Source: Lysobacteraceae bacterium SCN 69-320 (GTDB taxonomy: Bacteria > Pseudomonadota > Gammaproteobacteria > Xanthomonadales > Rhodanobacteraceae). Taken from it: 64,000 bases of DNA. Below the pieces are notes generated by a model that had not been told where the DNA came from, made no database searches, and saw only the letters and a list, made by a program, of their open reading frames with translations. Both the position numbers and the translations under genes were made by a program. This document shows, piece after piece, positions 1 to 64,000 of this stretch; within the stretch, counting starts at the first letter, position 1; each line of letters begins with the position of its first letter. Location of the stretch: contig MEFP01000003.1 of the NCBI GenBank assembly GCA_001725155.1, positions 124,001 to 188,000 of the forward strand. Reading direction: 5' to 3'.

Positions 1-121
1 GGGTTGCAACCGTGCATCGGCCGCCGGTCCGCATGACTTCCGGCAGGGTCGCCGGCCGCTACCGCGGCCCGAAGGCAGTCCGTATGCTGACGCCCCCTTC
101 GCCGCTGCAAGGACGTTCGCG

Positions 122-751
122 ATGTACCGACTCTATTACTCTCCGGGTGCGGCCAGCCTGCTGCCGCATCTGCTGCTGCTCGAAACCGGCGCGCCGCACG
201 AGCTCGTGCTCGTGGACATTCCGGGCGGTGCGAACCGCAGTGCCGACTACCTCAGGCTCAATCCGAACGGCGTAGTACCGACCCTGATCGTCGACGGCCA
301 GCCGGTCGCCGAAACCGCCGCGCTGTTGCTGCTGCTGTGCGAACGCCACGCCGATGCCGGTCTCGCGCCGGCACCCGGCAGCGCCGGACGCGCCGCGTTC
401 CTGCAGGGCGTGCTGTTCCTGGCCAATACGCTGCAGCCGGCGTTCCGGCTCTGGTTCTATCCGTCCGACGCGGGCGCCGTCGATGAAGCCGTGCTCAAGG
501 CCGCGCTGCGTCAGCGCATCGAAGGCTGCTTTGCGCAGCTCGCCGCACAACTTGCCGACGGCCGGCCGTATCTGCTCGGCGAACGCCTCAGCGCACTGGA
601 TTTCTACGCGACCATGCTGATGCGCTGGTCGCGCAACATGCCCAGGCCCGCAACCGAATGGCCGGCGCTGAAAGCCCTGGCCGACCGCATCCGCGCGCGG
701 CCGAGCTGGCGCCGGATGTATGAAGCCGAAGGGCTGACCGAATGGGCCTGA
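122..751 (+). CDS. Glutathione S-transferase family protein
   Basis: Soluble 209-residue protein of normal GST length. The N-terminal thioredoxin-like half has the cis-proline signature (NGVVPTLIVDG, about residues 57-67) followed by the 'ETAALLLLL' stretch that usually binds the gamma-glutamyl part of glutathione. The C-terminal half is helical, as in GSTs. It is likely to conjugate or reduce electrophilic substrates with glutathione; the substrate cannot be read from the sequence. The ATG has an AAGGA ribosome site about 8 bases upstream. It stands alone, upstream of a small helical protein on the same strand. Family assignment is firm; subclass is unknown. Confidence 0.85.
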   Translation: MYRLYYSPGAASLLPHLLLLETGAPHELVLVDIPGGANRSADYLRLNPNGVVPTLIVDGQPVAETAALLLLLCERHADAGLAPAPGSAGRAAFLQGVLFLANTLQPAFRLWFYPSDAGAVDEAVLKAALRQRIEGCFAQLAAQLADGRPYLLGERLSALDFYATMLMRWSRNMPRPATEWPALKALADRIRARPSWRRMYEAEGLTEWA

Positions 752-848
752 ACGCGATGCGGGCTCTGCCGCAGGCCGCGCGGACGACGACGCGGCCTGC
801 ACGAATCGCCGACTAGTCTCGGCAGCGTTTCCGCAAGGAAGGCCGCTC

Positions 849-1301
849 ATGACGACGTTCGACGAAGCCCAGTTGCTGATCCGCCTGCTGCGCGAAGGCC
901 GCGACTACTACGCCTTCGCCGTCGACGAGACCCGCGACACGGAAACCGCCGCGGTGTTCGCGCTGGCCCTGAAAGGACGCCACGACCTGCTCGAGGACCT
1001 CGTCGCCACGCGGCTGCTGTTCCAGACCTCGCCGGCGCACGCGGTACGAACCCTGCCCCCCGACCTCGGCTACGAGGAACTGCGCCATCAGTTCGACGCC
1101 CTGCTGCCGCAGGCCCAGGCCGCGGCACTGCTGGCACGCGAACGTCGTGTCGTGGATCTGATGCAGGATCTGTTCGACGCCGAGCCCGCGGCACATTCCC
1201 CTCGGCTGCAGAGCGTGCTCAGGACGCATTACGCGCACTTCGTCGACGTCGAGGACTGCTTCGCGCGCTGGTCCCGTCAGCAGGAACTCGCGGCCGCCTG
1301 A
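849..1301 (+). CDS. Small helical protein, possibly DUF2383/ferritin-like
   Basis: 150 residues, predicted all-helical with no signal peptide or membrane segment. The first 60 residues (a leucine-rich helix, then 'GRDYYAFAVDET', then another helix) resemble the four-helix DUF2383/PA2169-type fold, but I see no clear metal-binding ExxH set, so the match is tentative. A good AAGGA site precedes the ATG. Function is unknown. It lies about 100 bases after the GST gene and converges on the next gene, with the two stop codons abutting. Confidence 0.6.
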   Translation: MTTFDEAQLLIRLLREGRDYYAFAVDETRDTETAAVFALALKGRHDLLEDLVATRLLFQTSPAHAVRTLPPDLGYEELRHQFDALLPQAQAAALLARERRVVDLMQDLFDAEPAAHSPRLQSVLRTHYAHFVDVEDCFARWSRQQELAAA

Positions 1302-1670
1302 TCAGCCGCCGAAATCCAGTCCCAGGGCCAGCGGCCGCACCGACAGCTCGATGCGCGGATTGTCGCGGCGCCATTCGCGCTTGTCCGGCAGATGCAGTTC
1401 GTCCTTGTCGTCGGCGACGTAGCGCAGCGGACCGGAACGCAGGTAGATCGTCGCACGGGCGTCGGAACCGCGCGGAAAACGGATCAGCAGACCGCGCGGC
1501 CCGGGCGCGGTGACGCGTTCGACGAGGCTGCGCCCGGCCAGCGCATCCGTGTGCGCGGCGGCCATTTCGGTATAGACGGAATAGGAGAACGTCTGCGGCA
1601 GCGGTTCGGTCGCCGCCGCGAGCGGCAGCGCGAACAACGACAGCAGCAGCAAGGACAGGCGACGCAGCAC
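1302..1670 (-). CDS. Hypothetical secreted protein
   Basis: About 122 residues from a GTG start that places the signal peptide at the N-terminus (basic LRRLS, a leucine-rich core, then an ALPLAAA cleavage region). A weak GGAG lies about 7 bases before the GTG. The frame continues further upstream, but that part is arginine-rich and lacks protein character. The mature region has no motif I recognise. It is probably a small periplasmic protein. It ends directly against the convergent gene on the other strand. Confidence 0.55.
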   Translation of the reverse strand: MLRRLSLLLLSLFALPLAAATEPLPQTFSYSVYTEMAAAHTDALAGRSLVERVTAPGPRGLLIRFPRGSDARATIYLRSGPLRYVADDKDELHLPDKREWRRDNPRIELSVRPLALGLDFGG

Positions 1671-1752
1671 GGCGGAACTCCGGCAACACACTGCCGTCGA
1701 CGCTAGCAATGCGGGCCTGAAGCGCCGGAAAACGCCGCGGGCGTACCGCGCT

Positions 1753-2502
1753 TCAGGCAGCCGCGACGGCACGGAACGTGACGACGAGCACGTCGCGATA
1801 CGCCGGCGCCGTTGCATCGACGGCCTCGACCGGCGTGACGCCATGGCAGACGCGCGCATCGTCGACGAGCGCCGCGTCGAACGGCGCGGTCAGGGTGAAG
1901 CGGCCCAGCAAGGTACCGTCGGGTTCGTGGATCGTCGTCGTGCCGCTGGCGATGTTGTGACGCGCCACCAGCAGCACGAGCACGTAGTCCACGCCGTCGC
2001 GGTGCACGCCTTCGGGCGTGGGCAGACCCTGCTCGCCGGCACGCGCCTCGATGCGGAACTGATGCACTTCGATCTGCCAGCCGGTCGCGTCCGGCGCGAG
2101 CGCACCGAACAGGCGCTGGCAGTAGCGCAGCACGGTCGGCAGGCTGGCGCCGGCGTCCCAGTGCGGCGCGATCGGCTCGAACCAGCGCTCGATGCCGCCG
2201 TGCAGCGGGTTGTAGTCCAGCGACTGGTAGTGCGGCCGCGGCGGCTCGCGCACGATGCCGGCGGCACCGGCCGCATAGACCGCATGCCGGCGCCGGCGAT
2301 AGCGGCCGTGGTCGGCCATGTAGGCGTCCACCGGCATGTCGTTCCAGCTCGCGGCGAATGCGGTCCAGTCATCCAGCGGGCCGCAGTCGGCGAGCTGGGC
2401 AGCCATCGTGGCGCCGGCGACGAAGGCGAAGCCGACCCGGCGCAGCTCGGGCTCGACCGTGGCCAGCAGCAGGGGCGCGGTTTCCTCGGTATCCATCCGC
2501 AT
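1753..2502 (-). CDS. 2OG-Fe(II) dioxygenase family protein
   Basis: Cytosolic protein of about 249 residues resembling the 2OG-Fe_Oxy_2 family. Visible signatures: an Arg-rich RYRRRRHAVY block (about 67-76), a HYQSLDYNPLHGG stretch, a metal-binding HRD (H167, D169), and a distal histidine in CHGVTP (H220), together forming the HxD...H iron site. Family members hydroxylate amino acids or similar small molecules using 2-oxoglutarate; the substrate is unknown. I chose the ATG beginning MRMDTEE; an ATG two codons later and a TTG seven codons earlier are also possible, and no strong ribosome site decides it. Confidence 0.75.
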   Translation of the reverse strand: MRMDTEETAPLLLATVEPELRRVGFAFVAGATMAAQLADCGPLDDWTAFAASWNDMPVDAYMADHGRYRRRRHAVYAAGAAGIVREPPRPHYQSLDYNPLHGGIERWFEPIAPHWDAGASLPTVLRYCQRLFGALAPDATGWQIEVHQFRIEARAGEQGLPTPEGVHRDGVDYVLVLLVARHNIASGTTTIHEPDGTLLGRFTLTAPFDAALVDDARVCHGVTPVEAVDATAPAYRDVLVVTFRAVAAA

Positions 2503-2607
2503 GACGGTAGCAGAGCGCAGCAACGGCGCGGGACAGCGTCGGTTATAAGCCTGCCGCGGCGGACGCGCGACGTGGTTCTGCCGCCTGCACCGCGATTGGC
2601 TCCGCGC

Positions 2608-3255
2608 TCAGCGCCCGGCCGAGGCCTGCAGCGGATTGCGTCCGGCACCGAGGCAGCGCCGCAGGTTGGCGCGCGCGGCCGTGTCGCAGCGCTCGTGGAA
2701 CCAGTCCGACTGGAATATGCGCGGTGCCGCCAGCAGCCCGCGCAGGAAGCGCCGGCGGTAGTGGCGGAACATCCAGGCCGGCAGTTTGCCGCGGTATTCC
2801 TGCGCGATCGCGCGGTCGTAGGCGTCGAAGCGCGCCGGCTCGGCGGCGAGTATGGCCATGTCGCAGTCGAGGAACAGCGCGGCGTCGCCATCCAGCGCCC
2901 CGCCGGACCAGTGGCCGTGGCGCCCGGTCATCTCGATCAGTGCCGCCACGCGCTCGACGTCGATGCCCGCACAGGGCAGCCAGCGCGCGATCGCCGCACG
3001 TGCGAACGCGGCGCTGCGCGCCTCGTTGTCGCGCCGGCCGGAATCGTAGATCGCGTCGTGATAGAGCAACGCCAGGAACGGCTCGCGCGGCTGGCTCCAG
3101 CCGGGACCGGCGGCGACGGCGGCATAGTGCGCCAGCACTTCGCGCACATGGGAGAAATCGTGATATGCGCGCGGCGGGTCGGCGTAGCGCGCCTGCAGCT
3201 CGGCCAGCAGTTGCGGCGGCAGCGGCAATGGCGCGACAAGGTCGGATTCGGTCAT
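2608..3255 (-). CDS. HD-domain metal-dependent phosphohydrolase
   Basis: 215 residues resembling the 'predicted metal-dependent HD superfamily phosphohydrolase' family (COG4339 type). The N-terminal YHDFSHV segment supplies a metal-binding histidine, followed by the HD doublet in LLYHDAIYD and further acidic residues in LDCDMAIL. The C-terminal RDA/HYRRRFLRG region is typical. The biological substrate of this family is not established. It is divergent from the following ABC-type gene pair; the ATG lies 40 bases from that gene's start. Confidence 0.75.
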   Translation of the reverse strand: MTESDLVAPLPLPPQLLAELQARYADPPRAYHDFSHVREVLAHYAAVAAGPGWSQPREPFLALLYHDAIYDSGRRDNEARSAAFARAAIARWLPCAGIDVERVAALIEMTGRHGHWSGGALDGDAALFLDCDMAILAAEPARFDAYDRAIAQEYRGKLPAWMFRHYRRRFLRGLLAAPRIFQSDWFHERCDTAARANLRRCLGAGRNPLQASAGR

Positions 3256-3294
3256 GCGCGGCTTCGGCTCCAACGGCAACCCAACTTGTGCCCC

Positions 3295-4476
3295 ATGCCG
3301 ACGTTCGCGGCGATTGCAACACTCGCACAAATGGCCGCCTACTTTCATCCCCGCCTGCAGGAATCCCGCCGCGTCGCCGGCAACCGGCTGCGACGCCTCG
3401 CACGCCAGTGGCCGCAGACCGTGTTCCATCTGGTCGCCGGCGGCGCGCTCCTCGCGCTGGTCGGTTTCGGCGTGCTGCACATCGACGGCGACCGCATCGG
3501 CCTGGTGCTGCGCCTGCTCGCCGAGCAACCGCTGATGGTCGGCCTGGCCTTCGCCGCATTCGGCTTCGCCATGTGCCGCAATGCGACCCTGGATCTGCTG
3601 CAGGAGCTGCATCTGGGCTGGTGGGGCGCCGCGCCGGTGCCGCCTGCGGCGACACGGCGCAGCCTGCATCTGCATGCGCTGCTGCAGACCGCGCTGGGCA
3701 ATCTGATCGTGTTCCTCGTGCTGGCCGGCATCGTCGCGCTGTCGCGCCACGACGCGAGCTGGTTCCGGCCACTGCTCGCGGCGGCGAGCAGCGGATTCTG
3801 GCTCGGCAGCGGCCTGGGCTATGTGGTCGTGCGCCGGCTGGGCCGGCAGCGCCGCGACAAGCTCGTGCAGCAGCACGTCAGTACGCCGCTCGTGAAGCTG
3901 GCCGTGCTGGACCATCCGCAGCTGCCGCATCTGGCCGACTGGCAACGCCGCGAAACCCTGCGCCGCTGGCGCTCGGGCGGGCGCAACTGGCAGTTCCTGC
4001 TGCTCGGCCTGCTGTTTCCGACCGGCCTGCTGCCGTGGCAGATGATCGGTCTGCTGCTGCTGTGCATCGCGCTGATCTGGTACGGCCTGGCGCTGCGCTC
4101 CAGCGAGGACGTCCTGGTCCGCGCCACGCAGCTGTTCGCCGCCATGCCGCTGCCGTTCCCGCGTTTCGCCGCGGGCACCGCGCGCTATCCGCTGTTCGCC
4201 TGGATCTGCGCCAGCCTGCTCGGTGCGACCGGCCTGCTGCTGCAGTCGGCCAAGCCGGCCATCGCGCTGGCGTTTGCCGCCGCAATCGGCCTGGGCAGCC
4301 TGCTGTCGCTGTGTCTGACCTGGCGCTACCGGCACCGGCCCGGCGTCGCCCGCGTGCGCGCGTCGGCCGAAGTGCTGATCCTGCTGCTGGTCGCCTATCA
4401 ACTGCCGCCGCTCGCGCCGCTGCTGGCCCTGGGCCTGGCCGCGCGGCACTACCTCGTTGCCCGGAGTCTCGCCTGA
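3295..4476 (+). CDS. Polytopic membrane protein, probable ABC exporter permease
   Basis: About 393 residues with roughly ten hydrophobic segments spread over its length and basic loops between them. I recognise no named family signature. Its stop codon overlaps the start of an ABC ATPase (TGATG), so the two are translationally coupled and very likely form one transporter in the inner membrane. The substrate is unknown. The start is uncertain: an ATG twelve codons downstream (MAAYFHP) is equally plausible and no clear ribosome site precedes either. Confidence 0.7.
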   Translation: MPTFAAIATLAQMAAYFHPRLQESRRVAGNRLRRLARQWPQTVFHLVAGGALLALVGFGVLHIDGDRIGLVLRLLAEQPLMVGLAFAAFGFAMCRNATLDLLQELHLGWWGAAPVPPAATRRSLHLHALLQTALGNLIVFLVLAGIVALSRHDASWFRPLLAAASSGFWLGSGLGYVVVRRLGRQRRDKLVQQHVSTPLVKLAVLDHPQLPHLADWQRRETLRRWRSGGRNWQFLLLGLLFPTGLLPWQMIGLLLLCIALIWYGLALRSSEDVLVRATQLFAAMPLPFPRFAAGTARYPLFAWICASLLGATGLLLQSAKPAIALAFAAAIGLGSLLSLCLTWRYRHRPGVARVRASAEVLILLLVAYQLPPLAPLLALGLAARHYLVARSLA

Positions 4477-5222
4477 TGCCCGCTTTGGAAATCGCCGGTC
4501 TCGTTCACGCCTACGGCACGCAGCGCGTACTGGAGGGCGTGGACCTGCGCCTGCAGCCCGGCGAGTTCGCCGCGCTGATCGGCCCCAACGGCTCGGGCAA
4601 GACCACCCTGCTGCGCTGTCTGGCCGGCATCCTGCAGCCGCAGCAGGGCCGCATCGCGATCGCCGGAGCGGACATGCGCAGCGACACGCTCGCGGCCAAG
4701 CAGCGCCTGGGTTTCGCGGTCGATCCGACTCTGCTGCCTAACCTGCTGACCGGCCGCCAGTGCCTGGAACTGTTCGCCGGCGCACGCGAACTCGGCGCGA
4801 TACCGGCGGCAACGCTGGAACTGGCCGAAGCGCTCGCGTTCACGCGCTGGCTCGATCACGAGGTGCAGGCCTATTCGCTGGGCACGCGGCAGAAGCTCGG
4901 CATCCTGCTCGGCCTGATCGGCGAACCGCCGCTGATCGTGCTCGACGAACCCATGAACGGTCTGGATCCGCTCAGCGCGTTCGCGCTGAAGCAGCATCTC
5001 GTGCACCTGACCCGCGAGCACGGCTGCGCCGTGCTGCTGGCCACGCATGCGCTGGAAGTCGCCGAACGCTTCATCAGCCGCTGCGTGCTATTGCTCGGCG
5101 GCCGCCTCGTGCAGGACTGGGACACGCCGGCGCTCGATGCGATCCGGCATGATCCGGATACGTCGCTGGAGCAGGTCATGGTCGAGGCGCTGCAGCGCTT
5201 CGGCGCACCGCGCAACGACTGA
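4476..5222 (+). CDS. ABC transporter ATP-binding protein
   Basis: 248-residue nucleotide-binding subunit. Walker A is GPNGSGKTT (36-44) and Walker B ends in LIVLDEPMNGLDP, followed by a conserved H-loop (LLATHALEV). The signature motif is degenerate (YSLGTRQK rather than LSGGQ), which is common in exporters of the CcmA/YhbG/bacitracin type. It is coupled to the upstream membrane protein by a one-base overlap. The pair lacks a periplasmic binding protein, so export is more likely than import. Confidence 0.88.
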   Translation: MPALEIAGLVHAYGTQRVLEGVDLRLQPGEFAALIGPNGSGKTTLLRCLAGILQPQQGRIAIAGADMRSDTLAAKQRLGFAVDPTLLPNLLTGRQCLELFAGARELGAIPAATLELAEALAFTRWLDHEVQAYSLGTRQKLGILLGLIGEPPLIVLDEPMNGLDPLSAFALKQHLVHLTREHGCAVLLATHALEVAERFISRCVLLLGGRLVQDWDTPALDAIRHDPDTSLEQVMVEALQRFGAPRND

Positions 5223-5263
5223 AGCGCCGCGACGGCACGTCTCGCCGATCCAGCGACGCGACA

Positions 5264-5294
5264 GCGGCGCGTCCGGCTCGGCCGGACGCGCCGC
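5264..5294. terminator. Perfect GC-rich hairpin between convergent genes
   Basis: A 14-bp perfect inverted repeat (GCGGCGCGTCCGGC and its complement) with a TCG loop lies between the ends of the ABC ATPase gene and the convergent sppA gene. Its position suits a bidirectional terminator, but neither side has a T-run, so termination may be weak or Rho-assisted. Confidence 0.55.
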
Positions 5295-5299
5295 AAACC

Positions 5300-7150
5300 T
5301 CACTTGATTTCGCAGAAGCAGTACGCGAACACGCTGGGTTTGCCGCCCTGCGCGGTGCGCAGCAGGCGCAGCGGCCGCTGCAGATCGGCGTCCTGCAGCA
5401 GGCTCGTTTCCGGGCGCAGCAGTTCCACCTTGGCCAGTGCACGCGCGCTCGCGTTGTCGCTGAGGTTGAGCAGGAACTGCTCGAACGCGCCGACCGATTT
5501 CTCGATGTAGCGCGTCTGCCAGTCGTTGCCGAGCTTCGCGCGCTCGGCTGCCGCGGCAATGGCTTCGTTGAGGCCGCCGAGCTTGTCGACGAGACCACGC
5601 TCCAGCGCCTGGCGGCCGCTCCAGACGCGGCCGCGGGCGACCTGGTCGATTTCCTGTGCCTGCTTGCCGCGCGCCGCGGCAACGCGGCCGACGAAGTCGC
5701 GATAGCCCTTGTCGATGACGGACTGGATCACCTTGGCCACCGACGGGTCCAGCGGCAGGCGCGGGTCCAGCGCGCCGGCCAGCGGCGTCGTGCCGATGCC
5801 GTCGGTATGCACGCCGATCTTCTGCAAGGTGTCGGGAATGCTGACGAACAGGCCGAAGATGCCGATCGAGCCGGTGATCGTCGCCGGCTGGGCGAAGATC
5901 TCGTCGGCGTCCATCGAAATCCAGTAGCCGCCGGATGCGGCCACGTCGCCCATCGAAGCCACAACAGGCTTGCCGGCCTGCTTGATCAGCTCGACCTCGC
6001 GGCGGATCTGTTCGGAGGCGAACACCTCGCCGCCCGGCGAATTCACGCGCAGCACCACGGCCTTGACGTTGTCGTCCTCGCGCGCCGCGCGCAGCAGCGC
6101 GGCGGTGGATTCGCCGCCGACCAGGCCGGGATTCTGCTCGCCGCCGACGATCTCGCCTTCGGCGACGACGACCGCGACCGAGGCGCGCAGATCCGGCAGC
6201 GTCGCATGCCGCGCGAGCGCCTGGTAGTCGCGCCAGTCGACCTGGCGGAAGCTGTGCCTGTCCTTGTCCGGCACGCCCTTGGCGATCAGGATCTCGCGCG
6301 CCTGGTCGCGCGTGACGAGCTGGTCGACGAGGTGCGAGGTCAGCGCGATCTTGGCCAGGTCGCCCTGGGCCGCTTCGATCGACTCGGGCAGGATCTCGAT
6401 GCCGTTCTGGATCGCCTGCGGCTCGAGCTTGCGCCGGCTGCCGACCTCGCTGAGCCAGGTCTGCCAGAGGCCGTCGAGCCAGTAGCGGTCGGCCTCGCGC
6501 GCTTCGCGCGACGCGCCGTTGAGGATGTAGGGTTCGGCCGCCGACTTGAACTCGCCGACGCGGAACAGATGCACCTGCACGGCGAGCTTGTCGAGCAGAT
6601 CCTTGTAGTAGCCCCGATAGCTCGCGAAGCCGTTGAGCAGGATCGCACCGTCGGGATGCATGAGGATCTGGTCCGCATGCGCGGCCAGGAAATACGGCAT
6701 CTGGGTCATGCCGTCGGACACCGCGACGACTTCCTTGCCGGTCGCGCGAAAGCGCTCCAGGGCGGCGCCGATCTCGGTCAGCGAGGCCAGCCCGGCGCCG
6801 CGCAGCTCGTCGGTGCGCAGCACGATGCGCTCGATGTTCGCGTCGGCGCCGGCGCGGCGGATCACGTCGAGCACGTCGCGCAGCTGGATCTCGCCGGACT
6901 TGTTGCCGAGCATGCGCTGCAGCGCACGCGAGCCGGCGTCGATGCGGTACTGCTCGACGAGCTCGCCCTTGAGCTCCAGCACCAGCGCCGTGCGCGGCTC
7001 GATGACCGGCGCCTTGGCCGACAGCGCGATCAGGAAGATCAGCACGATGAACACGAAAATCAGATTCAGCACGAGCCGGCGCGCGAAATTGATCGCGTCC
7101 CAGATCGCGCCGAAGAACCGCCGCAGCGGGCCGGGCTTACGCTCCGTCAT
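5300..7150 (-). CDS. sppA: Signal peptide peptidase SppA, long (67K) form
   Basis: Inner-membrane serine protease that digests cleaved signal peptides. At 616 residues it matches the E. coli long form, with two tandem SppA/ClpP-like halves. One membrane anchor (about 27-45) follows a basic N-terminus. The catalytic lysine is visible in RVGEFKSAAEPY (K202) in the first half, and the nucleophile in GDVAASGGYW (S406) in the second, the split Ser/Lys arrangement of this type. The MATE gene lies upstream on the same strand with a 42-base gap, so co-transcription is possible. Confidence 0.95.
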   Translation of the reverse strand: MTERKPGPLRRFFGAIWDAINFARRLVLNLIFVFIVLIFLIALSAKAPVIEPRTALVLELKGELVEQYRIDAGSRALQRMLGNKSGEIQLRDVLDVIRRAGADANIERIVLRTDELRGAGLASLTEIGAALERFRATGKEVVAVSDGMTQMPYFLAAHADQILMHPDGAILLNGFASYRGYYKDLLDKLAVQVHLFRVGEFKSAAEPYILNGASREAREADRYWLDGLWQTWLSEVGSRRKLEPQAIQNGIEILPESIEAAQGDLAKIALTSHLVDQLVTRDQAREILIAKGVPDKDRHSFRQVDWRDYQALARHATLPDLRASVAVVVAEGEIVGGEQNPGLVGGESTAALLRAAREDDNVKAVVLRVNSPGGEVFASEQIRREVELIKQAGKPVVASMGDVAASGGYWISMDADEIFAQPATITGSIGIFGLFVSIPDTLQKIGVHTDGIGTTPLAGALDPRLPLDPSVAKVIQSVIDKGYRDFVGRVAAARGKQAQEIDQVARGRVWSGRQALERGLVDKLGGLNEAIAAAAERAKLGNDWQTRYIEKSVGAFEQFLLNLSDNASARALAKVELLRPETSLLQDADLQRPLRLLRTAQGGKPSVFAYCFCEIK

Positions 7151-7192
7151 TGCTTGCTCCTGCCGGGAATGGGGCGCCGTCAGCGGCGCCGA

Positions 7193-8602
7193 TCAAACGC
7201 CATTGTCGCGCGGATCGGCCGCCGATGGCGCAGCCATGGCCGGCGCCGCGTTCCACCGTCCGAGCGCGGCCTGGCGGCGGAAGCGCAGGAACAGCAGCAC
7301 GGCCGCGGCCGAAAGACCGGCGATCAGGCCCATCCACATGCCGCGCGCGCCGAAGCCCTGCGGAAACGCCAGGAACCAGCCCACCGGCATGCCGACGCCC
7401 CAGTAGGCCAGCACGGTGATGAACATCGGCACACGCGTGTCCTTGAGGCCGCGCAGGGCGCCGTTGGATGCGACCTGGACGCCGTCGGAAAACTGGAACA
7501 GACCGGCCAGCACGAGGAGCTGGGCGGCCAGCGCGATGACCGCGGCGTCGCCGGTGTACAGCGCGGCGATGCGCGCCGGGACCAGCAGCATCAGACTGGC
7601 CGAGACGAACTGGGTCATCACGCACAGCGCGATGCCGGCGTAGCCCGCATAGCGCACGCCGCGCTCGTCGCCGCGGCCGACCGCGTTGCCGACGCGCACG
7701 GTGATCGCGAGCGCGAGACCGAGCGGAACCATGAAACAGACCGCCGACACGTTCAGTGCGATCTGGTGGCTCGACGCGGTGGTCTCGCCGAAGCCGGCGA
7801 GCACCAGCGCGACCACGGCGAACAGGCTCGCCTCCATGAATACCGTCACGCCCATCGGCACGCCAATGCGCAGCAGCTGGCCGATCGCGGCGAAGTCCGG
7901 CCGGTCCCAGCGCGCGAACAGCTGCTGGCGCCGGTATTCCGGCCGCCAGTACAGCCAGCCCAGCAGGGCCAGGAACTGCAGCCAGAGCACGATCGCGGTC
8001 GCCGCGCCGCAGCCGGCCGCGCCGTACGGCGCGAAGCCGAGCCGGCCGTACATCAACGCCCAGCCGATCGGCGCGAGCAGCGCGAGACCGAACAGGCCGA
8101 AATACATGGTCGGCCGGGTCAGCCCCATACCTTCGCTGGCGCCACGCAGCGCGAAGTAGCCGCACAGCGCCGGCGCGCCCCAGGAGATCGCGCGCACGAA
8201 GCCCTGGGCGTCCGCGCGCAAGGTCGGATCCACGCCGATCCAGGCCAGGAAATGCGGCACGGCCAGACGCACCGCAGCGAACAGCACCAGCCCCATGCCG
8301 GCCGCGAGCCACAGGGCCTGGCGGAACAGCGCGCCGATCTCCGCGTCGCGCCGCGCGCCCGACAGCTGCGCGACCGACGGCGACAGCGCCATCATCACGC
8401 CGAGCGCCGCGACGAAGGCCAGCACCCAGAAATTCGCGCCGACCGACACCGCGCCCAGGGTGTGCGCATCGAGATGGCCGGCCAGCATCGTGTCGATGAC
8501 GGTCATGCCCACGCCGCTGAGCTGACCGGCCACCAGCGGCAGCGCCAGGCGCACGGTGTCGGCGCATTCGCGCCGCAGGCGCTGTCGATCGAAACGGAAC
8601 AT
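7193..8602 (-). CDS. MATE family efflux transporter (NorM-like)
   Basis: 469 residues with about 12 membrane segments in two homologous halves, the standard MATE length. Family features include the early 'LPLVAGQLSGVGMTVIDTMLAGHL' helix 1 region and the corresponding repeat starting 'LLRIGVPMGVTVFMEASLF' in the second half. Members expel cationic drugs and dyes using a Na+ or H+ gradient. The ATG was chosen because upstream sequence in frame lacks membrane or family character. Confidence 0.9.
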   Translation of the reverse strand: MFRFDRQRLRRECADTVRLALPLVAGQLSGVGMTVIDTMLAGHLDAHTLGAVSVGANFWVLAFVAALGVMMALSPSVAQLSGARRDAEIGALFRQALWLAAGMGLVLFAAVRLAVPHFLAWIGVDPTLRADAQGFVRAISWGAPALCGYFALRGASEGMGLTRPTMYFGLFGLALLAPIGWALMYGRLGFAPYGAAGCGAATAIVLWLQFLALLGWLYWRPEYRRQQLFARWDRPDFAAIGQLLRIGVPMGVTVFMEASLFAVVALVLAGFGETTASSHQIALNVSAVCFMVPLGLALAITVRVGNAVGRGDERGVRYAGYAGIALCVMTQFVSASLMLLVPARIAALYTGDAAVIALAAQLLVLAGLFQFSDGVQVASNGALRGLKDTRVPMFITVLAYWGVGMPVGWFLAFPQGFGARGMWMGLIAGLSAAAVLLFLRFRRQAALGRWNAAPAMAAPSAADPRDNGV

Positions 8603-8742
8603 GGAACCGGCAACACGGCAAGGTCGGCCGCGCAGTCTAGCAGGCCGGTGGCGATGAACCGTGATGCCTGGCGAACGGCGCAGGCAGGCCGCGCGCAGTT
8701 GGCCCATACTCCGCCGTCGACAGCCAGTCCCTGCCGCCTCCG

Positions 8743-10023
8743 ATGAGCACAGCGCCTTACGAACAGCCCCTGCCCGCCGCGCCGCCGGCGCCGCCCGCGC
8801 CCGCCACGAGCGGGAAATCGTCGGCACCGACGCATTGCGCCAACTGCAATGTGCCGCTGCAGGGCGACTACTGCCACGCCTGCGGCCAGCCGGTCAAAGG
8901 CATGATACGGCCGCTGTCGGGATTGACCGCCGACGTCATCGACAGCGTGTTCAACATCGACTCGCGCATCCTGCGCACGATAGGCCCGCTGTATTTCCGG
9001 CCCGGCTTCCTGACCAACGAATACTTCATCGGCCGGCGCGTGCGCTACGTCACGCCGTTCCGCCTGTTCTTCTTCCTGACCATCGTCGCGTTCTTCGTCG
9101 CGCAGCTGTTCAGCGACCAGATGGGCCTGAGCGCCGCCATCAGCAACGGCATCAAGGCCGGCGACCAGGCGCTGGCCTCGCTGCAGGCGGCAGCGACGCA
9201 GCAGGATGCCGCGGCGATCCGCGACAAGCAGCTCGCCGGCCTCGACGCCGCACTGAAGAATCCAGTGCTGCCCACGGAGGCGCGGCGCGAGATCGAGGCC
9301 GCGCGCGAGGAAATCCGCAAGATCGCGCAGGAACGCATCGACTTCCTGAAGAAGGCACAGGAAGCCAAGGCGAAGGGCGTGCCGCCGCCGGTGCCGGCGC
9401 TGCCGCCGGAAGCCGGCGACGTGAAGCTGCCGCCGACGCCGGAACCGCCGATCGTCATCGAGCCCGACGACGACGGACTGTCATTCAACGGCAAGCCCTG
9501 GGACGCGAAGACCAATCCGCTGACCGCATCGTGGCTGCCCGATGCAGGCAATGCCAAGCTCAACGAACTGATCGGCACCGCGGCGGAGAACGTCCGGCAC
9601 CTGGCGCGCGAACCGAAGCGTTTCGTCGCCGCGTTCTTCAACGTCCTGCCGCAGACCCTGTTCGTGCTGATGCCGCTGTTCGCGGTCATGCTGAAATTCT
9701 TCTACATTTTCAAGCGCCGCTACTACACCGAGCATCTCGTCGTCGCGCTGCACAGCCACGCCTTCATCTCGATGAGCATCCTGCTGGTCAGCCTGCTCGG
9801 CATGGCCAGCCTGGCGTTTCCGGCCGCCTCCGTGCCGCTGACCTTCCTGATCAAGGCGGCCATCTGCTGGATACCGATCTATCTGCTGCTGATGCAGAAG
9901 CGCGTCTATCGGCAGGGCTGGATCATGACCGTGCTGAAATACAGCGTGATCGGCACCTGCTACAGCGTGCTGCTGAGCTTCGCCCTGGTGATCGTGACGC
10001 TCATCTCGCTGGTGATCGCGTGA
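8743..10023 (+). CDS. DUF3667 zinc-ribbon membrane protein
   Basis: 426 residues. A proline/alanine-rich start is followed by a zinc ribbon (CANC at 32-35 and CHACGQP at 44-50) and the motif region 'RTIGPLYFRPGFLTNEYFIGRRVRYVTPFRLFFFL', which is diagnostic of DUF3667. A long alanine/glutamate helix and an acidic proline-rich segment separate this from three to four C-terminal membrane helices. Function is unknown; it is an inner-membrane protein. It overlaps the next gene by four bases (GTGA). Confidence 0.85.
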   Translation: MSTAPYEQPLPAAPPAPPAPATSGKSSAPTHCANCNVPLQGDYCHACGQPVKGMIRPLSGLTADVIDSVFNIDSRILRTIGPLYFRPGFLTNEYFIGRRVRYVTPFRLFFFLTIVAFFVAQLFSDQMGLSAAISNGIKAGDQALASLQAAATQQDAAAIRDKQLAGLDAALKNPVLPTEARREIEAAREEIRKIAQERIDFLKKAQEAKAKGVPPPVPALPPEAGDVKLPPTPEPPIVIEPDDDGLSFNGKPWDAKTNPLTASWLPDAGNAKLNELIGTAAENVRHLAREPKRFVAAFFNVLPQTLFVLMPLFAVMLKFFYIFKRRYYTEHLVVALHSHAFISMSILLVSLLGMASLAFPAASVPLTFLIKAAICWIPIYLLLMQKRVYRQGWIMTVLKYSVIGTCYSVLLSFALVIVTLISLVIA

Positions 10024-10325
10024 TCGTCTACGAGGTCAGCATCGAGGTCGACCGCGATGCCGCCGACGCCTATGCGGACTGGCTGCGCGATCACGTCGCG
10101 CAGATCCTGCGCATCGACGGCTTCGTGCAGGCGCAGCGCTACGAGCGCAGCGATCTGCCGGCCGGCACGTCGCGGCGCAGCTTCGTGATCGTCTACCGGG
10201 TCCGCGATCAGGCCGCGCTCGACGCCTACTTCGCCGATCACGCCGTCGCGCTGCGCGCCGACGGCGAACGCCGCTTCGGCGGCCGCTTCAGCGCCAGCCG
10301 CCGCGTACTGCACGCGCTGGACTGA
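10020..10325 (+). CDS. DUF4286 family protein
   Basis: 101-residue soluble protein with a ferredoxin-like alternation of strands and helices (IVYEVSIEVDRDAADAYADWL... FVIVYRVRDQAALDAYF), matching DUF4286. The GTG start lies inside the stop codon of the DUF3667 gene, so the pair is translationally coupled. The family is related in fold to antibiotic-biosynthesis monooxygenases, but no reaction is established. Confidence 0.8.
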   Translation: MIVYEVSIEVDRDAADAYADWLRDHVAQILRIDGFVQAQRYERSDLPAGTSRRSFVIVYRVRDQAALDAYFADHAVALRADGERRFGGRFSASRRVLHALD

Positions 10326-10373
10326 ACGGCCGCAGCGCGCGCCCGACGCGTCAGGCACACGGGCCGCGAACGC

Positions 10374-11165
10374 TCAGTGCGGCGGCGGACCGTCGGGCGG
10401 CGGGCCCGGCGGCCGCATTCCGGGCGGCGGCGGCGGCGGAATGAACGGCTGCAGACGCGCGGCGCGCTGCGACGGGTCCATGCGCAGGAATTCCCGGCGC
10501 AGATCGTCGCGCTGCTCGGCCGGGGCAGCCAGCAGCAGGTCGCGGAAAGCCTTGCGCTGCGGCGGGGCGAAGCCGTCGAGCATCGCGCGCATGGGCTCGC
10601 GCTCGTCCCCGGGCAGCGACTGCAGCCAGCGTTCGCGCGCGAGCGCGCGGCGTTCGCTGTTGGCACCCTGCAGGAACGCGCGCCGCTCCGGCGGCGCCAT
10701 GCGCGTGAACTCGTCGCGCAGCCGCGCACGCTCCTCGGGCGGCAGCAGGCGGAAACGCTCGACGCCGCGGCGCACGCGCTCCTGCTGCTCGGGCGACATC
10801 TCGCGGAACTTGTGCAGGCGCTCGCGCAACGCGTCGCGCTCTTCCGGCGTCAGCGCCTGCCAGCGACGGAACCGCTCCTGCACACGGGCGCGCTGCTCCG
10901 GCGGCATCTCGGCCCAACGCGCTGCAGCCCGGCGCAGGCGTGCCTGACGTTCCGGCGGCAACTGCTCCCACTCGGCCGCGAACGGCTGCAGCTGCTCGCG
11001 TTCGGCATCGCTGAGGCTCGCATACGGAATCGGCGCCGGCGGCGACAGGGACCGACCCGGCGGCGCAGTAGCCGGCGGCGGTGGTTGCGCCGCGGCAGAC
11101 AGTGCGACCAGCGCCAGCAGCAGGCCGGCGGCCAGACGCAGGACGCCATCGGTGCGCATCATCAC
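10374..11165 (-). CDS. DUF3106 secreted repeat protein
   Basis: 263 residues: signal peptide (about 1-26), a proline-rich linker, then tandem helical repeats of the form '(L/M)xPEExxRxxxRFxxW/L' running from about residue 55 to 230, and a proline/glycine-rich tail. The repeats define DUF3106. The protein is probably periplasmic and highly helical; its role is unknown, although the repeat chemistry recalls CpxP/Spy-like stress proteins. It is the last gene of a four-gene run starting with an ECF sigma factor, a pairing that suggests a stress-response output. Confidence 0.8.
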   Translation of the reverse strand: MMMRTDGVLRLAAGLLLALVALSAAAQPPPPATAPPGRSLSPPAPIPYASLSDAEREQLQPFAAEWEQLPPERQARLRRAAARWAEMPPEQRARVQERFRRWQALTPEERDALRERLHKFREMSPEQQERVRRGVERFRLLPPEERARLRDEFTRMAPPERRAFLQGANSERRALARERWLQSLPGDEREPMRAMLDGFAPPQRKAFRDLLLAAPAEQRDDLRREFLRMDPSQRAARLQPFIPPPPPPGMRPPGPPPDGPPPH

Positions 11166-11198
11166 GCACCTCCGGCGGGTGGTCGGCAGGAGCGGCCT

Positions 11199-11459
11199 TC
11201 AGGACGCATCGTCACCGTCCTCCGGGCCCGGCGGCAGGTCGGCCGGATCCAGCGGATCGCCCTGCCCGTCCTCGAACTCGCTGAGATACAGCAGCAGTTC
11301 GGCCTGTTCGGCGGACGTCGCCGGAGCGGCGGTCGTGCCGGGCGCCGGGCGCGCGGCAGCGGCAGGCGCCGACGGCGCCGGTGCCGCCGCAGCGACGGTC
11401 GTGGCGGCCGCGAGCAGCACCAGGCTCAGCCATTGTGGTCGGCGTCGGCATCCAGCCAT
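11199..11459 (-). CDS. Small hypothetical secreted protein in sigma-factor operon
   Basis: 86 residues: a short basic start (MAGCRRRPQW), a hydrophobic signal segment ending AAAA, an Ala/Pro-rich linker, then 'AEQAELLLYLSEFEDGQGDP' and an acidic tail. The start lies 34 bases inside the preceding membrane-protein gene. The 'LLLYLSEFED' core resembles tail segments found in small proteins next to ECF sigma genes, but I cannot name a family. It sits between the putative anti-sigma gene and the DUF3106 gene. Confidence 0.55.
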   Translation of the reverse strand: MAGCRRRPQWLSLVLLAAATTVAAAAPAPSAPAAAARPAPGTTAAPATSAEQAELLLYLSEFEDGQGDPLDPADLPPGPEDGDDAS

Positions 11460-11779
11460 GCATAGAACTCCGGATCGTCGGTCATTTCCAGGGCGCCGTC
11501 GGCAAGCAGTTCGGCGTCTTCGGGGGACAGCGGGGGGCCGTTCGGCGCCGTCGGCACCGGACCCGAATCGGGCCACCAGATCGTCACCGCCAGCAGCAGC
11601 GAGGTCGCGATCGCCAGTCGGCGCGTCCAGCGCAGCGCCGGCCGGGTGGGCGTCGCCGCGGCCAGGGCCTGCTGTCGCGCACGGTTGAGCCGCGACAGGG
11701 TGGCGGCGTCGAGTCCCTGCGCCGAGGCGTCGAGCACGGCACGCGCCTGTTCGGTCCAGTCGTCGGGCGAGGATTTCAT
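11426..11779 (-). CDS. Small single-span membrane protein, putative anti-sigma factor
   Basis: 117 residues: a cytoplasmic helical part (1-45, 'LDAATLSRLNRARQQAL'), one membrane segment (about 51-68, ending in TIWWP), and a short acidic periplasmic tail. The topology and position, overlapping the 3' end of the sigma gene by four bases, suit an anti-sigma factor (DUF3619-like). There is no zinc-binding HxxxCxxC motif. Anti-sigma activity is inferred from context only. Confidence 0.65.
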   Translation of the reverse strand: MKSSPDDWTEQARAVLDASAQGLDAATLSRLNRARQQALAAATPTRPALRWTRRLAIATSLLLAVTIWWPDSGPVPTAPNGPPLSPEDAELLADGALEMTDDPEFYAWLDADADHNG

Positions 11780-12369
11780 CGGTGCGCCTCCAGGGCGCTA
11801 CGCAGGGCAGCCAGCGCGCGCCACAGATGGGTCTTGACGCTGCCTTCGCCGCAGCGCATGGCGGTGGCCGTGTCGGCCACATCCAGTCCTTCCCAGATGC
11901 GCAGCAGGAAGGCCTGGCGCTGGCGCAACGGCAGACCGCGCAGCGCGCCCTCCAGAGCCTGTCCCGCATCCTCGCCGATCAGACGGCCCAGCGGACCGGC
12001 TTCCACCGGATCCGCGGCCATCGCGATCGGATCCTCGTCGTCCTCGCGCGCCGCCGGCCACCAGGAACCCAGCCAGCGGCCGCGCACCTGGCTGCGCCGG
12101 TGCCAGTCGGTCACCCGGCTGTCGAGCACGCGGTAGAACAGCGGCGGCCAGTCGGCTTCGGACTTGGCGGCGTAGTTGCGCACGAAGGCCAGCATCGCGT
12201 CCTGCACCAGGTCCAGGGCTTCGTCGCGACTGCCGACCGACAGCTCGGCAATGCGCAGCGCGCGCCGCTCGACGCTGCGCAGAAAGCCGTCCAGGCGGAT
12301 CCTGGCGGTGGCCGCTTGCGCCTCGTCCAATGGCATCCAGTCGTAACCCTTTGCCGGTTGTGCCGTCAT
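11776..12369 (-). CDS. ECF-type RNA polymerase sigma factor
   Basis: 197 residues. Region 2 covers about 25-105 (EALDLVQDAMLAFVRNYA... PLFYRVLDSRVTDWHRR) and region 4 about 135-195 (LPLRQRQAFLLRIWEGLDVADTATAMRCGEGSVKTHLWRAL), with the helix-turn-helix clear near the C-terminus. It heads an operon with a putative anti-sigma protein, a small secreted protein and a DUF3106 protein. ECF operons are usually autoregulated, but I could not identify a convincing promoter pair upstream. The ATG giving MTAQPAKG was chosen over a start six codons earlier. Confidence 0.88.
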   Translation of the reverse strand: MTAQPAKGYDWMPLDEAQAATARIRLDGFLRSVERRALRIAELSVGSRDEALDLVQDAMLAFVRNYAAKSEADWPPLFYRVLDSRVTDWHRRSQVRGRWLGSWWPAAREDDEDPIAMAADPVEAGPLGRLIGEDAGQALEGALRGLPLRQRQAFLLRIWEGLDVADTATAMRCGEGSVKTHLWRALAALRSALEAHR

Positions 12370-13018
12370 TCTAGGGAAGCTCCGCACGGGCCGGAATTTT
12401 GCCGTTGGTCCCCAAGCCCTGCGGCAACGGCGCCACGGCGGGGCAGCGGCAGGACCGGCACCCGCGGCGACGGCGGCAACCGGTGACGGGACGCTGGGAC
12501 CATGCGGCGGGCACTGGATTCGGACCTTTCGGGGTTCTCGCGGCGTATCGAGGGCCTCTAACGCGGGCCGCCGGCGGCGGTTGACAGGCGCTAAAGCCAG
12601 CAGCGGCGCGGTGGAGCGAACACAGCCGTCGTGTCAAGGGTTGTACACAGCCCCGGCGCGGTGGACGCGGCGCGTCTCACAAATCGCAAAAGTGCCGCAT
12701 ATGACCTTTTTAAGACAATTTAACGCATTGATTTTCAAGGATTATGGCGAATTGATTAAAGATTCGCCAACGGCGGGCGGAGCGCGTATCTACGGCCTTT
12801 GCACGCTGCTGCCGGGCGTTCTTCCACAAGCTTATCCACAGGGCTTGTGGATAAACGGCAAATCCCTTCTGAAACAGCCCTCTGCGGACCATTGCTGAAA
12901 AAGTCGCCAGCAATGTCGCGGGGCGGCCCGAACGGCTTGGCCGAACCGGTCCCAACGGCCCTGGCGCGGCCGTGGAGGCTCGGACATGATCGGGCTTTCG
13001 CCCGCCTGGAGCCTCCGC
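12370..13018. other. AT-rich non-coding island between divergent genes
   Basis: Long intergenic region with no credible gene; small open frames here lack protein character. It holds a strikingly AT-rich tract (about 12690-12765), an 8-bp inverted repeat within it (TGGCGAAT at 12745-12752 with ATTCGCCA at 12762-12769), two facing consensus DnaA boxes (12832-12854), and weaker DnaA-like 9-mers at 12641-12649 (TTGTACACA) and near 12819-12828. AT-rich DNA next to clustered DnaA boxes is origin-like architecture, but a DnaA-controlled promoter or titration site would look the same. Confidence 0.5.
12832..12854. promoter_or_regulatory. Two inverted consensus DnaA boxes
   Basis: TTATCCACA (12832-12840) and its exact complement TGTGGATAA (12846-12854) face each other across a 5-base spacer (GGGCT). 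Both match the E. coli DnaA box consensus exactly. The pair could also form a 9-bp hairpin. It lies about 165 bases upstream of the M19-like gene. Confidence 0.7.
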
Positions 13019-14212
13019 ATGCCCGACGCCACCACGCCCCTGGACCGCCGTCGCTTCCTGAGACTTTCGGCTGCTGCACTGGCCGCCACGCAGACGCCGG
13101 CCTGGGCCGCCTCGGCCGTGGACACCTCGGCCGTGGACCCCCATGCGCGCTGGCGCGGCAGGCTAATCGTCAATGCCCTGGGCGGGCTGGGCAATCCGAA
13201 CGCGCCGGACGCCGACCAGGGCTCGGGCCTGGGCGGCCGCAAGCGCCAGCGCCTGCAGCTGGACGCACGCGAGCGCGCCGACCTGCGCGCCTCCGGCCTC
13301 AGCGCCGTCAACTGCACCCTGGGACCGGTCGCCGGCCCGGACGATCCGTTCCAGGGCGCGGTATCCGACATCGGGCTGTACGAGCGCCTGCAGCGCGACT
13401 ATCCCGACGTGTTCATCAAGGTGCTGCGCGCCGCTGACATCGAGCGCGCCCGGCGCGACGGCAAGGTCGGCCTGATCTACGGCTTCCAGAACACGACCAT
13501 GATCGGCGACGCGCTGGACCGCGTGGACATGTTCGCCGACCTCGGCGTGCGCGCGATCCAGCTGACCTACAACCCGGCCAACGCGGTCGGCGACGGCGCC
13601 ATGGCCAAGGAGAACCGCGGCCTGACGCCGTTCGGCCGCGAGCTGGTCGCGCGGCTCAACGACAACCGCCTGATGGTCGACCTGTCGCACAGCGGCGAGA
13701 ACACCTGCCTCGAAGCCGCGCGCCTGTCCAGACAACCCATCTCGATCAATCACACCGGCTGCCGCGCGCTCGTCGACCTGCCGCGCAACAAGACCGATGC
13801 GGAGCTGCGCCTCGTCGCCGAGCGCGGCGGCTTCGTCGGCATCTATTTCATGCCGTTCCTGAATCCCAAGGGCATCGTGACTGCCGACGACGTCGTCGCG
13901 CACATCGAGCATGCGGTCAAGATCTGCGGCGAAGACGCGGTCGGCATCGGCACCGACGGTACGGTGACGCAGATCGACGACCTCGACGCCTACCGCACCC
14001 TGCTCGCGCGCGAAATCGAGGAGCGGCGCAAGGCCGGCATTGCCGCGGCCGGCGAAGGCCCGCATACCCTGCCGTTCGCGGTCGACCTGCGCGGCGCGGG
14101 CCAGTTCTTCCAGCTTGCCGCTCTGCTGGAAAAACGCGGCCACGGCACGGAACGCATCGAGAAGATCCTCGGCCGCAATTTCCTGCGCTACGCCAACCTG
14201 ATCTGGCAGTAA
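13019..14212 (+). CDS. Membrane dipeptidase-like (peptidase M19) protein, Tat-exported
   Basis: 397 residues starting at an ATG with GGAG about 7 bases upstream. A twin-arginine signal (RRRFLRL, 10-16) is followed by an Ala-rich h-region. The body resembles renal/membrane dipeptidases, especially 'VDLSHSGENTCLEAA' and 'ISINHTGCRALVDLPRNKTD', which carry two expected zinc histidines, and 'GIGTDG' near the end. The N-terminal HxD metal pair of classical M19 enzymes is not visible (NALGG at 52-56) and the usual bridging glutamate region reads GFQN (155-158). It may be an atypical subfamily. Folded export to the periplasm is inferred. Confidence 0.8.
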   Translation: MPDATTPLDRRRFLRLSAAALAATQTPAWAASAVDTSAVDPHARWRGRLIVNALGGLGNPNAPDADQGSGLGGRKRQRLQLDARERADLRASGLSAVNCTLGPVAGPDDPFQGAVSDIGLYERLQRDYPDVFIKVLRAADIERARRDGKVGLIYGFQNTTMIGDALDRVDMFADLGVRAIQLTYNPANAVGDGAMAKENRGLTPFGRELVARLNDNRLMVDLSHSGENTCLEAARLSRQPISINHTGCRALVDLPRNKTDAELRLVAERGGFVGIYFMPFLNPKGIVTADDVVAHIEHAVKICGEDAVGIGTDGTVTQIDDLDAYRTLLAREIEERRKAGIAAAGEGPHTLPFAVDLRGAGQFFQLAALLEKRGHGTERIEKILGRNFLRYANLIWQ

Positions 14213-14240
14213 CACTGCGACCGACGACGGAGCCGCCCGC

Positions 14241-15128
14241 ATGTCCGACGAATTCATCGTCCTCGTCAACCGCATGGTCGTGCCGATCGGCCTGATCGCG
14301 ATCATGTTCAGCATGGGCCTGTCGCTGCGGCCGCGCGAGTTCGCGGAAGTCGCGCGCAACCCGTGCGCGGTGTTCGGCGGCCTGTTCGGCCAGCTCGTGC
14401 TGCTGCCGCCGCTGGCCGTGGCGATCGCGGCGCTGTTCCGCCTGCCGCCGGCGATGGCGGCCGGGCTGTTCATTCTCGCGATCTGCCCGGGCGGCATCAC
14501 GTCCAACGCGATCACCTACGCGGCCAAGGCCAATGTCGCGCTCGCGGTCGTGCTGACCACGTTGTCCAGCCTGATCACGGTATTCACGATTCCGCCGCTG
14601 CTGAACTGGGCGCTGACGCATTATTTCGTCGCCGGCGAAGTGCCGCCGCTGTCGGTGCCGGCGACGATGCTGCAGCTCGCGCAGATGACCTTGGCGCCGA
14701 TTCTCGGCGGCATGCTGGTGAACCATCTGTGGCCGAACGCCGCGGCGCGGCTGACGGTCTGGCTGCGGCCGGCCTCGCTGATCGTGCTGATCGCGGTCAT
14801 CGCGTTCGCCGTGCTGGCCAGCGTGGAACTCGTCGTCGCGAACCTGCTGCAGGCCGGACCGGCCGCCTATCTGCTGAATGCCGCGAGCATGGCGCTGGGC
14901 CTGGTCATCGCCGCACTGCTGCGGCTGGACCGCAACGACAGCCTGACCGTCGCGATCGAGGTCGGCATCCACAACGCGACGATGGCCACGTTCCTGTCGC
15001 TGTCGGTGCTCAAGGACATGGCGCTGGCGATCACGCCGACGATCTACGGCATCATCATGATCGCCAACGCCGGCCTGCTGGTGCGCTGGCTGCGCCGGCG
15101 CGCCGCAGCGGCTGCAGCAACCGCATGA
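14241..15128 (+). CDS. Bile acid:sodium symporter (BASS) family transporter
   Basis: 295 residues with nine to ten membrane helices. Family features: 'MFSMGLSLRPREF' in helix 2, 'ICPGGITSNAITYAAKANVALAVVLTT' (the conserved crossover helix with Na+-site residues), and 'VEVGIHNATMATFLSL' with the second crossover. BASS proteins import organic anions with sodium; the substrate is unknown. It overlaps the ornithine cyclodeaminase-like gene by four bases and follows the M19-like gene by 28 bases, so the three probably form an operon handling peptide- or amino-acid-derived compounds. Confidence 0.88.
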   Translation: MSDEFIVLVNRMVVPIGLIAIMFSMGLSLRPREFAEVARNPCAVFGGLFGQLVLLPPLAVAIAALFRLPPAMAAGLFILAICPGGITSNAITYAAKANVALAVVLTTLSSLITVFTIPPLLNWALTHYFVAGEVPPLSVPATMLQLAQMTLAPILGGMLVNHLWPNAAARLTVWLRPASLIVLIAVIAFAVLASVELVVANLLQAGPAAYLLNAASMALGLVIAALLRLDRNDSLTVAIEVGIHNATMATFLSLSVLKDMALAITPTIYGIIMIANAGLLVRWLRRRAAAAAATA

Positions 15129-16105
15129 ACCTGCGCTTCATCGACGGTGCGCAGGTGCGCGCGCAGCTGGATCTCGGCGACTGCATCGCGGCGCTGCGCC
15201 CGGCGATGATCGCCCTGTCCCAGGGCCGCGCACGCCAGCCGCTGCGCAGCGTGCTCGACCTGGACGACGGCGACGCGTTCGGCGTGATGCCCGGCGCGCT
15301 CGCCGACGGCCTGTTCGGCGCAAAGCTCATCAGCGTGTTCCCGCGCAATTTCGAGCGCGGCCAGTCCTCGCATCAAGGCGTGATCGTACTGTTCGACCGC
15401 GACAGCGGCGCGCCGCAGGCCGTGGTCGACGCGAGCGCCGTGACCGCGCTGCGCACCGCGGCCGCGTCGGCACTGGCCACCGACGCGCTCGCGCGGCGCG
15501 ACGCCAGCGTGTTGACCCTGCTCGGCTACGGCGAGCAGGCGGCGACGCATCTGGCGGCAATCTCGCGCGTACGCGCCATCACCCAAGTGCGCATCTGGGG
15601 CCGCTCGCCCGAGCGCGCCGCCGCTTTCGTCGCGCGCGAGAACGAAGCCGCCGCCGCGCGCGGCCAGCGACTGCAGGTCTGCAACACGGTGGCCGCCGCC
15701 GTCGCCGGAGCCGACGTGATCTGCACCCTGACCGCCGCGCAGGAACCGATCCTGTCCGGCGACGAACTCGAACCGGGCATGCACCTGAACCTCGTCGGCT
15801 CGGGCCGCGCCGGGCCGGCCGAAGTCGACCACGGCGTGGTCACGCGTGCACGCTTCTTCGCCGACCACCGCGAATCGGTGCTGCGCCAGGGCGCCGAGTT
15901 CCTGCGCGCGCAGCAGGCCGGCCTCGTCGACGAATCGCACGTGCTCGGCGAAATCGGCGAGGTGCTGGCCGGAACCCTGGCCGGCCGCACCGACGAGGCG
16001 CAGATCACCGCGTACAAGTCACTCGGCAGCATCGTGCAGGATCTGGCCGCGGCGCAGTACCTGCTGCGCCGCAGTCGCGAGCCGGACGCGCCCCTGGGTT
16101 TCTGA
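15125..16105 (+). CDS. Ornithine cyclodeaminase / mu-crystallin family protein
   Basis: 326 residues, the usual family length. The N-terminal substrate domain contains 'RQPLRSVLDLDDGDAFGVMPG' and 'GAKLISVFPRNFERGQSSHQG', where the lysine and arginine bind substrate carboxylates. The Rossmann part contains 'LTLLGYGEQAATHL' (a GxGxQA variant) and 'VGSGRAGPAEVD'. Members are NAD(P)H-dependent and act as cyclodeaminases, imine reductases or amino-acid dehydrogenases, so the reaction cannot be fixed. Translationally coupled to the BASS transporter. Confidence 0.85.
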   Translation: MNLRFIDGAQVRAQLDLGDCIAALRPAMIALSQGRARQPLRSVLDLDDGDAFGVMPGALADGLFGAKLISVFPRNFERGQSSHQGVIVLFDRDSGAPQAVVDASAVTALRTAAASALATDALARRDASVLTLLGYGEQAATHLAAISRVRAITQVRIWGRSPERAAAFVARENEAAAARGQRLQVCNTVAAAVAGADVICTLTAAQEPILSGDELEPGMHLNLVGSGRAGPAEVDHGVVTRARFFADHRESVLRQGAEFLRAQQAGLVDESHVLGEIGEVLAGTLAGRTDEAQITAYKSLGSIVQDLAAAQYLLRRSREPDAPLGF

Positions 16106-16177
16106 GGCGGCTGCCTCCATCCATGCGACAGGCCTGCCGAGAATCGAACCCGTATCGCGCCCTTACAATCTGCGCCC

Positions 16178-18355
16178 ATGCCTGAGATCTTGCGCGTCGC
16201 CGTGCCGGTGCCGCTGCCGCAGCTGTTCGACTACCTGGCGCCGCGCGGTGCGCTGCCGCAGCCGGGCTGCCGCGTGCTCGTGCCGTTCGGGCCGGGGCGT
16301 CAGGTCGGCATCGTCGTCGGCAGCGCCGACGACAGCGAGCTGCCGCGCAGCAAGCTCAAGCCGATCAGCGCGGTACTCGATGCACAGCCGCTGCTCGGCG
16401 GCGAACTGCTGGCGACCCTGCAGTGGGCCGCACGCTATTACCAGCATCCGCTCGGCGCGGTACTGGAGACCGCGCTGCCGGTCGGCCTGCGCCAGGCCAA
16501 GCCGCTGCCGCTGGAGGGCTATCGCGCGCTCGCCCTCAGTGCCGACGGACGCGCAACGTCGGCCGACACCCTGCGCCGCGGCACGCGCATCCGCGAGCTG
16601 TTCGAGCGTCTGGCCGACGGCCCGTTGACCTATGCCGCACTGGACCTGGCCCTGCCGCGCTGGCGCGACAGCGCCTCGGCGCTGCGCCAGCGGGGCCTCG
16701 TCGAGACCGTCGCGATCGCCGTCAGTCAGGCCGTCGTCGAACCGCTGCCGGCGCCGGCGCTGAACCCGGCCCAGCAGGGCGCAGTCGCTCGCGTCGGCGC
16801 CGCGCTGGACCGTTTCCAGGCCTGGCTGCTCGAAGGCGTGACCGGCAGCGGCAAGACCGAGGTCTATCTGGGCCTGATCGAGCGCGTGCTGGCGCAGGGA
16901 CGCCAGGCCCTGATGCTCGTGCCCGAGATCGGCCTGACGCCGCAGACCCTGCGCCGCTTCCGCGACCGCTTCGGCCATCGCGTGCATGCGCTGCATTCGG
17001 GTCTGGCCGAGGCCGAGCGCTCGCGCGCCTGGCTGGCCGCCGCACGCGGCGAGGCCAGCGTCATCCTCGGCACGCGCTCGGCCATCTTCGCGCCGCTGCC
17101 GAAACTCGGCCTGATCGCCGTCGACGAAGAACACGACGCCTCGTACAAGCAGCAGGATGGCTTCCGCTACTGCGCGCGCGACCTGGCCCTGGTTCGCGCG
17201 CGCTCGCTCGGTATCCCGGTCGTGCTGGGTTCGGCGACGCCGTCGCTGGAGAGCCTCGCCAATGCTGCCGCCGGCCGCTACGAGCGGCTGGAGCTGCCAT
17301 TGCGCGCCGGCAGCGCGCAGCCGCCGCAGCTGCGCATCGTCGATGCGCGGCGCACGCGGCTGGCCCACGGCCTGGGCCCGGAACTGCTGACCGCGCTGCG
17401 CGCGACCCTGGCCCGTGGCGAACAGGCGCTGATCTTCCGCAATCGGCGCGGCTATGCGCCGGTACTGCTCTGCCACGACTGCGGCTGGCATGCGGACTGC
17501 GAGCGCTGCGCCAAGCCCATGACCCTGCATCGCCAGCGCGGCCGGCTGGTCTGCCATCACTGCGAGGCCGAGCGGCGCGTGCCGATGCAATGCCCCGAAT
17601 GCGGCGGCACGCAGCTGATGCCGCAGGGCCAGGGCACCGAACGGCTCGAGGAAGCGCTCGGTGAGCTGTTTCCGCAGACCGCGATCGTGCGTATCGACCG
17701 CGAGACCACGCGGCGCCGCGGCGCACTGGAAGCGCTGCTGGACCGGCTCGGTCCACACCAGCCCGGCATCTATGTCGGCACTCAGATGCTGGCCAAGGGA
17801 CACGATCTGCCGAACCTGACCCTGGTCGCGATACTGGGCGTCGACGAGGGCCTGCACAGCATCGACTTTCGCGCCAGCGAACGCCTGGGCCAACTGATCG
17901 TCCAGGTCGCCGGCCGCGCCGGCCGCGCCGACAAACCGGGCAGCGTGCTGCTGCAGACCCATCATCCGGATCATCCGCTGCTTGCGACTCTGCTGCGCGG
18001 CGGCTATCGCACGCTCGCGCAAAGCCTGCTGGCCGAGCGCCGCGCGGCCGAGCTGCCGCCGTATGCGCACCTGGCGCTGCTGCGCGCCGAGGCCAAGGAC
18101 GCAGCCGCGCCGCAGGAATTCCTCGACGCCTGCGCGGCGGCGGCCGGCAGCGCCGACGGCGTCGCGCTGTCAGGTCCGCTGCCGGCGCCGATGCCGCTGC
18201 GCGCCGGCATGACGCGCAGCCAGTTGCTGTTCTGCGCGACCGAGCGCGCGCGCCTGCAGGCGGCGCTGCCGGGCTGGATGGAACTCTGGCGCCAGCTGCC
18301 AACGGCGCGGCGCGTACGCTGGTCCCTCGATGTGGACCCGGTCGATCTCTACTGA
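16178..18355 (+). CDS. priA: Primosomal protein N' (replication restart helicase PriA)
   Basis: 725 residues, close to E. coli PriA. The N-terminal DNA-binding domain is followed by the helicase core with Walker A GVTGSGKTEVY (about 224-234) and DEEH box VDEEHDASY. Two zinc sites come from cysteines in 'CHDCGWHADCERC' and 'CHHCEAERR...CPECGG'. The C-terminal helicase half includes 'GTQMLAKGHDLPNLTLV' and 'QVAGRAGRADKPG'. It reloads the replisome at stalled forks and D-loops. Single gene, transcribed toward ndh. Confidence 0.96.
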   Translation: MPEILRVAVPVPLPQLFDYLAPRGALPQPGCRVLVPFGPGRQVGIVVGSADDSELPRSKLKPISAVLDAQPLLGGELLATLQWAARYYQHPLGAVLETALPVGLRQAKPLPLEGYRALALSADGRATSADTLRRGTRIRELFERLADGPLTYAALDLALPRWRDSASALRQRGLVETVAIAVSQAVVEPLPAPALNPAQQGAVARVGAALDRFQAWLLEGVTGSGKTEVYLGLIERVLAQGRQALMLVPEIGLTPQTLRRFRDRFGHRVHALHSGLAEAERSRAWLAAARGEASVILGTRSAIFAPLPKLGLIAVDEEHDASYKQQDGFRYCARDLALVRARSLGIPVVLGSATPSLESLANAAAGRYERLELPLRAGSAQPPQLRIVDARRTRLAHGLGPELLTALRATLARGEQALIFRNRRGYAPVLLCHDCGWHADCERCAKPMTLHRQRGRLVCHHCEAERRVPMQCPECGGTQLMPQGQGTERLEEALGELFPQTAIVRIDRETTRRRGALEALLDRLGPHQPGIYVGTQMLAKGHDLPNLTLVAILGVDEGLHSIDFRASERLGQLIVQVAGRAGRADKPGSVLLQTHHPDHPLLATLLRGGYRTLAQSLLAERRAAELPPYAHLALLRAEAKDAAAPQEFLDACAAAAGSADGVALSGPLPAPMPLRAGMTRSQLLFCATERARLQAALPGWMELWRQLPTARRVRWSLDVDPVDLY

Positions 18356-18381
18356 ATTGAAGGCAAACTTGTGAGCATTCC

Positions 18382-19650
18382 ATGCAAACGCAAAAGATCC
18401 CGCACGTGGTCATCGTCGGCGGCGGTTTCGGCGGGTTGTGGGCCGCCCGCGCGCTGGCCCGCAGTCCGGTCCGCGTCAGCCTGATCGACCGGGTCAACCA
18501 TCATCTGTTCCAGCCGCTGCTGTACCAGGTCGCCACCGCCGGCCTGTCCATGCCCGATATCGCCGCGCCGCTGCGGCATATCCTGCGCCGCCAGCGCAAC
18601 GTGACCGTGCTGCTCGGCGACGTCGTCGACATCGACTGCAATGCACGCCGCCTGCGCTGCGCCGACGGCAGCGAAACCGACTACGACTACCTGATCGTCG
18701 CCAGCGGCGCACGCCACGCCTACTTCGGCCGCGACGACTGGGCCGCGCATGCCCCCGGCCTCAAGACTCTCGACGACGCACTGCTGATCCGGCGCAAGGT
18801 GCTGACCGCATTCGAACGCGCCGAGGCCGAACCCGACGCGGACAAGCGCGCGGCCTGGCTGAACTTCGTCGTGATCGGCGGCGGACCGACCGGCGTCGAA
18901 CTCGCCGGCACCCTGGCCGAGATCGCGCGGCATACCCTGCGCCGCGAGTTCCGCCGCGTCGATCCGGCCGCCGCACGCGTGCTGCTCGTCGAGGCCGGAC
19001 CGCGCGTGCTCGCGGCGCTGCCCGAATCACTGTCGGCCAGGGCCGCCGCGCAATTGCACCGGCTCGGTGTCGAAGTGCATGCGGGCCGCGCCGTGACCGC
19101 GGTCGATGGCGACGGCATTGCGCTCGGCGAGGAACGCATCACCGCGCGCACGGTGCTGTGGGCCGCCGGCGTCGCGGCGTCACCGCTGGGTCGCTGTCTC
19201 GGCGCACCGCTGGACCGCGCAGGCCGCGTGCTGGTCGCCGATGATCTGAGTCTGGCCGAACATCGCGAAGTGTTCGTCGTCGGCGACCTGGCGAGCAGGC
19301 AGCAGGACGGCAAGCCCGTGCCCGGCGTAGCGCCGGCGGCCAAGCAGATGGGCACGCATGCGGCGCAAACGATCCGCGCCGAACTCGCCGGCCGGTCGCG
19401 CAAGCCATTCCGCTATCACGACGTCGGATCGCTGGCGACGATAGGCCGCATGGCTGCCGTCGCCGACCTCGGCCACGTGCGCCTGTCGGGCCTGATCGCC
19501 TGGTGGTTCTGGCTGCTCGTGCACATCCTGTTCCTGATCGGATTCCGCAGCCGCCTGATCGTGCTGATCAACTGGAGCTGGTCCTACTGGACCTACCAGC
19601 GGCACGCGCGAATCATCGTCGGCCAGCCGCCGCCGGAACAGGCTGGCTGA
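18382..19650 (+). CDS. ndh: NADH dehydrogenase type II (FAD-dependent)
   Basis: 422 residues. The FAD-binding GGGFGG loop is at 13-18 and the NAD-binding loop is GGGPTGVE near 172-179, both in Rossmann folds. The C-terminus has the membrane-attachment region typical of NDH-2 (LIAWWFWLLVHILFLIGF ... INWSWSYWTYQR). It oxidises NADH and passes electrons to quinone without pumping protons, at the inner membrane. An intrinsic terminator follows directly. Confidence 0.92.
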   Translation: MQTQKIPHVVIVGGGFGGLWAARALARSPVRVSLIDRVNHHLFQPLLYQVATAGLSMPDIAAPLRHILRRQRNVTVLLGDVVDIDCNARRLRCADGSETDYDYLIVASGARHAYFGRDDWAAHAPGLKTLDDALLIRRKVLTAFERAEAEPDADKRAAWLNFVVIGGGPTGVELAGTLAEIARHTLRREFRRVDPAAARVLLVEAGPRVLAALPESLSARAAAQLHRLGVEVHAGRAVTAVDGDGIALGEERITARTVLWAAGVAASPLGRCLGAPLDRAGRVLVADDLSLAEHREVFVVGDLASRQQDGKPVPGVAPAAKQMGTHAAQTIRAELAGRSRKPFRYHDVGSLATIGRMAAVADLGHVRLSGLIAWWFWLLVHILFLIGFRSRLIVLINWSWSYWTYQRHARIIVGQPPPEQAG

Positions 19651-19666
19651 GCGGATGCCGGAAACG

Positions 19667-19696
19667 ACGACGGCCCCTTGCGGGGCCGTCGTTTTT
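19667..19696 (+). terminator. Rho-independent terminator after ndh
   Basis: An 11-bp perfect stem (ACGACGGCCCC with GGGGCCGTCGT) with a TTGC loop is followed by a run of five T on the plus strand. It separates ndh from the convergent rpoH gene and may also help terminate rpoH transcripts, though the T-run on that side is poor. Confidence 0.9.
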
Positions 19697-19713
19697 ACCT
19701 GGGTCTGCAGCGA

Positions 19714-20580
19714 TTACGCGACGAACAGCGCGCGCATCTTCTTCATCGCATTCGCCTCGATCTGGCGGATGCGCTCGGCCGAGACGCCGTACTCGTCGGC
19801 CAGTTCCTGCAGGGTGGCCTTCTCGCCATCCTTGAGCCAGCGGCGCGTGATGATGTCGCGCGAACGCGGGTCCAGACGCGACATGCCTTCGCGCAGCGCT
19901 TCGAGCTGGTTCTCTTCCTGATCGTCGTTGGCCAGCGATTCGTACGGATCGGCGCGATGATCGACGAGGTAGGCCACCGGAGCCGGCGGCGCTTCGTCGT
20001 CGTTGTCGCTTGGCGCATCGAAGCCGACGTCACGGCCCGACAGGCGCGATTCCATCTCGAGCACGGTCGCCAGCGGCACGCCGAGCTCCTTGGCGACGGT
20101 CTGCGCCTCGTCGTGGCTGAGCCAGCCCAGACGCTTCTTCGACTTGCGCAGATTGAAGAACAGCTTGCGCTGCGCCTTGGTCGTGGCGACCTTGACGATG
20201 CGCCAGTTGCGCAGGATGAACTCGTGCATCTCGGCGCGAATCCAATGCACGGCGAAGGAGACCAGACGCACGCCGAGGGTCGGGTCGAAGCGCTTGACCG
20301 CCTTCATGAGTCCGATATTGCCTTCCTGCACCAGGTCGCCGAGCGGCAGGCCGTAGCCCTGGTAGCCGCGCGCGACGTGAACCACGAAACGCAGGTGGGA
20401 GAGCACCAGACGCTTGGCCGCATCGAGATCGTTGTCGCGGCGAAGCTGTTCGGCGAGCTGCTGCTCTTCGTCCTGGGTCAGCATCGGGACGCGATGCGTG
20501 GCGCTGATGTAAGCCTCGAGGCTGCCCAGTGCGCTCGGAACCGGCAGGTTGTTGCTGACAAGGGCAAGCGCTTCGGTCAT
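19714..20580 (-). CDS. rpoH: RNA polymerase sigma-32 (heat shock sigma factor)
   Basis: 288 residues, the usual RpoH length. Visible parts: region 2 ([40 protein letters not shown]), the RpoH-box area ([14 protein letters not shown]) that is specific to sigma-32, and region 4 with the helix-turn-helix '[20 protein letters not shown]'. It directs transcription of heat-shock genes. GGAGG lies about 10 bases before the ATG, which fixes the start. A perfect CIRCE element lies 31-57 bases upstream, so HrcA repression is likely in addition to the usual translational and degradation control. Confidence 0.96.
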
Positions 20581-20610
20581 GGCTTGAAACCTCCAATACT
20601 GGATCACAGG

Positions 20611-20637
20611 TTAGCACTCGCCTGTACTGAGTGCTAA
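20611..20637. promoter_or_regulatory. CIRCE element (HrcA operator) upstream of rpoH
   Basis: TTAGCACTC (20611-20619), nine spacer bases, then GAGTGCTAA (20629-20637): an exact match to the CIRCE consensus, including spacer length. It lies in the leader of the minus-strand rpoH gene, where bound HrcA would block or overlap transcription initiation. CIRCE normally controls groESL and dnaK operons. Confidence 0.93.
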
Positions 20638-20703
20638 GAACCGCGGGAGTTCCCGGCGAGGGAGTTCCGCGCGAACGGCCATTAGTGTACCAGCAAGTAC
20701 AGG

Positions 20704-20788
20704 AAAAGGGTTAAACCTCCGTGAATCGTCATATGCGGATATGCGACACCACCGAGATTGCGACTTAACCCTTTGATAGAAAAGGGTT
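20704..20788. repeat. Three AAAGGGTT boxes, two forming a hairpin
   Basis: AAAAGGGTTAA (from 20704), TTAACCCTTT (20765-20774, inverted) and AAAGGGTT (20781-20788). The last two form an 8-bp stem (20767-20774 with 20781-20788) with a GATAGA loop immediately after the stop codon of the SWIM gene, so it may act as that operon's weak terminator. The first copy lies in the likely rpoH promoter region. No flanking T-run. Confidence 0.45.
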
Positions 20789-20793
20789 GTTAG

Positions 20794-22869
20794 TCATGCC
20801 ATCGGAGCATAGAGCGGTTTGGCCGGCTCCGCTTCGCCGCCGGCGAGCAAGCCCTGCAACACCAGGATCAGGGTCGCGAGCTGCGCCGCCAGGCTGTCGT
20901 CGCCGTCGCGCCAGCTCGCGAGGATCTGCCGCAACAGCGCCGGAACCCTCACCAAGCCGCCCTGCTCCAGGCTGTCGGCATGACCGGCCACACGCGTCAG
21001 CGCGGTGCCGGACTGATGCCGCAGTCCCTGGCGGGCCCAGGACGCCAGATCGTCGAACAGCTGGTGCAGCACTCGGACCAGGCCCTGTGCGCCGAGTTCC
21101 GGGACTGCCGCGGGCAAGGTCTGCGGATCGGCCTTGCCGGCATGCAGCACGACGGCGCGGCGCGCCGTCAGCACGGCCAGCGGGCTCAGACAGACCTCAC
21201 CGGCCTCCAGCCGCACCGTTCCGGCGATCTGCCGCGGCGGATCCGCCGCATCGGCAAGCACGGCCGCGAGCGCGTCCACGGCGCCGGCCGCGGCCGGCTC
21301 GTGGACCAGGGTCAGCCGCACCCAGTCAGCCGCATCGCCTGCGCCGTCGTCGGCACTGCAGCGCAGCCGGCCGCGCAGGGTCTGCGCGGCGGCGTCCCAG
21401 CCCCATTCGCCGACCTCGGCGACCGGCAGCACGTGGGCGTGGGCAATGGCCTGGCGTGGCCGGACGAAATCCGGCGCGGCTTCGCGCAGATGTCGCGCCA
21501 GCACGGCCGCGCCGGGCTGGCGCAGCGGCGCGACCAGGCCGTCCCAGGAACGCGGCGACAGCGGCAGCACGCTGGTCTGCCGCGTCAGCGCCGCGATGTC
21601 GACCAAACCGTTCGCGCGCCGCTTGGCGCCGCGTGTGACGACCTGGGCGGCGGCGAGCTGTCCGAGGCTCTGCCCGGCCACGCGGCGATTCAGCAGCGAT
21701 GTCGCTGCGGCACCCTCCTCGCGCGGCCATTGGCGTTCGAGCACGGTGACCGCCAGGGTGTCAGGATCGGCGAACAGCACGCGTGCGCCCTCGGCATGCT
21801 CCTCGCTCCAGCATTGCAGGCCGAGCGAGACGAGCTTGAGGTGATCCAGCGCGACCTCGCCGCGTACGCCGACCCCGAGAATCTGGCTCGCCGGCAACGG
21901 CGCTGCCGCGTTCCCGGCTGCGGCGCGCGCGGCGCCGAGGCGGGCAGCGAGTTCCGCCAGCAGCTCCAGGAGACGCTGCGGATCGAAACGACTGGAGCGC
22001 GCCGCCTGGGCCAGGATCAGCCCGCGCAGTTCGTCCAGGCACTCGCCGGGCCAGCGCCAGCCCAGGGCGGCGAAGCGGTCGCGCAGCGCCACGTAGTCGG
22101 CCTCCAGCGGCGTCCACGCCTGACTGCTGCCGTCCAGCCAGAGCCGGCGCAGGAAGCGCTGCGCCGCAGCGAACGCAGCCTCGGCATCCGTGGCGAATCC
22201 GCTGGTTGCGGTCTCGCCGTTGCGCGGCGACAGTTCGACGACGGCGTCCTTACCGGCCGCAGACTGGCGGAACGCCCAGACGGCGACGGCCACATGCTCG
22301 CAATTGCCGCCGAGCCGGCAGTCGCAGCGCGCATGGGCCAGATTGCTGCGCGAGAAGAAACGCACCGTGCACAGCGGCAGGTGCGCGGTCGGCGTCGGCA
22401 TCGACGGCTGCCAGGCAGCGAGCCGCACGACCGGCCGTGCGGCCGCAAGACGCCTCGCCTGCTCCAGCACGGCCGGCGCCAGCGCGGTGCCGAGCGCCGC
22501 ATCGTCGAAATCGCCGGGATGCCAGCCCGTTTCCGCCACCGGCTCGGCGGCGGAAACAACGTCTGCGGCATCGGGCGCCTGCGCCTGCGCGTGCGCCCAG
22601 TGCTGATAGGCCAGCACCAGGGTCACGCGGTGCCGGCAAAGGCCGGCGGCCGGACAGCTGCATGCGGCCTCGCGTACTGAACGCCCCGGCGCGAGGCTGG
22701 CCTGCTGGCCGTCGTCGTAGCGCGCCTGCACGGTCGCATCGGCCAGCACCTCGATCTGCGGCAGACGGCCTTCGGCGATGTCCTTCTGCGCGCGCTTGAC
22801 GAAGCCCGGATTGGTCAGCGCCGTCAGCGCATCGAGGCCGAGTTCGAGCAGATCCCTACGCCGGGTCAT
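20794..22869 (-). CDS. yehQ: SWIM zinc finger protein, YehQ-like
   Basis: 691 residues. Two SWIM-type CxC...CxH motifs are visible: C70/C72/C78/H80 and C182/C184/C190/H192. The rest is a long, mostly helical region with no other motif I recognise. Gene order and domain type match E. coli YehQ, the last gene of the yehL-M-P-Q set. SWIM fingers bind zinc and often nucleic acid or protein. It is the fifth gene of the operon, and its ATG overlaps the stop of the VWA gene by one base. Orthology is inferred from synteny; function is uncharacterised. Confidence 0.82.
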   Translation of the reverse strand: MTRRRDLLELGLDALTALTNPGFVKRAQKDIAEGRLPQIEVLADATVQARYDDGQQASLAPGRSVREAACSCPAAGLCRHRVTLVLAYQHWAHAQAQAPDAADVVSAAEPVAETGWHPGDFDDAALGTALAPAVLEQARRLAAARPVVRLAAWQPSMPTPTAHLPLCTVRFFSRSNLAHARCDCRLGGNCEHVAVAVWAFRQSAAGKDAVVELSPRNGETATSGFATDAEAAFAAAQRFLRRLWLDGSSQAWTPLEADYVALRDRFAALGWRWPGECLDELRGLILAQAARSSRFDPQRLLELLAELAARLGAARAAAGNAAAPLPASQILGVGVRGEVALDHLKLVSLGLQCWSEEHAEGARVLFADPDTLAVTVLERQWPREEGAAATSLLNRRVAGQSLGQLAAAQVVTRGAKRRANGLVDIAALTRQTSVLPLSPRSWDGLVAPLRQPGAAVLARHLREAAPDFVRPRQAIAHAHVLPVAEVGEWGWDAAAQTLRGRLRCSADDGAGDAADWVRLTLVHEPAAAGAVDALAAVLADAADPPRQIAGTVRLEAGEVCLSPLAVLTARRAVVLHAGKADPQTLPAAVPELGAQGLVRVLHQLFDDLASWARQGLRHQSGTALTRVAGHADSLEQGGLVRVPALLRQILASWRDGDDSLAAQLATLILVLQGLLAGGEAEPAKPLYAPMA

Positions 22870-23990
22870 CAGCGCACCTTCCCGGCCAGCCAGGCCGCCA
22901 GTTCGCCCGGCGTCATCGCGCCGACCTCGGCGCCGACCTTGACCAGCCGCGCCGCGGTCTCGCGGTCGTAGTTGGGCTTGGCCTGCGCGTCGAGCGCGGC
23001 CAGGCCGAGCACGCGGCAGCCGGCCTGCACCAGCGCTTGCACGCGGCGCACGAGTTCGCCCGGATCGCCGCCTTCGTAGAAGTCGCTGATCAGCACGATC
23101 AGCGTGCGCGCCGGATTGGCGACGTGACCCTGCGCATAGGCGACGGCCTTGGCGATGTCGGTACCGCCGCCGAGCTGCACCTTCATCAGCAGTTCCACCG
23201 GATCGGCGACGTCGCGGGTCAGGTCGACGACCGCGGTATCGAACGCGACCAGGCGCGTGCTCATGCCCGGCAGGTTCCACAGACAGGCCGCGGTCACCGC
23301 CGCATGGATCACCGAGTCGACCATGGAACCGCTCTGATCGACGAGCAGGATGATGTCCCAGCGCTGCGCGTGCCGGCGCGAGCGGCTGATGAACTGCAGC
23401 GACTCGACGAACAGGCGCCGCCGCTGCGGATCCCAGCGCGCGAGATTGCGCCGCACGGTGTGCGCGAAATCGAAATTGCGCGCGATCTTCAGGCGCGAAC
23501 GCCGGCGCCGGTCGCGCGGCCCGGCGAACGCCTGGCGCACCTCGGTCGCGAGCTTGTCCATGAGGCGGCGCACGACCTCGGCGACGATGCGCCGCGCCGC
23601 GGCGAGCACGGCCGGGTTCATCAGATGCTTGGTCTGCAGCACCGCGCGCAACAGGCTCGGCGAGGGCTCGATGCGCTCCAGCACGTCGAGGCTGGTCACG
23701 ACCTCGGTGATGCCGTAGCGCTCCACCGCATCGCGCTCCAGGCGCTCGATGACTTCCTGCGGAAACAGGCGGTGCACATCGTTGATCCAGTCCGGCGCGG
23801 TCAGCTGCGACGGATCGAGACTGCCGCTGCGCTCGCCGCGCAAGGCACGCTCGGGATCGCGGCCGTACAGCCATTCCAGCGCCGCGTCGGCTGCCTGCGC
23901 CGCGTCGGTCAGCCCGCCGAGCGCGCCCTGGGCCGGCTCGCCGAGCAGCAGTCGCCAGCGCGCCAGCGCGGTCGGTATCGGAAAACTCAT
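22869..23990 (-). CDS. yehP: VWA domain protein, YehP-like
   Basis: 373 residues. A helical N-terminal region (1-205) is followed by a von Willebrand A domain with a complete-looking metal site: DQSGS (218-222), the threonine in GGGTD (274-278), and a distal aspartate in LISDFYEGG. MoxR-type ATPases characteristically work with such VWA proteins, as in bacterial metal-insertion systems. Here the ATPase is two genes upstream. Both ends overlap neighbours (one base with the SWIM gene, four with the DUF5682 gene). Confidence 0.85.
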   Translation of the reverse strand: MSFPIPTALARWRLLLGEPAQGALGGLTDAAQAADAALEWLYGRDPERALRGERSGSLDPSQLTAPDWINDVHRLFPQEVIERLERDAVERYGITEVVTSLDVLERIEPSPSLLRAVLQTKHLMNPAVLAAARRIVAEVVRRLMDKLATEVRQAFAGPRDRRRRSRLKIARNFDFAHTVRRNLARWDPQRRRLFVESLQFISRSRRHAQRWDIILLVDQSGSMVDSVIHAAVTAACLWNLPGMSTRLVAFDTAVVDLTRDVADPVELLMKVQLGGGTDIAKAVAYAQGHVANPARTLIVLISDFYEGGDPGELVRRVQALVQAGCRVLGLAALDAQAKPNYDRETAARLVKVGAEVGAMTPGELAAWLAGKVR

Positions 23991-26368
23991 GCGACCGGCT
24001 CCCCGTCGGCGGCAACCAGCCCCCAATGCGCCAATGCCTCCCAGACGCGCCGTTCCTGCTGCGCAAGGCGGGCCAGCGCCAGCGCATCGCCGTCGCCGGG
24101 CAGCGGCGCGGTCAGCGCGCGCCGGGACAGATGGCTCGCATCGTGCAATTGCAGCAGCGCGCTCGCCAGGCGGCCGCGCTCGCGCGCCGGCAGCCAGGCA
24201 AAGGCGCCGCGCAAGGCCGGCAGCGCACGCAGGAAATCGCCGTCGTCGAGCGCGGCGACCAGCGCGTCGATGCCGGTGATGAAGGCCGGTTCCTCGGCAA
24301 GCTGTTCGCGCGCGAGCGCGAGCAGGCCGGCCACGGCGTCGCCGAGCGACGCCGCCGAGACGCCGCCGAGCAAGGCGACGGCCGCGGCCAGATCGACGCC
24401 GCCGGTGTCGCGGCTCAGCTGCGGAAGACTCAACAGGGCGCCCAGCGCCGCGCCGCGGCTCAACGGCGCCGCGGCGGCGTCGTGCGCCTTGCGCGCGAAC
24501 ACGGCCAGCGCGCGCGCCAGCTCCAGCGGCAGATCCCGGCGCCCTTCGCTGTCGTCGGCATGCCGGCCGCGCAGGAGATCGCGCACGGCGATGACCGCGC
24601 GCAGATGGGCGAAGGCTTCGGCCTCGACGATCGCGACCGGCGGCTCGTACAGCCACAGCGCGCGGTCGTAGGCGGCCTCGATCACGACCGCGAGCAGCGG
24701 CGCGCCGGCGACGTCGAGCAGCTCGCCGTGACGGAACAGCGGATAGAGCACGCCGAGCGCTTCACCGAGCGCCTCGAAGCGCGGCGCGGTCGCGATCGCC
24801 GCGCGCAGATCGGCCAGCACGGCGTCGCCGACCGCGGCGAGCCCGGCCAGCGCCGCCGTATTCAGTCCCTGCGCGAGCGCGACCACGTCGTCGCGCGCGC
24901 TGCGCAGCTTTTCTTCGAGCACGGCGCGCGCCGCATCGGCCACGGTCGCGCCGTAGGCGCCGGCTTCGATCAGCGCGGCCTGCTGTTCCAGCGGCTGGGC
25001 CAGGCGCCAGCGTTCGCTGCGCTCGCCCGACAGCGCGAGCGAAGGTCCGTGCATGCGCGTCACGCCTGGAATGCCGAGCAGCAGCAGGCGGTGCAGCAGG
25101 CGGCTGCAGCGGCGGCCCTGCGGCTCGAGCAGGTCGATCTCGCGCTGGCCGTCCAGGGTGATCGCGAGTTCGGCCAGTTCGCGCTCCACCGAATCCAGCA
25201 GCGGCGGCCGCGGCGTCGCCGGCGCGAGGCGGCCGCGCCGGTCGCCCGCAAGCACGTCCATGACTTCGACGAGCAGCGGCGCGGTGCCGGGCCGTATCGT
25301 GCCGCGATACGTCCACGGCAGCGGCGCTTCCTGGGCATCCTTGAGCAGCGTCGCGGCGACCGCATCGAGCCAGTCGGCGCGCAGCGGCTGGGCATGGCCG
25401 CGCAACCGGGCCAGGCCGAGCGCGTGCGTCTGCAACGCGATCAGATCGGCCGTCGACGCCGTCAGCTTGCGCGCGCGCAGCCGCTCGGCGATGTCGCGCA
25501 GCAGCCGCCGGCCGGCGCCGGCACAACCGTCTTCCCAGAGCCATTGGTAGTACAGCGGCGAGGACATGCCCGAGGCATAGCCCTGGAACGCATCGAGCCG
25601 CCTGAAGCTGTAGGGCACGAGGAACGAACCGTGGCGCAGCGGCGATTCCTCCGACACGGGCGGCTGGGGCACGGCCGGCTCCGCGTGCGTGACTGCGACG
25701 TCGGCGTCGCGCCAGCGTCGGGCCAGCGCCGGCGCGTGGTAACCGCCGCAGACCACGAGGACTTCGCCGTCGTCACGCGCCAGGGCCCAGGCGATCCAGC
25801 GCGCCATCATGGTCTCGCGCGCAGCATTGCCCGGCGAACCCGGATCGTCGCCGCGCAGCTGGCGGAAATGCGTTTCCAGCTGCAGCGCGAGCGTGTCGAC
25901 GTCGCCGTCCTGTTCGAACAGGTGATCCCACAGCGCGTCGCGACCGTCGATCGCGAGACGCTCGCCGAGCGCGCGTTCATACGCGTCGGCGCGCGCTTCG
26001 TGCTCCGCCTCGGGCGCATCCGCGTAGCGGTTCGGCAGATCGTCCATTGCCGCATGCCAGGCCGGCAGGTCGATGAAACGCAGTTGCGCACCGACCGCAC
26101 GGGCGCCGGTCAGCGCCTGCCACTCCGGCGAATGCTCGGCGAACGGCGTCCACGAACCGCGCTGCACGCCGCCGCCCGACAGATAGCTGTAGATCGCCAG
26201 CGGCAAGGCATGGCCGAGGAACAGCTCGTCCAGCCGCGCATTGAAATCGGCCGGACCCTCGATCAGCACGTAGCGCGGGCGCAGCGCTGCGATGCGCGCG
26301 GCGACGAGCCGCGCGCAGGCCGGGCTGTGGTGGCGCACGCCGACGATGCAGGGCGCGCGCGCGCTCAT
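23987..26368 (-). CDS. yehM: DUF5682 family protein, YehM-like
   Basis: 793 residues, similar in length to E. coli YehM. The N-terminus begins with 'GVRHHSPACARLV' and 'LIEGPADFN', a pattern typical of DUF5682, whose fold has been related to the ChaN/TIKI-type hydrolases; that relation is recalled, not shown here. The remaining ~600 residues are helical and alanine/leucine-rich. No membrane segment. Translationally coupled on both sides within the MoxR-VWA cluster. Activity unknown. Confidence 0.82.
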   Translation of the reverse strand: MSARAPCIVGVRHHSPACARLVAARIAALRPRYVLIEGPADFNARLDELFLGHALPLAIYSYLSGGGVQRGSWTPFAEHSPEWQALTGARAVGAQLRFIDLPAWHAAMDDLPNRYADAPEAEHEARADAYERALGERLAIDGRDALWDHLFEQDGDVDTLALQLETHFRQLRGDDPGSPGNAARETMMARWIAWALARDDGEVLVVCGGYHAPALARRWRDADVAVTHAEPAVPQPPVSEESPLRHGSFLVPYSFRRLDAFQGYASGMSSPLYYQWLWEDGCAGAGRRLLRDIAERLRARKLTASTADLIALQTHALGLARLRGHAQPLRADWLDAVAATLLKDAQEAPLPWTYRGTIRPGTAPLLVEVMDVLAGDRRGRLAPATPRPPLLDSVERELAELAITLDGQREIDLLEPQGRRCSRLLHRLLLLGIPGVTRMHGPSLALSGERSERWRLAQPLEQQAALIEAGAYGATVADAARAVLEEKLRSARDDVVALAQGLNTAALAGLAAVGDAVLADLRAAIATAPRFEALGEALGVLYPLFRHGELLDVAGAPLLAVVIEAAYDRALWLYEPPVAIVEAEAFAHLRAVIAVRDLLRGRHADDSEGRRDLPLELARALAVFARKAHDAAAAPLSRGAALGALLSLPQLSRDTGGVDLAAAVALLGGVSAASLGDAVAGLLALAREQLAEEPAFITGIDALVAALDDGDFLRALPALRGAFAWLPARERGRLASALLQLHDASHLSRRALTAPLPGDGDALALARLAQQERRVWEALAHWGLVAADGEPVA

Positions 26369-27480
26369 GGCAGGCGGTGCCGCGCCTCGAAATAGGCGCG
26401 CCAGTGCGCGCCGGCCTTCTTCGCGACCTTCTGCTCGAAATAGCGGCGCAGCTTGGCACGATCGTCGGCGTCGTCCTTGACTACGGTGCCGGCGATGCAG
26501 TCGACGAGGTCGGCCTCGCTGCCGGCGCGCTGTTCGAGGAACCAGGCGCGCACGCCGACCGCATGCGCGACGTTGACCGCCTCGGCCGTGGACATGACCG
26601 CGTTCAAGGTGTCCATGCCGCCGTCGCGGCGGCCGTTCTCACCGCTCGCGCGCAGGTCGCGGAACGTCGTGACGAGCAGTTCGAGCACGGGTGCAGGCAC
26701 GCTCTGCGGAATGCCGCTGCGCGCGAGCAGTTCGGCCGAGGCCTGCTGCACCAGGGCCAGCTCGCGCTCGTAGTCGAGGATCGGAAACACGGTCTCGAAA
26801 TCGAAGCGGCGTTTGAGCGCGGCCGACATCTCGTTGACGCCACGGTCGCGTGTGTTCGCCGTCGCGATGATGTTGAAGCCTTCGCGTGCGTAGAGCATCG
26901 CGTGCTCGCCGGCCAGTTCGGGCACGGCCATGACGCGGTCCGACAGCATGCCGAGCAGGCAGTCCTGCACTTCCAGCGGCGCGCGCGTGATTTCCTCGAA
27001 GCGCACGATGCGCCCGTCGCGCATGCCCTGGTACAGCGGTGCCGGCACGAGCGCGCGCGGGCTCGGACCTTCGTTGATCAGCAGCGCGTAGTTCCAGGAG
27101 TACTTGATCTGGTCCTCGGTGATCGACGCGCCGCCCTGTATGGTCAGGGTGGACACGCCGCAGACCGCCGTCGCCAGCAGTTCCGACAGCAGCGACTTGG
27201 CCGTGCCGGGTTCGCCCACGAGCATGAGGCCGCGGCCGGTCGCCAGGGTCACGAGCATGCGCTCGATCGCCGCGGCCGGCGCAACGATCTTGCGCGTGAC
27301 GCCGAGCGCCGCATCGCCGAGCACGAACGCGCGCGCGGCCTTGAGGCTCAGCGCCCAGCCCGGCGGCCGCGGATCGCGGTCGACGGCAGCGAGGCGCCGC
27401 AGCTCGTCGGCATGGAGGATTTCGGCCGGCGGCCGCTGCAGGGGCGGTGCAGGGGCATCGGATCGTTTCGTGGCCATCAT
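26365..27480 (-). CDS. yehL: MoxR-type AAA+ ATPase, YehL subfamily
   Basis: About 371 residues. Walker A is GEPGTAKS (89-96); Walker B is unusual, IVRFEEITRAP (158-168), with two glutamates in place of the usual DE; sensor 1 is ATANT (206-210), followed by the arginine-finger region RDRG. 'SAALKRRFDFE' is typical of MoxR proteins. The YehL subfamily is an accepted MoxR branch with no known substrate. It probably remodels a target through the downstream VWA protein. Start codon is one of three close methionines. It follows the WGR gene by about 150 bases. Confidence 0.88.
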   Translation of the reverse strand: MMATKRSDAPAPPLQRPPAEILHADELRRLAAVDRDPRPPGWALSLKAARAFVLGDAALGVTRKIVAPAAAIERMLVTLATGRGLMLVGEPGTAKSLLSELLATAVCGVSTLTIQGGASITEDQIKYSWNYALLINEGPSPRALVPAPLYQGMRDGRIVRFEEITRAPLEVQDCLLGMLSDRVMAVPELAGEHAMLYAREGFNIIATANTRDRGVNEMSAALKRRFDFETVFPILDYERELALVQQASAELLARSGIPQSVPAPVLELLVTTFRDLRASGENGRRDGGMDTLNAVMSTAEAVNVAHAVGVRAWFLEQRAGSEADLVDCIAGTVVKDDADDRAKLRRYFEQKVAKKAGAHWRAYFEARHRLP

Positions 27481-27634
27481 GCGCATCCGGTTCGTGGAAC
27501 TCTGAAAATGATGTTGTTCAACCTGCGTCGGCAGCGAACAGCGCGAAGCAGCGCATGTCCGGTACGCACGCGGAAGTCGCGACACCGCCGCGCTCGCCGC
27601 ACCGCAGACACCATCGGGATCTTCCCCGCGATGG

Positions 27635-30600
27635 TCAGGCGCAGAGCATCTGCATGTCGCGAATCAGCTCGCTCGCCGCGATCGGGTCCAGCACCGAGAA
27701 CGGCTTGCCGTTCTGCATGCCGCCCCATTCGCTGGCCTTGCCGACCTGCAGCTCGTTCAAGGTCTGCTCCGGATATTCGTCGACGAGGCCGACGATGATG
27801 CCGGGCTCGAAACCGAGCTCGATCACGAGGTCGCGCGCCAGCGGCTTGGTGAAATACCAGATGCCGCCGCCGTCCTGGGCCTGGCCGCGGCGCCAGCCCT
27901 TGTTGACCAGGCCGAGCACGCGCCCGGTCGGCACGACCTTGCCCTTCCAGCGAGCCAGCTCGGTCCTCGCGCGTTCCTCCTCGCTGAACGCGAAGCTCTC
28001 GCGGCCGATCTGCGCGAACGGCTGCAGCAGCTCGTAATCGGCGAACAGCTGGCCGAACGCCGCTGCGGTTTCCGCCGGCATCTCCAGCGCATGCGGCAGC
28101 CCCAGGCGCAGGCGTTCCCCCTGGGCGAGTTGCAGCGGCGTATCGTCGGCGTCGGCGCAGCTGCCATCCTCGGCGACGCGGAAGCACTGCAGCAGCCGGC
28201 CGCCCTGCGCGGCATCGTCGGATTCCATTTCGTAGACGCCCCAGACCAGGCGCTGCACGAGGTGGCGCACGAGCGGATGTCCGGCCAGGAAGCGCTCGAA
28301 CACCGGCAGGTCCCAGCGCCGCCGCGAACACATGGCGTTTTCCAGGCGCAGCACCTGCTGACTCGCGATCGTGCGCACGTCCTTCTTGAGCTGCTTGTAG
28401 CGCTCCACCGCCGCAGCAGCCAGCGCGTCGTCGTCGCTCTTCCTGGGCTTGGGCAGATCGCCCAGGCGCGCGCCGTCGCTGTCGCGCACATAAGGCTTCA
28501 GCGCCTCGTCGAAGCCGACGCGGAAACGGCGCGGGCCGAAGTCCAGCTCCAGCGTGCCGGCCGCGTCCAGCCCGAGATCCGGCGCGAGGCGGTCTTCGAG
28601 TTCCTCGGCGCTGAGGCCGCGCGCATCCGCCACCGCGGCTATCTTCTCGCGCGCCTTGTCCTGTAGCCCCTTGAACTTGACCTTCTGCGCGATGCCGTTG
28701 AGCAGCATCAGCGCGACATCGCTGCCGATGGCCGCGAGCACGTCGAGGCCGGACACCGCGCGCGCATGCGCGCCCTCGCCGGGCCAGTTGCGGATCAGCG
28801 GCGTAAGCCGGCGCGCCGTCTCGTCGTTGCCGAGCCAGCCCAGTGCAGTCATGCCCCAGCTTTCCTTGGACGGCGCGGCCGCCGCGAGCCAGGCGTTGAA
28901 CAGATCCCAGGCGAAGTCGCCGAGCGATTCGGGGGTGAAGGCTGCGGCGACCTGGCCGATGCCGGCATAGAGCTCCTCGTTGCTCGGGAACGTGAGCATG
29001 CTGCCGAGATGATCCAGCGCCGCGTCGGGCAGCGCCTTGCCGTTCGCGCGCAGCAGCGGCCGGCGCCAGCCGCGCGGCGCCCAGAACGCCGGCAACGCGC
29101 CGCGCCGGCTCGGGAAGCGGTCCAGCGGATCTTCGGCGAGCATGATGCGCACGGCCGTGGTGACGTCGTCGCGGCCGTAGCGTGCGGCGACGTCGAGGAT
29201 CAGCGCCTCGTGCCCGTTGCCGGCGAGGAAACGCAGGGCAGCGCCGGCGCAGTCGCGCGCCTCGCCGGCCTTGCCCAGAGCCGGCGCGATCAGCGCGGCC
29301 GCGGCATGTTCCGGATAGCGCAGCAGCCAGTCGCGGCCGAACTGGCGCAAGGTCTTGAGCTTGGCGTAGGCACGCGCTGCCGTCGAAGCCAGCTCCACGT
29401 CGGCGAATTTCAGCGCGAGATCGGTGAACGTCGACGGGCTGCGGCGGATCGCGCGCAATGCGCCGGGCCAGGCGTCGAGACCGAAGCGCGCGAGCATGTA
29501 GCCGACGTTGGTGTCGGAGCTGCCCTCGCCGGCCAGGCAGTTCCAGACGTCGAGCGCGAGCGCGTCGGGGAGGCGGCCGATCACGCCGCCGTTGACGTTG
29601 AGGTAGATGTAGCGCCGGTTCTGCTTCAGGCGCTGCCACACCGAACGCAGCGCGTCCATGTCGTGCCGGTTCAATGCCGCGACGGCTTCGTCGAGCAGCT
29701 GTTTTTCCAGCACCGCATCGATGATGCAGTAGCTGTAGTTGAGACCGAGTTCGCCGAGCAGGGTCAGCGGATCGGCGCCGACCGCGGCGACGCGGCGCTT
29801 TTCCCAACCGTCGAGCTCCGCCGCGTTCGCGCGTTCGGTTTCGTCCCAATGCATCGAGGTCGGCACGGCGAGCGGTGCGAGTCCGGCGATACTGGCCTGC
29901 GCCTTGCGCGGCTTCAGCCACGGCGGATCGGCCAGCACGCGCGGCAGATCCTCGACCGCTGCCACGTCGGCCGGACCGGCCAGCTGCGCGAGCTGGCGGT
30001 CGACGACGGCGCTCGACGCCGCGTCTATCCACGGCCGCAAGTCCGGCAGCGCGACGGCCTGGCTCTGCAGCAGGCCACCGAGCAGCGGCACGAGCGCGCC
30101 GCTTTCGCGGCCGCCGCCGGCGACGACGCGGGCCAGCGCCGGAATCGCCGCGAGCGGCCAGCGCTGCACCGCCTGGTTCAGGCGCTGCAGGCAGGCCTTG
30201 CTCGAACCCGCCGCGCGTGCCAGCGCCTCCACGGCCGCCGGTACGCCCATGGCCGTCAATGCGTCGCCGGGATAGTCCAGCGCCGGCGCGCCGATGAACA
30301 CCGTCACCGCGTCGAGGCGGCGCTCCTGCAGCACGGTCGCGAGCATGATGCTCTGGTGAAAGATCGAGCTGTATTCGATCCGGACCGCCTGCGCCGCGGC
30401 GATCGCGGCCGGATCGGTCGCGGTCAGCTGCAGCCAGTTGAGCGCAGCCGGCGCGCTCGGGCCGGACAGCTGTAGAGCCAGCCGGTTCGACAGCTCCGGC
30501 AGATCCGGCAACAGCAGGGCCACGGCGACCTGTCGCGCCGGATGCAGCGACGCGATCTCGGCTTCGATCCGATCCGCCGCTGCGCGCCACTGCGCCTCGG

Positions 30601-31624
30601 GCGCCTGGGCGAGGAAGCGGCGGAAGTACAGCTCTTCGCCGCTGATCACGTAACCCCACTGCGTGGTCGCCAGGCCGCTGACCTGACGACTCACGCGGAC
30701 GACGTGGCGCACCTCGCGCTGACTGTTCCATTCGCGCTCGGATTCGACGGCGTAGCGCTGCGCCTGCAGCAGCACGCCGACCGCCGCGACGAGGCCGCGC
30801 CGCGCGATCAGCTCGCGCGCGATGCTGCCGCGGCTGTTCCGGTCCAGCAGCGCGCAGGCCAGCGCCAGCAGCATCGCATCGCCCGCCTCGCTGCCCGCCG
30901 GCTCCTGCTGCTGCAACCGGTCTGCGGCCTCGTGCAAGGTGGCCGACAGCGCCGGATCGGTCGCCGAGAAATCGAACTCCAGCGACTTGGCCATTTCTGC
31001 GCAGGCGAGGTTCCAGGACTCGCGCGTTTCGCCGCCGCACGGCAGTCCCGGAAAGCGCCGCGAAGGCAGCGGTTCGAGCACGCGCTGGTCGTAGGTCGAG
31101 GTGAGCAGGCGCTTCATCGCCGCGTCGTAGTCCAGCGGCTCGCCGGCCGCGCACCAGGGCGGCGTGCTGCCGGTCAGAACGGGCAGCGGCGGCAGCTCGT
31201 CGGACACGACATCGCCGAGGTCCGGCGCCGGCGTGACGGCCGCCGGCGATGCCGACGCCGGCACGGCGGACACGACCCGCGTTGCGGTCGAGGCATCGGA
31301 GACGGCGGCGGATGCGGTCACGTCGGGCGCCGTCGCCGGTGTCGCTGCAGCGGGCGCAGCTGCGTCTTTTTTATCTTTGTCCACTTTTTCCGTCGACGTA
31401 GCGGAAGATGCCACGCCGGCGCCCGTCTCGACATAGCCCTTGGCAGTCTTCTCGGCGACGAGCTTGTCGAGTGCGGCGCCTGCCTTGGCCGCGTCGGCGA
31501 ACGTCTTGGTCTGGCTCTGCCCCTGCGTGCCGATGCGGCCCCAGCGCAGTTCGAGATCGGCGCCGTTGCGCGCGATCTCCCAGAACTTGTTCGACGCACC
31601 CTCGCTGAACTCGAAACGACGCAT
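27635..31624 (-). CDS. yehI: WGR and DUF4132 domain protein, YehI-like
   Basis: 1329 residues. An N-terminal WGR domain (1-68, with W28-G29-R30 followed by IGTQGQS) is joined by an Ala/Thr/Asp-rich low-complexity linker (about 70-165) to a very long helical, HEAT-like region. A C-terminal DUF4132 module occupies about the last 180 residues (KVVPTGRVLGLVNKGWRRG ... IIVGLVDEYPEQTLNELQVG). E. coli YehI has the same architecture. WGR domains bind nucleic acids in PARPs. First gene of the five-gene operon; its upstream gap of 48 bases may hold a promoter. Confidence 0.85.
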   Translation of the reverse strand: MRRFEFSEGASNKFWEIARNGADLELRWGRIGTQGQSQTKTFADAAKAGAALDKLVAEKTAKGYVETGAGVASSATSTEKVDKDKKDAAAPAAATPATAPDVTASAAVSDASTATRVVSAVPASASPAAVTPAPDLGDVVSDELPPLPVLTGSTPPWCAAGEPLDYDAAMKRLLTSTYDQRVLEPLPSRRFPGLPCGGETRESWNLACAEMAKSLEFDFSATDPALSATLHEAADRLQQQEPAGSEAGDAMLLALACALLDRNSRGSIARELIARRGLVAAVGVLLQAQRYAVESEREWNSQREVRHVVRVSRQVSGLATTQWGYVISGEELYFRRFLAQAPEAQWRAAADRIEAEIASLHPARQVAVALLLPDLPELSNRLALQLSGPSAPAALNWLQLTATDPAAIAAAQAVRIEYSSIFHQSIMLATVLQERRLDAVTVFIGAPALDYPGDALTAMGVPAAVEALARAAGSSKACLQRLNQAVQRWPLAAIPALARVVAGGGRESGALVPLLGGLLQSQAVALPDLRPWIDAASSAVVDRQLAQLAGPADVAAVEDLPRVLADPPWLKPRKAQASIAGLAPLAVPTSMHWDETERANAAELDGWEKRRVAAVGADPLTLLGELGLNYSYCIIDAVLEKQLLDEAVAALNRHDMDALRSVWQRLKQNRRYIYLNVNGGVIGRLPDALALDVWNCLAGEGSSDTNVGYMLARFGLDAWPGALRAIRRSPSTFTDLALKFADVELASTAARAYAKLKTLRQFGRDWLLRYPEHAAAALIAPALGKAGEARDCAGAALRFLAGNGHEALILDVAARYGRDDVTTAVRIMLAEDPLDRFPSRRGALPAFWAPRGWRRPLLRANGKALPDAALDHLGSMLTFPSNEELYAGIGQVAAAFTPESLGDFAWDLFNAWLAAAAPSKESWGMTALGWLGNDETARRLTPLIRNWPGEGAHARAVSGLDVLAAIGSDVALMLLNGIAQKVKFKGLQDKAREKIAAVADARGLSAEELEDRLAPDLGLDAAGTLELDFGPRRFRVGFDEALKPYVRDSDGARLGDLPKPRKSDDDALAAAAVERYKQLKKDVRTIASQQVLRLENAMCSRRRWDLPVFERFLAGHPLVRHLVQRLVWGVYEMESDDAAQGGRLLQCFRVAEDGSCADADDTPLQLAQGERLRLGLPHALEMPAETAAAFGQLFADYELLQPFAQIGRESFAFSEEERARTELARWKGKVVPTGRVLGLVNKGWRRGQAQDGGGIWYFTKPLARDLVIELGFEPGIIVGLVDEYPEQTLNELQVGKASEWGGMQNGKPFSVLDPIAASELIRDMQMLCA

Positions 31625-31672
31625 GGCATCCCTGGCGGCCGCGGACGAAGCGCCAAAGCTAATCGGCGGCCG

Positions 31673-32353
31673 TTACAAGGTCCAGTCCACCGGCGTCATG
31701 CCGTGCTTGACCAGATAGTCGTTCGCGGCCGAGAAATGTCCGCAGCCGATGAAACCGCGGTGCGCCGACAGCGGCGACGGATGCGGCGCCTTCAATACGA
31801 GATGCCGGTTGCGGTCGATGAGCCGCCCCTTGGCCTGGGCATACGATCCCCAGAGCAGGAACACGAGGTGGTCGCGCTCGCGATTCAGCGCGTCGATGAC
31901 CGCATCGGTGAAGCCTTCCCAGCCCTTGCCCTGGTGCGAACCGGCCAGGCTCTGTTCCACGGTCAGCACGGCATTGAGCAGCAGCACGCCCTGCTCGGCC
32001 CAGTGCGTCAGGCAGCCGTGGCGCGGCGGCACGAAGCCGAGGTCGCGCTGCAGCTCCGCATACATGTTGCGCAGGGACGGCGGCACCGGCACGCCGGGCT
32101 GCACCGAGAAACACAGGCCATGGGCCTGGCCCGGGCCGTGGTACGGGTCCTGGCCGAGGATGACGACCTTGACCCGGTCGAACGGCGTCGCGTCGAGCGC
32201 AGCGAAGATCTGCTTCGGCGGCGGAAAGATGACTTTGCCGCTGCGCAGTTCGTTGCGCAGGAAAGTCGACAGGGCCTGCATGTCGGGCCGATCGAAATAA
32301 GCGCCGACCCTTTCTCTCCAGCTGTCTTCCAGCTTCAACCGCGCGTCGGTCAT
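31673..32353 (-). CDS. ung: Uracil-DNA glycosylase
   Basis: 226 residues, standard family-1 UNG length. The water-activating loop GQDPYHG (67-73, catalytic D69) and the minor-groove leucine loop with the catalytic histidine ([11 protein letters not shown]) are intact. It removes uracil from DNA to start base excision repair. Its ATG overlaps the stop codon of the upstream tandem-receiver gene by four bases, an unusual partner for ung. Confidence 0.96.
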
Positions 32354-33198
32354 ACGGCTTCGGTCTGCAGCGCGCGCGAATGCTGGCCGACGCGCAACTG
32401 GAACAGCAGCTTGGTGATCAGCAGGCGCTCCTCGATCGGCTTCTCGACGAGATCGTTGGCGCCCTGACGGATCAGCACGGCCTGGTTCTTCGGGTTGTCG
32501 TCGCCGGTCATCACGAGCACCGGCAGCTGTGCCTTGCCGTAGCCGAAGTCGTTGCGTATGCGTTCCAGCAGATCGCCGCCGGTCAGCTCGCCCTTCAGAT
32601 TCACGTCGGTCAGCACGATGTCGGCGCCGGGCACCTTGCCCTGGGCCTTGGCGGTGTCGAGCAGCGCGAGCGCATCCTCGACGCTGACCACGTGCAGCAC
32701 GGTCAGACCGTGCTTTTCCATCATGCGCCGCGTCGCCAGCGCGACGACGCGGCTGTCCTCGACGTAGAGCACCTCGCCGGTCACGTTCGACTCGGGCCGC
32801 ACGTAGCCGCGGATGAATGCGGCCAGCGCGGCGAAGCCCAGCGACTTGTCGAAATAGTCGGTAACCGCGTCGGACAGGGTGCGCGCGACCAGCCGCTCCT
32901 GCACGTCGCCGGAGACCACCACGATCGGGATGTAGGCCTGCGGCGCATGCTCGCGGATGTACTGGGCCAATTCCAGGCCGTCCATGTCGGGCAGGCGCAG
33001 CGCCGTGGTCACGAAATCGACGACGCCGGCCTCGAGCTGCTGCTTGGCTTCGGCGCCGGTCTCGCAGGCCAGCACCGTCACGCCGGGCAGATCGGTCTTG
33101 AGCACCTGCTCGATCAGCCGGCGCACGACCTTGGACCCGTCGACCACCATCACGCGAGGTTCGTCGCTGGCGATATGTCGGGTCAGATGTGCGTCCAC
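32350..33198 (-). CDS. Tandem receiver protein: pseudoreceiver plus receiver, no output domain
   Basis: 282 residues from a GTG with GAGGGG about 6 bases upstream. Receiver 1 (about 14-132) keeps D20, S96 and K118, but the phospho-acceptor position reads alanine (A66 in [14 protein letters not shown]). Receiver 2 (about 142-260) is complete: E147/D148, D198 (VLTDVN), T231 and K253. No DNA-binding or enzymatic domain follows. Such proteins act as phosphate relays or protein-binding switches. No histidine kinase lies nearby. It overlaps ung by four bases. Confidence 0.85.
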
Positions 33199-33347
33199 GG
33201 ATTCCCCTCGGCCAATGACGGCGACATGGCTGCATGCCCTGTCGCCGGTCTCCACGATCCCGCCGGCTGCCTGCAGTGCAGGCGACCGGCCGCCCCTCGA
33301 CGTGAGGAGGCATGAAATTTCCTGCCGCGCGCCGGATTGCTCAGGGG

Positions 33348-34346
33348 TCAGTCCGGAAGCGCTTCGGCCAGATGCCGAGCCGACGCAAGCATAGCGCCAA
33401 GCCAGCCCAATGCGGCACTGAGTACCGGCACGGCCAGCGCCGCGGCCGGCGTCAGGCCGTGCAGTATGAAGCGGTTGTCGTAACTGTCGAGCAGGCGGTC
33501 CACCGGCGCCTGCAGCGCCCATTGCACGCCGTACACCACCATCAGCGCGAACACGCCGCTGAACAGGCCGTACCACACGCCGGTGTACAGAAAGGGCCGG
33601 CGCACGAAGCCGGGACTGGCGCCGATCAGCTGCATCACGGCGATCTCTTCGGCGCGAGACTGGATGTCCAGCCGCACGGTATTGCCGACCACGAGCAGGG
33701 TTGCCAGGGCCAGCAGGCCGGCGAGCACGAGCACGCTGCGCTGCGACAGGCCGAGGATGGCGCCGAGGCGCCGGCGCCAGGCGGCGTCGTACTGCACGAG
33801 GTCGACCTCTTTCTCGGCACGCAGGACGGCGAGCACGGCCGGATCCTCGCTGCCGCGCGTCTCCTGCGGCGTGACCACGAGCACCTGCGGCAGCGGGTTG
33901 AACTGCAGCACGTCGAGCGCGTCGGCAAAACCCGACATCGCGCGGAATTCCTCCAGCCCCTGCTCCGGCGTGATCTGCTTGACCGCCGTCACGTCGCCGC
34001 GGGTGCGCAGCCGGCCGGCGAGCGCGGCGCCGGCCTGCGCATCCGCGCCGGGCTTCAGGAACACGGTGATCTCGCGCGCGTCCTGCCAGCCGCCGGCCAG
34101 GCTGCGCGCGTTGTCGAGCAGGATCAGGAACAGCAGCGGCAGTGCCAGCGCCAGCCCCATGACCAGCGCGGTCAGCGCAGTCGCCCACGGCCGCGCGAGC
34201 AGGCGGCCGAGGCTGGAAAAGAAACTGTACAGATGCTGGTCGCGCCAGCTCGTGAAACCGAGCCGGCGGCGCGGCGCAGCGCGCTCGGCCGCGCGCGGCG
34301 GCGGAGCCTGCTTCAGACGATTGCCGCTGGGTTTCCTCGCGAACAT
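33348..34346 (-). CDS. ftsX: Cell division protein FtsX
   Basis: 332 residues: a basic cytoplasmic start, one membrane helix near residue 57-80, a periplasmic domain (about 85-195, with 'REITVFLKPGADA'), then three membrane helices, the FtsX permease topology. With FtsE it transmits ATP hydrolysis to cell-wall hydrolase activation at the septum through EnvC-type partners. Its start overlaps the ftsE stop by one base. Confidence 0.94.
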   Translation of the reverse strand: MFARKPSGNRLKQAPPPRAAERAAPRRRLGFTSWRDQHLYSFFSSLGRLLARPWATALTALVMGLALALPLLFLILLDNARSLAGGWQDAREITVFLKPGADAQAGAALAGRLRTRGDVTAVKQITPEQGLEEFRAMSGFADALDVLQFNPLPQVLVVTPQETRGSEDPAVLAVLRAEKEVDLVQYDAAWRRRLGAILGLSQRSVLVLAGLLALATLLVVGNTVRLDIQSRAEEIAVMQLIGASPGFVRRPFLYTGVWYGLFSGVFALMVVYGVQWALQAPVDRLLDSYDNRFILHGLTPAAALAVPVLSAALGWLGAMLASARHLAEALPD

Positions 34347-35041
34347 CAGGTGCTCCCGGGCCGCCAGTCGTCGAGCAGGCGGCCGTGATCGAGCACGAGC
34401 ACGCGCTTGCCCATGCGCTTGACCAGCGGCAGGTCGTGGCTGGCCACGATCACGGTGGTGCCGACCTGCTGGAAGTCGGCGAACAGCCGCATGATCTCGC
34501 CCGACAGCTGCGGATCGAGATTGCCGGTGGGCTCGTCGGCGATCAGCACGGCCGGTTTGGCCACGATCGCGCGCGCGATGCCGACCCGCTGCTGCTCGCC
34601 GGTGGACAGGGTGATCGGCGCGGCGCGCTCGCGTTCCAGCAGACCGACCTTGTCCAGCGCCGCACGCACGCGCTTGGCGATCTCCTCGCGCGACAGGCCG
34701 GCGATGATCAGCGGCAGCGCGACGTTGTCGTAGACGCTGCGATCCATCAACAGGCGGTGATCCTGGAACACCATGCCGATGCCGCGACGCAGCTCCGGAA
34801 TGCGGCCGCGGCGCAGGCCATGCAGGTTCTGCCCGTTGACCGTGACATGGCCGCGCGTGGGCCGCTCGATCAGCGCGATGAGCTTGAGCAGGGTGCTCTT
34901 GCCGGCGCCCGAATGGCCGGTGACGAACGCCATCTCGCCGGCAGCCAGCTCGAACGAGAGTTCGTGCACGGCTTCGTGGCCCGAGGCATAGCGCTTGGTG
35001 ACCTGGTCGAAGCGGATCATGGCCGCGGCAGTCTCGCTCAC
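34346..35041 (-). CDS. ftsE: Cell division ATP-binding protein FtsE
   Basis: 231 residues from a GTG overlapping the gspF stop; an ATG seven codons later (MIRFDQV) matches the usual FtsE N-terminus and may be the true start. Walker A is GHSGAGKST (42-50), Walker B LIADEPTGNLD, and the signature reads LSTGEQQRV (T replacing the common second G). It is the ATPase of FtsEX. In E. coli the order is ftsY-ftsE-ftsX-rpoH; here gspF precedes ftsE and rpoH lies about 13 kb further on. Confidence 0.95.
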   Translation of the reverse strand: MSETAAAMIRFDQVTKRYASGHEAVHELSFELAAGEMAFVTGHSGAGKSTLLKLIALIERPTRGHVTVNGQNLHGLRRGRIPELRRGIGMVFQDHRLLMDRSVYDNVALPLIIAGLSREEIAKRVRAALDKVGLLERERAAPITLSTGEQQRVGIARAIVAKPAVLIADEPTGNLDPQLSGEIMRLFADFQQVGTTVIVASHDLPLVKRMGKRVLVLDHGRLLDDWRPGST

Positions 35042-36243
35042 TTGACCATCTGGTTCAGATTGAAGATCGGCAGCAGGATCGCGAGCACGATGAACAGCAC
35101 CATCGCGCCGACCAGCAGGATCACCGCCGGACCGAGCACCGCGGTCAGCACGGCCAGCCAGCGGTCCAGCTCCTTGGCCTGGTGCGCGGCGGCCTCGTCG
35201 AGCATGCGTTCGAGCTGGCCGGAACGCTCGCCGCTGGCGATCAGGCGCACGGCCACCGGCGGGAAATAGCCGCTGTCGGCCAGCGCGCGCGAGAACGCAC
35301 CGCCCTCGCGCACCTTGTGCGCGGCGCGGCGCAACGCTTCGCGCATCGGCAGATTGGGGACTACCTGGGCCGAGATCGCCAGCGCATCGAGCAAGGGCAC
35401 GGCGCTGGCACTGAGCAGCGCCAGCGTGCGCGCGGCGCGCGCCGTGTTCGCTGCACGCGTGAGCTTGCCGACCAGCGGCAGGCGCAGCAGCCAGCGATGC
35501 CAGACCATGCGCAATGCCGCGCGGCGCAGGGCGAAGCGCGCCGCGACCGCGGCGACAATCATCACCAGGAGCAGCAGCACGCCCCAGTGCTTGACGAATT
35601 CCGACAGCGCGATCAGCACGGTCGTCGGCAGCGGCAAGGCCTGTTTCATGCTCGCGAACACACCGACGATCTGCGGCACCACATAGACCAGCAGGCCGGT
35701 GACGACGGCGACCGCGACCAGCGCCAGCAGCACCGGATAGGCCAGCGCCGTGATCATTTTCTGACGCAGCGCGTCACGCGACTCGGCGTAGTCGGCCAGG
35801 CGCTCGAGCACCGTGCCCAGGCGTCCGGACTGCTCGCCGGCCGCGACCGAGGCGCGATAGATCTCGGGAAAACTCTCCGGGTAGTCGGCCAGCGCCGCGG
35901 CCAGGCCGGCGCCTTCCATGACGCGACTGCGCAGCGCCACGGTCAGGCTGCGCGAACGTTCGTCCTCGCCCTGCTCGCCGAGCGCAGCCAGCGCTTCGTC
36001 GATCGGCAGGCCGGCGCTGAGCAGGGTCGCGAGCTGGCGCGTGAACAGCGCGAGCTGCGGCGTCGTCAGGCCGCGCCGGCCCAGCGGCGAGGCATTCTGC
36101 TTTTCGTCGACCGGCGTGACTTCGAGCGGATTCAGCCCGCGCTCGCGCAAGGTCTGGCGTACGGCCCGCGCGGTATCGCCCTGCAGCACGCCGCGCTGGG
36201 TCTTGCCGCTGGCGTCTAGGGCTTGATAGGCGAATGCCGGCAC
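35038..36243 (-). CDS. gspF: Type II secretion inner-membrane platform protein GspF
   Basis: 401 residues, the standard GspF/PilC length, with two T2SSF domains, each ending in a membrane region (about 170-195 and 375-398), and a third hydrophobic stretch in the middle. The N-terminal 'FAYQALDASGKTQRGVLQGDTARAVRQTLRERGLNP' is characteristic. It anchors the pseudopilus assembly platform and touches the ATPase GspE. GTG start with GGA upstream. Because gspC, gspD and gspE lie 7.6 kb away on the same strand, T2SS rather than type IV pilus is the better assignment. Confidence 0.88.
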   Translation of the reverse strand: MPAFAYQALDASGKTQRGVLQGDTARAVRQTLRERGLNPLEVTPVDEKQNASPLGRRGLTTPQLALFTRQLATLLSAGLPIDEALAALGEQGEDERSRSLTVALRSRVMEGAGLAAALADYPESFPEIYRASVAAGEQSGRLGTVLERLADYAESRDALRQKMITALAYPVLLALVAVAVVTGLLVYVVPQIVGVFASMKQALPLPTTVLIALSEFVKHWGVLLLLVMIVAAVAARFALRRAALRMVWHRWLLRLPLVGKLTRAANTARAARTLALLSASAVPLLDALAISAQVVPNLPMREALRRAAHKVREGGAFSRALADSGYFPPVAVRLIASGERSGQLERMLDEAAAHQAKELDRWLAVLTAVLGPAVILLVGAMVLFIVLAILLPIFNLNQMVK

Positions 36244-36358
36244 GCGGGCTGTTCCGTACGAGGAAGCCCGGATTGTCTACGGAATCCCGTAGCTCGGGTA
36301 GCCGCCGCGTCACGGAACGCCGGCCGCGGCGGCAGGCCGCGGCCGGCGCGGCGCGAGT

Positions 36359-36772
36359 TCAGATCATCGTCACGCCGGCCGGCGGTGCGGGTTCGGCGAC
36401 CGTGGTCCAGAACCAGATCAGATGCCCGGCCGGATCGGTCACGGCGAAGTTGCGGTCGCCCCACCACTGGCTCGTCAGCGGCTTCGCGATCGCGACGCCG
36501 CGACCGCTCACCTCGGCATGGTAGGCATCGACATCATCGACTTCGAGATAGATCTCGACCGCACCGCCGGTCAGCGCGCCGCCGTCGCCGGGCCGCGCCA
36601 GCATGAGGCCGGCGCCGTCGCGCTCGACGATGGCGAAGTCGAGCTGGCCGTCCTTGCCGACCATGCCCATCATGTGACCGAAACCGAGGCGGTCGAGGTA
36701 GTAGCTGCGCATGGCATCGACCGACTCGACATAGCGCAGCGGCATCACGCGGGAAAAACGGGCAGCGTTCAC
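36359..36772 (-). CDS. VOC (glyoxalase/bleomycin-resistance) family protein
   Basis: 137 residues with the paired beta-alpha-beta-beta-beta pattern of VOC proteins: 'VMPLRYVESVDAMRSYYLDRLGF' at the N-terminus and 'EVDDVDAYHAEVSGRGVAIAKPL...FAVTDPAGHLIWFW' at the C-terminus. Members bind a metal and act on small electrophiles or bind drugs; no specific substrate can be given. The GTG start has AAGGA about 8 bases upstream. It is divergent from the TrmB-type regulator, with only 76 bases between them. Confidence 0.82.
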   Translation of the reverse strand: MNAARFSRVMPLRYVESVDAMRSYYLDRLGFGHMMGMVGKDGQLDFAIVERDGAGLMLARPGDGGALTGGAVEIYLEVDDVDAYHAEVSGRGVAIAKPLTSQWWGDRNFAVTDPAGHLIWFWTTVAEPAPPAGVTMI

Positions 36773-36829
36773 GGTACGGTTCCTTGGATTGCGGTGCAGC
36801 CAGTATCGGCCGACACTGCAGACCTTTCA

Positions 36830-36847
36830 TCTACTTTGCGGAGTAGA
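36830..36847. promoter_or_regulatory. Inverted repeat overlapping TrmB-type gene start (candidate operator)
   Basis: TCTACT, six bases, AGTAGA: a perfect 6-bp inverted repeat ending one base before the regulator's ATG and covering its GGAG ribosome site. It could be an autoregulatory operator, or an RNA hairpin hiding the ribosome site. Confidence 0.4.
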
Positions 36848-36848
36848 A

Positions 36849-37721
36849 ATGCGCGTGGCATGGACCGAGTTCGGCCTGCTCGACGAAGCCGGCTTCGGCA
36901 GCTACGAAAAGCGCGCACTGGTCGCGCTGGCCGTGCACGGCGTCAGCGACGCCGCCACCTTGTGCCGCGAAGCCGACATCCCGACCTCGAAGATCTACGC
37001 AGCGATGGAGAAACTGGCGCGGCTCGGCCTGATCGAGGTGCGCCGCTCGCGGCCGCAGCTGTATGCGGCGCTGCCGCCCGAGCCGCTGATCGAACGGCTC
37101 AACGCGATCGCGCGCGAACGCGCCGAGGCCTTCGCCGCGGCCTCGACCCAGTTGCGCGCCGCGTTCGAGAAACTGCCGCGCCGGCTCAAGAGCAGCCAGA
37201 GCCGCGTCGACCTCGCGCTCGGTGCCGACAGCCATATCAAGCGCCACGTCAGCCGCCTGGCCGGCGCACGCGAGCGCGTGTTGTCCTACCTAGAAGCCGG
37301 CGACATCGTCGCGATACGCGCGCTGCGCGACGAAGGTTTCGACGTGCTGAAGACCGTCGCGCGCGAACGCGAGCGCGGCAACGTGGAGCATCGCGCGATC
37401 TTCGGTTTCAGCGACCGCAACGCGCCGCAGCTGCTGGCCTTCCTGCGTGATTTCGCCGCCGCCACGCGCACCTTGAGCGGCGTGCGCTACAGCGGCGAGA
37501 TCGGCCATCCGTTCCACGTGGTCGACGACGATCTCGTGATCCTCGCCCTCGACCACCCGTTCATCGGCGACGGCCGCTTCGCCTCGCTGCTCGTGCAGGA
37601 CGCCGCGCTGGCCGCGCAACTGGCCGAGGGCTTCGAACAACTCTGGCAGCGCGCGCTGAAAAACCTGCGCGAGATTCGCGCCTGGCCCGGCCGCTCGGGT
37701 CGCAACGGCGCGGCCGACTGA
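36849..37721 (+). CDS. TrmB-like HTH transcriptional regulator
   Basis: 290 residues. An N-terminal winged helix ('YEKRALVALAVHGVSDAATLCREADIPTSKIYAAMEKLARLGLIEVRRSRPQLYAALPPE') matches the TrmB domain, followed by a helical coiled region and a C-terminal sensing domain that does not show a clear sugar-binding motif. Ligand unknown. The GGAG site about 6 bases before the ATG decides the start. The divergent VOC gene may be its target. It converges on an amino-acid permease gene. Confidence 0.78.
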   Translation: MRVAWTEFGLLDEAGFGSYEKRALVALAVHGVSDAATLCREADIPTSKIYAAMEKLARLGLIEVRRSRPQLYAALPPEPLIERLNAIARERAEAFAAASTQLRAAFEKLPRRLKSSQSRVDLALGADSHIKRHVSRLAGARERVLSYLEAGDIVAIRALRDEGFDVLKTVARERERGNVEHRAIFGFSDRNAPQLLAFLRDFAAATRTLSGVRYSGEIGHPFHVVDDDLVILALDHPFIGDGRFASLLVQDAALAAQLAEGFEQLWQRALKNLREIRAWPGRSGRNGAAD

Positions 37722-37815
37722 ATCAGGCAGCGAGCCGGATGACGCCACGGACGAGGCCAGGTCCCCTGCCCGCACGCCTTTCGCGCGCGAGCAGAAGGAA
37801 CGCAGCACCTGCGGC

Positions 37816-39252
37816 CTATCCCTTGCGAGCCAGCACGCTGTGCCGGATGCCGTAGCCGAAATACACGGCGAGGCCGAGCAGCATCCACAGACCGAAGCGT
37901 TCCCAGGTCACCAGCGGCAGACCGGTCAGCAGCCAGATCGAGAACACGATGCCGATGATCGGCACCAGCGGCACCAGCGGCGTGCGGAACGCGCGCTTGA
38001 CCTCCGGTCGCGTGCGGCGCAGCACGATGATGGAGCCGCAGATCACGATGAACGCGCAGAGCACGCCGATGTTGACGAGTTTCGCGAGATCGCCGATCGG
38101 CAGCGCGCCGGCGGCCAGGCCGGTCAGCACGCCGAGGAACAGGGTCGGCCGGTACGGGGTGCCGTAGCGCGGATGCACCTTGGCGAACCAGGCCGGCAGC
38201 AGACCGTCGCGGGCGAGCGAGAACCAGATGCGCGCAGCCGCGAGCATGAACGCGAACACCACGCTGATGATGCTGGCCACCGCGACCGCCGAGATCGCCG
38301 CGCTGATCCAGTTCAGGCCCAGCGACTGGAACGCATTGGCGACCGGCGCGTCGTTGTTGAGCGTGGTGTAGTGGGCCACGCCGGTGATCACGAACGAGAT
38401 CGTCAGGTACAGCGCCATCGACACGCCGAGCGACAGCAGGATCGCACGCGGCAGGTCGCGCTGGGGATTCTTCGACTCCTCGGCCGCCGTCGTCAGCGTG
38501 TCGTAGCCGAACACCGCGAAGAACACCACCGAAGCGGCCGCCACGACGCCATGGAAGCCGAAATGGCGTTCGCCGCTGGCGTCGACGACTTCCGGCGGAA
38601 TGAACGGCACCCAGTTCGCGCTGTTGATGTAGAACGCGCCGATGCCGATCACGAGTGCGACACCGACGACCTTGACCGCGACGACGACGGTATTGAGCCG
38701 CGCGCCGGTCTCGGTGCGCACGGTCAGCAGCACCGCCACGCCCATCGCGACGAGCGCCGCGATCACGTTGAACACGCGGCCATCGCCCGTGCCCATGGCG
38801 CCCTGCGCCCAGACCGGCAGATGGATGCCGACGTGCGCGAGCAGATTCTGCAGATAGCCGGCCCAGCCGCTCGCCACCGCGGCGACGATCAGCGCGTATT
38901 CGAGCAGCAGATCCCAGCCGATCAGCCAGGCCACGCCTTCGCCGAGCACCGCATAGCCGTAGGTGTACGCGCTGCCGGTGACCGGGATCATGCCGGCGAA
39001 CTCCGCATAGCACAGCGCCGCGGCGGCGCTGGCGATGCCGGCGATGATGAAGGCCAGCGCGACGGCCGGCCCCGCATTGACCGCGGCCTGCTGGCCGGCC
39101 AGCACGAAGATGCCGACGCCGATGATGCCGCCGAGGCCGATCGCGGTCAGCTGCCAGAGGCCGAGCACCCGGCGCAACTCGCCGCGCGCGCCGGCTTCGC
39201 TCTGCAGTTGTTCGATGCTCTTGTGACGCGTGATCTGTTGGATGAGGCTCAT
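37816..39252 (-). CDS. APC superfamily amino acid permease
   Basis: 478 residues with about 12 to 14 membrane helices. Helix 1 carries 'GLGGIIGVGIFVLAG', the substrate-binding GxG region of APC transporters, and 'FFAVFGYDTLTTAAEESKNPQRDLPRAI' is the conserved helix 6-7 loop of the cationic amino-acid transporter group. GGGAGGG is about 7 bases before the ATG. Likely an inner-membrane proton-coupled amino-acid importer; the exact substrate is unknown. Confidence 0.88.
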   Translation of the reverse strand: MSLIQQITRHKSIEQLQSEAGARGELRRVLGLWQLTAIGLGGIIGVGIFVLAGQQAAVNAGPAVALAFIIAGIASAAAALCYAEFAGMIPVTGSAYTYGYAVLGEGVAWLIGWDLLLEYALIVAAVASGWAGYLQNLLAHVGIHLPVWAQGAMGTGDGRVFNVIAALVAMGVAVLLTVRTETGARLNTVVVAVKVVGVALVIGIGAFYINSANWVPFIPPEVVDASGERHFGFHGVVAAASVVFFAVFGYDTLTTAAEESKNPQRDLPRAILLSLGVSMALYLTISFVITGVAHYTTLNNDAPVANAFQSLGLNWISAAISAVAVASIISVVFAFMLAAARIWFSLARDGLLPAWFAKVHPRYGTPYRPTLFLGVLTGLAAGALPIGDLAKLVNIGVLCAFIVICGSIIVLRRTRPEVKRAFRTPLVPLVPIIGIVFSIWLLTGLPLVTWERFGLWMLLGLAVYFGYGIRHSVLARKG

Positions 39253-39383
39253 TGGTTCCCTCCCAGGAATCCGCCCGATCATAGCGAAGTCGCGCCGCCG
39301 CGCGCCGCTGCCACAAGTCGCGATGCAGTGCAGCAATCCAAGGCACCTCGACCTTGCGGTTCGCCCTGCGGGCTTGCCAAGAC

Positions 39384-40796
39384 CTACGCCGTGTTTCTCG
39401 CACGCAACAGCTGGAACACGGGCACGCCGAGCAGCACGATGACGAGGCCGGGCCAGGTATAGGCCGGCTTCCAGACCAGCAGGCTCAGGCCGATCGCGCT
39501 CGCGAACACGAGGTACAGCGCCGGCAGCCAGGGATAGCCGAACGCGCGATAGGGCCGCTGGATGTCCGCGCGCGTGCGGCGCAGGCGGAACAGGCCGGCG
39601 ATCGTGAGAACGTAGAAGATCAGGGTCGCGAAGATCACGTAGTCGAGCAGGTCGCCGTAGCGGCCCGACAGGCACAGCACGCAGGCCCACAGCGCCTGCA
39701 GCCACAGCGCCCAGCCCGGCACCGCGTTGGTATTGAGTTCTCCGGCGCGCGCGAAGAACAGGCCGTCGCGCGCCATGCGGTAGTAGACGCGCGCGCCGGC
39801 CAGCACGAGGCCGTTCACGCAGCCGAACGTCGACACCATGATCAGCAGCGCGATCAGCACCGTGCCGGCGGGACCGAATGCGGCCTGCGCCGCGGCCACG
39901 CCGACGCGATCCGCGTCGGCACCGGCTATGCCCGACAGCGGCAGCACCGCGAGATACATCAGATTGGCGATCAGATACAGGCTGCAGACCAGCACCGTGC
40001 CGAGCAGCAGGCTCAGGCCCACGTTACGCCGCGGATTGCGGATCTCGTCGGCGACCGAGGCCGCGCTGTGCCAGGAATCCGACGAGAACAGCGCGCCGAC
40101 CATCGACACGGCAATCGCCGGCAGCAGCGCGAGCGCAAGGCCCGCCGGCGCCGCGGCCGGCCGCTGCCAGGCCTGCGCCCAGTTGTCCTGCCAGACCGCG
40201 GCGCTCGCGCCGAGCAGCAGGCCGAACGCGATCAGCGCAAGCAGCGCGGCGATCTTGGCCAGGGTGAAGCCGGTCTGTATCCATTTGCCGTACTGCACGC
40301 CGCGCGCATTGACGAAACTCAGCAACAGCACGACCGCGATCGCGACGAGCTGCGCCGCATTGACGCGAAACCCGCCGAGCTGCAGCAGCACGTTGCCGTC
40401 GCCGAGCGACGGCGCCAGATAGGCCGTGAACTTCGCGAACGCGACGCCGACCGCGGCGATGGAGCCGGTCTGGATCACGGCGAAGAATGCCCAGCCGTAG
40501 AGAAACGCCGGCAGCCGCCCCCAGGCTTCGCGCAGATAGACGTACTGCCCGCCGGCGCGCGGATACATCGCCGCGAGCTCCGCATAGCTCAGCGCACCGA
40601 CCACGGTCATGAACCCCGAGATCAGCCAGACCAGCACCAGCCAGCCCGCACCGCCCGTCGTGCGCACGATGTCGGCGCTGACGATGAAGATGCCCGACCC
40701 GATCATCGACCCGGCCACGAGCATGGTCCCGTCGAGCAGTCCCAGCGAGCGGCGGAAACCTTCGGGTTGCGTATCGCCTGCTGCCTGCTGGGTCAT
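39384..40796 (-). CDS. APC superfamily amino acid permease (LAT-like)
   Basis: 470 residues and about 12 membrane helices. 'LLDGTMLVAGSMIGSGIFIV' in helix 1 and 'SYAELAAMYPRAGGQYVYLREAWG' place it in the LAT/APC group, distinct from the neighbouring cationic-type permease. The two permease genes run in the same direction, separated by about 130 bases, but sequence differences suggest they are not recent duplicates. Substrate unknown. Confidence 0.88.
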   Translation of the reverse strand: MTQQAAGDTQPEGFRRSLGLLDGTMLVAGSMIGSGIFIVSADIVRTTGGAGWLVLVWLISGFMTVVGALSYAELAAMYPRAGGQYVYLREAWGRLPAFLYGWAFFAVIQTGSIAAVGVAFAKFTAYLAPSLGDGNVLLQLGGFRVNAAQLVAIAVVLLLSFVNARGVQYGKWIQTGFTLAKIAALLALIAFGLLLGASAAVWQDNWAQAWQRPAAAPAGLALALLPAIAVSMVGALFSSDSWHSAASVADEIRNPRRNVGLSLLLGTVLVCSLYLIANLMYLAVLPLSGIAGADADRVGVAAAQAAFGPAGTVLIALLIMVSTFGCVNGLVLAGARVYYRMARDGLFFARAGELNTNAVPGWALWLQALWACVLCLSGRYGDLLDYVIFATLIFYVLTIAGLFRLRRTRADIQRPYRAFGYPWLPALYLVFASAIGLSLLVWKPAYTWPGLVIVLLGVPVFQLLRARNTA

Positions 40797-40988
40797 GCCG
40801 GTGCTCCGCGGGGACCGGCGGATCTTAGCGAGGCCTGCGCGCGGCCGACGAGGCGGATAGCTGCGCAGAAAGCGATGGAATTGCCGGTTTTTCCACCACC
40901 GCGTACGCGGTGCCGGCCAATCGTCGTAGCGGCGGCCCTGTGCTACGGTGCCGGCACGACCCGCCGCAACCTGCGCATCCGATCCGCC

Positions 40989-41339
40989 ATGATCGAAACC
41001 ATCGCCATGGTCATCAACGGCGCACTGGCCGCCGCCTTCGTGCTGCGCCGCCGGCCGAAATGGATCGCCTACGATCCCGCCTGGCTCGTCGACGCGGCGG
41101 AACGCCAGTATCCCGACCAGCCCCAGCTTGTCGCGGCGCTCGCGCGCTGCACGCGCGCCTGCCGGGAAAGCCGTGCCTACATTCATTTCGTCGCGCCGGA
41201 ACGCCCGAACCAGCCCGGCTCCGAATGGCAGTTCGAACGCAATCTGCTGCTGGAGAAGACCGCACACGGAACCCTCGTTCTCGACATCCTGCGCGACGGC
41301 CGGGTCGGCGGCGTCGAATTCCTGTCCCGTCTGCGCTAG
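40989..41339 (+). CDS. Hypothetical protein
   Basis: 116 residues. A short hydrophobic N-terminal stretch (ETIAMVINGALAAAFVL) is followed by a mixed soluble region ending in a beta-rich segment (GTLVLDILRDGRVGGVEFLSRLR). No motif recognised. It might be membrane-associated. It lies 22 bases upstream of another orphan gene on the same strand, and both belong to the accessory block between gspF and gspE. Confidence 0.5.
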   Translation: MIETIAMVINGALAAAFVLRRRPKWIAYDPAWLVDAAERQYPDQPQLVAALARCTRACRESRAYIHFVAPERPNQPGSEWQFERNLLLEKTAHGTLVLDILRDGRVGGVEFLSRLR

Positions 41340-41361
41340 CGCCGCATCAGGGAGGCGGCAC

Positions 41362-41886
41362 GTGCGCAGCATCGACTACGAATCACTCTGGGGCGACGAT
41401 GTCTGCTCGCGCGAGCACCTGTCCATCGCGGACGTGCTGCGCAGCCATCCATACCTGTTGGTCGGCGGCCTTGTCCCGCCACTGGTTCTGGTGAACACCT
41501 TGCTGAGCAGAGGCGAAGTTCATGCGGGCATGAGCGGCGGCGGGCGCTGGCAGCCGATCGAGATCACGGCAGCCGAATACGAGGAAGTCGTCGCCGATCT
41601 CGTCCGCAACGGCGCGCATGGCCGTGCGCTGCGCTACATCGAACCGCCCGCCTGGGTCCGCGACCCGGAAGACTGGTCGCTATGGATCGCTGAACAGGCG
41701 TTTTCGATTCCGCTCGCCGAGAACCGGCGCTTCCATGAGCTCATGGCGACAATCCGGGCAGCGATGGACGAGGCTGCCGACCGCGGCGACGAAGACGCGC
41801 GTGTCGGCCACCTCGTTCGCCTCAGCGCGATCACTACCGAATGGAGCGCTTTCATCAACCGGCATCGTCGGCCGCCATCGGAGTGA
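41362..41886 (+). CDS. Hypothetical protein
   Basis: 174 residues from a GTG with GGAGG about 7 bases upstream. Soluble and mostly helical toward the C-terminus (FHELMATIRAAMDEAADRGDEDARVGHLVRL), no signal peptide or known motif. The N-terminal part (RSIDYESLWGDDVCSREHLSIADVL) and general build recall small orphan proteins found in polymorphic-toxin immunity loci, but that is only a resemblance. Probably co-transcribed with the preceding small gene. Confidence 0.55.
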   Translation: MRSIDYESLWGDDVCSREHLSIADVLRSHPYLLVGGLVPPLVLVNTLLSRGEVHAGMSGGGRWQPIEITAAEYEEVVADLVRNGAHGRALRYIEPPAWVRDPEDWSLWIAEQAFSIPLAENRRFHELMATIRAAMDEAADRGDEDARVGHLVRLSAITTEWSAFINRHRRPPSE

Positions 41887-42054
41887 CCCCGTCCCGGCGT
41901 TCCTCTCGCAGCGGTAGCCGAGACAACCGCAGCTCTATGGGGTGACCCGACACGAACGCTCGCAACGAACTGACCGCAGGCACCGGCTCGTCGCAGGCCT
42001 CACTGGCAACGTAAGCTGTCTTGCAGACGTGGAGAACCCAATCGGAAACCGATC

Positions 42055-42981
42055 GTGATCACCATCCGCCCCGCGAAACCCGACGAGATCTCCGCGCTGC
42101 ATTCGCTGCGCAACCGCTCCGCGGCCGTCGGCTGCGCTGCCTGCTACTCGGCAGCCGACCTCGATGCCTGGCTTTCGGGACCGTTGCCGGCCGGATTCGC
42201 CCGACTGATCGAGGCCGGCACGGTCTTCGTCGCCGAAGCCGACGGCCGCCTGCTCGGCTACGGCGCGCTGGATCTGCCGGCACGTCTGGTCGAGGCGATC
42301 TTCGTCGATCCGGCCGCATTCGGCCGTGGCGCCGGCCGCGCGTTGCTGCAGGCGGTCGAAACGCGCGCCGTAGAAGAAGGGCTGGACGAACTGTCCGTAT
42401 CGTCTTCGCTGAACGCCGAAGCGTTCTACGCAGCGGCGGGATATGTCGCGCTGGAGCGGGAGCAGCATCCGCTTTCTGGCGGCGGATCGCTCACGGCGGT
42501 ACGGATGCGAAAGCGGCTGCGCTCTGCGCAGGATTCGCTGGAGAGCCTCACTGAGCGCCTGGCGCAGATCACCGGTTGGGACGACTTCCGCGACGTGAAG
42601 CATCTGCTATCGGACTGGAAACCCGCCAACGTCTATGAGTTTCTGTTTCCTCTGGCGATCAGTTCGCGCGACGAGGCCCCCAGTGGCATCGCCGGCCGGC
42701 TGTTGATCGCGTTGCAACCCGACTGCCCCGAATCCCTCGCCGACGTCATCGCGAAGGTCCATGCATCGCGCTGGTTCGTGAGCTACCGCGAGATACCGTT
42801 CTATCTGATCACTCAGTTCGGCAAGCCGGCGGTCGTCGCGGCGGCACGAGCCTTCATGGCCGCATTGCCGCCGACGGCGAATTCCCGCGTCGACACCATC
42901 CTGTACTGGGCGCTCAGGCCGGCGTCGTCGCTCTGTGAGCCTTTCCACTCCTGGGAAACCGAGACCATGCTGTCGTCATGA
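42055..42981 (+). CDS. GNAT acetyltransferase fused to an uncharacterised domain
   Basis: 308 residues. Residues 1-155 form a GNAT domain: 'ITIRPAKPDEISALHSL' start, 'VFVAEADGRLLGYGALD', and the acetyl-CoA loop 'VDPAAFGRGAGRALLQAVE' (a Q/RxxGxG/A variant), ending at 'SLNAEAFYAAAGY'. The remaining ~150 residues (from about ESLTERLAQITGW) look like a separate alpha/beta domain I do not recognise. Most GNAT proteins are about half this length. Substrate unknown. Confidence 0.72.
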   Translation: MITIRPAKPDEISALHSLRNRSAAVGCAACYSAADLDAWLSGPLPAGFARLIEAGTVFVAEADGRLLGYGALDLPARLVEAIFVDPAAFGRGAGRALLQAVETRAVEEGLDELSVSSSLNAEAFYAAAGYVALEREQHPLSGGGSLTAVRMRKRLRSAQDSLESLTERLAQITGWDDFRDVKHLLSDWKPANVYEFLFPLAISSRDEAPSGIAGRLLIALQPDCPESLADVIAKVHASRWFVSYREIPFYLITQFGKPAVVAAARAFMAALPPTANSRVDTILYWALRPASSLCEPFHSWETETMLSS

Positions 42982-43084
42982 GCAGTTGCAGCCCACGACC
43001 CGCCGCGCATGACGAAAGCGCGTTCCAACCAGCGATCGGGCCGCTCGTCGAACGCTTCCGCTGCTGACGCCTCCGGAATCATCC

Positions 43085-43807
43085 ATGCGTCTACCCAACC
43101 TGTTCCGCGTCGCAAAAGCCCTGTTCCTCGCGCTCAAGGTCGTACGGCGGCAGCACACACTTGGCGTCGAACTCGCCGCGCTGCCGATGCCGCGGCTCGT
43201 GGCCGACTGCCTGGATCATCTCAATGCATCGCACGGCGTCTGGCAGGGCCGCGCTCGCCCGCCGCATCCGCAGGCCAAAGCCGTCGCCGCCCACCTCGAC
43301 CTGCCGCCGGACCTCGCCCAGTTCTACGCGTGTTGCAACGGCTACGAAGCGGTACACGGCAAGTTCCCGGCCGCGATCCTGCCGATAGAGTCACTGCGCA
43401 CAGGCGCGGCCTGCTCGCCGGCACTGTCGGCACGCCTCGAGCGCCACTGGGCCGGCGAGAACGACACCGACGTGGAAGGGCTGCTGTCGGTCTTTCCGTG
43501 CAACAACCTCGGCGCGCTGATCGCGGGTCCCGAGAGTTATTTCACCGCCGATATCGTCGACCCTGCACTGCTGCTGCGCCGGCCGTCGGCGACCGACTTC
43601 ACCGTGCTACTGCTTGCCGACACTAGCGCCGCGATGCCGAAAGGCCATGTCCTGCCGAGAGGCAGCGTGCTGGAGATCGAAGGCGGAGCGGCGACCAGCT
43701 ATCCGGATTTCAGACACTGGCTGGGTTCACGGGCCTCGCTGTTCGGTTCGCTCGCGAATCCGTCCGGCAATCGCCGTGAAGGATCGGCCGGTTCGCGACT
43801 GCCGTAG
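43085..43807 (+). CDS. SUKH (SMI1/KNR4)-like protein
   Basis: 240 residues. The segment 'LDLPPDLAQFYACCNGYEAVHGKF' (about 79-102) has the SMI1/KNR4 hallmark (LPxxLxxFYxxxNG), and later strands fit the SUKH fold (LSVFPCNNLGALI, FTVLLLADTS). Many SUKH proteins are immunity proteins of contact-dependent or polymorphic toxins. No toxin gene is visible here, so the role is open. It converges with gspE, leaving ten bases between stops. Confidence 0.6.
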   Translation: MRLPNLFRVAKALFLALKVVRRQHTLGVELAALPMPRLVADCLDHLNASHGVWQGRARPPHPQAKAVAAHLDLPPDLAQFYACCNGYEAVHGKFPAAILPIESLRTGAACSPALSARLERHWAGENDTDVEGLLSVFPCNNLGALIAGPESYFTADIVDPALLLRRPSATDFTVLLLADTSAAMPKGHVLPRGSVLEIEGGAATSYPDFRHWLGSRASLFGSLANPSGNRREGSAGSRLP

Positions 43808-43817
43808 CAGCGCGGCG

Positions 43818-45338
43818 TCAATCCTCGCGCGTAACCCGCAGCACCTCGTCCACCGACGTGATGCCGGCGAGGCATTTGGCCCAGCCGTCGGCGGCGATCG
43901 ACGCGGCGCGCGTGCGCACGTAGCGTTCCATCTCGGCCTCCGATGCGCCTTCGTGGATCTGGCGGCGGAAGTTTTCGTCGACGCCGATCAGTTCGTAGAT
44001 GCCGGTGCGGCCGCGATAGCCCGAGGCGCGGCCGACCAGACCGTCGGCGGGCCTGTAGAGCACCGCATGCGTATCGGCCGGCTGGCCGAACGCGGACAGT
44101 TCGCGCGGCGTGGCCGGATAGGCTTCGCGCGTCGCCGGATCGAGCACGCGCACCAGGCGCTGGGCCAGCACGCCGATCAGCGAGGAGGACAGCAGGAACG
44201 GTTCCACGCCCATGTCGCGCAGGCGAGTGACTGCGCCGACCGCGGAATTCGTATGCAGGGTCGACAGCACGAGATGGCCGGTCAACGAAGCCTGCACGGC
44301 GATCTGCGCGGTTTCCAGGTCGCGGATTTCGCCGACCATGACCACGTCCGGGTCCTGGCGCAGGATCGCGCGCAGGCCGCGCGCGAAGGTCATCTCGACC
44401 TTGGTGTTGACCTGGGTCTGGCCGACGCCGTCGATGTAGTACTCGATCGGATCTTCGACCGTCATGATGTTGCGGCTGGCGTCGTTGAGCTTGAGCAGCG
44501 CCGCATACAGCGTGGTCGTCTTGCCCGAGCCGGTAGGGCCGGTCACGAGGAAGATGCCGTGCGGCCGCGCGATGATGCTTTCCAGGCGCGCGCGGTCGTC
44601 GGCAGCCATGCCGAGCTGGATCAGGTCGAGGCGGCCGGCCTGCTTGTCGAGCAGGCGCAGTACGACGCGCTCGCCGTGGCCGGCCGGAATCGTCGACACG
44701 CGCACGTCGACCGGGCGGCCGGCGATCTTCAGACCGATGCGGCCGTCCTGCGGCAGGCGCTTCTCGGCGATGTCGAGCTTGGCCATGACCTTGATGCGGC
44801 TGACCACGGCGTTGGCCACGGCCTTCTGCGGCGACAGGATCTCGCGCAGCACGCCGTCGATGCGGAAGCGCACGACGAGGCGGTTTTCGTAGGGCTCGAT
44901 GTGGATGTCGGACGCGCCTTCCTTGACCGCCTCGGTCAGCAGCGCGTTGATCAGCCGGATGATCGGCGCGTCGTCGTCGCTTTCGAGCAGATCTTCGGGC
45001 TCGGGCAGGTCGTCGGCGATCGAGCGCAGGTCCATCGACTCGTCCATGTCCGAGACCACGCCGCGCGCGTCGTCGCCCTGCTCGTAGAGCCGGCGCAGCA
45101 GTTGCTCGAAATCCGCCGCGGCGTAGCGTGTGAGCTTCAGCGGCGCGCCGAGGTAGCGGCGCAGCTCGGCCAGCACCTCGGGCTTGACCCCTTCGCGGCA
45201 GGCGACTTCGGCGTGATCGTCGTGCCAGGCCACGAGCGTGGCGCCGTTGCGCCGGGCGAAGCCGAAGTTCGGCCGCGCCGGCCGCGTCGCTCGCGCGGCA
45301 TCGGCAGTGCCGGCGGGCGACGGCTTGCCTTCACTCAC
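43818..45338 (-). CDS. gspE: Type II secretion ATPase GspE
   Basis: 506 residues. Walker A GPTGSGKTT (267-275), the Asp box region (TVEDPIEYY, 293-301), Walker B (DPDVVMVGEIRD, 329-340) and the His box (TGHLVLSTLHTNSA) are intact. 'GRIGLKIAGRPVDVRVST' is typical of secretion ATPases. It powers pseudopilus assembly at the inner-membrane platform. The C-terminal zinc module is missing its four cysteines: the stretch 396-440 has none, although flanking family residues (YRPADG...GYRGRTGIYEL) are kept. GTG start overlaps the gspD stop. Confidence 0.93.
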   Translation of the reverse strand: MSEGKPSPAGTADAARATRPARPNFGFARRNGATLVAWHDDHAEVACREGVKPEVLAELRRYLGAPLKLTRYAAADFEQLLRRLYEQGDDARGVVSDMDESMDLRSIADDLPEPEDLLESDDDAPIIRLINALLTEAVKEGASDIHIEPYENRLVVRFRIDGVLREILSPQKAVANAVVSRIKVMAKLDIAEKRLPQDGRIGLKIAGRPVDVRVSTIPAGHGERVVLRLLDKQAGRLDLIQLGMAADDRARLESIIARPHGIFLVTGPTGSGKTTTLYAALLKLNDASRNIMTVEDPIEYYIDGVGQTQVNTKVEMTFARGLRAILRQDPDVVMVGEIRDLETAQIAVQASLTGHLVLSTLHTNSAVGAVTRLRDMGVEPFLLSSSLIGVLAQRLVRVLDPATREAYPATPRELSAFGQPADTHAVLYRPADGLVGRASGYRGRTGIYELIGVDENFRRQIHEGASEAEMERYVRTRAASIAADGWAKCLAGITSVDEVLRVTRED

Positions 45339-47410
45339 TTGCCGCTCCGGCCCGCCTTCCTGGGCGCGGGCTTGCCGCCGGCCGGCAAGGTGGCCGGTGC
45401 GGCCGGGCCGTTCGGATCGGACATGAAGTCGTGCATTTCCGGCACCACCGGCTGGCGCGCTTCGGGCGTCAGCGCCTCGCGGTTATTGCGCATCTGCAGC
45501 TGTTCGGTGCGGATGTAGTTGTACTTCTCGCTGGACACGGCCGCTTCAGTGGCCGCGTCGCGCAGGATCTTCGGATGCAGGAAGATCATGAGATCGCGCT
45601 TGGCGACCTTGTTGCTGCGGTACTTGAACAGGTTGCCGATGACCGGAATGCTGCCGAGGCCCGGCACCTTCTGGTTGCTGTCGCTGGCGTTGGAGTCGAT
45701 CAGGCCGCCGAGCACGAGGGTCGCATCGTCGGCGACGAGCACGCTGGTCGACAGTTCGCGCTTGTTGGTCACCAGGTCGACCGCGCCGTCGACGCTGGGG
45801 GCCAGCGAGGACACTTCCTGGTGCAGATCCAGGCGCACCGAATCGCCTTCGTTGATGTGCGGCGTGACCTTCAGGGTCAGGCCCACGTCCTTGCGTTCGA
45901 TGGTCTGGAACGGATTCAGCGGCTGGCCGGCGCCGCCGCCGGTGCCGGAAACGTTGGTGTACTGGCCGGTCTTGAACGGCACTTCCTGGGCGACCTTGAT
46001 CGTCGCCTCGGTGTTGTCCAGCGTCAGCACCGACGGCGTGGACAGCACGTTGGACTTGCCGTCGCCCTTGAGCATGCGCAGCAGGAAGCCGAGATTCAGG
46101 ATGTCGCCGACGCCGGGCACGTTGGTCGTGCCGGTGATGTAGCCCAGCGACAGGCCCGAGCCCAGCGCGAGCGGATTCTTCGCGACGTTGAGGATGCTGC
46201 CGTTGCCGCCGGGACCGCTGAAGTTGGTGCCGCCGATGAAGGTGTTGTCGTCCAGGCCGTTGACCGGCGCCTGCCACTGCACGCCGATCTCGCTCGCGGT
46301 TTCGTCGGCGACCTCGGCGATGATGGCTTCGATCAGCACCTGCGCGCGGCGCACGTCGAGCTGGCGGATCACGCCTTCGAGCGCGCGGAATACGGCCGGC
46401 GCAGCGCTGATGATCAGCGCATTGGTTTCCTCGTGCGCCTGGATCGTCGCACTGCCGCCCGCTGCCGCGGCAGCCGCGGCTGCGCCGGCGGCGGGCGCCG
46501 GCGGCGCGCCGGGCTCGTTGTTCAGGGTCGCCGCCACACCGCTGAGGATAGGCACGAGATCCTTGGCCTTGGCGTAGCGCAGATAGACCACGTTGGTGCC
46601 GCCGCCGCTCTGCAGCGGCGTGTCCAGGTGCGTGACCAGGGTGCGCATGCGCAGGCGGCCGCTCTTGGCGCCGGCGATCAGGATGGAATTGGTGCGCTCG
46701 TCGGCGAGGACGCGCGGGCTTTCGCCGGTGGGCTGGGTGGCCTTGTCTTCGGCCAGGATGGTCAGCGTGCGCGCCATTTCGGCCGCGTTCGCGTGCTGCA
46801 GCGGAATGACCTCGACTTCCGAATCCGACACCGTGTCGATGCGCGCGATGATGCCGGCAACGCGCTGCACATTGCTGGCGCGGTCGGACACGACCAGCGA
46901 GTTGCTGGTCTGGTGCGCGATCAGCTGCGCGCCCTGCGGCAGCAGCGGACGCAGGATCGGCACGAGCTCGGCCGCGGCCACGTGGCGCAGCGGAACGATC
47001 TGCGTGACGATCGCATCGCCCGATTCGGCCGTCGCGACGCTGTTGCCGCCTTCGGCCTGGGCCATGGCCTCGGGCACGATCTTGATCATGCTGCCGGCCG
47101 GCACGGCCGCGTAGCCGTGCACGCGCAGTACGGACAGGAACACGTCGTAGATCTCGTCGGGCTGCATCGGCCGCGCGGAGATCACGCTGACCTTGCCCTG
47201 CACGTTCGGGCCGACGATGAAGTTCTTGCCGGTGATCTCCGACACCGTGGCGATCAGCGCCTGGATGTCGGCGTCCTTCAGGTTCAGCGTATGCGTGCCC
47301 GGCGGGTTGCCGGCGGCCGACGGCGGCGGCTGGGCGACGGCGGCCGTCGCGAGCAGCAGGGCCGAAGCGAACAGGCAGGCACGCAGGAAAAGGGTCGGGA
47401 TGCGCGTCAT
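45335..47410 (-). CDS. gspD: Type II secretion outer-membrane secretin GspD
   Basis: 691 residues: signal peptide (1-26), N0 and three N domains (about 38-330, with repeats such as 'VEVIPLQHANAAEMARTL' and 'NVVYLRYAKAKDLVPIL'), an Ala/Gly-rich loop in N3, the secretin domain (about 350-610, with 'VLSTPSVLTLDN', 'VGLTLKVTPHI' and 'VPGLGSIPVIGNLFKY'), and a short C-terminal S region. It forms the secretion channel. One-base and four-base overlaps couple it with gspE and gspC. Confidence 0.95.
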   Translation of the reverse strand: MTRIPTLFLRACLFASALLLATAAVAQPPPSAAGNPPGTHTLNLKDADIQALIATVSEITGKNFIVGPNVQGKVSVISARPMQPDEIYDVFLSVLRVHGYAAVPAGSMIKIVPEAMAQAEGGNSVATAESGDAIVTQIVPLRHVAAAELVPILRPLLPQGAQLIAHQTSNSLVVSDRASNVQRVAGIIARIDTVSDSEVEVIPLQHANAAEMARTLTILAEDKATQPTGESPRVLADERTNSILIAGAKSGRLRMRTLVTHLDTPLQSGGGTNVVYLRYAKAKDLVPILSGVAATLNNEPGAPPAPAAGAAAAAAAAGGSATIQAHEETNALIISAAPAVFRALEGVIRQLDVRRAQVLIEAIIAEVADETASEIGVQWQAPVNGLDDNTFIGGTNFSGPGGNGSILNVAKNPLALGSGLSLGYITGTTNVPGVGDILNLGFLLRMLKGDGKSNVLSTPSVLTLDNTEATIKVAQEVPFKTGQYTNVSGTGGGAGQPLNPFQTIERKDVGLTLKVTPHINEGDSVRLDLHQEVSSLAPSVDGAVDLVTNKRELSTSVLVADDATLVLGGLIDSNASDSNQKVPGLGSIPVIGNLFKYRSNKVAKRDLMIFLHPKILRDAATEAAVSSEKYNYIRTEQLQMRNNREALTPEARQPVVPEMHDFMSDPNGPAAPATLPAGGKPAPRKAGRSGK

Positions 47411-48357
47411 TTGATGTTCACGCTCAGGGTCACGGGCTTGCCGTCGCGGTTCACCGTGACGGTGACGCGACTGGCGTTCTTGAGGGAATCGACGACCTGC
47501 GTCGCACGCCCCATGGAATCCAGCGGTACGTTGTTGATCGAGGTGACGATGTCGGTGGGCTGCAGGCCGAGCTGGGCGATCAGCGCGGCGTTCGGCCCGC
47601 CGGACAGTCGCACGCCGGCCATGCGGCCGTTCTCCATGACCGGCTGCGCACTTATCTGACGCATGAGCTCGTTCTGATCGGCCACGCCGAGCTGCTGCTG
47701 CAGGCGCGAGAAGTCGACCGCGCCCTGGGCCATCTGCGGCGCGACGAACACCGGCGTCGCCGCCGGCATCTGCGCCGGCGTCGGCGCGGAGGCCGAGACC
47801 GGCGCGGTGTTGCGGCCGCCGGTATTCGGCGCCGCGGCCGTCGCCGCCGGCGTCATCGCCGCGCCGGGCTGGTCGTACGGCAGGCCGAGGGTTTCCTGCA
47901 CGCCTTCGTGCAACAGGATCACGCGGTCCGGATAGACGCCGTCCAAGGTCGCGCCGCCGGGCAGACCGTCGCCGACGCGGTAGGCACGCTCGCCGGAGAC
48001 CGGGTCGGCAATGACCGCCATGCCGGAACGCGGATCGGCTTCGGCCAGCGTGCCGTGCAGCTGCAGCTGCAGCTGCGTCGCGGGCGCATTGCGCGCGAGC
48101 TGGGCCGTGGTCAGGCCGGCGTTGCCGAACAGATGCCACTTGGAAATGCTGACCGCCGTGCGCTGGTTCGGCGCCGGCACCGCGACGATCGGCTGCGCCG
48201 TATCGACCTCACCGCCCGTGGGCACGAGCAGCCAGAGCAGCTTGACCGCGAGCCAGACGCAGGTCAGCGCGAGCAGGCCGCAGGCCAGCATCGCGCCGAG
48301 CAGGGAAGCCCGCTCGACATCGGCGCTGTTCCAGTCCCGCATGGCCATGGCTGCCAT
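47407..48357 (-). CDS. gspC: Type II secretion protein GspC
   Basis: 316 residues: one membrane helix near 20-45, a homology region (about 60-150, 'WHLFGNAG...LHGTLAEADPRSGMAVI'), an Ala/Pro/Thr linker, and a C-terminal PDZ domain (about 230-315, 'LGLQPTDIVTSINNVPLDSMGRATQVVDSL'). It connects the inner-membrane platform to GspD and helps recruit substrates. First gene of the gspC-D-E run. Confidence 0.9.
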   Translation of the reverse strand: MAAMAMRDWNSADVERASLLGAMLACGLLALTCVWLAVKLLWLLVPTGGEVDTAQPIVAVPAPNQRTAVSISKWHLFGNAGLTTAQLARNAPATQLQLQLHGTLAEADPRSGMAVIADPVSGERAYRVGDGLPGGATLDGVYPDRVILLHEGVQETLGLPYDQPGAAMTPAATAAAPNTGGRNTAPVSASAPTPAQMPAATPVFVAPQMAQGAVDFSRLQQQLGVADQNELMRQISAQPVMENGRMAGVRLSGGPNAALIAQLGLQPTDIVTSINNVPLDSMGRATQVVDSLKNASRVTVTVNRDGKPVTLSVNIK

Positions 48358-48381
48358 CGCCCCTCCCCTGACCGGCGTCCG

Positions 48382-49803
48382 TCAGGACGCGTCCGGCGCC
48401 GGCGGAGCCGGCGTCGAGTTCTTGTCGCCGCCGCCGGAACGTCCGCCACCGGAACGTCCGCCGCCACCACCACCACCGCCGCCACCACCGCCACGCCGGC
48501 GGCGACGGCGCGGCTTGCCGTCGTTGCTGTTCTTGGTCGTTTCCACCGCGGCGATCTCCGCCGCATCGGCCTCGTCGTCGATCGCGTTCTGCGCGTCGGC
48601 CGGATGCGCGGCGCGCTCGCGCCGGGGCGGCGGGACGAGCAGTTCCCGCGTCACCGTCGCGACGGGAATCTTCTGCGAGATGAAGCGCTCGATATCCGGC
48701 AGGCCCATCGCGTACAGGTCGCAGGCGAAGCTGATCGCATCGCCTTCGGCGCCCAGGCGCGCGGTGCGGCCGATGCGGTGCACGTAGTCTTCCGGATCGT
48801 TCGGCAGGTCGTAGTTGAAGACGTGGCTGACGGCCGGGATGTGCAGGCCACGCGCGGCCACGTCGGTGGCGACGAGCACGTCGACCTCACCGCGCTGGAA
48901 GCGCTCGAGCAGCTTCTGGCGCTTCTTCTGCGGCACGTCGCCGGACAGCGCGCCGACGCGGAAGCCGTGGCGCTCCAGGCGCGTGGTCACGCGCTCGGCG
49001 GCGATCTTGGTGTTCACGAACACGATGCTGCGCTGCACGTCGGGCACCGACATCAGGTTCAGCAGCAGCGGCATCTTTTCCTCGGTCGCCGGGAAATAGA
49101 CGCTCTGGCGCACGCGCGAAGCGGTCACCGATTCGGTCTCGACCGACAGCTTCTCGGGGTTGTTCATGTGCTCGTAGGCCAGCTCGAGCACGCGGAAGCT
49201 CAGGGTGGCCGAGAACAGCAGGCCCAGGCGGCGGTCGCGCGGCGGCAGGCGCCGCATCAGGAAGCGCACGTCCTTGATGAAGCCGAGGTCGAACATGCGG
49301 TCGGCTTCGTCGATGACCATGACGTCGACCGCGCGCAGGCTGAACACGTGCTGCTTGAAATAGTCGATCAGGCGGCCCGGCGTGGCGATGATGATGTCCA
49401 CGCCACCGCGCAGCTGTTCGCGCTGCTTGTCGTAGTCGACGCCGCCGTAGATCAGCGCCGATTTCAGGCCGGTATGCCGGCCGAGGTTGCGGAAATCCTT
49501 GTCGATCTGGATGGCCAGTTCGCGCGTCGGTGCCAGTATCAGGCAGCGCGGGTCGGCTTCCTTGCGCTCGGCCAGGGCCGGCAGGGTCAGCAGCCGCTGC
49601 ATGGCCGCGACCAGGAACGCGCCGGTCTTGCCGGTGCCGGTCTGGGCCTGGCCGGCGACGTCGCGGCCGGCCAGCGCGACCGGCAGGGTCAGCGCCTGGA
49701 TCGGCGTGCAGCGCGTGAAGCCGGACTCGTGCAACCCGGCCAGAAGGCTGGGGTGCAGGTCGAAATTATCGAAGAAACAATCAGTTAATACTTGCTCGGA
49801 CAT
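48382..49803 (-). CDS. rhlB: DEAD-box RNA helicase RhlB
   Basis: 473 residues. The N-terminal Q motif ([13 protein letters not shown]), Walker [13 protein letters not shown] (VIDEADRM), SAT (LFSATLS) and the C-terminal HRIGRTAR motif are all present. Position next to trxA-rho matches E. coli RhlB, a helicase partner of RNase E in the degradosome. The last ~60 residues are disordered: Arg-rich, then polyglycine, then Ser/Gly/Pro, a longer tail than E. coli RhlB. Divergent from trxA. Confidence 0.92.
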
Positions 49804-50021
49804 TCATATGGCCAGATGATCCGGATTCGGCCCGGGTACGGGCCCCGTCCGGGGACTTGAGGATCAATCCACAGACCCAACTTGAAACGCGCGAAGGGTT
49901 GGGCTCAAATGCCGCCCCTCCCGCCCCTGCCACGCTCCGCCTTGCCCAGCAACGGCCCGAGTGTAGCCTAAACCCAAACATTTCCGCAGCTTGGCGGAAA
50001 TTCTTAAGACGGAGAATTCCC

Positions 50022-50348
50022 TTGAGCCAGCTGATCGCCCATACCAGCGACGATTCCTTCGAATCCGACGTGCTGAACTCGGCCGAACCGGTCCTCGTCG
50101 ACTTCTGGGCCGAGTGGTGCAGCCCCTGCAAGATGATCGCGCCAGTGCTCGACGAGCTTGCCGCGGATTACCAGGGTCGCATGAAAGTGGTAAAGGTCAA
50201 CATCGACCACAACCAGAAGACCCCGCGCAGCTACAACGTGCGCGGCATCCCGACCCTGATGATCTTCAAGAACGGCAAGGTCGAGGCGACCCAGATCGGC
50301 GCCGTCACCAAGAACCAGCTGACCCAGCTGATCGACCGCACGATCTGA
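50022..50348 (+). CDS. trxA: Thioredoxin 1
   Basis: 108 residues from a TTG start with GGAG about 7 bases upstream, giving the standard TrxA length. The active site reads WCSPC rather than WCGPC (FWAEWCSPCKM), with the cis-proline in GIPTLMIFKNG and the conserved 'FWAEWC' surroundings. It reduces protein disulfides in the cytoplasm. The rhlB / trxA-rho neighbourhood is conserved with E. coli, supporting orthology. Confidence 0.94.
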   Translation: MSQLIAHTSDDSFESDVLNSAEPVLVDFWAEWCSPCKMIAPVLDELAADYQGRMKVVKVNIDHNQKTPRSYNVRGIPTLMIFKNGKVEATQIGAVTKNQLTQLIDRTI

Positions 50349-50704
50349 TTCACGCAGTCGCAGGCGGCGCCGGGCGCCGCCTGCGGCGGGCGCCGAGTAT
50401 GCCCCCCCGGGGCGGTTCACAGAAGTCCGGCCGCGTTCGCCGCGCCTGCGCGCCCTGCCCCGCCGCCCCACCATCGACCGGCGCGCCGCGTCCGGCGCTG
50501 CGATTCCGCGAAGCCCCGGAAGCCTGTCCGGACCGGCGCAGACACAGCAGCCCCTTGTCCGTCCATGCTTTACGCGTCCATTCCACAGTGCTAAGTTAGT
50601 TGCGGTTTTCGGGGCGCAGCGCCCCATCCCCTTCCGGTTCATCCCCTGATTCCATCCCGTCGGCATGTCCATGCCGACCAACGGCGCCCATGCGAGGTTT
50701 GCCC
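50349..50704 (+). other. rho leader region with strong hairpin
   Basis: 356 bases between trxA and rho without a credible gene. A 10-bp perfect hairpin (CAGGCGGCGC at 50361-50370 with GCGCCGCCTG at 50374-50383, CGG loop) follows trxA but has no T-run. A possible weak promoter (TTTACG, 17 bases, TAAGTT) lies near 50570-50598. Long leaders before rho are known sites of Rho-dependent autoregulation in E. coli, and this one could serve the same end. Confidence 0.45.
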
Positions 50705-52531
50705 GTGTCTGATATCGAGAACAAGGAAAACGGCTCGGCCGCAACGGCCGACGCGCGTCCTGAATCCCCATCGCCGTCCGCCGCCGCTGAAGCGCGCGCC
50801 GCGCGCCGCGAAGCGCAGGCCGCCCGCGCCGCCGCCAAGGCTGAGGCCGCCGCCCGCAACGAAGCCGGCCCCGGCAATGAGGCCCCGGCCCGTGAAGAAC
50901 GTCCGCAGCGCCAGGAACGCGGCAGCAGCGAAGGCGAACGCCAGTCGTCGAACAACGACCTGTTCAGCGCCTCCGGCGCCGAAGGCAACAGCAACGCACA
51001 TGCCGGCAACCGCGGCGACAACGATGCCGACGGCAACGGCAACGGCAACGGCGACAACGCGCAGAACGCGCAGGGCCAGGCCCAGAACAACGGCCAGCAG
51101 GGCGGCGGCCAGTACCAGCAGGGCCAGGGTCAAGGCCAGGGCCGTCGCGAAGGCCGCAACCGCAACCGCAACCGGCAGAACCGCCAGCAGCAGCAACAGA
51201 TGCGCGGCGGCAACTACGAAGACGAGATTCCCGACGAGCGCAACGGCGGCGGCAACGGTCCGCTGATCAACCTGACCGAACTCAAGCGCAAGCCCGCCGC
51301 GGCGGTACTCGAGATCGCCGAAAGCCTCGGCATCCAGGAAGGCGTCGCCCGTGCCCGCAAGCAGGACGTCATCTTCAACATCCTCAAGGCACATGCACGC
51401 GCCGGCGGCGGCATCTGGGGCGAAGGCGTGCTGGAAATCCTGCAGGACGGCTTCGGCTTCCTGCGTTCCGGCGACGAGTCCTACCTGGCCGGCCCCGACG
51501 ACGTCTACGTCAGCCCGAGCCAGATCCGCCGCTTCAACCTGCGCACCGGCGACTACATCACCGGCCGCATCCGGCCGCCGAAAGACGGCGAACGCTACTT
51601 CGCGCTGCTCAAGCTCGACGACATCAACAGCGAGCCGCCCGAAGCGTCCAAGAACAAGGTGCTGTTCGAGAACCTCACGCCGCTGTTCCCGCGCAAGGCG
51701 TTCCGCCTCGAACGCGGCAACGGCTCCTCGGAAGACATCAGCGGCCGCATCCTCGATCTGATGTCGCCGATCGGCAAGGGCCAGCGCGGCATCATCGTTT
51801 CGCCGCCGAAGGCCGGCAAGACCATGATGCTGCAGAACGTCGCGCAGGCGATCGTGCACAACCATCCGGAAGTGCATCTGATCATCCTGCTGATCGACGA
51901 GCGCCCGGAAGAAGTCACCGAAATGGTCCGCGGTGTGCGCGCGGCCGAAGTCATCAGCTCCACCTTCGACGAACCGGCCGCACGCCACGTGCAGGTCGCC
52001 GACATGGTCATCGAACGCGCCAAGCGTCTCGTCGAGCACAAGCGCGACGTGGTGATCCTGCTCGACTCGATCACGCGCCTGGCCCGCGCCTACAACACCG
52101 TCGTGCCGAGCTCGGGCAAGGTGCTGACCGGCGGCGTCGACGCCAATGCGCTGCAGCGCCCGAAGCGCTTCTTCGGCGCCGCGCGCAACGTGGAAGAAGG
52201 CGGCTCGCTGACCATCCTCGCGACCGCGCTGGTCGACACCGGCTCGAAGATGGACGAGGTCATCTACGAGGAGTTCAAGGGCACCGGCAACATGGAAGTG
52301 CACCTGGACCGCCGCATCACCGAGAAGCGCGTCTACCCGGCGATCAACATCAACCGCTCCGGCACGCGCCGCGAGGAATTGCTGATCGAGCCGGACATGC
52401 TGCAGAAGATCTGGATCCTGCGCAAACTGCTGCATCCGATGGACGAGCTGGCCGCCATGGAATTCCTGCTCGACAAGATGAAGAACACCAAGTCCAACGA
52501 CGAGTTCTTCGCGACGATGAAGCGCGGCTGA
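50705..52531 (+). CDS. rho: Transcription termination factor Rho with long disordered N-terminus
   Basis: 608 residues from a GTG with GAGG about 7 bases upstream (an ATG five codons earlier is possible). From residue 187 ([15 protein letters not shown]) it matches E. coli Rho end to end: primary RNA-binding site (GFGFLRS...[16 protein letters not shown]), Walker A PPKAGKT, Walker [17 protein letters not shown], and the Q/R loops. Residues 1-186 are extra: an Ala/Glu/Arg-rich part, then an Asn/Gln/Gly-rich part with a QQQQQ run and RNRNRNR. It is an RNA-translocating hexamer that terminates transcription. Confidence 0.96.
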
Positions 52532-52554
52532 GGCCGGGCACACCGGCACTACAC

Positions 52555-52582
52555 AAAGGCGCGGCTTCGGCCGCGCCTTTTT
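52555..52582 (+). terminator. Rho-independent terminator after rho
   Basis: An 11-bp perfect stem (AAAGGCGCGGC with GCCGCGCCTTT) closed by a stable TTCG tetraloop, ending in a run of five T. It lies 24 bases after the rho stop codon. Confidence 0.95.
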
Positions 52583-52621
52583 CGTTTCCGCCGGCCGAAG
52601 CGCACCGAAACAGTCGCGTAG

Positions 52622-52648
52622 GTTGTGGTGAGCATCGCGAACCGCAAC
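52622..52648 (-). repeat. REP palindrome, copy 1
   Basis: 27-base imperfect palindrome, GTTGTGGTGAGC then ATCGC then GAACCGCAAC, downstream of the RAYT gene. It matches the copies at 53385-53411 and 53473-53499 with a few changes. A further GGTTGTGG/CCACAACC inverted pair spans 52621-52684. Confidence 0.75.
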
Positions 52649-52740
52649 GCCGAGGTACATCTTGGTCGAAATCCCGCCACAACCAGCTGCAGGAGCCACG
52701 ACTCGAACCCGTGGACGAAAGCGCACATCCCGCCCACCGA

Positions 52741-53259
52741 TCACTCCCGCACGACCATTTCCGGCTCCTGCGCCCAATCCACCGTCACGAGACCAGCCCG
52801 GATATGTCGATGGATCGTGGAATACGGCCAATGCGACGCAAACCGCGCGTGGCCATGCCTGACCGGGTTGTAATGCACATACGCGACATGATTCGCATAG
52901 TCCGCCTCGTCGCGGATGCGATGCTCCCAATAACGCCGCTGCCAGATCCCACGCTCGCCGCGCCTTCGACGACTCGGCCCGACATATTCGTCCGCGGCAA
53001 TGGCTCGCGAAAATGTCGCCTTGATCAACGACCAACGCATGGCGAAATCGCTGTCGGCCTCGGGCAAGGCCCAGATCGAATGCAGGTGCTCGGGTAGCAC
53101 GACGCAGGCATCGATGGTGAACGGATGACGCCTGCGCACATCGGCCACAGCTCTGCGCAGGATGTCTATTCGCTCGACGAGCAACCGACTCGTCCTGTCC
53201 TGCAGCGCAAGCGTGAAGAAGTATGTGCCGCCGCGGAGACTGGGTCTGCGATAGCGCAT
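52741..53259 (-). CDS. REP-associated tyrosine transposase (RAYT)
   Basis: 172 residues. The HUH motif appears as 'PEHLHSIW' and the catalytic-tyrosine helix region as 'WQRRYWEHRIRDEADYANHVAYVHYNPVRHG', both typical of the Y1/RAYT family. The N-terminal 'RRPSLRGGTYFFTLALQDR' is also characteristic. RAYTs are single-copy, domesticated-looking HUH transposases thought to spread REP palindromes. REP copies lie on both sides, the expected arrangement. Complete and apparently intact. Confidence 0.9.
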   Translation of the reverse strand: MRYRRPSLRGGTYFFTLALQDRTSRLLVERIDILRRAVADVRRRHPFTIDACVVLPEHLHSIWALPEADSDFAMRWSLIKATFSRAIAADEYVGPSRRRRGERGIWQRRYWEHRIRDEADYANHVAYVHYNPVRHGHARFASHWPYSTIHRHIRAGLVTVDWAQEPEMVVRE

Positions 53260-53384
53260 CGCCGCGCGCTCGAAGGTCGGGCGCCCAGACTACAACGCAG
53301 TCGGCAGCCTGTGCCTCGGAAGTTTGCGCGGCCGATACCCGGAATTTTCCCGATGTGGCAGCGGGCATGACCGGAGATACCGAC

Positions 53385-53411
53385 GTTGCGGTTCGCTGCG
53401 CTCACCGCAAC
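53385..53411 (+). repeat. REP palindrome, copy 2
   Basis: GTTGCGGTTCGCTGCGCTCACCGCAAC-type 27-base palindrome, upstream of the RAYT gene. Facing copy 3 at a distance of about 61 bases, it makes a paired (BIME-like) unit; the spacer contains a further inverted pair (ACGACTC and GAGTCGT). Confidence 0.85.
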
Positions 53412-53472
53412 CTACGACTCCGCCGTTTGCCGCGCAGACCGTGGTGTACGAGTCGTCGCGCACCTTGCGTAA

Positions 53473-53499
53473 GTTGCGGTGAGCGCAGCGAATCGCAAC
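53473..53499 (-). repeat. REP palindrome, copy 3
   Basis: The 27-base sequence is the reverse complement of copy 2 with one base changed (CCGCAAC to TCGCAAC). Together they bracket 53385-53499 as an inverted REP pair. Apart from the REPs, nothing recognisable lies between the RAYT gene and the kinase gene (53260-53645). Confidence 0.85.
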
Positions 53500-53645
53500 G
53501 TCGCGGCCCTCATCATCGCCACACCGTGCCTGTCCCATGCACTACCGCGCCGCGCATATCCGATTGATGCCGCACCACGCCGCATCACGCCAGCCGCATC
53601 ACACCTCGCCGCATTGCGCTCTTCCCCACATCAAAACATCCCCGC

Positions 53646-56402
<2,757 letters not shown>

Positions 56403-56773
56403 GTGCCCGCCCCGCGTCGCGACCGCCTCGCCGCGGCAGACCATAGCAGTTCCCGCGTCGGCGCTGCGACGGCGTCCCGGGTGCCGGGGCGGCCCGGACG
56501 CGCCGGGCCGCCCGGCGAAGGAACACACCGTGGACCTGTACCGTATCTCTCGTTGTTTCAGCGGCTCCGGCGCTGCTGAAAACCCGCTCTGGCAAGGGCG
56601 GGGCAGGGCTGCCGCCGCGTGTGCCCTTTCTCTCGTCGTATCCGCCGCGCGGGCAGCACCGACGTTCGGCTCGGCGGGCAATTCGAGACCGGCACGGACC
56701 TGACGGACCGGCCGACGCTCGGCCTGCGGCCATGACGGCCGCCGCTAGGCGACGGCTGCCAGCCCCTCCGGCT
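56403..56773. other. Non-coding stretch between kinase and patatin genes
   Basis: 371 bases with no credible gene. The kinase gene starts at its left edge and the patatin gene ends at its right edge, so it holds the kinase promoter and patatin terminator. A hairpin (TTTCAGCGGC at 56556-56565 with GCTGCTGAAA at 56572-56581, one mismatch) is the only clear structure; it has no T-run. Confidence 0.5.
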
Positions 56774-57730
56774 TCAGGGCCAGACCTGCGGCCGCCGGAT
56801 GCGCTGCCAGCGTGCCAATGCCTCGCGCGTGCGCTGGCGGCCGATCTCGATGACCTCGGCCGCGCGCTGGAATTCGTAGAATGCGCAGACATTGCGCGGG
56901 ATCGAAATCACCAGGTCCGGCGGCTGCGCAGCGAGCTTGTAGCGCGTCAGCGTTTCCTGCACCACGTCCAGCGACCGCGCGAACAGATCGAGCACGCCGG
57001 GTTCGTGAATGCTGGCGCGCTTGCTGCGGTTTTCCAGAAAGCGTTCCCACAGCTCGCCGATCCGGCCCAGGCCGGTCGGGCGATTTTCCTCGTCGGGCTC
57101 GTGGATCTCCGGCCGCGTGATCGGCGTCTCGCGCTCGGCCACGCCTTCGGCCTCGGCGTTGACGTCCACTGCAATCGTCGCGTCGGTGAGGTCGCGCAAG
57201 GTCGGCGTGACCGGCACGGGATTGAGCAGGCCGCCGTCGACGAGACGGCGGCCCTGGTAATGGTGCGGACGGAACACGGTAGGAATGGAGATCGACGCGC
57301 GTATCGCGTCGAACAGGGAGCCGCGCGAGAACCAGACCTCGCGCTGCGCATCGATGTCGACGGCGACCGCGGTATAGCTGATCGGCAGATCCTCGATGTT
57401 CATCTCGCCGACGAGGTCGCGCAGCGCGCCGATCACGCGCTGGCCCTTGATCAGGCCGCCGCCGCGCCAGCTCCAGTCGACCAGACGCAGCACGTCGAAG
57501 GTCTTGAGGCCGACGGCCCAATCGCGGTACTCGCTGAGCTTGCCCGCGGCATAGACGCCGCCGACCAGCGCGCCCATCGAGCTGCCGGCGACGGAGCGGA
57601 TCTCGTAACCGTGCGCGCGCAGTTCCTCGATGACGCCGACGTGCGCATAGCCCCGCGCGCCGCCGGAACCCAGCACCAGGGAAATCGCGCCACGGCGCGG
57701 CGGTTCGGCAGGATGGGCGGGCAGGTTCAT
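56774..57730 (-). CDS. Patatin-like phospholipase (RssA-like)
   Basis: 318 residues. The patatin oxyanion loop GSGGARG is at 21-27, the nucleophile elbow G-S-S-M-G at 49-53 (S51), and the catalytic aspartate in VDGG (D165), so the Ser-Asp dyad is complete. No signal peptide, so it is probably cytoplasmic and acts on membrane lipids. It lies 16 bases downstream of the WYL regulator gene on the same strand and may be co-transcribed with it. Confidence 0.9.
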   Translation of the reverse strand: MNLPAHPAEPPRRGAISLVLGSGGARGYAHVGVIEELRAHGYEIRSVAGSSMGALVGGVYAAGKLSEYRDWAVGLKTFDVLRLVDWSWRGGGLIKGQRVIGALRDLVGEMNIEDLPISYTAVAVDIDAQREVWFSRGSLFDAIRASISIPTVFRPHHYQGRRLVDGGLLNPVPVTPTLRDLTDATIAVDVNAEAEGVAERETPITRPEIHEPDEENRPTGLGRIGELWERFLENRSKRASIHEPGVLDLFARSLDVVQETLTRYKLAAQPPDLVISIPRNVCAFYEFQRAAEVIEIGRQRTREALARWQRIRRPQVWP

Positions 57731-57746
57731 GTGATCTCCGGCGGAG

Positions 57747-58718
57747 CTACTGATACGCGCCTATGGACAGCTGCAGCAGGATCTTCATTTCCTCGCGCAG
57801 GCTCAGCGGCGCGACGACCTCGGCATCCGGCCCGTACTTGAGCACATCCATCAGCAGTTCCTTGGAATTGCTGTAGGGCACCCGGAGCTCGTAGCGGCCG
57901 TCGGTCAGGAAATGCCCTTCCTGCTGCGAATGCCAGTGCTCGTCGGCGACCCAGCGCGCCGCATGCGGCGAGAAACGCAAGGTGGCCCAGGCCTTGGGCG
58001 CCCCCGAGAAGATGCCATAGCTCGCGGCCAGGTGCTGGTTCAGCTCGGCCTCTTCGCGGTCCAGCGCGGGCTCGTCGAGCATCTGCGGCGAGGCGATGCG
58101 GTCGACGGCGAAGCTGCGCAGGGCCTCGCGCTCGTGGTCCCAGGCGTCGAGATACCAGTTGTCGCGATAGTGCGCGATGCGCTGCGGCGAGACCAGGCGC
58201 TCGGTCGTCGAGCCGGTGGAGCGCGCCCGGTAGCGGAACTTGAGCTGGCGCCGCGCCATGACCGCGCCGGCCACGACGCGGAAGCTGATCTGGTCGAGCT
58301 TGCGGTTGCCGCTGGCGATCACGCGAATGCGCTCGGTCGGCAGGCGCGCGCCGCTGACGTGGTCCGACAGCAGCGCCTGCATGCGCTTCTCGAACGGCGC
58401 CAGCGCATCGGCCAGTATGCCGGCGCCGCTGCGCGCGACGAGCTCGTTCAGCGCCATCAGCGCGGACAGCTCGTCACTGGTCAGCCACAGGCCCGGCAGC
58501 TCGAAACGCTCGGCCTCGGCCTCGTCGTAGCGGAAGGCGGCCTGATCGCCCTCGCCACTCTCGATCGGCGCGCCCAGCGCATCGCGCAGGAATGCGATGT
58601 CGCGATAGAGCGTGGCGCGGGAACAGCCCAGCTCGTCCTTGAGGCGCTGCAGGCTGACCGGATAGCGCGCGGTCTTCAGCAGGCGGTGCAGACTCAGAAT
58701 GCGTTCGTAACGGTCCAT
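57747..58718 (-). CDS. YafY-family WYL-domain transcriptional regulator
   Basis: 323 residues. An N-terminal winged helix ('RILSLHRLLKTARYPVSLQRLKDELGCSRATLYRDIAFL') is followed by a WYL domain (about 145-205, 'LKFRYRARSTGS...ERLVSPQRIAHYRDNWYLDAWD') and a C-terminal WCX extension. WYL regulators sense nucleic acids or nucleotides and often control DNA-damage or defence genes. It is divergent from the LolA-like gene and precedes the patatin gene; its targets are unknown. Confidence 0.88.
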   Translation of the reverse strand: MDRYERILSLHRLLKTARYPVSLQRLKDELGCSRATLYRDIAFLRDALGAPIESGEGDQAAFRYDEAEAERFELPGLWLTSDELSALMALNELVARSGAGILADALAPFEKRMQALLSDHVSGARLPTERIRVIASGNRKLDQISFRVVAGAVMARRQLKFRYRARSTGSTTERLVSPQRIAHYRDNWYLDAWDHEREALRSFAVDRIASPQMLDEPALDREEAELNQHLAASYGIFSGAPKAWATLRFSPHAARWVADEHWHSQQEGHFLTDGRYELRVPYSNSKELLMDVLKYGPDAEVVAPLSLREEMKILLQLSIGAYQ

Positions 58719-58904
58719 AGGCCCCGATTGTGGCGGCTCGCCGGTTACCGGCGCTAGAGCCCGTCCGGCGGTTCCGGCACGGCCGGAATCGCTCCCTGTC
58801 GGACAGGCGCTGCCAGGACGGAGCGAGCCGCTGTCTCCGTCCGGTACAGTTCTGCGTATTGGGAGGAAGTCTACCCAGCACCCGTCTCAGTTCCGGAGAA
58901 CCGC

Positions 58905-59486
58905 ATGTCCCCGACCACGCTCCTGCTCGCCCTGGCGCTGGCCCTGCCCGGCCTGGCCGCCGCGGCCCCACGCGACGAGCTGCAGGCCGCCTATACCCGC
59001 TTCCTGGCCGCACACAGCTTCCGCGCCAGCGTGACCGACGTGAACAGGGGCCAGCAGCTCTCGACCCTGGACTTCGTCGCACCCGACCGCTACCACATCC
59101 GCACCGGCCAGGGCGAAATGGAGCAGATCCTGATCGGCGACGACGCCTACACGCTGATCAACGGCGAGCGCGTCAAACTGCCGATGCCGATCAAGGTCGG
59201 CCGCATCGTCAGTCAGTACCGCAATCAGGACACCCTGAATGAGCTGACCCGCGACCTCGACGTCACCGCCCTCGGCGAGGATACCGTCGACGGCCAGGTC
59301 GCCAGGGTCTACGGCTATACCCAGACGCAGCCGGCCCGGGCCGATGTGAAAGTCTGGATAGGCGTGGCCAGCGGCCTGCCGTTGCAGCTGGAGTCGCAAG
59401 GCCGCTTCATGGGCGTGAAATCCACCACGCGGCTGCGCTACTACGACTACGACGACGCGACGATACGGGTCAGCGCACCACAGTAA
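58905..59486 (+). CDS. Secreted LolA-like outer-membrane lipoprotein-sorting protein
   Basis: 193 residues: signal peptide (about 1-20), then a beta-rich body whose pattern resembles the LolA/LolB fold ('YTRFLAAHSFRASVTDVNRGQQLSTLDFVAPDRYHIRTGQGEMEQILIGDDAYTLINGE'). No lipobox cysteine. It is probably periplasmic and may bind a lipid or lipoprotein. The true lolA gene is not expected in this context, so this is a family-level call. Confidence 0.65.
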   Translation: MSPTTLLLALALALPGLAAAAPRDELQAAYTRFLAAHSFRASVTDVNRGQQLSTLDFVAPDRYHIRTGQGEMEQILIGDDAYTLINGERVKLPMPIKVGRIVSQYRNQDTLNELTRDLDVTALGEDTVDGQVARVYGYTQTQPARADVKVWIGVASGLPLQLESQGRFMGVKSTTRLRYYDYDDATIRVSAPQ

Positions 59487-59577
59487 TCCGGCTGTCACGC
59501 CACGGCGGCAACCAACCGGTCTGCACCGGATAAACGGACGCACGCACACGGCGCCCGGCGATCGCATCAACTCCGTT

Positions 59578-60522
59578 ATGCTGCACCGCATGCCCTCGCC
59601 TGCCGTCCATCTCGGCCTCGACGCCGTCATCTTCGCCGTGACCGCCGAGGCGCCGCGCATCCTGACCGTGCGCGGCGCCACCGACGAGGCCCTGCCGTCG
59701 GGCCCGCTCGACCTCGAAGCCCATTCGACCCTGGAGCGCGGCGTGCGCGACTGGGTCGCCCAGCAGACCGGCCTGGCCCTCGGCTACGTCGAACAGCTCT
59801 ATACCTTCGGCGACCGCTTCCGCGATCCGCGCGAACGCGCCGGCGGCGCGCGCGTCATCGCCATGACCTATCTCGCGCTGGTCCGCGAACAGGTCCTGCC
59901 CGGCGGTCTGCGCGCGCAGTGGCGCGACTGCTACGCGTACCTCCCCTGGGAAGACTGGCGTCGCGGCCGCCCCGCGCTGATCGAGCACGAACTCGCCCCG
60001 CGCCTGCATGCCTGGGCCGCGAACGATGCGCGCAAGCACGAACGCGTGGATCTGACCTTCGGCCTCGACACGGCGCCCTGGGATCCCGAACGCACGCTGG
60101 AACGCTACGAACTGCTCTGGGAAGCCGGCCTCGTCGCCGAAGCGCGCCGCGAACGCGATCCGGATGCGCCCGATGTGGCCGGCAGCGGCTTCGCGCTCGC
60201 GCTGGACCATCGGCGCATTCTCGCGACCGCCCTCGGCCGCGTGCGCGGCAAGCTCAAGTACCGGCCCGTCGTCTTCGAGCTGCTGCCGCCGGAATTCACC
60301 TTGCTGCAACTGCAACAAGTGGTCGAGGCGCTCAGCGGCAACCTGCTGCATAAACAGAATTTCCGCCGGCTCGTCGAAAGCGCCGGGCTCGTCGAAGGCA
60401 CCGGACGGCTCGCGACCGGCACCGGCGGACGCCCGGCGGAACTGTTCCGCTTCCGGCGCGAAGTGTTTCGCGAGCGGCCCGATCCGGGGGTTTATTTTCC
60501 GGGAGCGTGGTGGAGCCGGTGA
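59578..60522 (+). CDS. NUDIX-like / NrtR-type transcriptional regulator
   Basis: 314 residues. An N-terminal Nudix-like domain (1-150) is joined to a C-terminal winged helix (about 222-300, 'LKYRPVVFELLPPEFTLLQLQQVVEALSGN...RLVESAGLVE'), the NrtR layout. The Nudix box is degenerate: 'RDWVAQQTGL' at 57-66 has Q62-Q63 where the metal-binding glutamates should be, so it probably binds but does not hydrolyse a nucleotide such as ADP-ribose. NrtR proteins repress NAD synthesis genes, none of which is nearby. Start may be the ATG four codons later. Confidence 0.75.
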   Translation: MLHRMPSPAVHLGLDAVIFAVTAEAPRILTVRGATDEALPSGPLDLEAHSTLERGVRDWVAQQTGLALGYVEQLYTFGDRFRDPRERAGGARVIAMTYLALVREQVLPGGLRAQWRDCYAYLPWEDWRRGRPALIEHELAPRLHAWAANDARKHERVDLTFGLDTAPWDPERTLERYELLWEAGLVAEARRERDPDAPDVAGSGFALALDHRRILATALGRVRGKLKYRPVVFELLPPEFTLLQLQQVVEALSGNLLHKQNFRRLVESAGLVEGTGRLATGTGGRPAELFRFRREVFRERPDPGVYFPGAWWSR

Positions 60523-60621
60523 GGCGGCCGACCGGGAATCCCGGTGCGCTTTCTCGCTGATTCTGTTCGCGCGACCGGCGCTATCGCGGTGTGGGCATGT
60601 GAAGGAAGGGGGCACAGAACT

Positions 60622-60699
60622 GGACACCCAAAATTCAGCACAGAACTCAGAACTGGACACCCAAAAATTCAGGGGACAGCGTTCGGACATCCACAATTC
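60622..60699 (+). repeat. GGACACCCAC-type repeat cluster A (3 copies)
   Basis: Three plus-strand copies at 60622-60636, 60655-60670 and 60685-60699 of a GGACAYCCAMAATTC-like motif, spaced 33 and 30 bases apart. They lie 70-147 bases upstream of the HUH transposase gene. Short flanking words (CAGAACT) are also repeated between copies 1 and 2. Confidence 0.85.
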
Positions 60700-60768
60700 G
60701 GAATCCTCCGATACTGCGCCAGGAACTTTCCCGCTGCAACCTCAGCTCGCGCGGTCCATGCTGGGACC

Positions 60769-61719
60769 ATGGCCATCCCTCGCTCCCACCTGATTCCACC
60801 TGGCTCCGAAGGCCGCTACCACTGCATCCAACGTTGCGTGCGAAGGGCCTTTCTCTGTGGCGTAGACCGGTATACCGGCCGCTCGTTCGAACATCGGAAG
60901 GGCTGGATCGAAGAACGCCTGCACCGACTCAGCGAATGCTTTGCCATCGCGATTCACGCTTACGCGATCATGAGCAATCACTTGCATATCGTCATACAGG
61001 TCATTCCCGAGCTGATCGAAACCTGGAGTGACGGCGACATTGCTGCACGCTGGTTGAGGCTGTTTCCCTCTGCGAACGACGACGACATCGACCTCAAGCG
61101 CAAGCGAATGCTCGCTGATCCCGCACGCCTTAGCGTGATACGCAGCCGGCTCAGCAATCTGTCATGGTTCATGCGCTGCCTGGCTGAGCCCATTGCGCGG
61201 CGCGCCAATCGAGAAGACGACTGCAAAGGACGATTCTGGGAAGGGCGCTACAAATGCCAGGTCTTGTGCGATGAACGCGCTTTGCTAGCGGCAATGGCCT
61301 ACGTCGACCTCAATCCCATTCGCGCAGGCGTAGCCGAACGGCTGGATACGCCTGTTCATACCGGCGCATACGCGAGGATCAAGGCAATACGGCAGTCGCC
61401 GGAGGAACTGACGGAACCCTTGCCGCCCGTAATGGGCGTGCGGCGATGCGCGCTGTCACTCAACACAGCCGACTATCTGCAGATCCTCGACTGGACGGGA
61501 CGCATGCTGGCTTCCGGCATTCCCGACAAAACTGCCGGGCCGGCACCCACTGCTCTCGCGCTCGTTGACAGTGGTCCTGCACGCTGGGTACTGCGCGTGC
61601 GCAGTTACGGCAGCGGCTGGGCGCGGGTGGCTGGCTCGACAGAGGACCTGATCCACCTGGCCCGCCGAATCGGGCAACAATGGCTCAAGGGCATTCGTCT
61701 GGCTTCGCGACTGTATTGA
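60769..61719 (+). CDS. HUH (Y1_Tnp) transposase, REP-type family
   Basis: 316 residues. The N-terminal 'YHCIQRCVRRAFLCGVDRYTG' and 'HAYAIMSNHLHIVIQV' (HUH motif) and the later 'GRFWEGRYKCQVLCDERALLAAMAYVDLNPIRAGVA' are typical of the Y1 transposase family related to IS200/RAYT. A C-terminal extension (about 215-316) is present in this subfamily. It appears intact. It is bracketed by clusters A and B of the GGACACCCAC repeat in opposite orientations, making a probable mobile unit of about 1.35 kb. Confidence 0.85.
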   Translation: MAIPRSHLIPPGSEGRYHCIQRCVRRAFLCGVDRYTGRSFEHRKGWIEERLHRLSECFAIAIHAYAIMSNHLHIVIQVIPELIETWSDGDIAARWLRLFPSANDDDIDLKRKRMLADPARLSVIRSRLSNLSWFMRCLAEPIARRANREDDCKGRFWEGRYKCQVLCDERALLAAMAYVDLNPIRAGVAERLDTPVHTGAYARIKAIRQSPEELTEPLPPVMGVRRCALSLNTADYLQILDWTGRMLASGIPDKTAGPAPTALALVDSGPARWVLRVRSYGSGWARVAGSTEDLIHLARRIGQQWLKGIRLASRLY

Positions 61720-61856
61720 GCACCGCACTGACGTGATTGAGCCCGAAAGGGAGAATGCACCGTGGGCGGATTGTTCGCTAACGGATGGACAACGCCCCAG
61801 GTTCTGGGAGTGAGGCCTCGTTCGCCGGTCGAGAAAGAGATCTAGCCGCCGTCGCG

Positions 61857-61975
61857 ACAAATGGTGGATGTCCAGATTTCACATTCGCCCGATCTCCAAC
61901 ACCGAATGATCGGATCGTGGGTGTCCTGATCCAGATCAGCGACCAAAGCACCTCATTCCGAAATGATGGATGTCC
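61857..61975 (-). repeat. GGACACCCAC-type repeat cluster B (3 inverted copies)
   Basis: Three minus-strand copies: complement of 61857-61873 (GGACATCCACCATTTGT), 61912-61926 (GGACACCCACGATCC) and 61960-61975 (GGACATCCATCATTTC). Orientation is opposite to clusters A and C. Spacing is 53 and 49 bases. Confidence 0.75.
61926..61939. promoter_or_regulatory. FNR/Anr-like palindrome upstream of napE
   Basis: CTGATCCAGATCAG matches the FNR consensus TTGAT-N4-ATCAA at eight of ten positions (core TGAT-N4-ATCA). It lies about 135 bases before the napE start, far for a classical FNR site unless the transcript starts well upstream. Oxygen control of nap by FNR is known in E. coli. Confidence 0.4.
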
Positions 61976-62067
61976 CAATATCACCAATATCAGAGCCCCA
62001 CTACTGTGATAGCCTCACGCTCGGCATCGCCATCGCCGCGCCAGTACCCACCCGCAAGGTAGGCATC

Positions 62068-62238
62068 ATGGAGCAGAACGAAGGGCAAGTCGTTGCGAGC
62101 AAGCGGCAGGAACGCTTGGCCTTCCTGTTGCTGACGGCAGTCGTCTTTCCACTGGCGACCGTACTGATCGTGGCAGGCTACGGCTTTCTCGTCTGGATGT
62201 GGCAGCTGTTGTATGCAGGCCCACCGACGGGGCACTGA
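62068..62238 (+). CDS. napE: Periplasmic nitrate reductase component NapE
   Basis: 56-residue inner-membrane protein with one hydrophobic helix (about 18-45) ending in the NapE signature 'VAGYGFLVWMWQLLYAGPP'. AAGG lies about 10 bases before the ATG. NapE is a small non-essential membrane component; its exact role is not settled. First gene of napEFDA. Confidence 0.88.
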   Translation: MEQNEGQVVASKRQERLAFLLLTAVVFPLATVLIVAGYGFLVWMWQLLYAGPPTGH

Positions 62239-62241
62239 TCC

Positions 62242-62757
62242 GTGCCCATGCCGCGCTCGCTCACACGTCGTGCTCTGCTGTTCGGCCGCGCCTCGGCCAC
62301 GCCGGAGCCGCGTGCGTTCCGTCCTCCATGGGCCAGGCGGCCAGAACAGGAATTTTCGGCGGCCTGCACCCGTTGCGATGCCTGTATTCGGCAATGTCCG
62401 CAACAGGTTCTCGTACGCGACACGAACGGCCTTCCGCGCTTCGACCCGCAAACCGGCGAATGCACCTTCTGCGGCGAGTGCGTATCGGCTTGCGCCAGCG
62501 GCGCCTTCGACTCGTCGCTCAGTCCCCCTTGGACGCTCCTCGCCAGCATCGACAGCATCTGCCTGTCCGCCCGAGGCATAGTCTGCGCAAGCTGTCGCGA
62601 GATATGCCCTGCCTCGGCCATCCATGTACCGCCTGCCGCCCGTGGCACGGCCCTGGTCGACACAAGCCGCTGCACAGGCTGCGGCGCTTGCGTCGCCGTC
62701 TGTCCTGTCGATGCCATTCGTCTGCAACATGCCACGCCCCGGGAGACGGTCGCATGA
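62242..62757 (+). CDS. napF: Ferredoxin-type protein NapF
   Basis: 171 residues (GTG start; an ATG two codons later is equally possible). Cysteine groups for [4Fe-4S] clusters: 'CTRCDACIRQCP', 'CTFCGECVSAC', 'CASCREICP' and 'CTGCGACVAVCP'. NapF is a cytoplasmic iron-sulfur protein that helps mature NapA. Four bases after napE and overlapping napD by four bases. Confidence 0.92.
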   Translation: MPMPRSLTRRALLFGRASATPEPRAFRPPWARRPEQEFSAACTRCDACIRQCPQQVLVRDTNGLPRFDPQTGECTFCGECVSACASGAFDSSLSPPWTLLASIDSICLSARGIVCASCREICPASAIHVPPAARGTALVDTSRCTGCGACVAVCPVDAIRLQHATPRETVA

Positions 62758-63179
62758 GCTCGCCTGAACAGGATCGGGACACCCAGAATTCGCCTGGACG
62801 ATCCCGAGCACCGGACCGGGACACCCACATTCGCCAGGATCACCGGCGAAATCAGGACACCCACAATCCGCCCCCACCCGATCCAGACACCCACATAGCC
62901 AGCTTCATCATCCAGCACCGCGACTCCGCCATCGACATGCTGTCGACCGTGATCGCCCAGCACGCCGACCTCGAACTGGCCCTGCCCGGCACCACGCGCA
63001 GCATCGTCATCTGCGAATCCGCCGACCGCCACGCGGTCATGCAACGCGTCGACGAGTTGCAGGCCCTGCCCGGCGTGCTCAACGTGCTGCTGGTCTACCA
63101 CCACGCCGAGCCGGCCCAGGCACTGGCCGAGCCGCTTTCCGAATCATCCGTCACATGCGCGAACGGAGACCCGCCATGA
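62754..63179 (+). CDS. napD: NapA chaperone NapD with repeat-derived N-terminal extension
   Basis: 141 residues, longer than the usual NapD of about 85-110. The core (from about residue 47, [17 protein letters not shown], to VLLVYHH) is a normal NapD ferredoxin-like fold that binds the NapA Tat signal. Residues 1-46 are repeat-encoded: DTQN (9-12), DTHI (23-26), DTHN (35-38), DTHI (45-48), each arising from one copy of the GGACACCCAC repeat read in the same frame. The ATG overlaps the napF stop. A GTG or other start nearer the core would remove the extension, but none with a ribosome site was seen. Confidence 0.88.
62777..62896 (+). repeat. GGACACCCAC-type repeat cluster C (4 copies) within napD
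   Basis: Plus-strand copies at 62777-62791, 62819-62832, 62855-62869 and 62885-62896 (last one degenerate). Start-to-start spacings are 42, 36 and 30 bases, all multiples of three, so the reading frame of napD is preserved through the array. Confidence 0.88.
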
Positions 63180-64000
63180 GCACACGCCGCGACTTCATCC
63201 GCCAGAGCGCCCTCGTCACGGCCGCCGCCGCTGCCGGTCTGCCGGTGCCCGGCGATGCCAGCAACCTCGTGACCGAGGGTGACCTGACCACCCTGAAATG
63301 GGACAAGGCGCCGTGCCGCTACTGCGGCACCGGTTGCGGCGTGAACGTCGCGGTCAAGGACGGCCGCGTCGTCGCCACGCACGGCGACGTACACGCCGAA
63401 GTGAACCGCGGCATCAACTGCGTCAAGGGCTATTTCCTGTCCAAGATCCTGTACGGCAGCGATCGCCTGACCCGCCCGTTGTTGCGCAAGAAGAACGGCG
63501 CCTACGCCAAGGACGGCGAGTTCACGCAGGTCAGCTGGGACGAAGCCTTCGACGTCATGGCCGCGCAGTTCAAGCGCGTGCTCAAGGACAAGGGTGCCGA
63601 TGCGATCGGCATGTTCGGCTCCGGCCAGTGGACCGTGTTCGAAGGCTATGCGGCGAACAAGCTCATGAAGGCCGGTTTCCGCAGCAATCATATCGACCCG
63701 AACGCGCGCCACTGCATGGCCTCGGCCGTCATGGGTTTCATGCGCACGTTCGGCATGGACGAACCCATGGGCTGCTACGACGACATCGAAGCCGCCGACG
63801 CCTTCGTGCTGTGGGGCTCGAACATGGCCGAGATGCATCCGATCCTCTGGACGCGCGTGACCGACCGGCGCCTGTCGCACCCGCACGTCAAGGTCGCCGT
63901 GCTGTCGACCTTCGAGCACCGCAGCTTCGAGCTCGCCGACATTCCCATCGTGTTCACGCCGCAGACCGACCTCGTCATCCTGAACTACATCGCCAACCAC
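63176..64000 (+). CDS. napA: Periplasmic nitrate reductase catalytic subunit NapA (partial)
   Basis: First 275 residues; the gene continues beyond the window. Tat signal with RRDFIRQ (4-10), then the [4Fe-4S] cysteines in '[12 protein letters not shown]' and 'GINCVKGY', and the molybdenum-ligand cysteine region '[13 protein letters not shown]'. 'CGTGCG' and 'LLRKKNG' are typical of NapA. It reduces nitrate to nitrite in the periplasm. Start overlaps napD by four bases. Confidence 0.96.

Follow-up and report, generated by a model that had tools for sequence, protein, structure and literature searches.

Inverted repeats that flank RAYT-like transposases, some of them as dimers or clusters, were named the TIRs of TIRYTs in 2013 (Di Nocera et al., PMC3733652). 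In the parts of the TnpAY1 survey of Quentin et al. (2018) drawn on here, 26 TIRYT examples fall into subclasses 2.1, 2.2 and 2.5, and none into subclass 2.3 (PMC6006769). Members of subclass 2.3, which has a stronghold in the Alteromonadales, are ~325 aa long and carry inserts between beta1 and alphaA and between beta3 and alphaC (10 and 55 aa), a long tail and the HuH letters NHYH; a table in the same parts of the survey enters 'no' for REPs in this subclass, and automatic as well as manual searches are described there as having found no REP-like sequences with subclasses 2.1 and 2.3 (PMC6006769). TnpAREP has been reported to cut single strands, leaving a Tyr-5'-phosphate and a 3'-OH (PMC8266576).

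The locus described here lies in a 64-kb stretch of DNA (the window), where copies of a short motif, GGACAYCCACAATTC, surround a transposase gene and continue into the nap operon (Table 1). It resembles the TIRYTs (TIRtrons) in that a RAYT-like HUH gene is accompanied by inverted repeats instead of REPs, at a similar distance from the gene, and in that the repeats recur elsewhere in the genome as dimers or clusters (PMC3733652). The letters GGACAC agree with the last six of the TIRYT consensus GGGGWSAS (PMC3733652), but its two leading Gs are not conserved here: the base before GGACAC is G in a fraction of 0.56, and the base before that in 0.13, of 157 contexts, which were obtained from 437 distinct ones by clustering (to 275) and then collapsing flank duplicates. 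The passages of the TIRYT paper drawn on here make no mention of locus-tagged one-way arrays with truncated units (PMC3733652). An earlier note on this DNA had suggested a different class of transposase-linked repeat; the motif is indeed no REP, but it is already akin to the TIRYTs of 2013 (PMC3733652). The family is therefore not a wholly new class; what it adds to the TIRYTs are end repeats for subclass 2.3 and arrays that are tagged and run one way.

Table 1. Features of the locus (window coordinates).
Feature	Position	Strand	Details
Left-end array	60622-60699	+	Copies 60622-60636, 60655-60669, 60685-60699
Y1 HUH transposase, 316 aa	60769-61719	+	NHLH 70-73, Y178 in YVDLNP
Right-end array, inverted	61859-61975	-	Copies 61859-61873, 61912-61926, 61961-61975
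TGATCCAGATCA box ahead of nap	61927-61938	not assigned	Abuts motif copy 61912-61926
napE	62068-62238	+	Host gene between right-end array and napD
napF	62242-62757	+	Host gene between right-end array and napD
napD	62754-63179	+	Pfam NapD match at residues 47-119
Motif copies in 5' part of napD	62777-62899	+	62777, 62819, 62855, weak 62885

Motif copies in the window and the genome

When the whole 64 kb was searched at up to three mismatches, GGACAYCCACAATTC was matched nine times against 1.36 expected; the largest count in 100 shuffles was 5, and nine was reached in none of them. All nine matches lie between 60622 and 62869, which bears out the claim of the earlier note that there are no copies elsewhere in the window. 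Its count of ten copies in ~2.3 kb stands for these nine, while the tenth (62885-62899) has four mismatches, and the layout that it gave (three copies upstream of the gene on the plus strand, three downstream on the minus strand, four in napD) was recovered in our count. The left-end copy nearest the gene is 84 bp ahead of the transposase start codon, and the same flank, AGAACT, precedes the first two left-end copies.

In the whole genome, 32 matches at up to two mismatches were found, compared with three for the reversed pattern. Twenty-three of them are clustered, in the window, on contig 21 (near 16, 40-42 and 54 kb) and on contig 30 (near 139.7 kb), and the remaining nine are scattered singles with two mismatches each. 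Contig 21 also holds a second copy of the transposase and a fragment, each adjoining motif copies; the element copies in this genome are old, the other long copy being 68% identical to that of the window. Motif arrays without a gene occur on contigs 21 and 30 and inside napD. Outside the window, three arrays of this genome sit between open frames, which in one case resemble trpF and metF. Chance as the source of the motif copies was rejected by the window shuffles, by these genome counts and, as given below, by the comparison of genomes with and without the transposase and by the orientation counts at homologous loci.

The transposase and its relatives

The window protein is a Y1 HUH transposase, as the letters alone had suggested. 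Both N70-H71-x-H73 and YVDLNP (with Y178) are invariant across 30 homologues, and the predicted structure agrees: the AlphaFold model (pLDDT 87.7, pTM 0.90) has as its best match, and as its sole match below 0.001, E. coli TnpAREP (4er8_A, E 9.5e-4), followed by the transposases of ISDra2, IS200 and IS608. Profile scores are 21 bits for Pfam Y1_Tnp (cut-off 23) and 39.4 for NCBIfam REP_Tyr_transpos (cut-off 80). A Pfam Y1_Tnp search of the own genome returned no matches because the family scores just under the cut-off; at E 0.01 the profile matches 24 of the 30 homologues. A profile search of PDB sequences gave three weak matches (E 0.31-0.68), two of them transposases, and viral contigs yielded six pattern matches and one weak relative.

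The signatures of the protein are consistent with TnpAY1 subclass 2.3, a fit that was judged from motifs and from our reading of the model. It rests on agreement in length, in the W motif (W157-E158, WE), in the Y motif (Y178-P183, YVDLNP), in the core inserts, of which the model has ~52 residues between beta3 (71-78) and alphaC (131-150), and in the long tail (from ~199); carriers among the Alteromonadales are a further likeness (PMC6006769). The differences are that inverted end repeats without hairpins are present here and that the HuH letters are NHLH, not NHYH (PMC6006769). NHYH is found in some A1 homologues, from Alcanivorax and other gammaproteobacteria. Alteromonadales carry relatives. 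In a plasmid collection, 13 records hold a relative, of which 12 were taken for inspection; in two records named Pseudoalteromonas shioyasakiensis the element ends read AGACACCCA or AGACATCCA, and TGGGTGTC. Subclass 2.3, listed as lacking repeats, would gain with this family a testable DNA substrate, X|GGACAYCC (X denoting the 5' flank of the motif), and substrate and enzyme change together.

Motif and transposase across loci and genomes

The position of the motif was compared at 80 loci out of 90 relatives, with one genome per species. In gene orientation, GGACAYCCA occurs 88 times forward and never in reverse within 400 bp upstream, and once forward but 59 times in reverse within 400 bp downstream; at distances above 1500 bp, just 56 copies are spread over 412,792 bp of these loci, which are not independent of one another. 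The counts support a link between repeat and transposase, with copies gathered at its homologues. The exact word begins 80-90 bp before the start codon in only 40 of the 80 loci, that is, in 40 of 61 non-planctomycete loci and in none of 19 planctomycete loci (sorted by record names). In several planctomycetes the arrangement is the same but the word is a different one, GGGGCCAYCCATT as judged by eye.

Abundance was compared in 147 genomes, the own one included, of which 42 carry a transposase homologue and 105 do not. At up to one mismatch, the 15-mer has 151 copies in the former and 34 in the latter (Mann-Whitney p 7e-8), and at least four copies are found in 12 of the 42 and in 0 of the 105 (Fisher 8e-8), both tests treating genomes as independent and ignoring kinship. 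With a maximum of three copies in the 105 genomes, the motif is not common where the transposase is missing, although 14 of the 42 genomes that carry the transposase have no 15-mer at all at this threshold. In the congener G004 the elements have a different word at their ends; this genome holds 16 exact copies of CMRCCACGATTCGG and no window 15-mer at up to one mismatch, and of the 11 other genomes searched, ten lack CMRCCACGATTCGG and one has a single copy. These counts indicate that the repeat is tied to the presence and the type of the transposase.

The shorter word GGACAYCCAC separates from its reversed form in G000 (34/3), G001 (82/7), G006 (150/27), G100 (84/9), G105 (51/6) and G089 (27/7), but the picture is blurred in G004 (66/27) and in G020, which has no transposase (42/25). 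The counts are 25/18 in G003, also without transposase, and 22/23 in G138, which has many. Ten bases are too short to tell genomes apart.

Element ends

A set of 140 elements was kept, each with a match of 120 residues or more and with its start in view, after repeated ones had been taken out, and the ends of 126 of them, those of more than 250 aa with full flanks, were compared. A 16-base inverted-repeat scan gave an own mean of 12.7, against 11.4 for the reversed control. In a motif-blind permutation of the 126, an element's own left and right ends matched at 10.32 of 12, compared with 9.82 (sd 0.06) for permuted ends, a value reached in 0 of 5000 permutations, which ignore kinship. The 56 elements without GGACAYCCA on the left gave 10.04 against 9.53, again with 0 of 5000 and with kinship ignored. 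The two ends covary even where the word differs.

Limits of homology were read from 53 paralogue pairs in 15 genome groups, each with at least 80% identity over at least 900 bp. Homology starts between -125 and -70 in 45 of these pairs, which are not independent of one another; the motif lies within 15 nt of the left limit in 23, 11 have a right-end motif no more than 15 nt from the opposite limit, and both hold in six. At the orthologous place, the congener G005 has no transposase, and its regulator-napE gap is ~0.42 kb versus ~1.55 kb in the window, with identities to the window of 97.8% for the regulator, 96.4% for NapE and 97.4% for the first part of NapA. One distant transposase homologue is found elsewhere in the G005 genome. 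In Pseudoalteromonas CF6-2, the two genes that enclose the element in P. shioyasakiensis have no element between them. The comparisons with G005 and CF6-2 gave no base-exact empty site. Target duplication of whole elements was rejected, as left and right flanks differ by eye in the two elements compared, that of the window and L160.

Two alignments of left ends, one of 22 and one of 11 sequences, show no conserved hairpin, with two predicted pairs in each, and GTRG is absent from the A2 and A3 consensus beside the motif. A hairpin of the REP or IS200 kind was ruled out on these two alignments, in line with the view of the earlier note that the motif is no REP palindrome and with the lack of REP-like structures listed for subclass 2.3. 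The element shares with the E. coli REPtron (TnpAREP, 4er8) the HUH/Y1 fold and repeats by the transposase that are inverted on its two sides, yet it lacks both a conserved hairpin and the GT[AG]G foot, and its arrays run one way rather than alternating. The short 5' flank beside the element end, which resembles a cleavage or target site such as that of IS608, is, like the HUH/Y1 core, a likeness to IS200/IS605 elements, whereas the symmetrical inverted ends, the lack of conserved hairpins and the divergence of the genome copies (68%) set the family apart. From the orientation of the copies, the covariation of the two ends and the counts in genomes with and without the transposase, we regard the motif copies at the gene as the probable terminal inverted repeats of the element, of the TIRYT kind.

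A highly improbable alternative takes the motif not for an element end but for a regulatory site that serves the transposase gene or nap as an operator. Such a role would agree with the near-fixed distance to the start codon and with the copy that abuts an FNR-like box ahead of nap, but the inverted copies behind the gene, the copies inside coding sequence, the covariation of the two ends and the limits of homology at the motif speak against it.

One-way arrays

The arrays were characterized in a set of 42 with at least three copies each (175 copies), from which arrays with identical first 60 nt had been removed. No reversed copy occurs within any of them, and all 42 run one way. The 5' flank (X) common to neighbours averages 5.5 nt, compared with 0.64 nt between loci: 67 of 133 neighbouring pairs share exact 6-11 nt of flank, and 44 share only 0-1 nt, some of these differing in the last base alone. 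X is locus-specific, yet a weak consensus, ARRWYYR, emerges from the 157 contexts. Each unit starts with GGAC, runs for a variable length and then returns to X. Truncation was counted in the 16 arrays in which one 7-nt X is present in at least three copies; here the complete 9 nt come after X in 69 cases and a motif that breaks off at 0-8 nt in 37, counts that carry no chance control, and 21 of the 37 cut motifs break after 0-1 nt. Among the 83 motif copies of the same arrays, all 7 nt of X are present in 69 and three or fewer in 10. Arrays of the G004 type, built on the other motif, repeat their flank too (GACCAAATC), and the left array has six copies in one and two in the other of the two P. 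shioyasakiensis records (by eye), the flanks of which are 86-90% identical.

The shared flanks could also be explained if array units were separate insertions, with element ends mobilised in trans beside an existing end and a target of ~8 nt (X) duplicated each time, which we consider quite unlikely. The 6-11 nt held in common by half of the neighbours do resemble a target duplication, and the gene-less arrays, those of napD and of contigs 21 and 30, are compatible with mobilisation of this sort. However, insertion hardly accounts for the 37 units whose motif stops at 0-8 nt, the arrays are one-way without exception, and no such duplication is seen at the whole elements of the window and L160, whose two sides were compared by eye. 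Overall, the arrays look more like local duplications than like mobilised single repeats.

Local duplication, in turn, might be the work of the host alone, the motif being the element end and the arrays arising by replication slippage or unequal exchange without any nick by the transposase. Hosts commonly generate tandem duplications that involve short homologies, larger tandem blocks exist (for example, a repeated three-motif block in L204), and G120 contains whole elements in tandem that are 94.9% alike. Slippage of this kind is unlikely in our judgement, given that truncated units tend to break where X meets the motif (at 0-1 nt in 21 of 37) and that X is kept whole in 69 of 83 copies.

No description of tagged one-way arrays with truncated units was found in the freely readable literature searched. 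Matches for HUH combined with tandem duplication were unrelated, and those listed for the letters GGACACCCA look unrelated, both judged by title. The array structure, with its locus tag, single direction and truncated units, thus looks new.

Proposed origin of the arrays

We consider it fairly probable that a mobile-element family, whose HUH (Y1) transposase fits subclass 2.3, has the motif as its terminal inverted repeat and that a nick at X|GGAC seeds the tandem arrays. The anatomy of such an element would be X|GGACAYCCACAATTC - leader - tnp - inverted motif|rc(X'), with a 5' flank X that is host-like. We infer that the transposase would recognise single-stranded motif DNA and, by the chemistry reported for TnpAREP, nick it where X meets GGAC, so that X gains a 3'-OH and the motif strand a Tyr-5'-phosphate; this place is suggested because breaks cluster there, with X mostly whole and the motif side variable. 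Repair or replication would then restart from X, copy a stretch of the element that varies in length and drop back to X. Units made of X and a shortened element end would pile up in tandem in one orientation, the single direction of the arrays following from a restart at this 3'-OH and a return to X. Old elements may lose the gene and leave arrays behind, and the gene-less arrays could be products of this process or relics of lost elements. Inside genes such as napD, only frame-keeping units would be expected to survive. A short word at both ends of the element that is also strung one way beside the element genes, and in this case reaches the beginning of napD, a gene of nitrate reduction, suggests that the enzyme may cut there and that repair of the cut multiplies the word.

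In a bolder form of this proposal, which is tentative and to our mind rather doubtful, the transposase would act as a site-specific tandem-duplication engine, in which, once X|GGAC is nicked, the 3'-OH of X primes a DNA-templated copy of the element end that stops at varying points, in a mirror of target-primed retrotransposition. Locus-tagged arrays running one way would be written into intergenic DNA and occasionally into genes, where new in-frame segments, such as the NapD N-terminus, would be created. If the nick-and-copy reading is true, it would give bacteria a new route by which tandem repeats expand at defined positions, and it would explain the repetitive in-frame extension of the conserved napD. 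The spread of RAYT-like repeats would also become testable, since the array units seem to record single events.

The nap operon

The identification of napD in the earlier note agrees with the Pfam match. Its four motif copies are spaced by 42, 36 and 30 and keep the frame. Since the Pfam match covers only residues 47-119, the part coded by the repeats is an N-terminal extension; it would appear from the sequence that the four in-frame copies built this extension of ~35-40 residues. Ahead of the HIASF core, NapD has 46 residues in the window and 33 in G005, where degenerate remnants of the motif are visible by eye. On our reading, of nine other relatives with a NapD match, seven have 5-10 residues from the nearest Met; in G096 and G138 the figures are at most 15 and at most 22, respectively.

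The TGATCCAGATCA box, presumably FNR/Dnr-like, forms the 5' flank (X) of the inverted copy at 61912-61926. It is conserved in G005, there without the motif, and so the X of this copy predates the motif. For the right copy farthest from the gene (61961-61975), there may be another origin, because it partly matches motif-less sequence of G005 (AAATGATGGA).

Repeat copies at the nap locus

The product of napD carries 46 residues ahead of the NapD core in the window, against 5–10 in seven of nine relatives. Upstream of napE, a copy of the terminal inverted-repeat motif abuts the box TGATCCAGATCA, which we take to be FNR/Dnr-like and which is kept in the congener that lacks the element at this locus (G005); the adjoining repeat copy may therefore have some bearing on nap regulation.

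Coordinates of repeat-associated features
Feature	Position	Remark
NapD N-terminal extension	window 62754-62891	four repeat units
Box TGATCCAGATCA	window 61927-61938	upstream of napE
Left arrays of element upstream of ilv genes	L204:2670-2960 and L205:2850-2960	

Elements and arrays at other loci

In two Pseudoalteromonas shioyasakiensis records the element precedes ilv genes, and its left arrays are unequal (6 versus 2 copies). Another genome, G120, holds two complete elements in tandem, 94.9% identical (L163, G120:C1:3236600-3242600), and whole elements too may thus be taken by the duplication process. Elsewhere in the source genome (L116, G000:C30:139641-139840), a motif array with no transposase gene sits between two open frames resembling trpF and metF. 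Past the motif, the columns of both left-end alignments (A2 and A3) contain two TTCCYGACA / TTTCCTACA-like words, ~30 bp apart, in the leader before the transposase ATG; these could be promoter or second binding sites.
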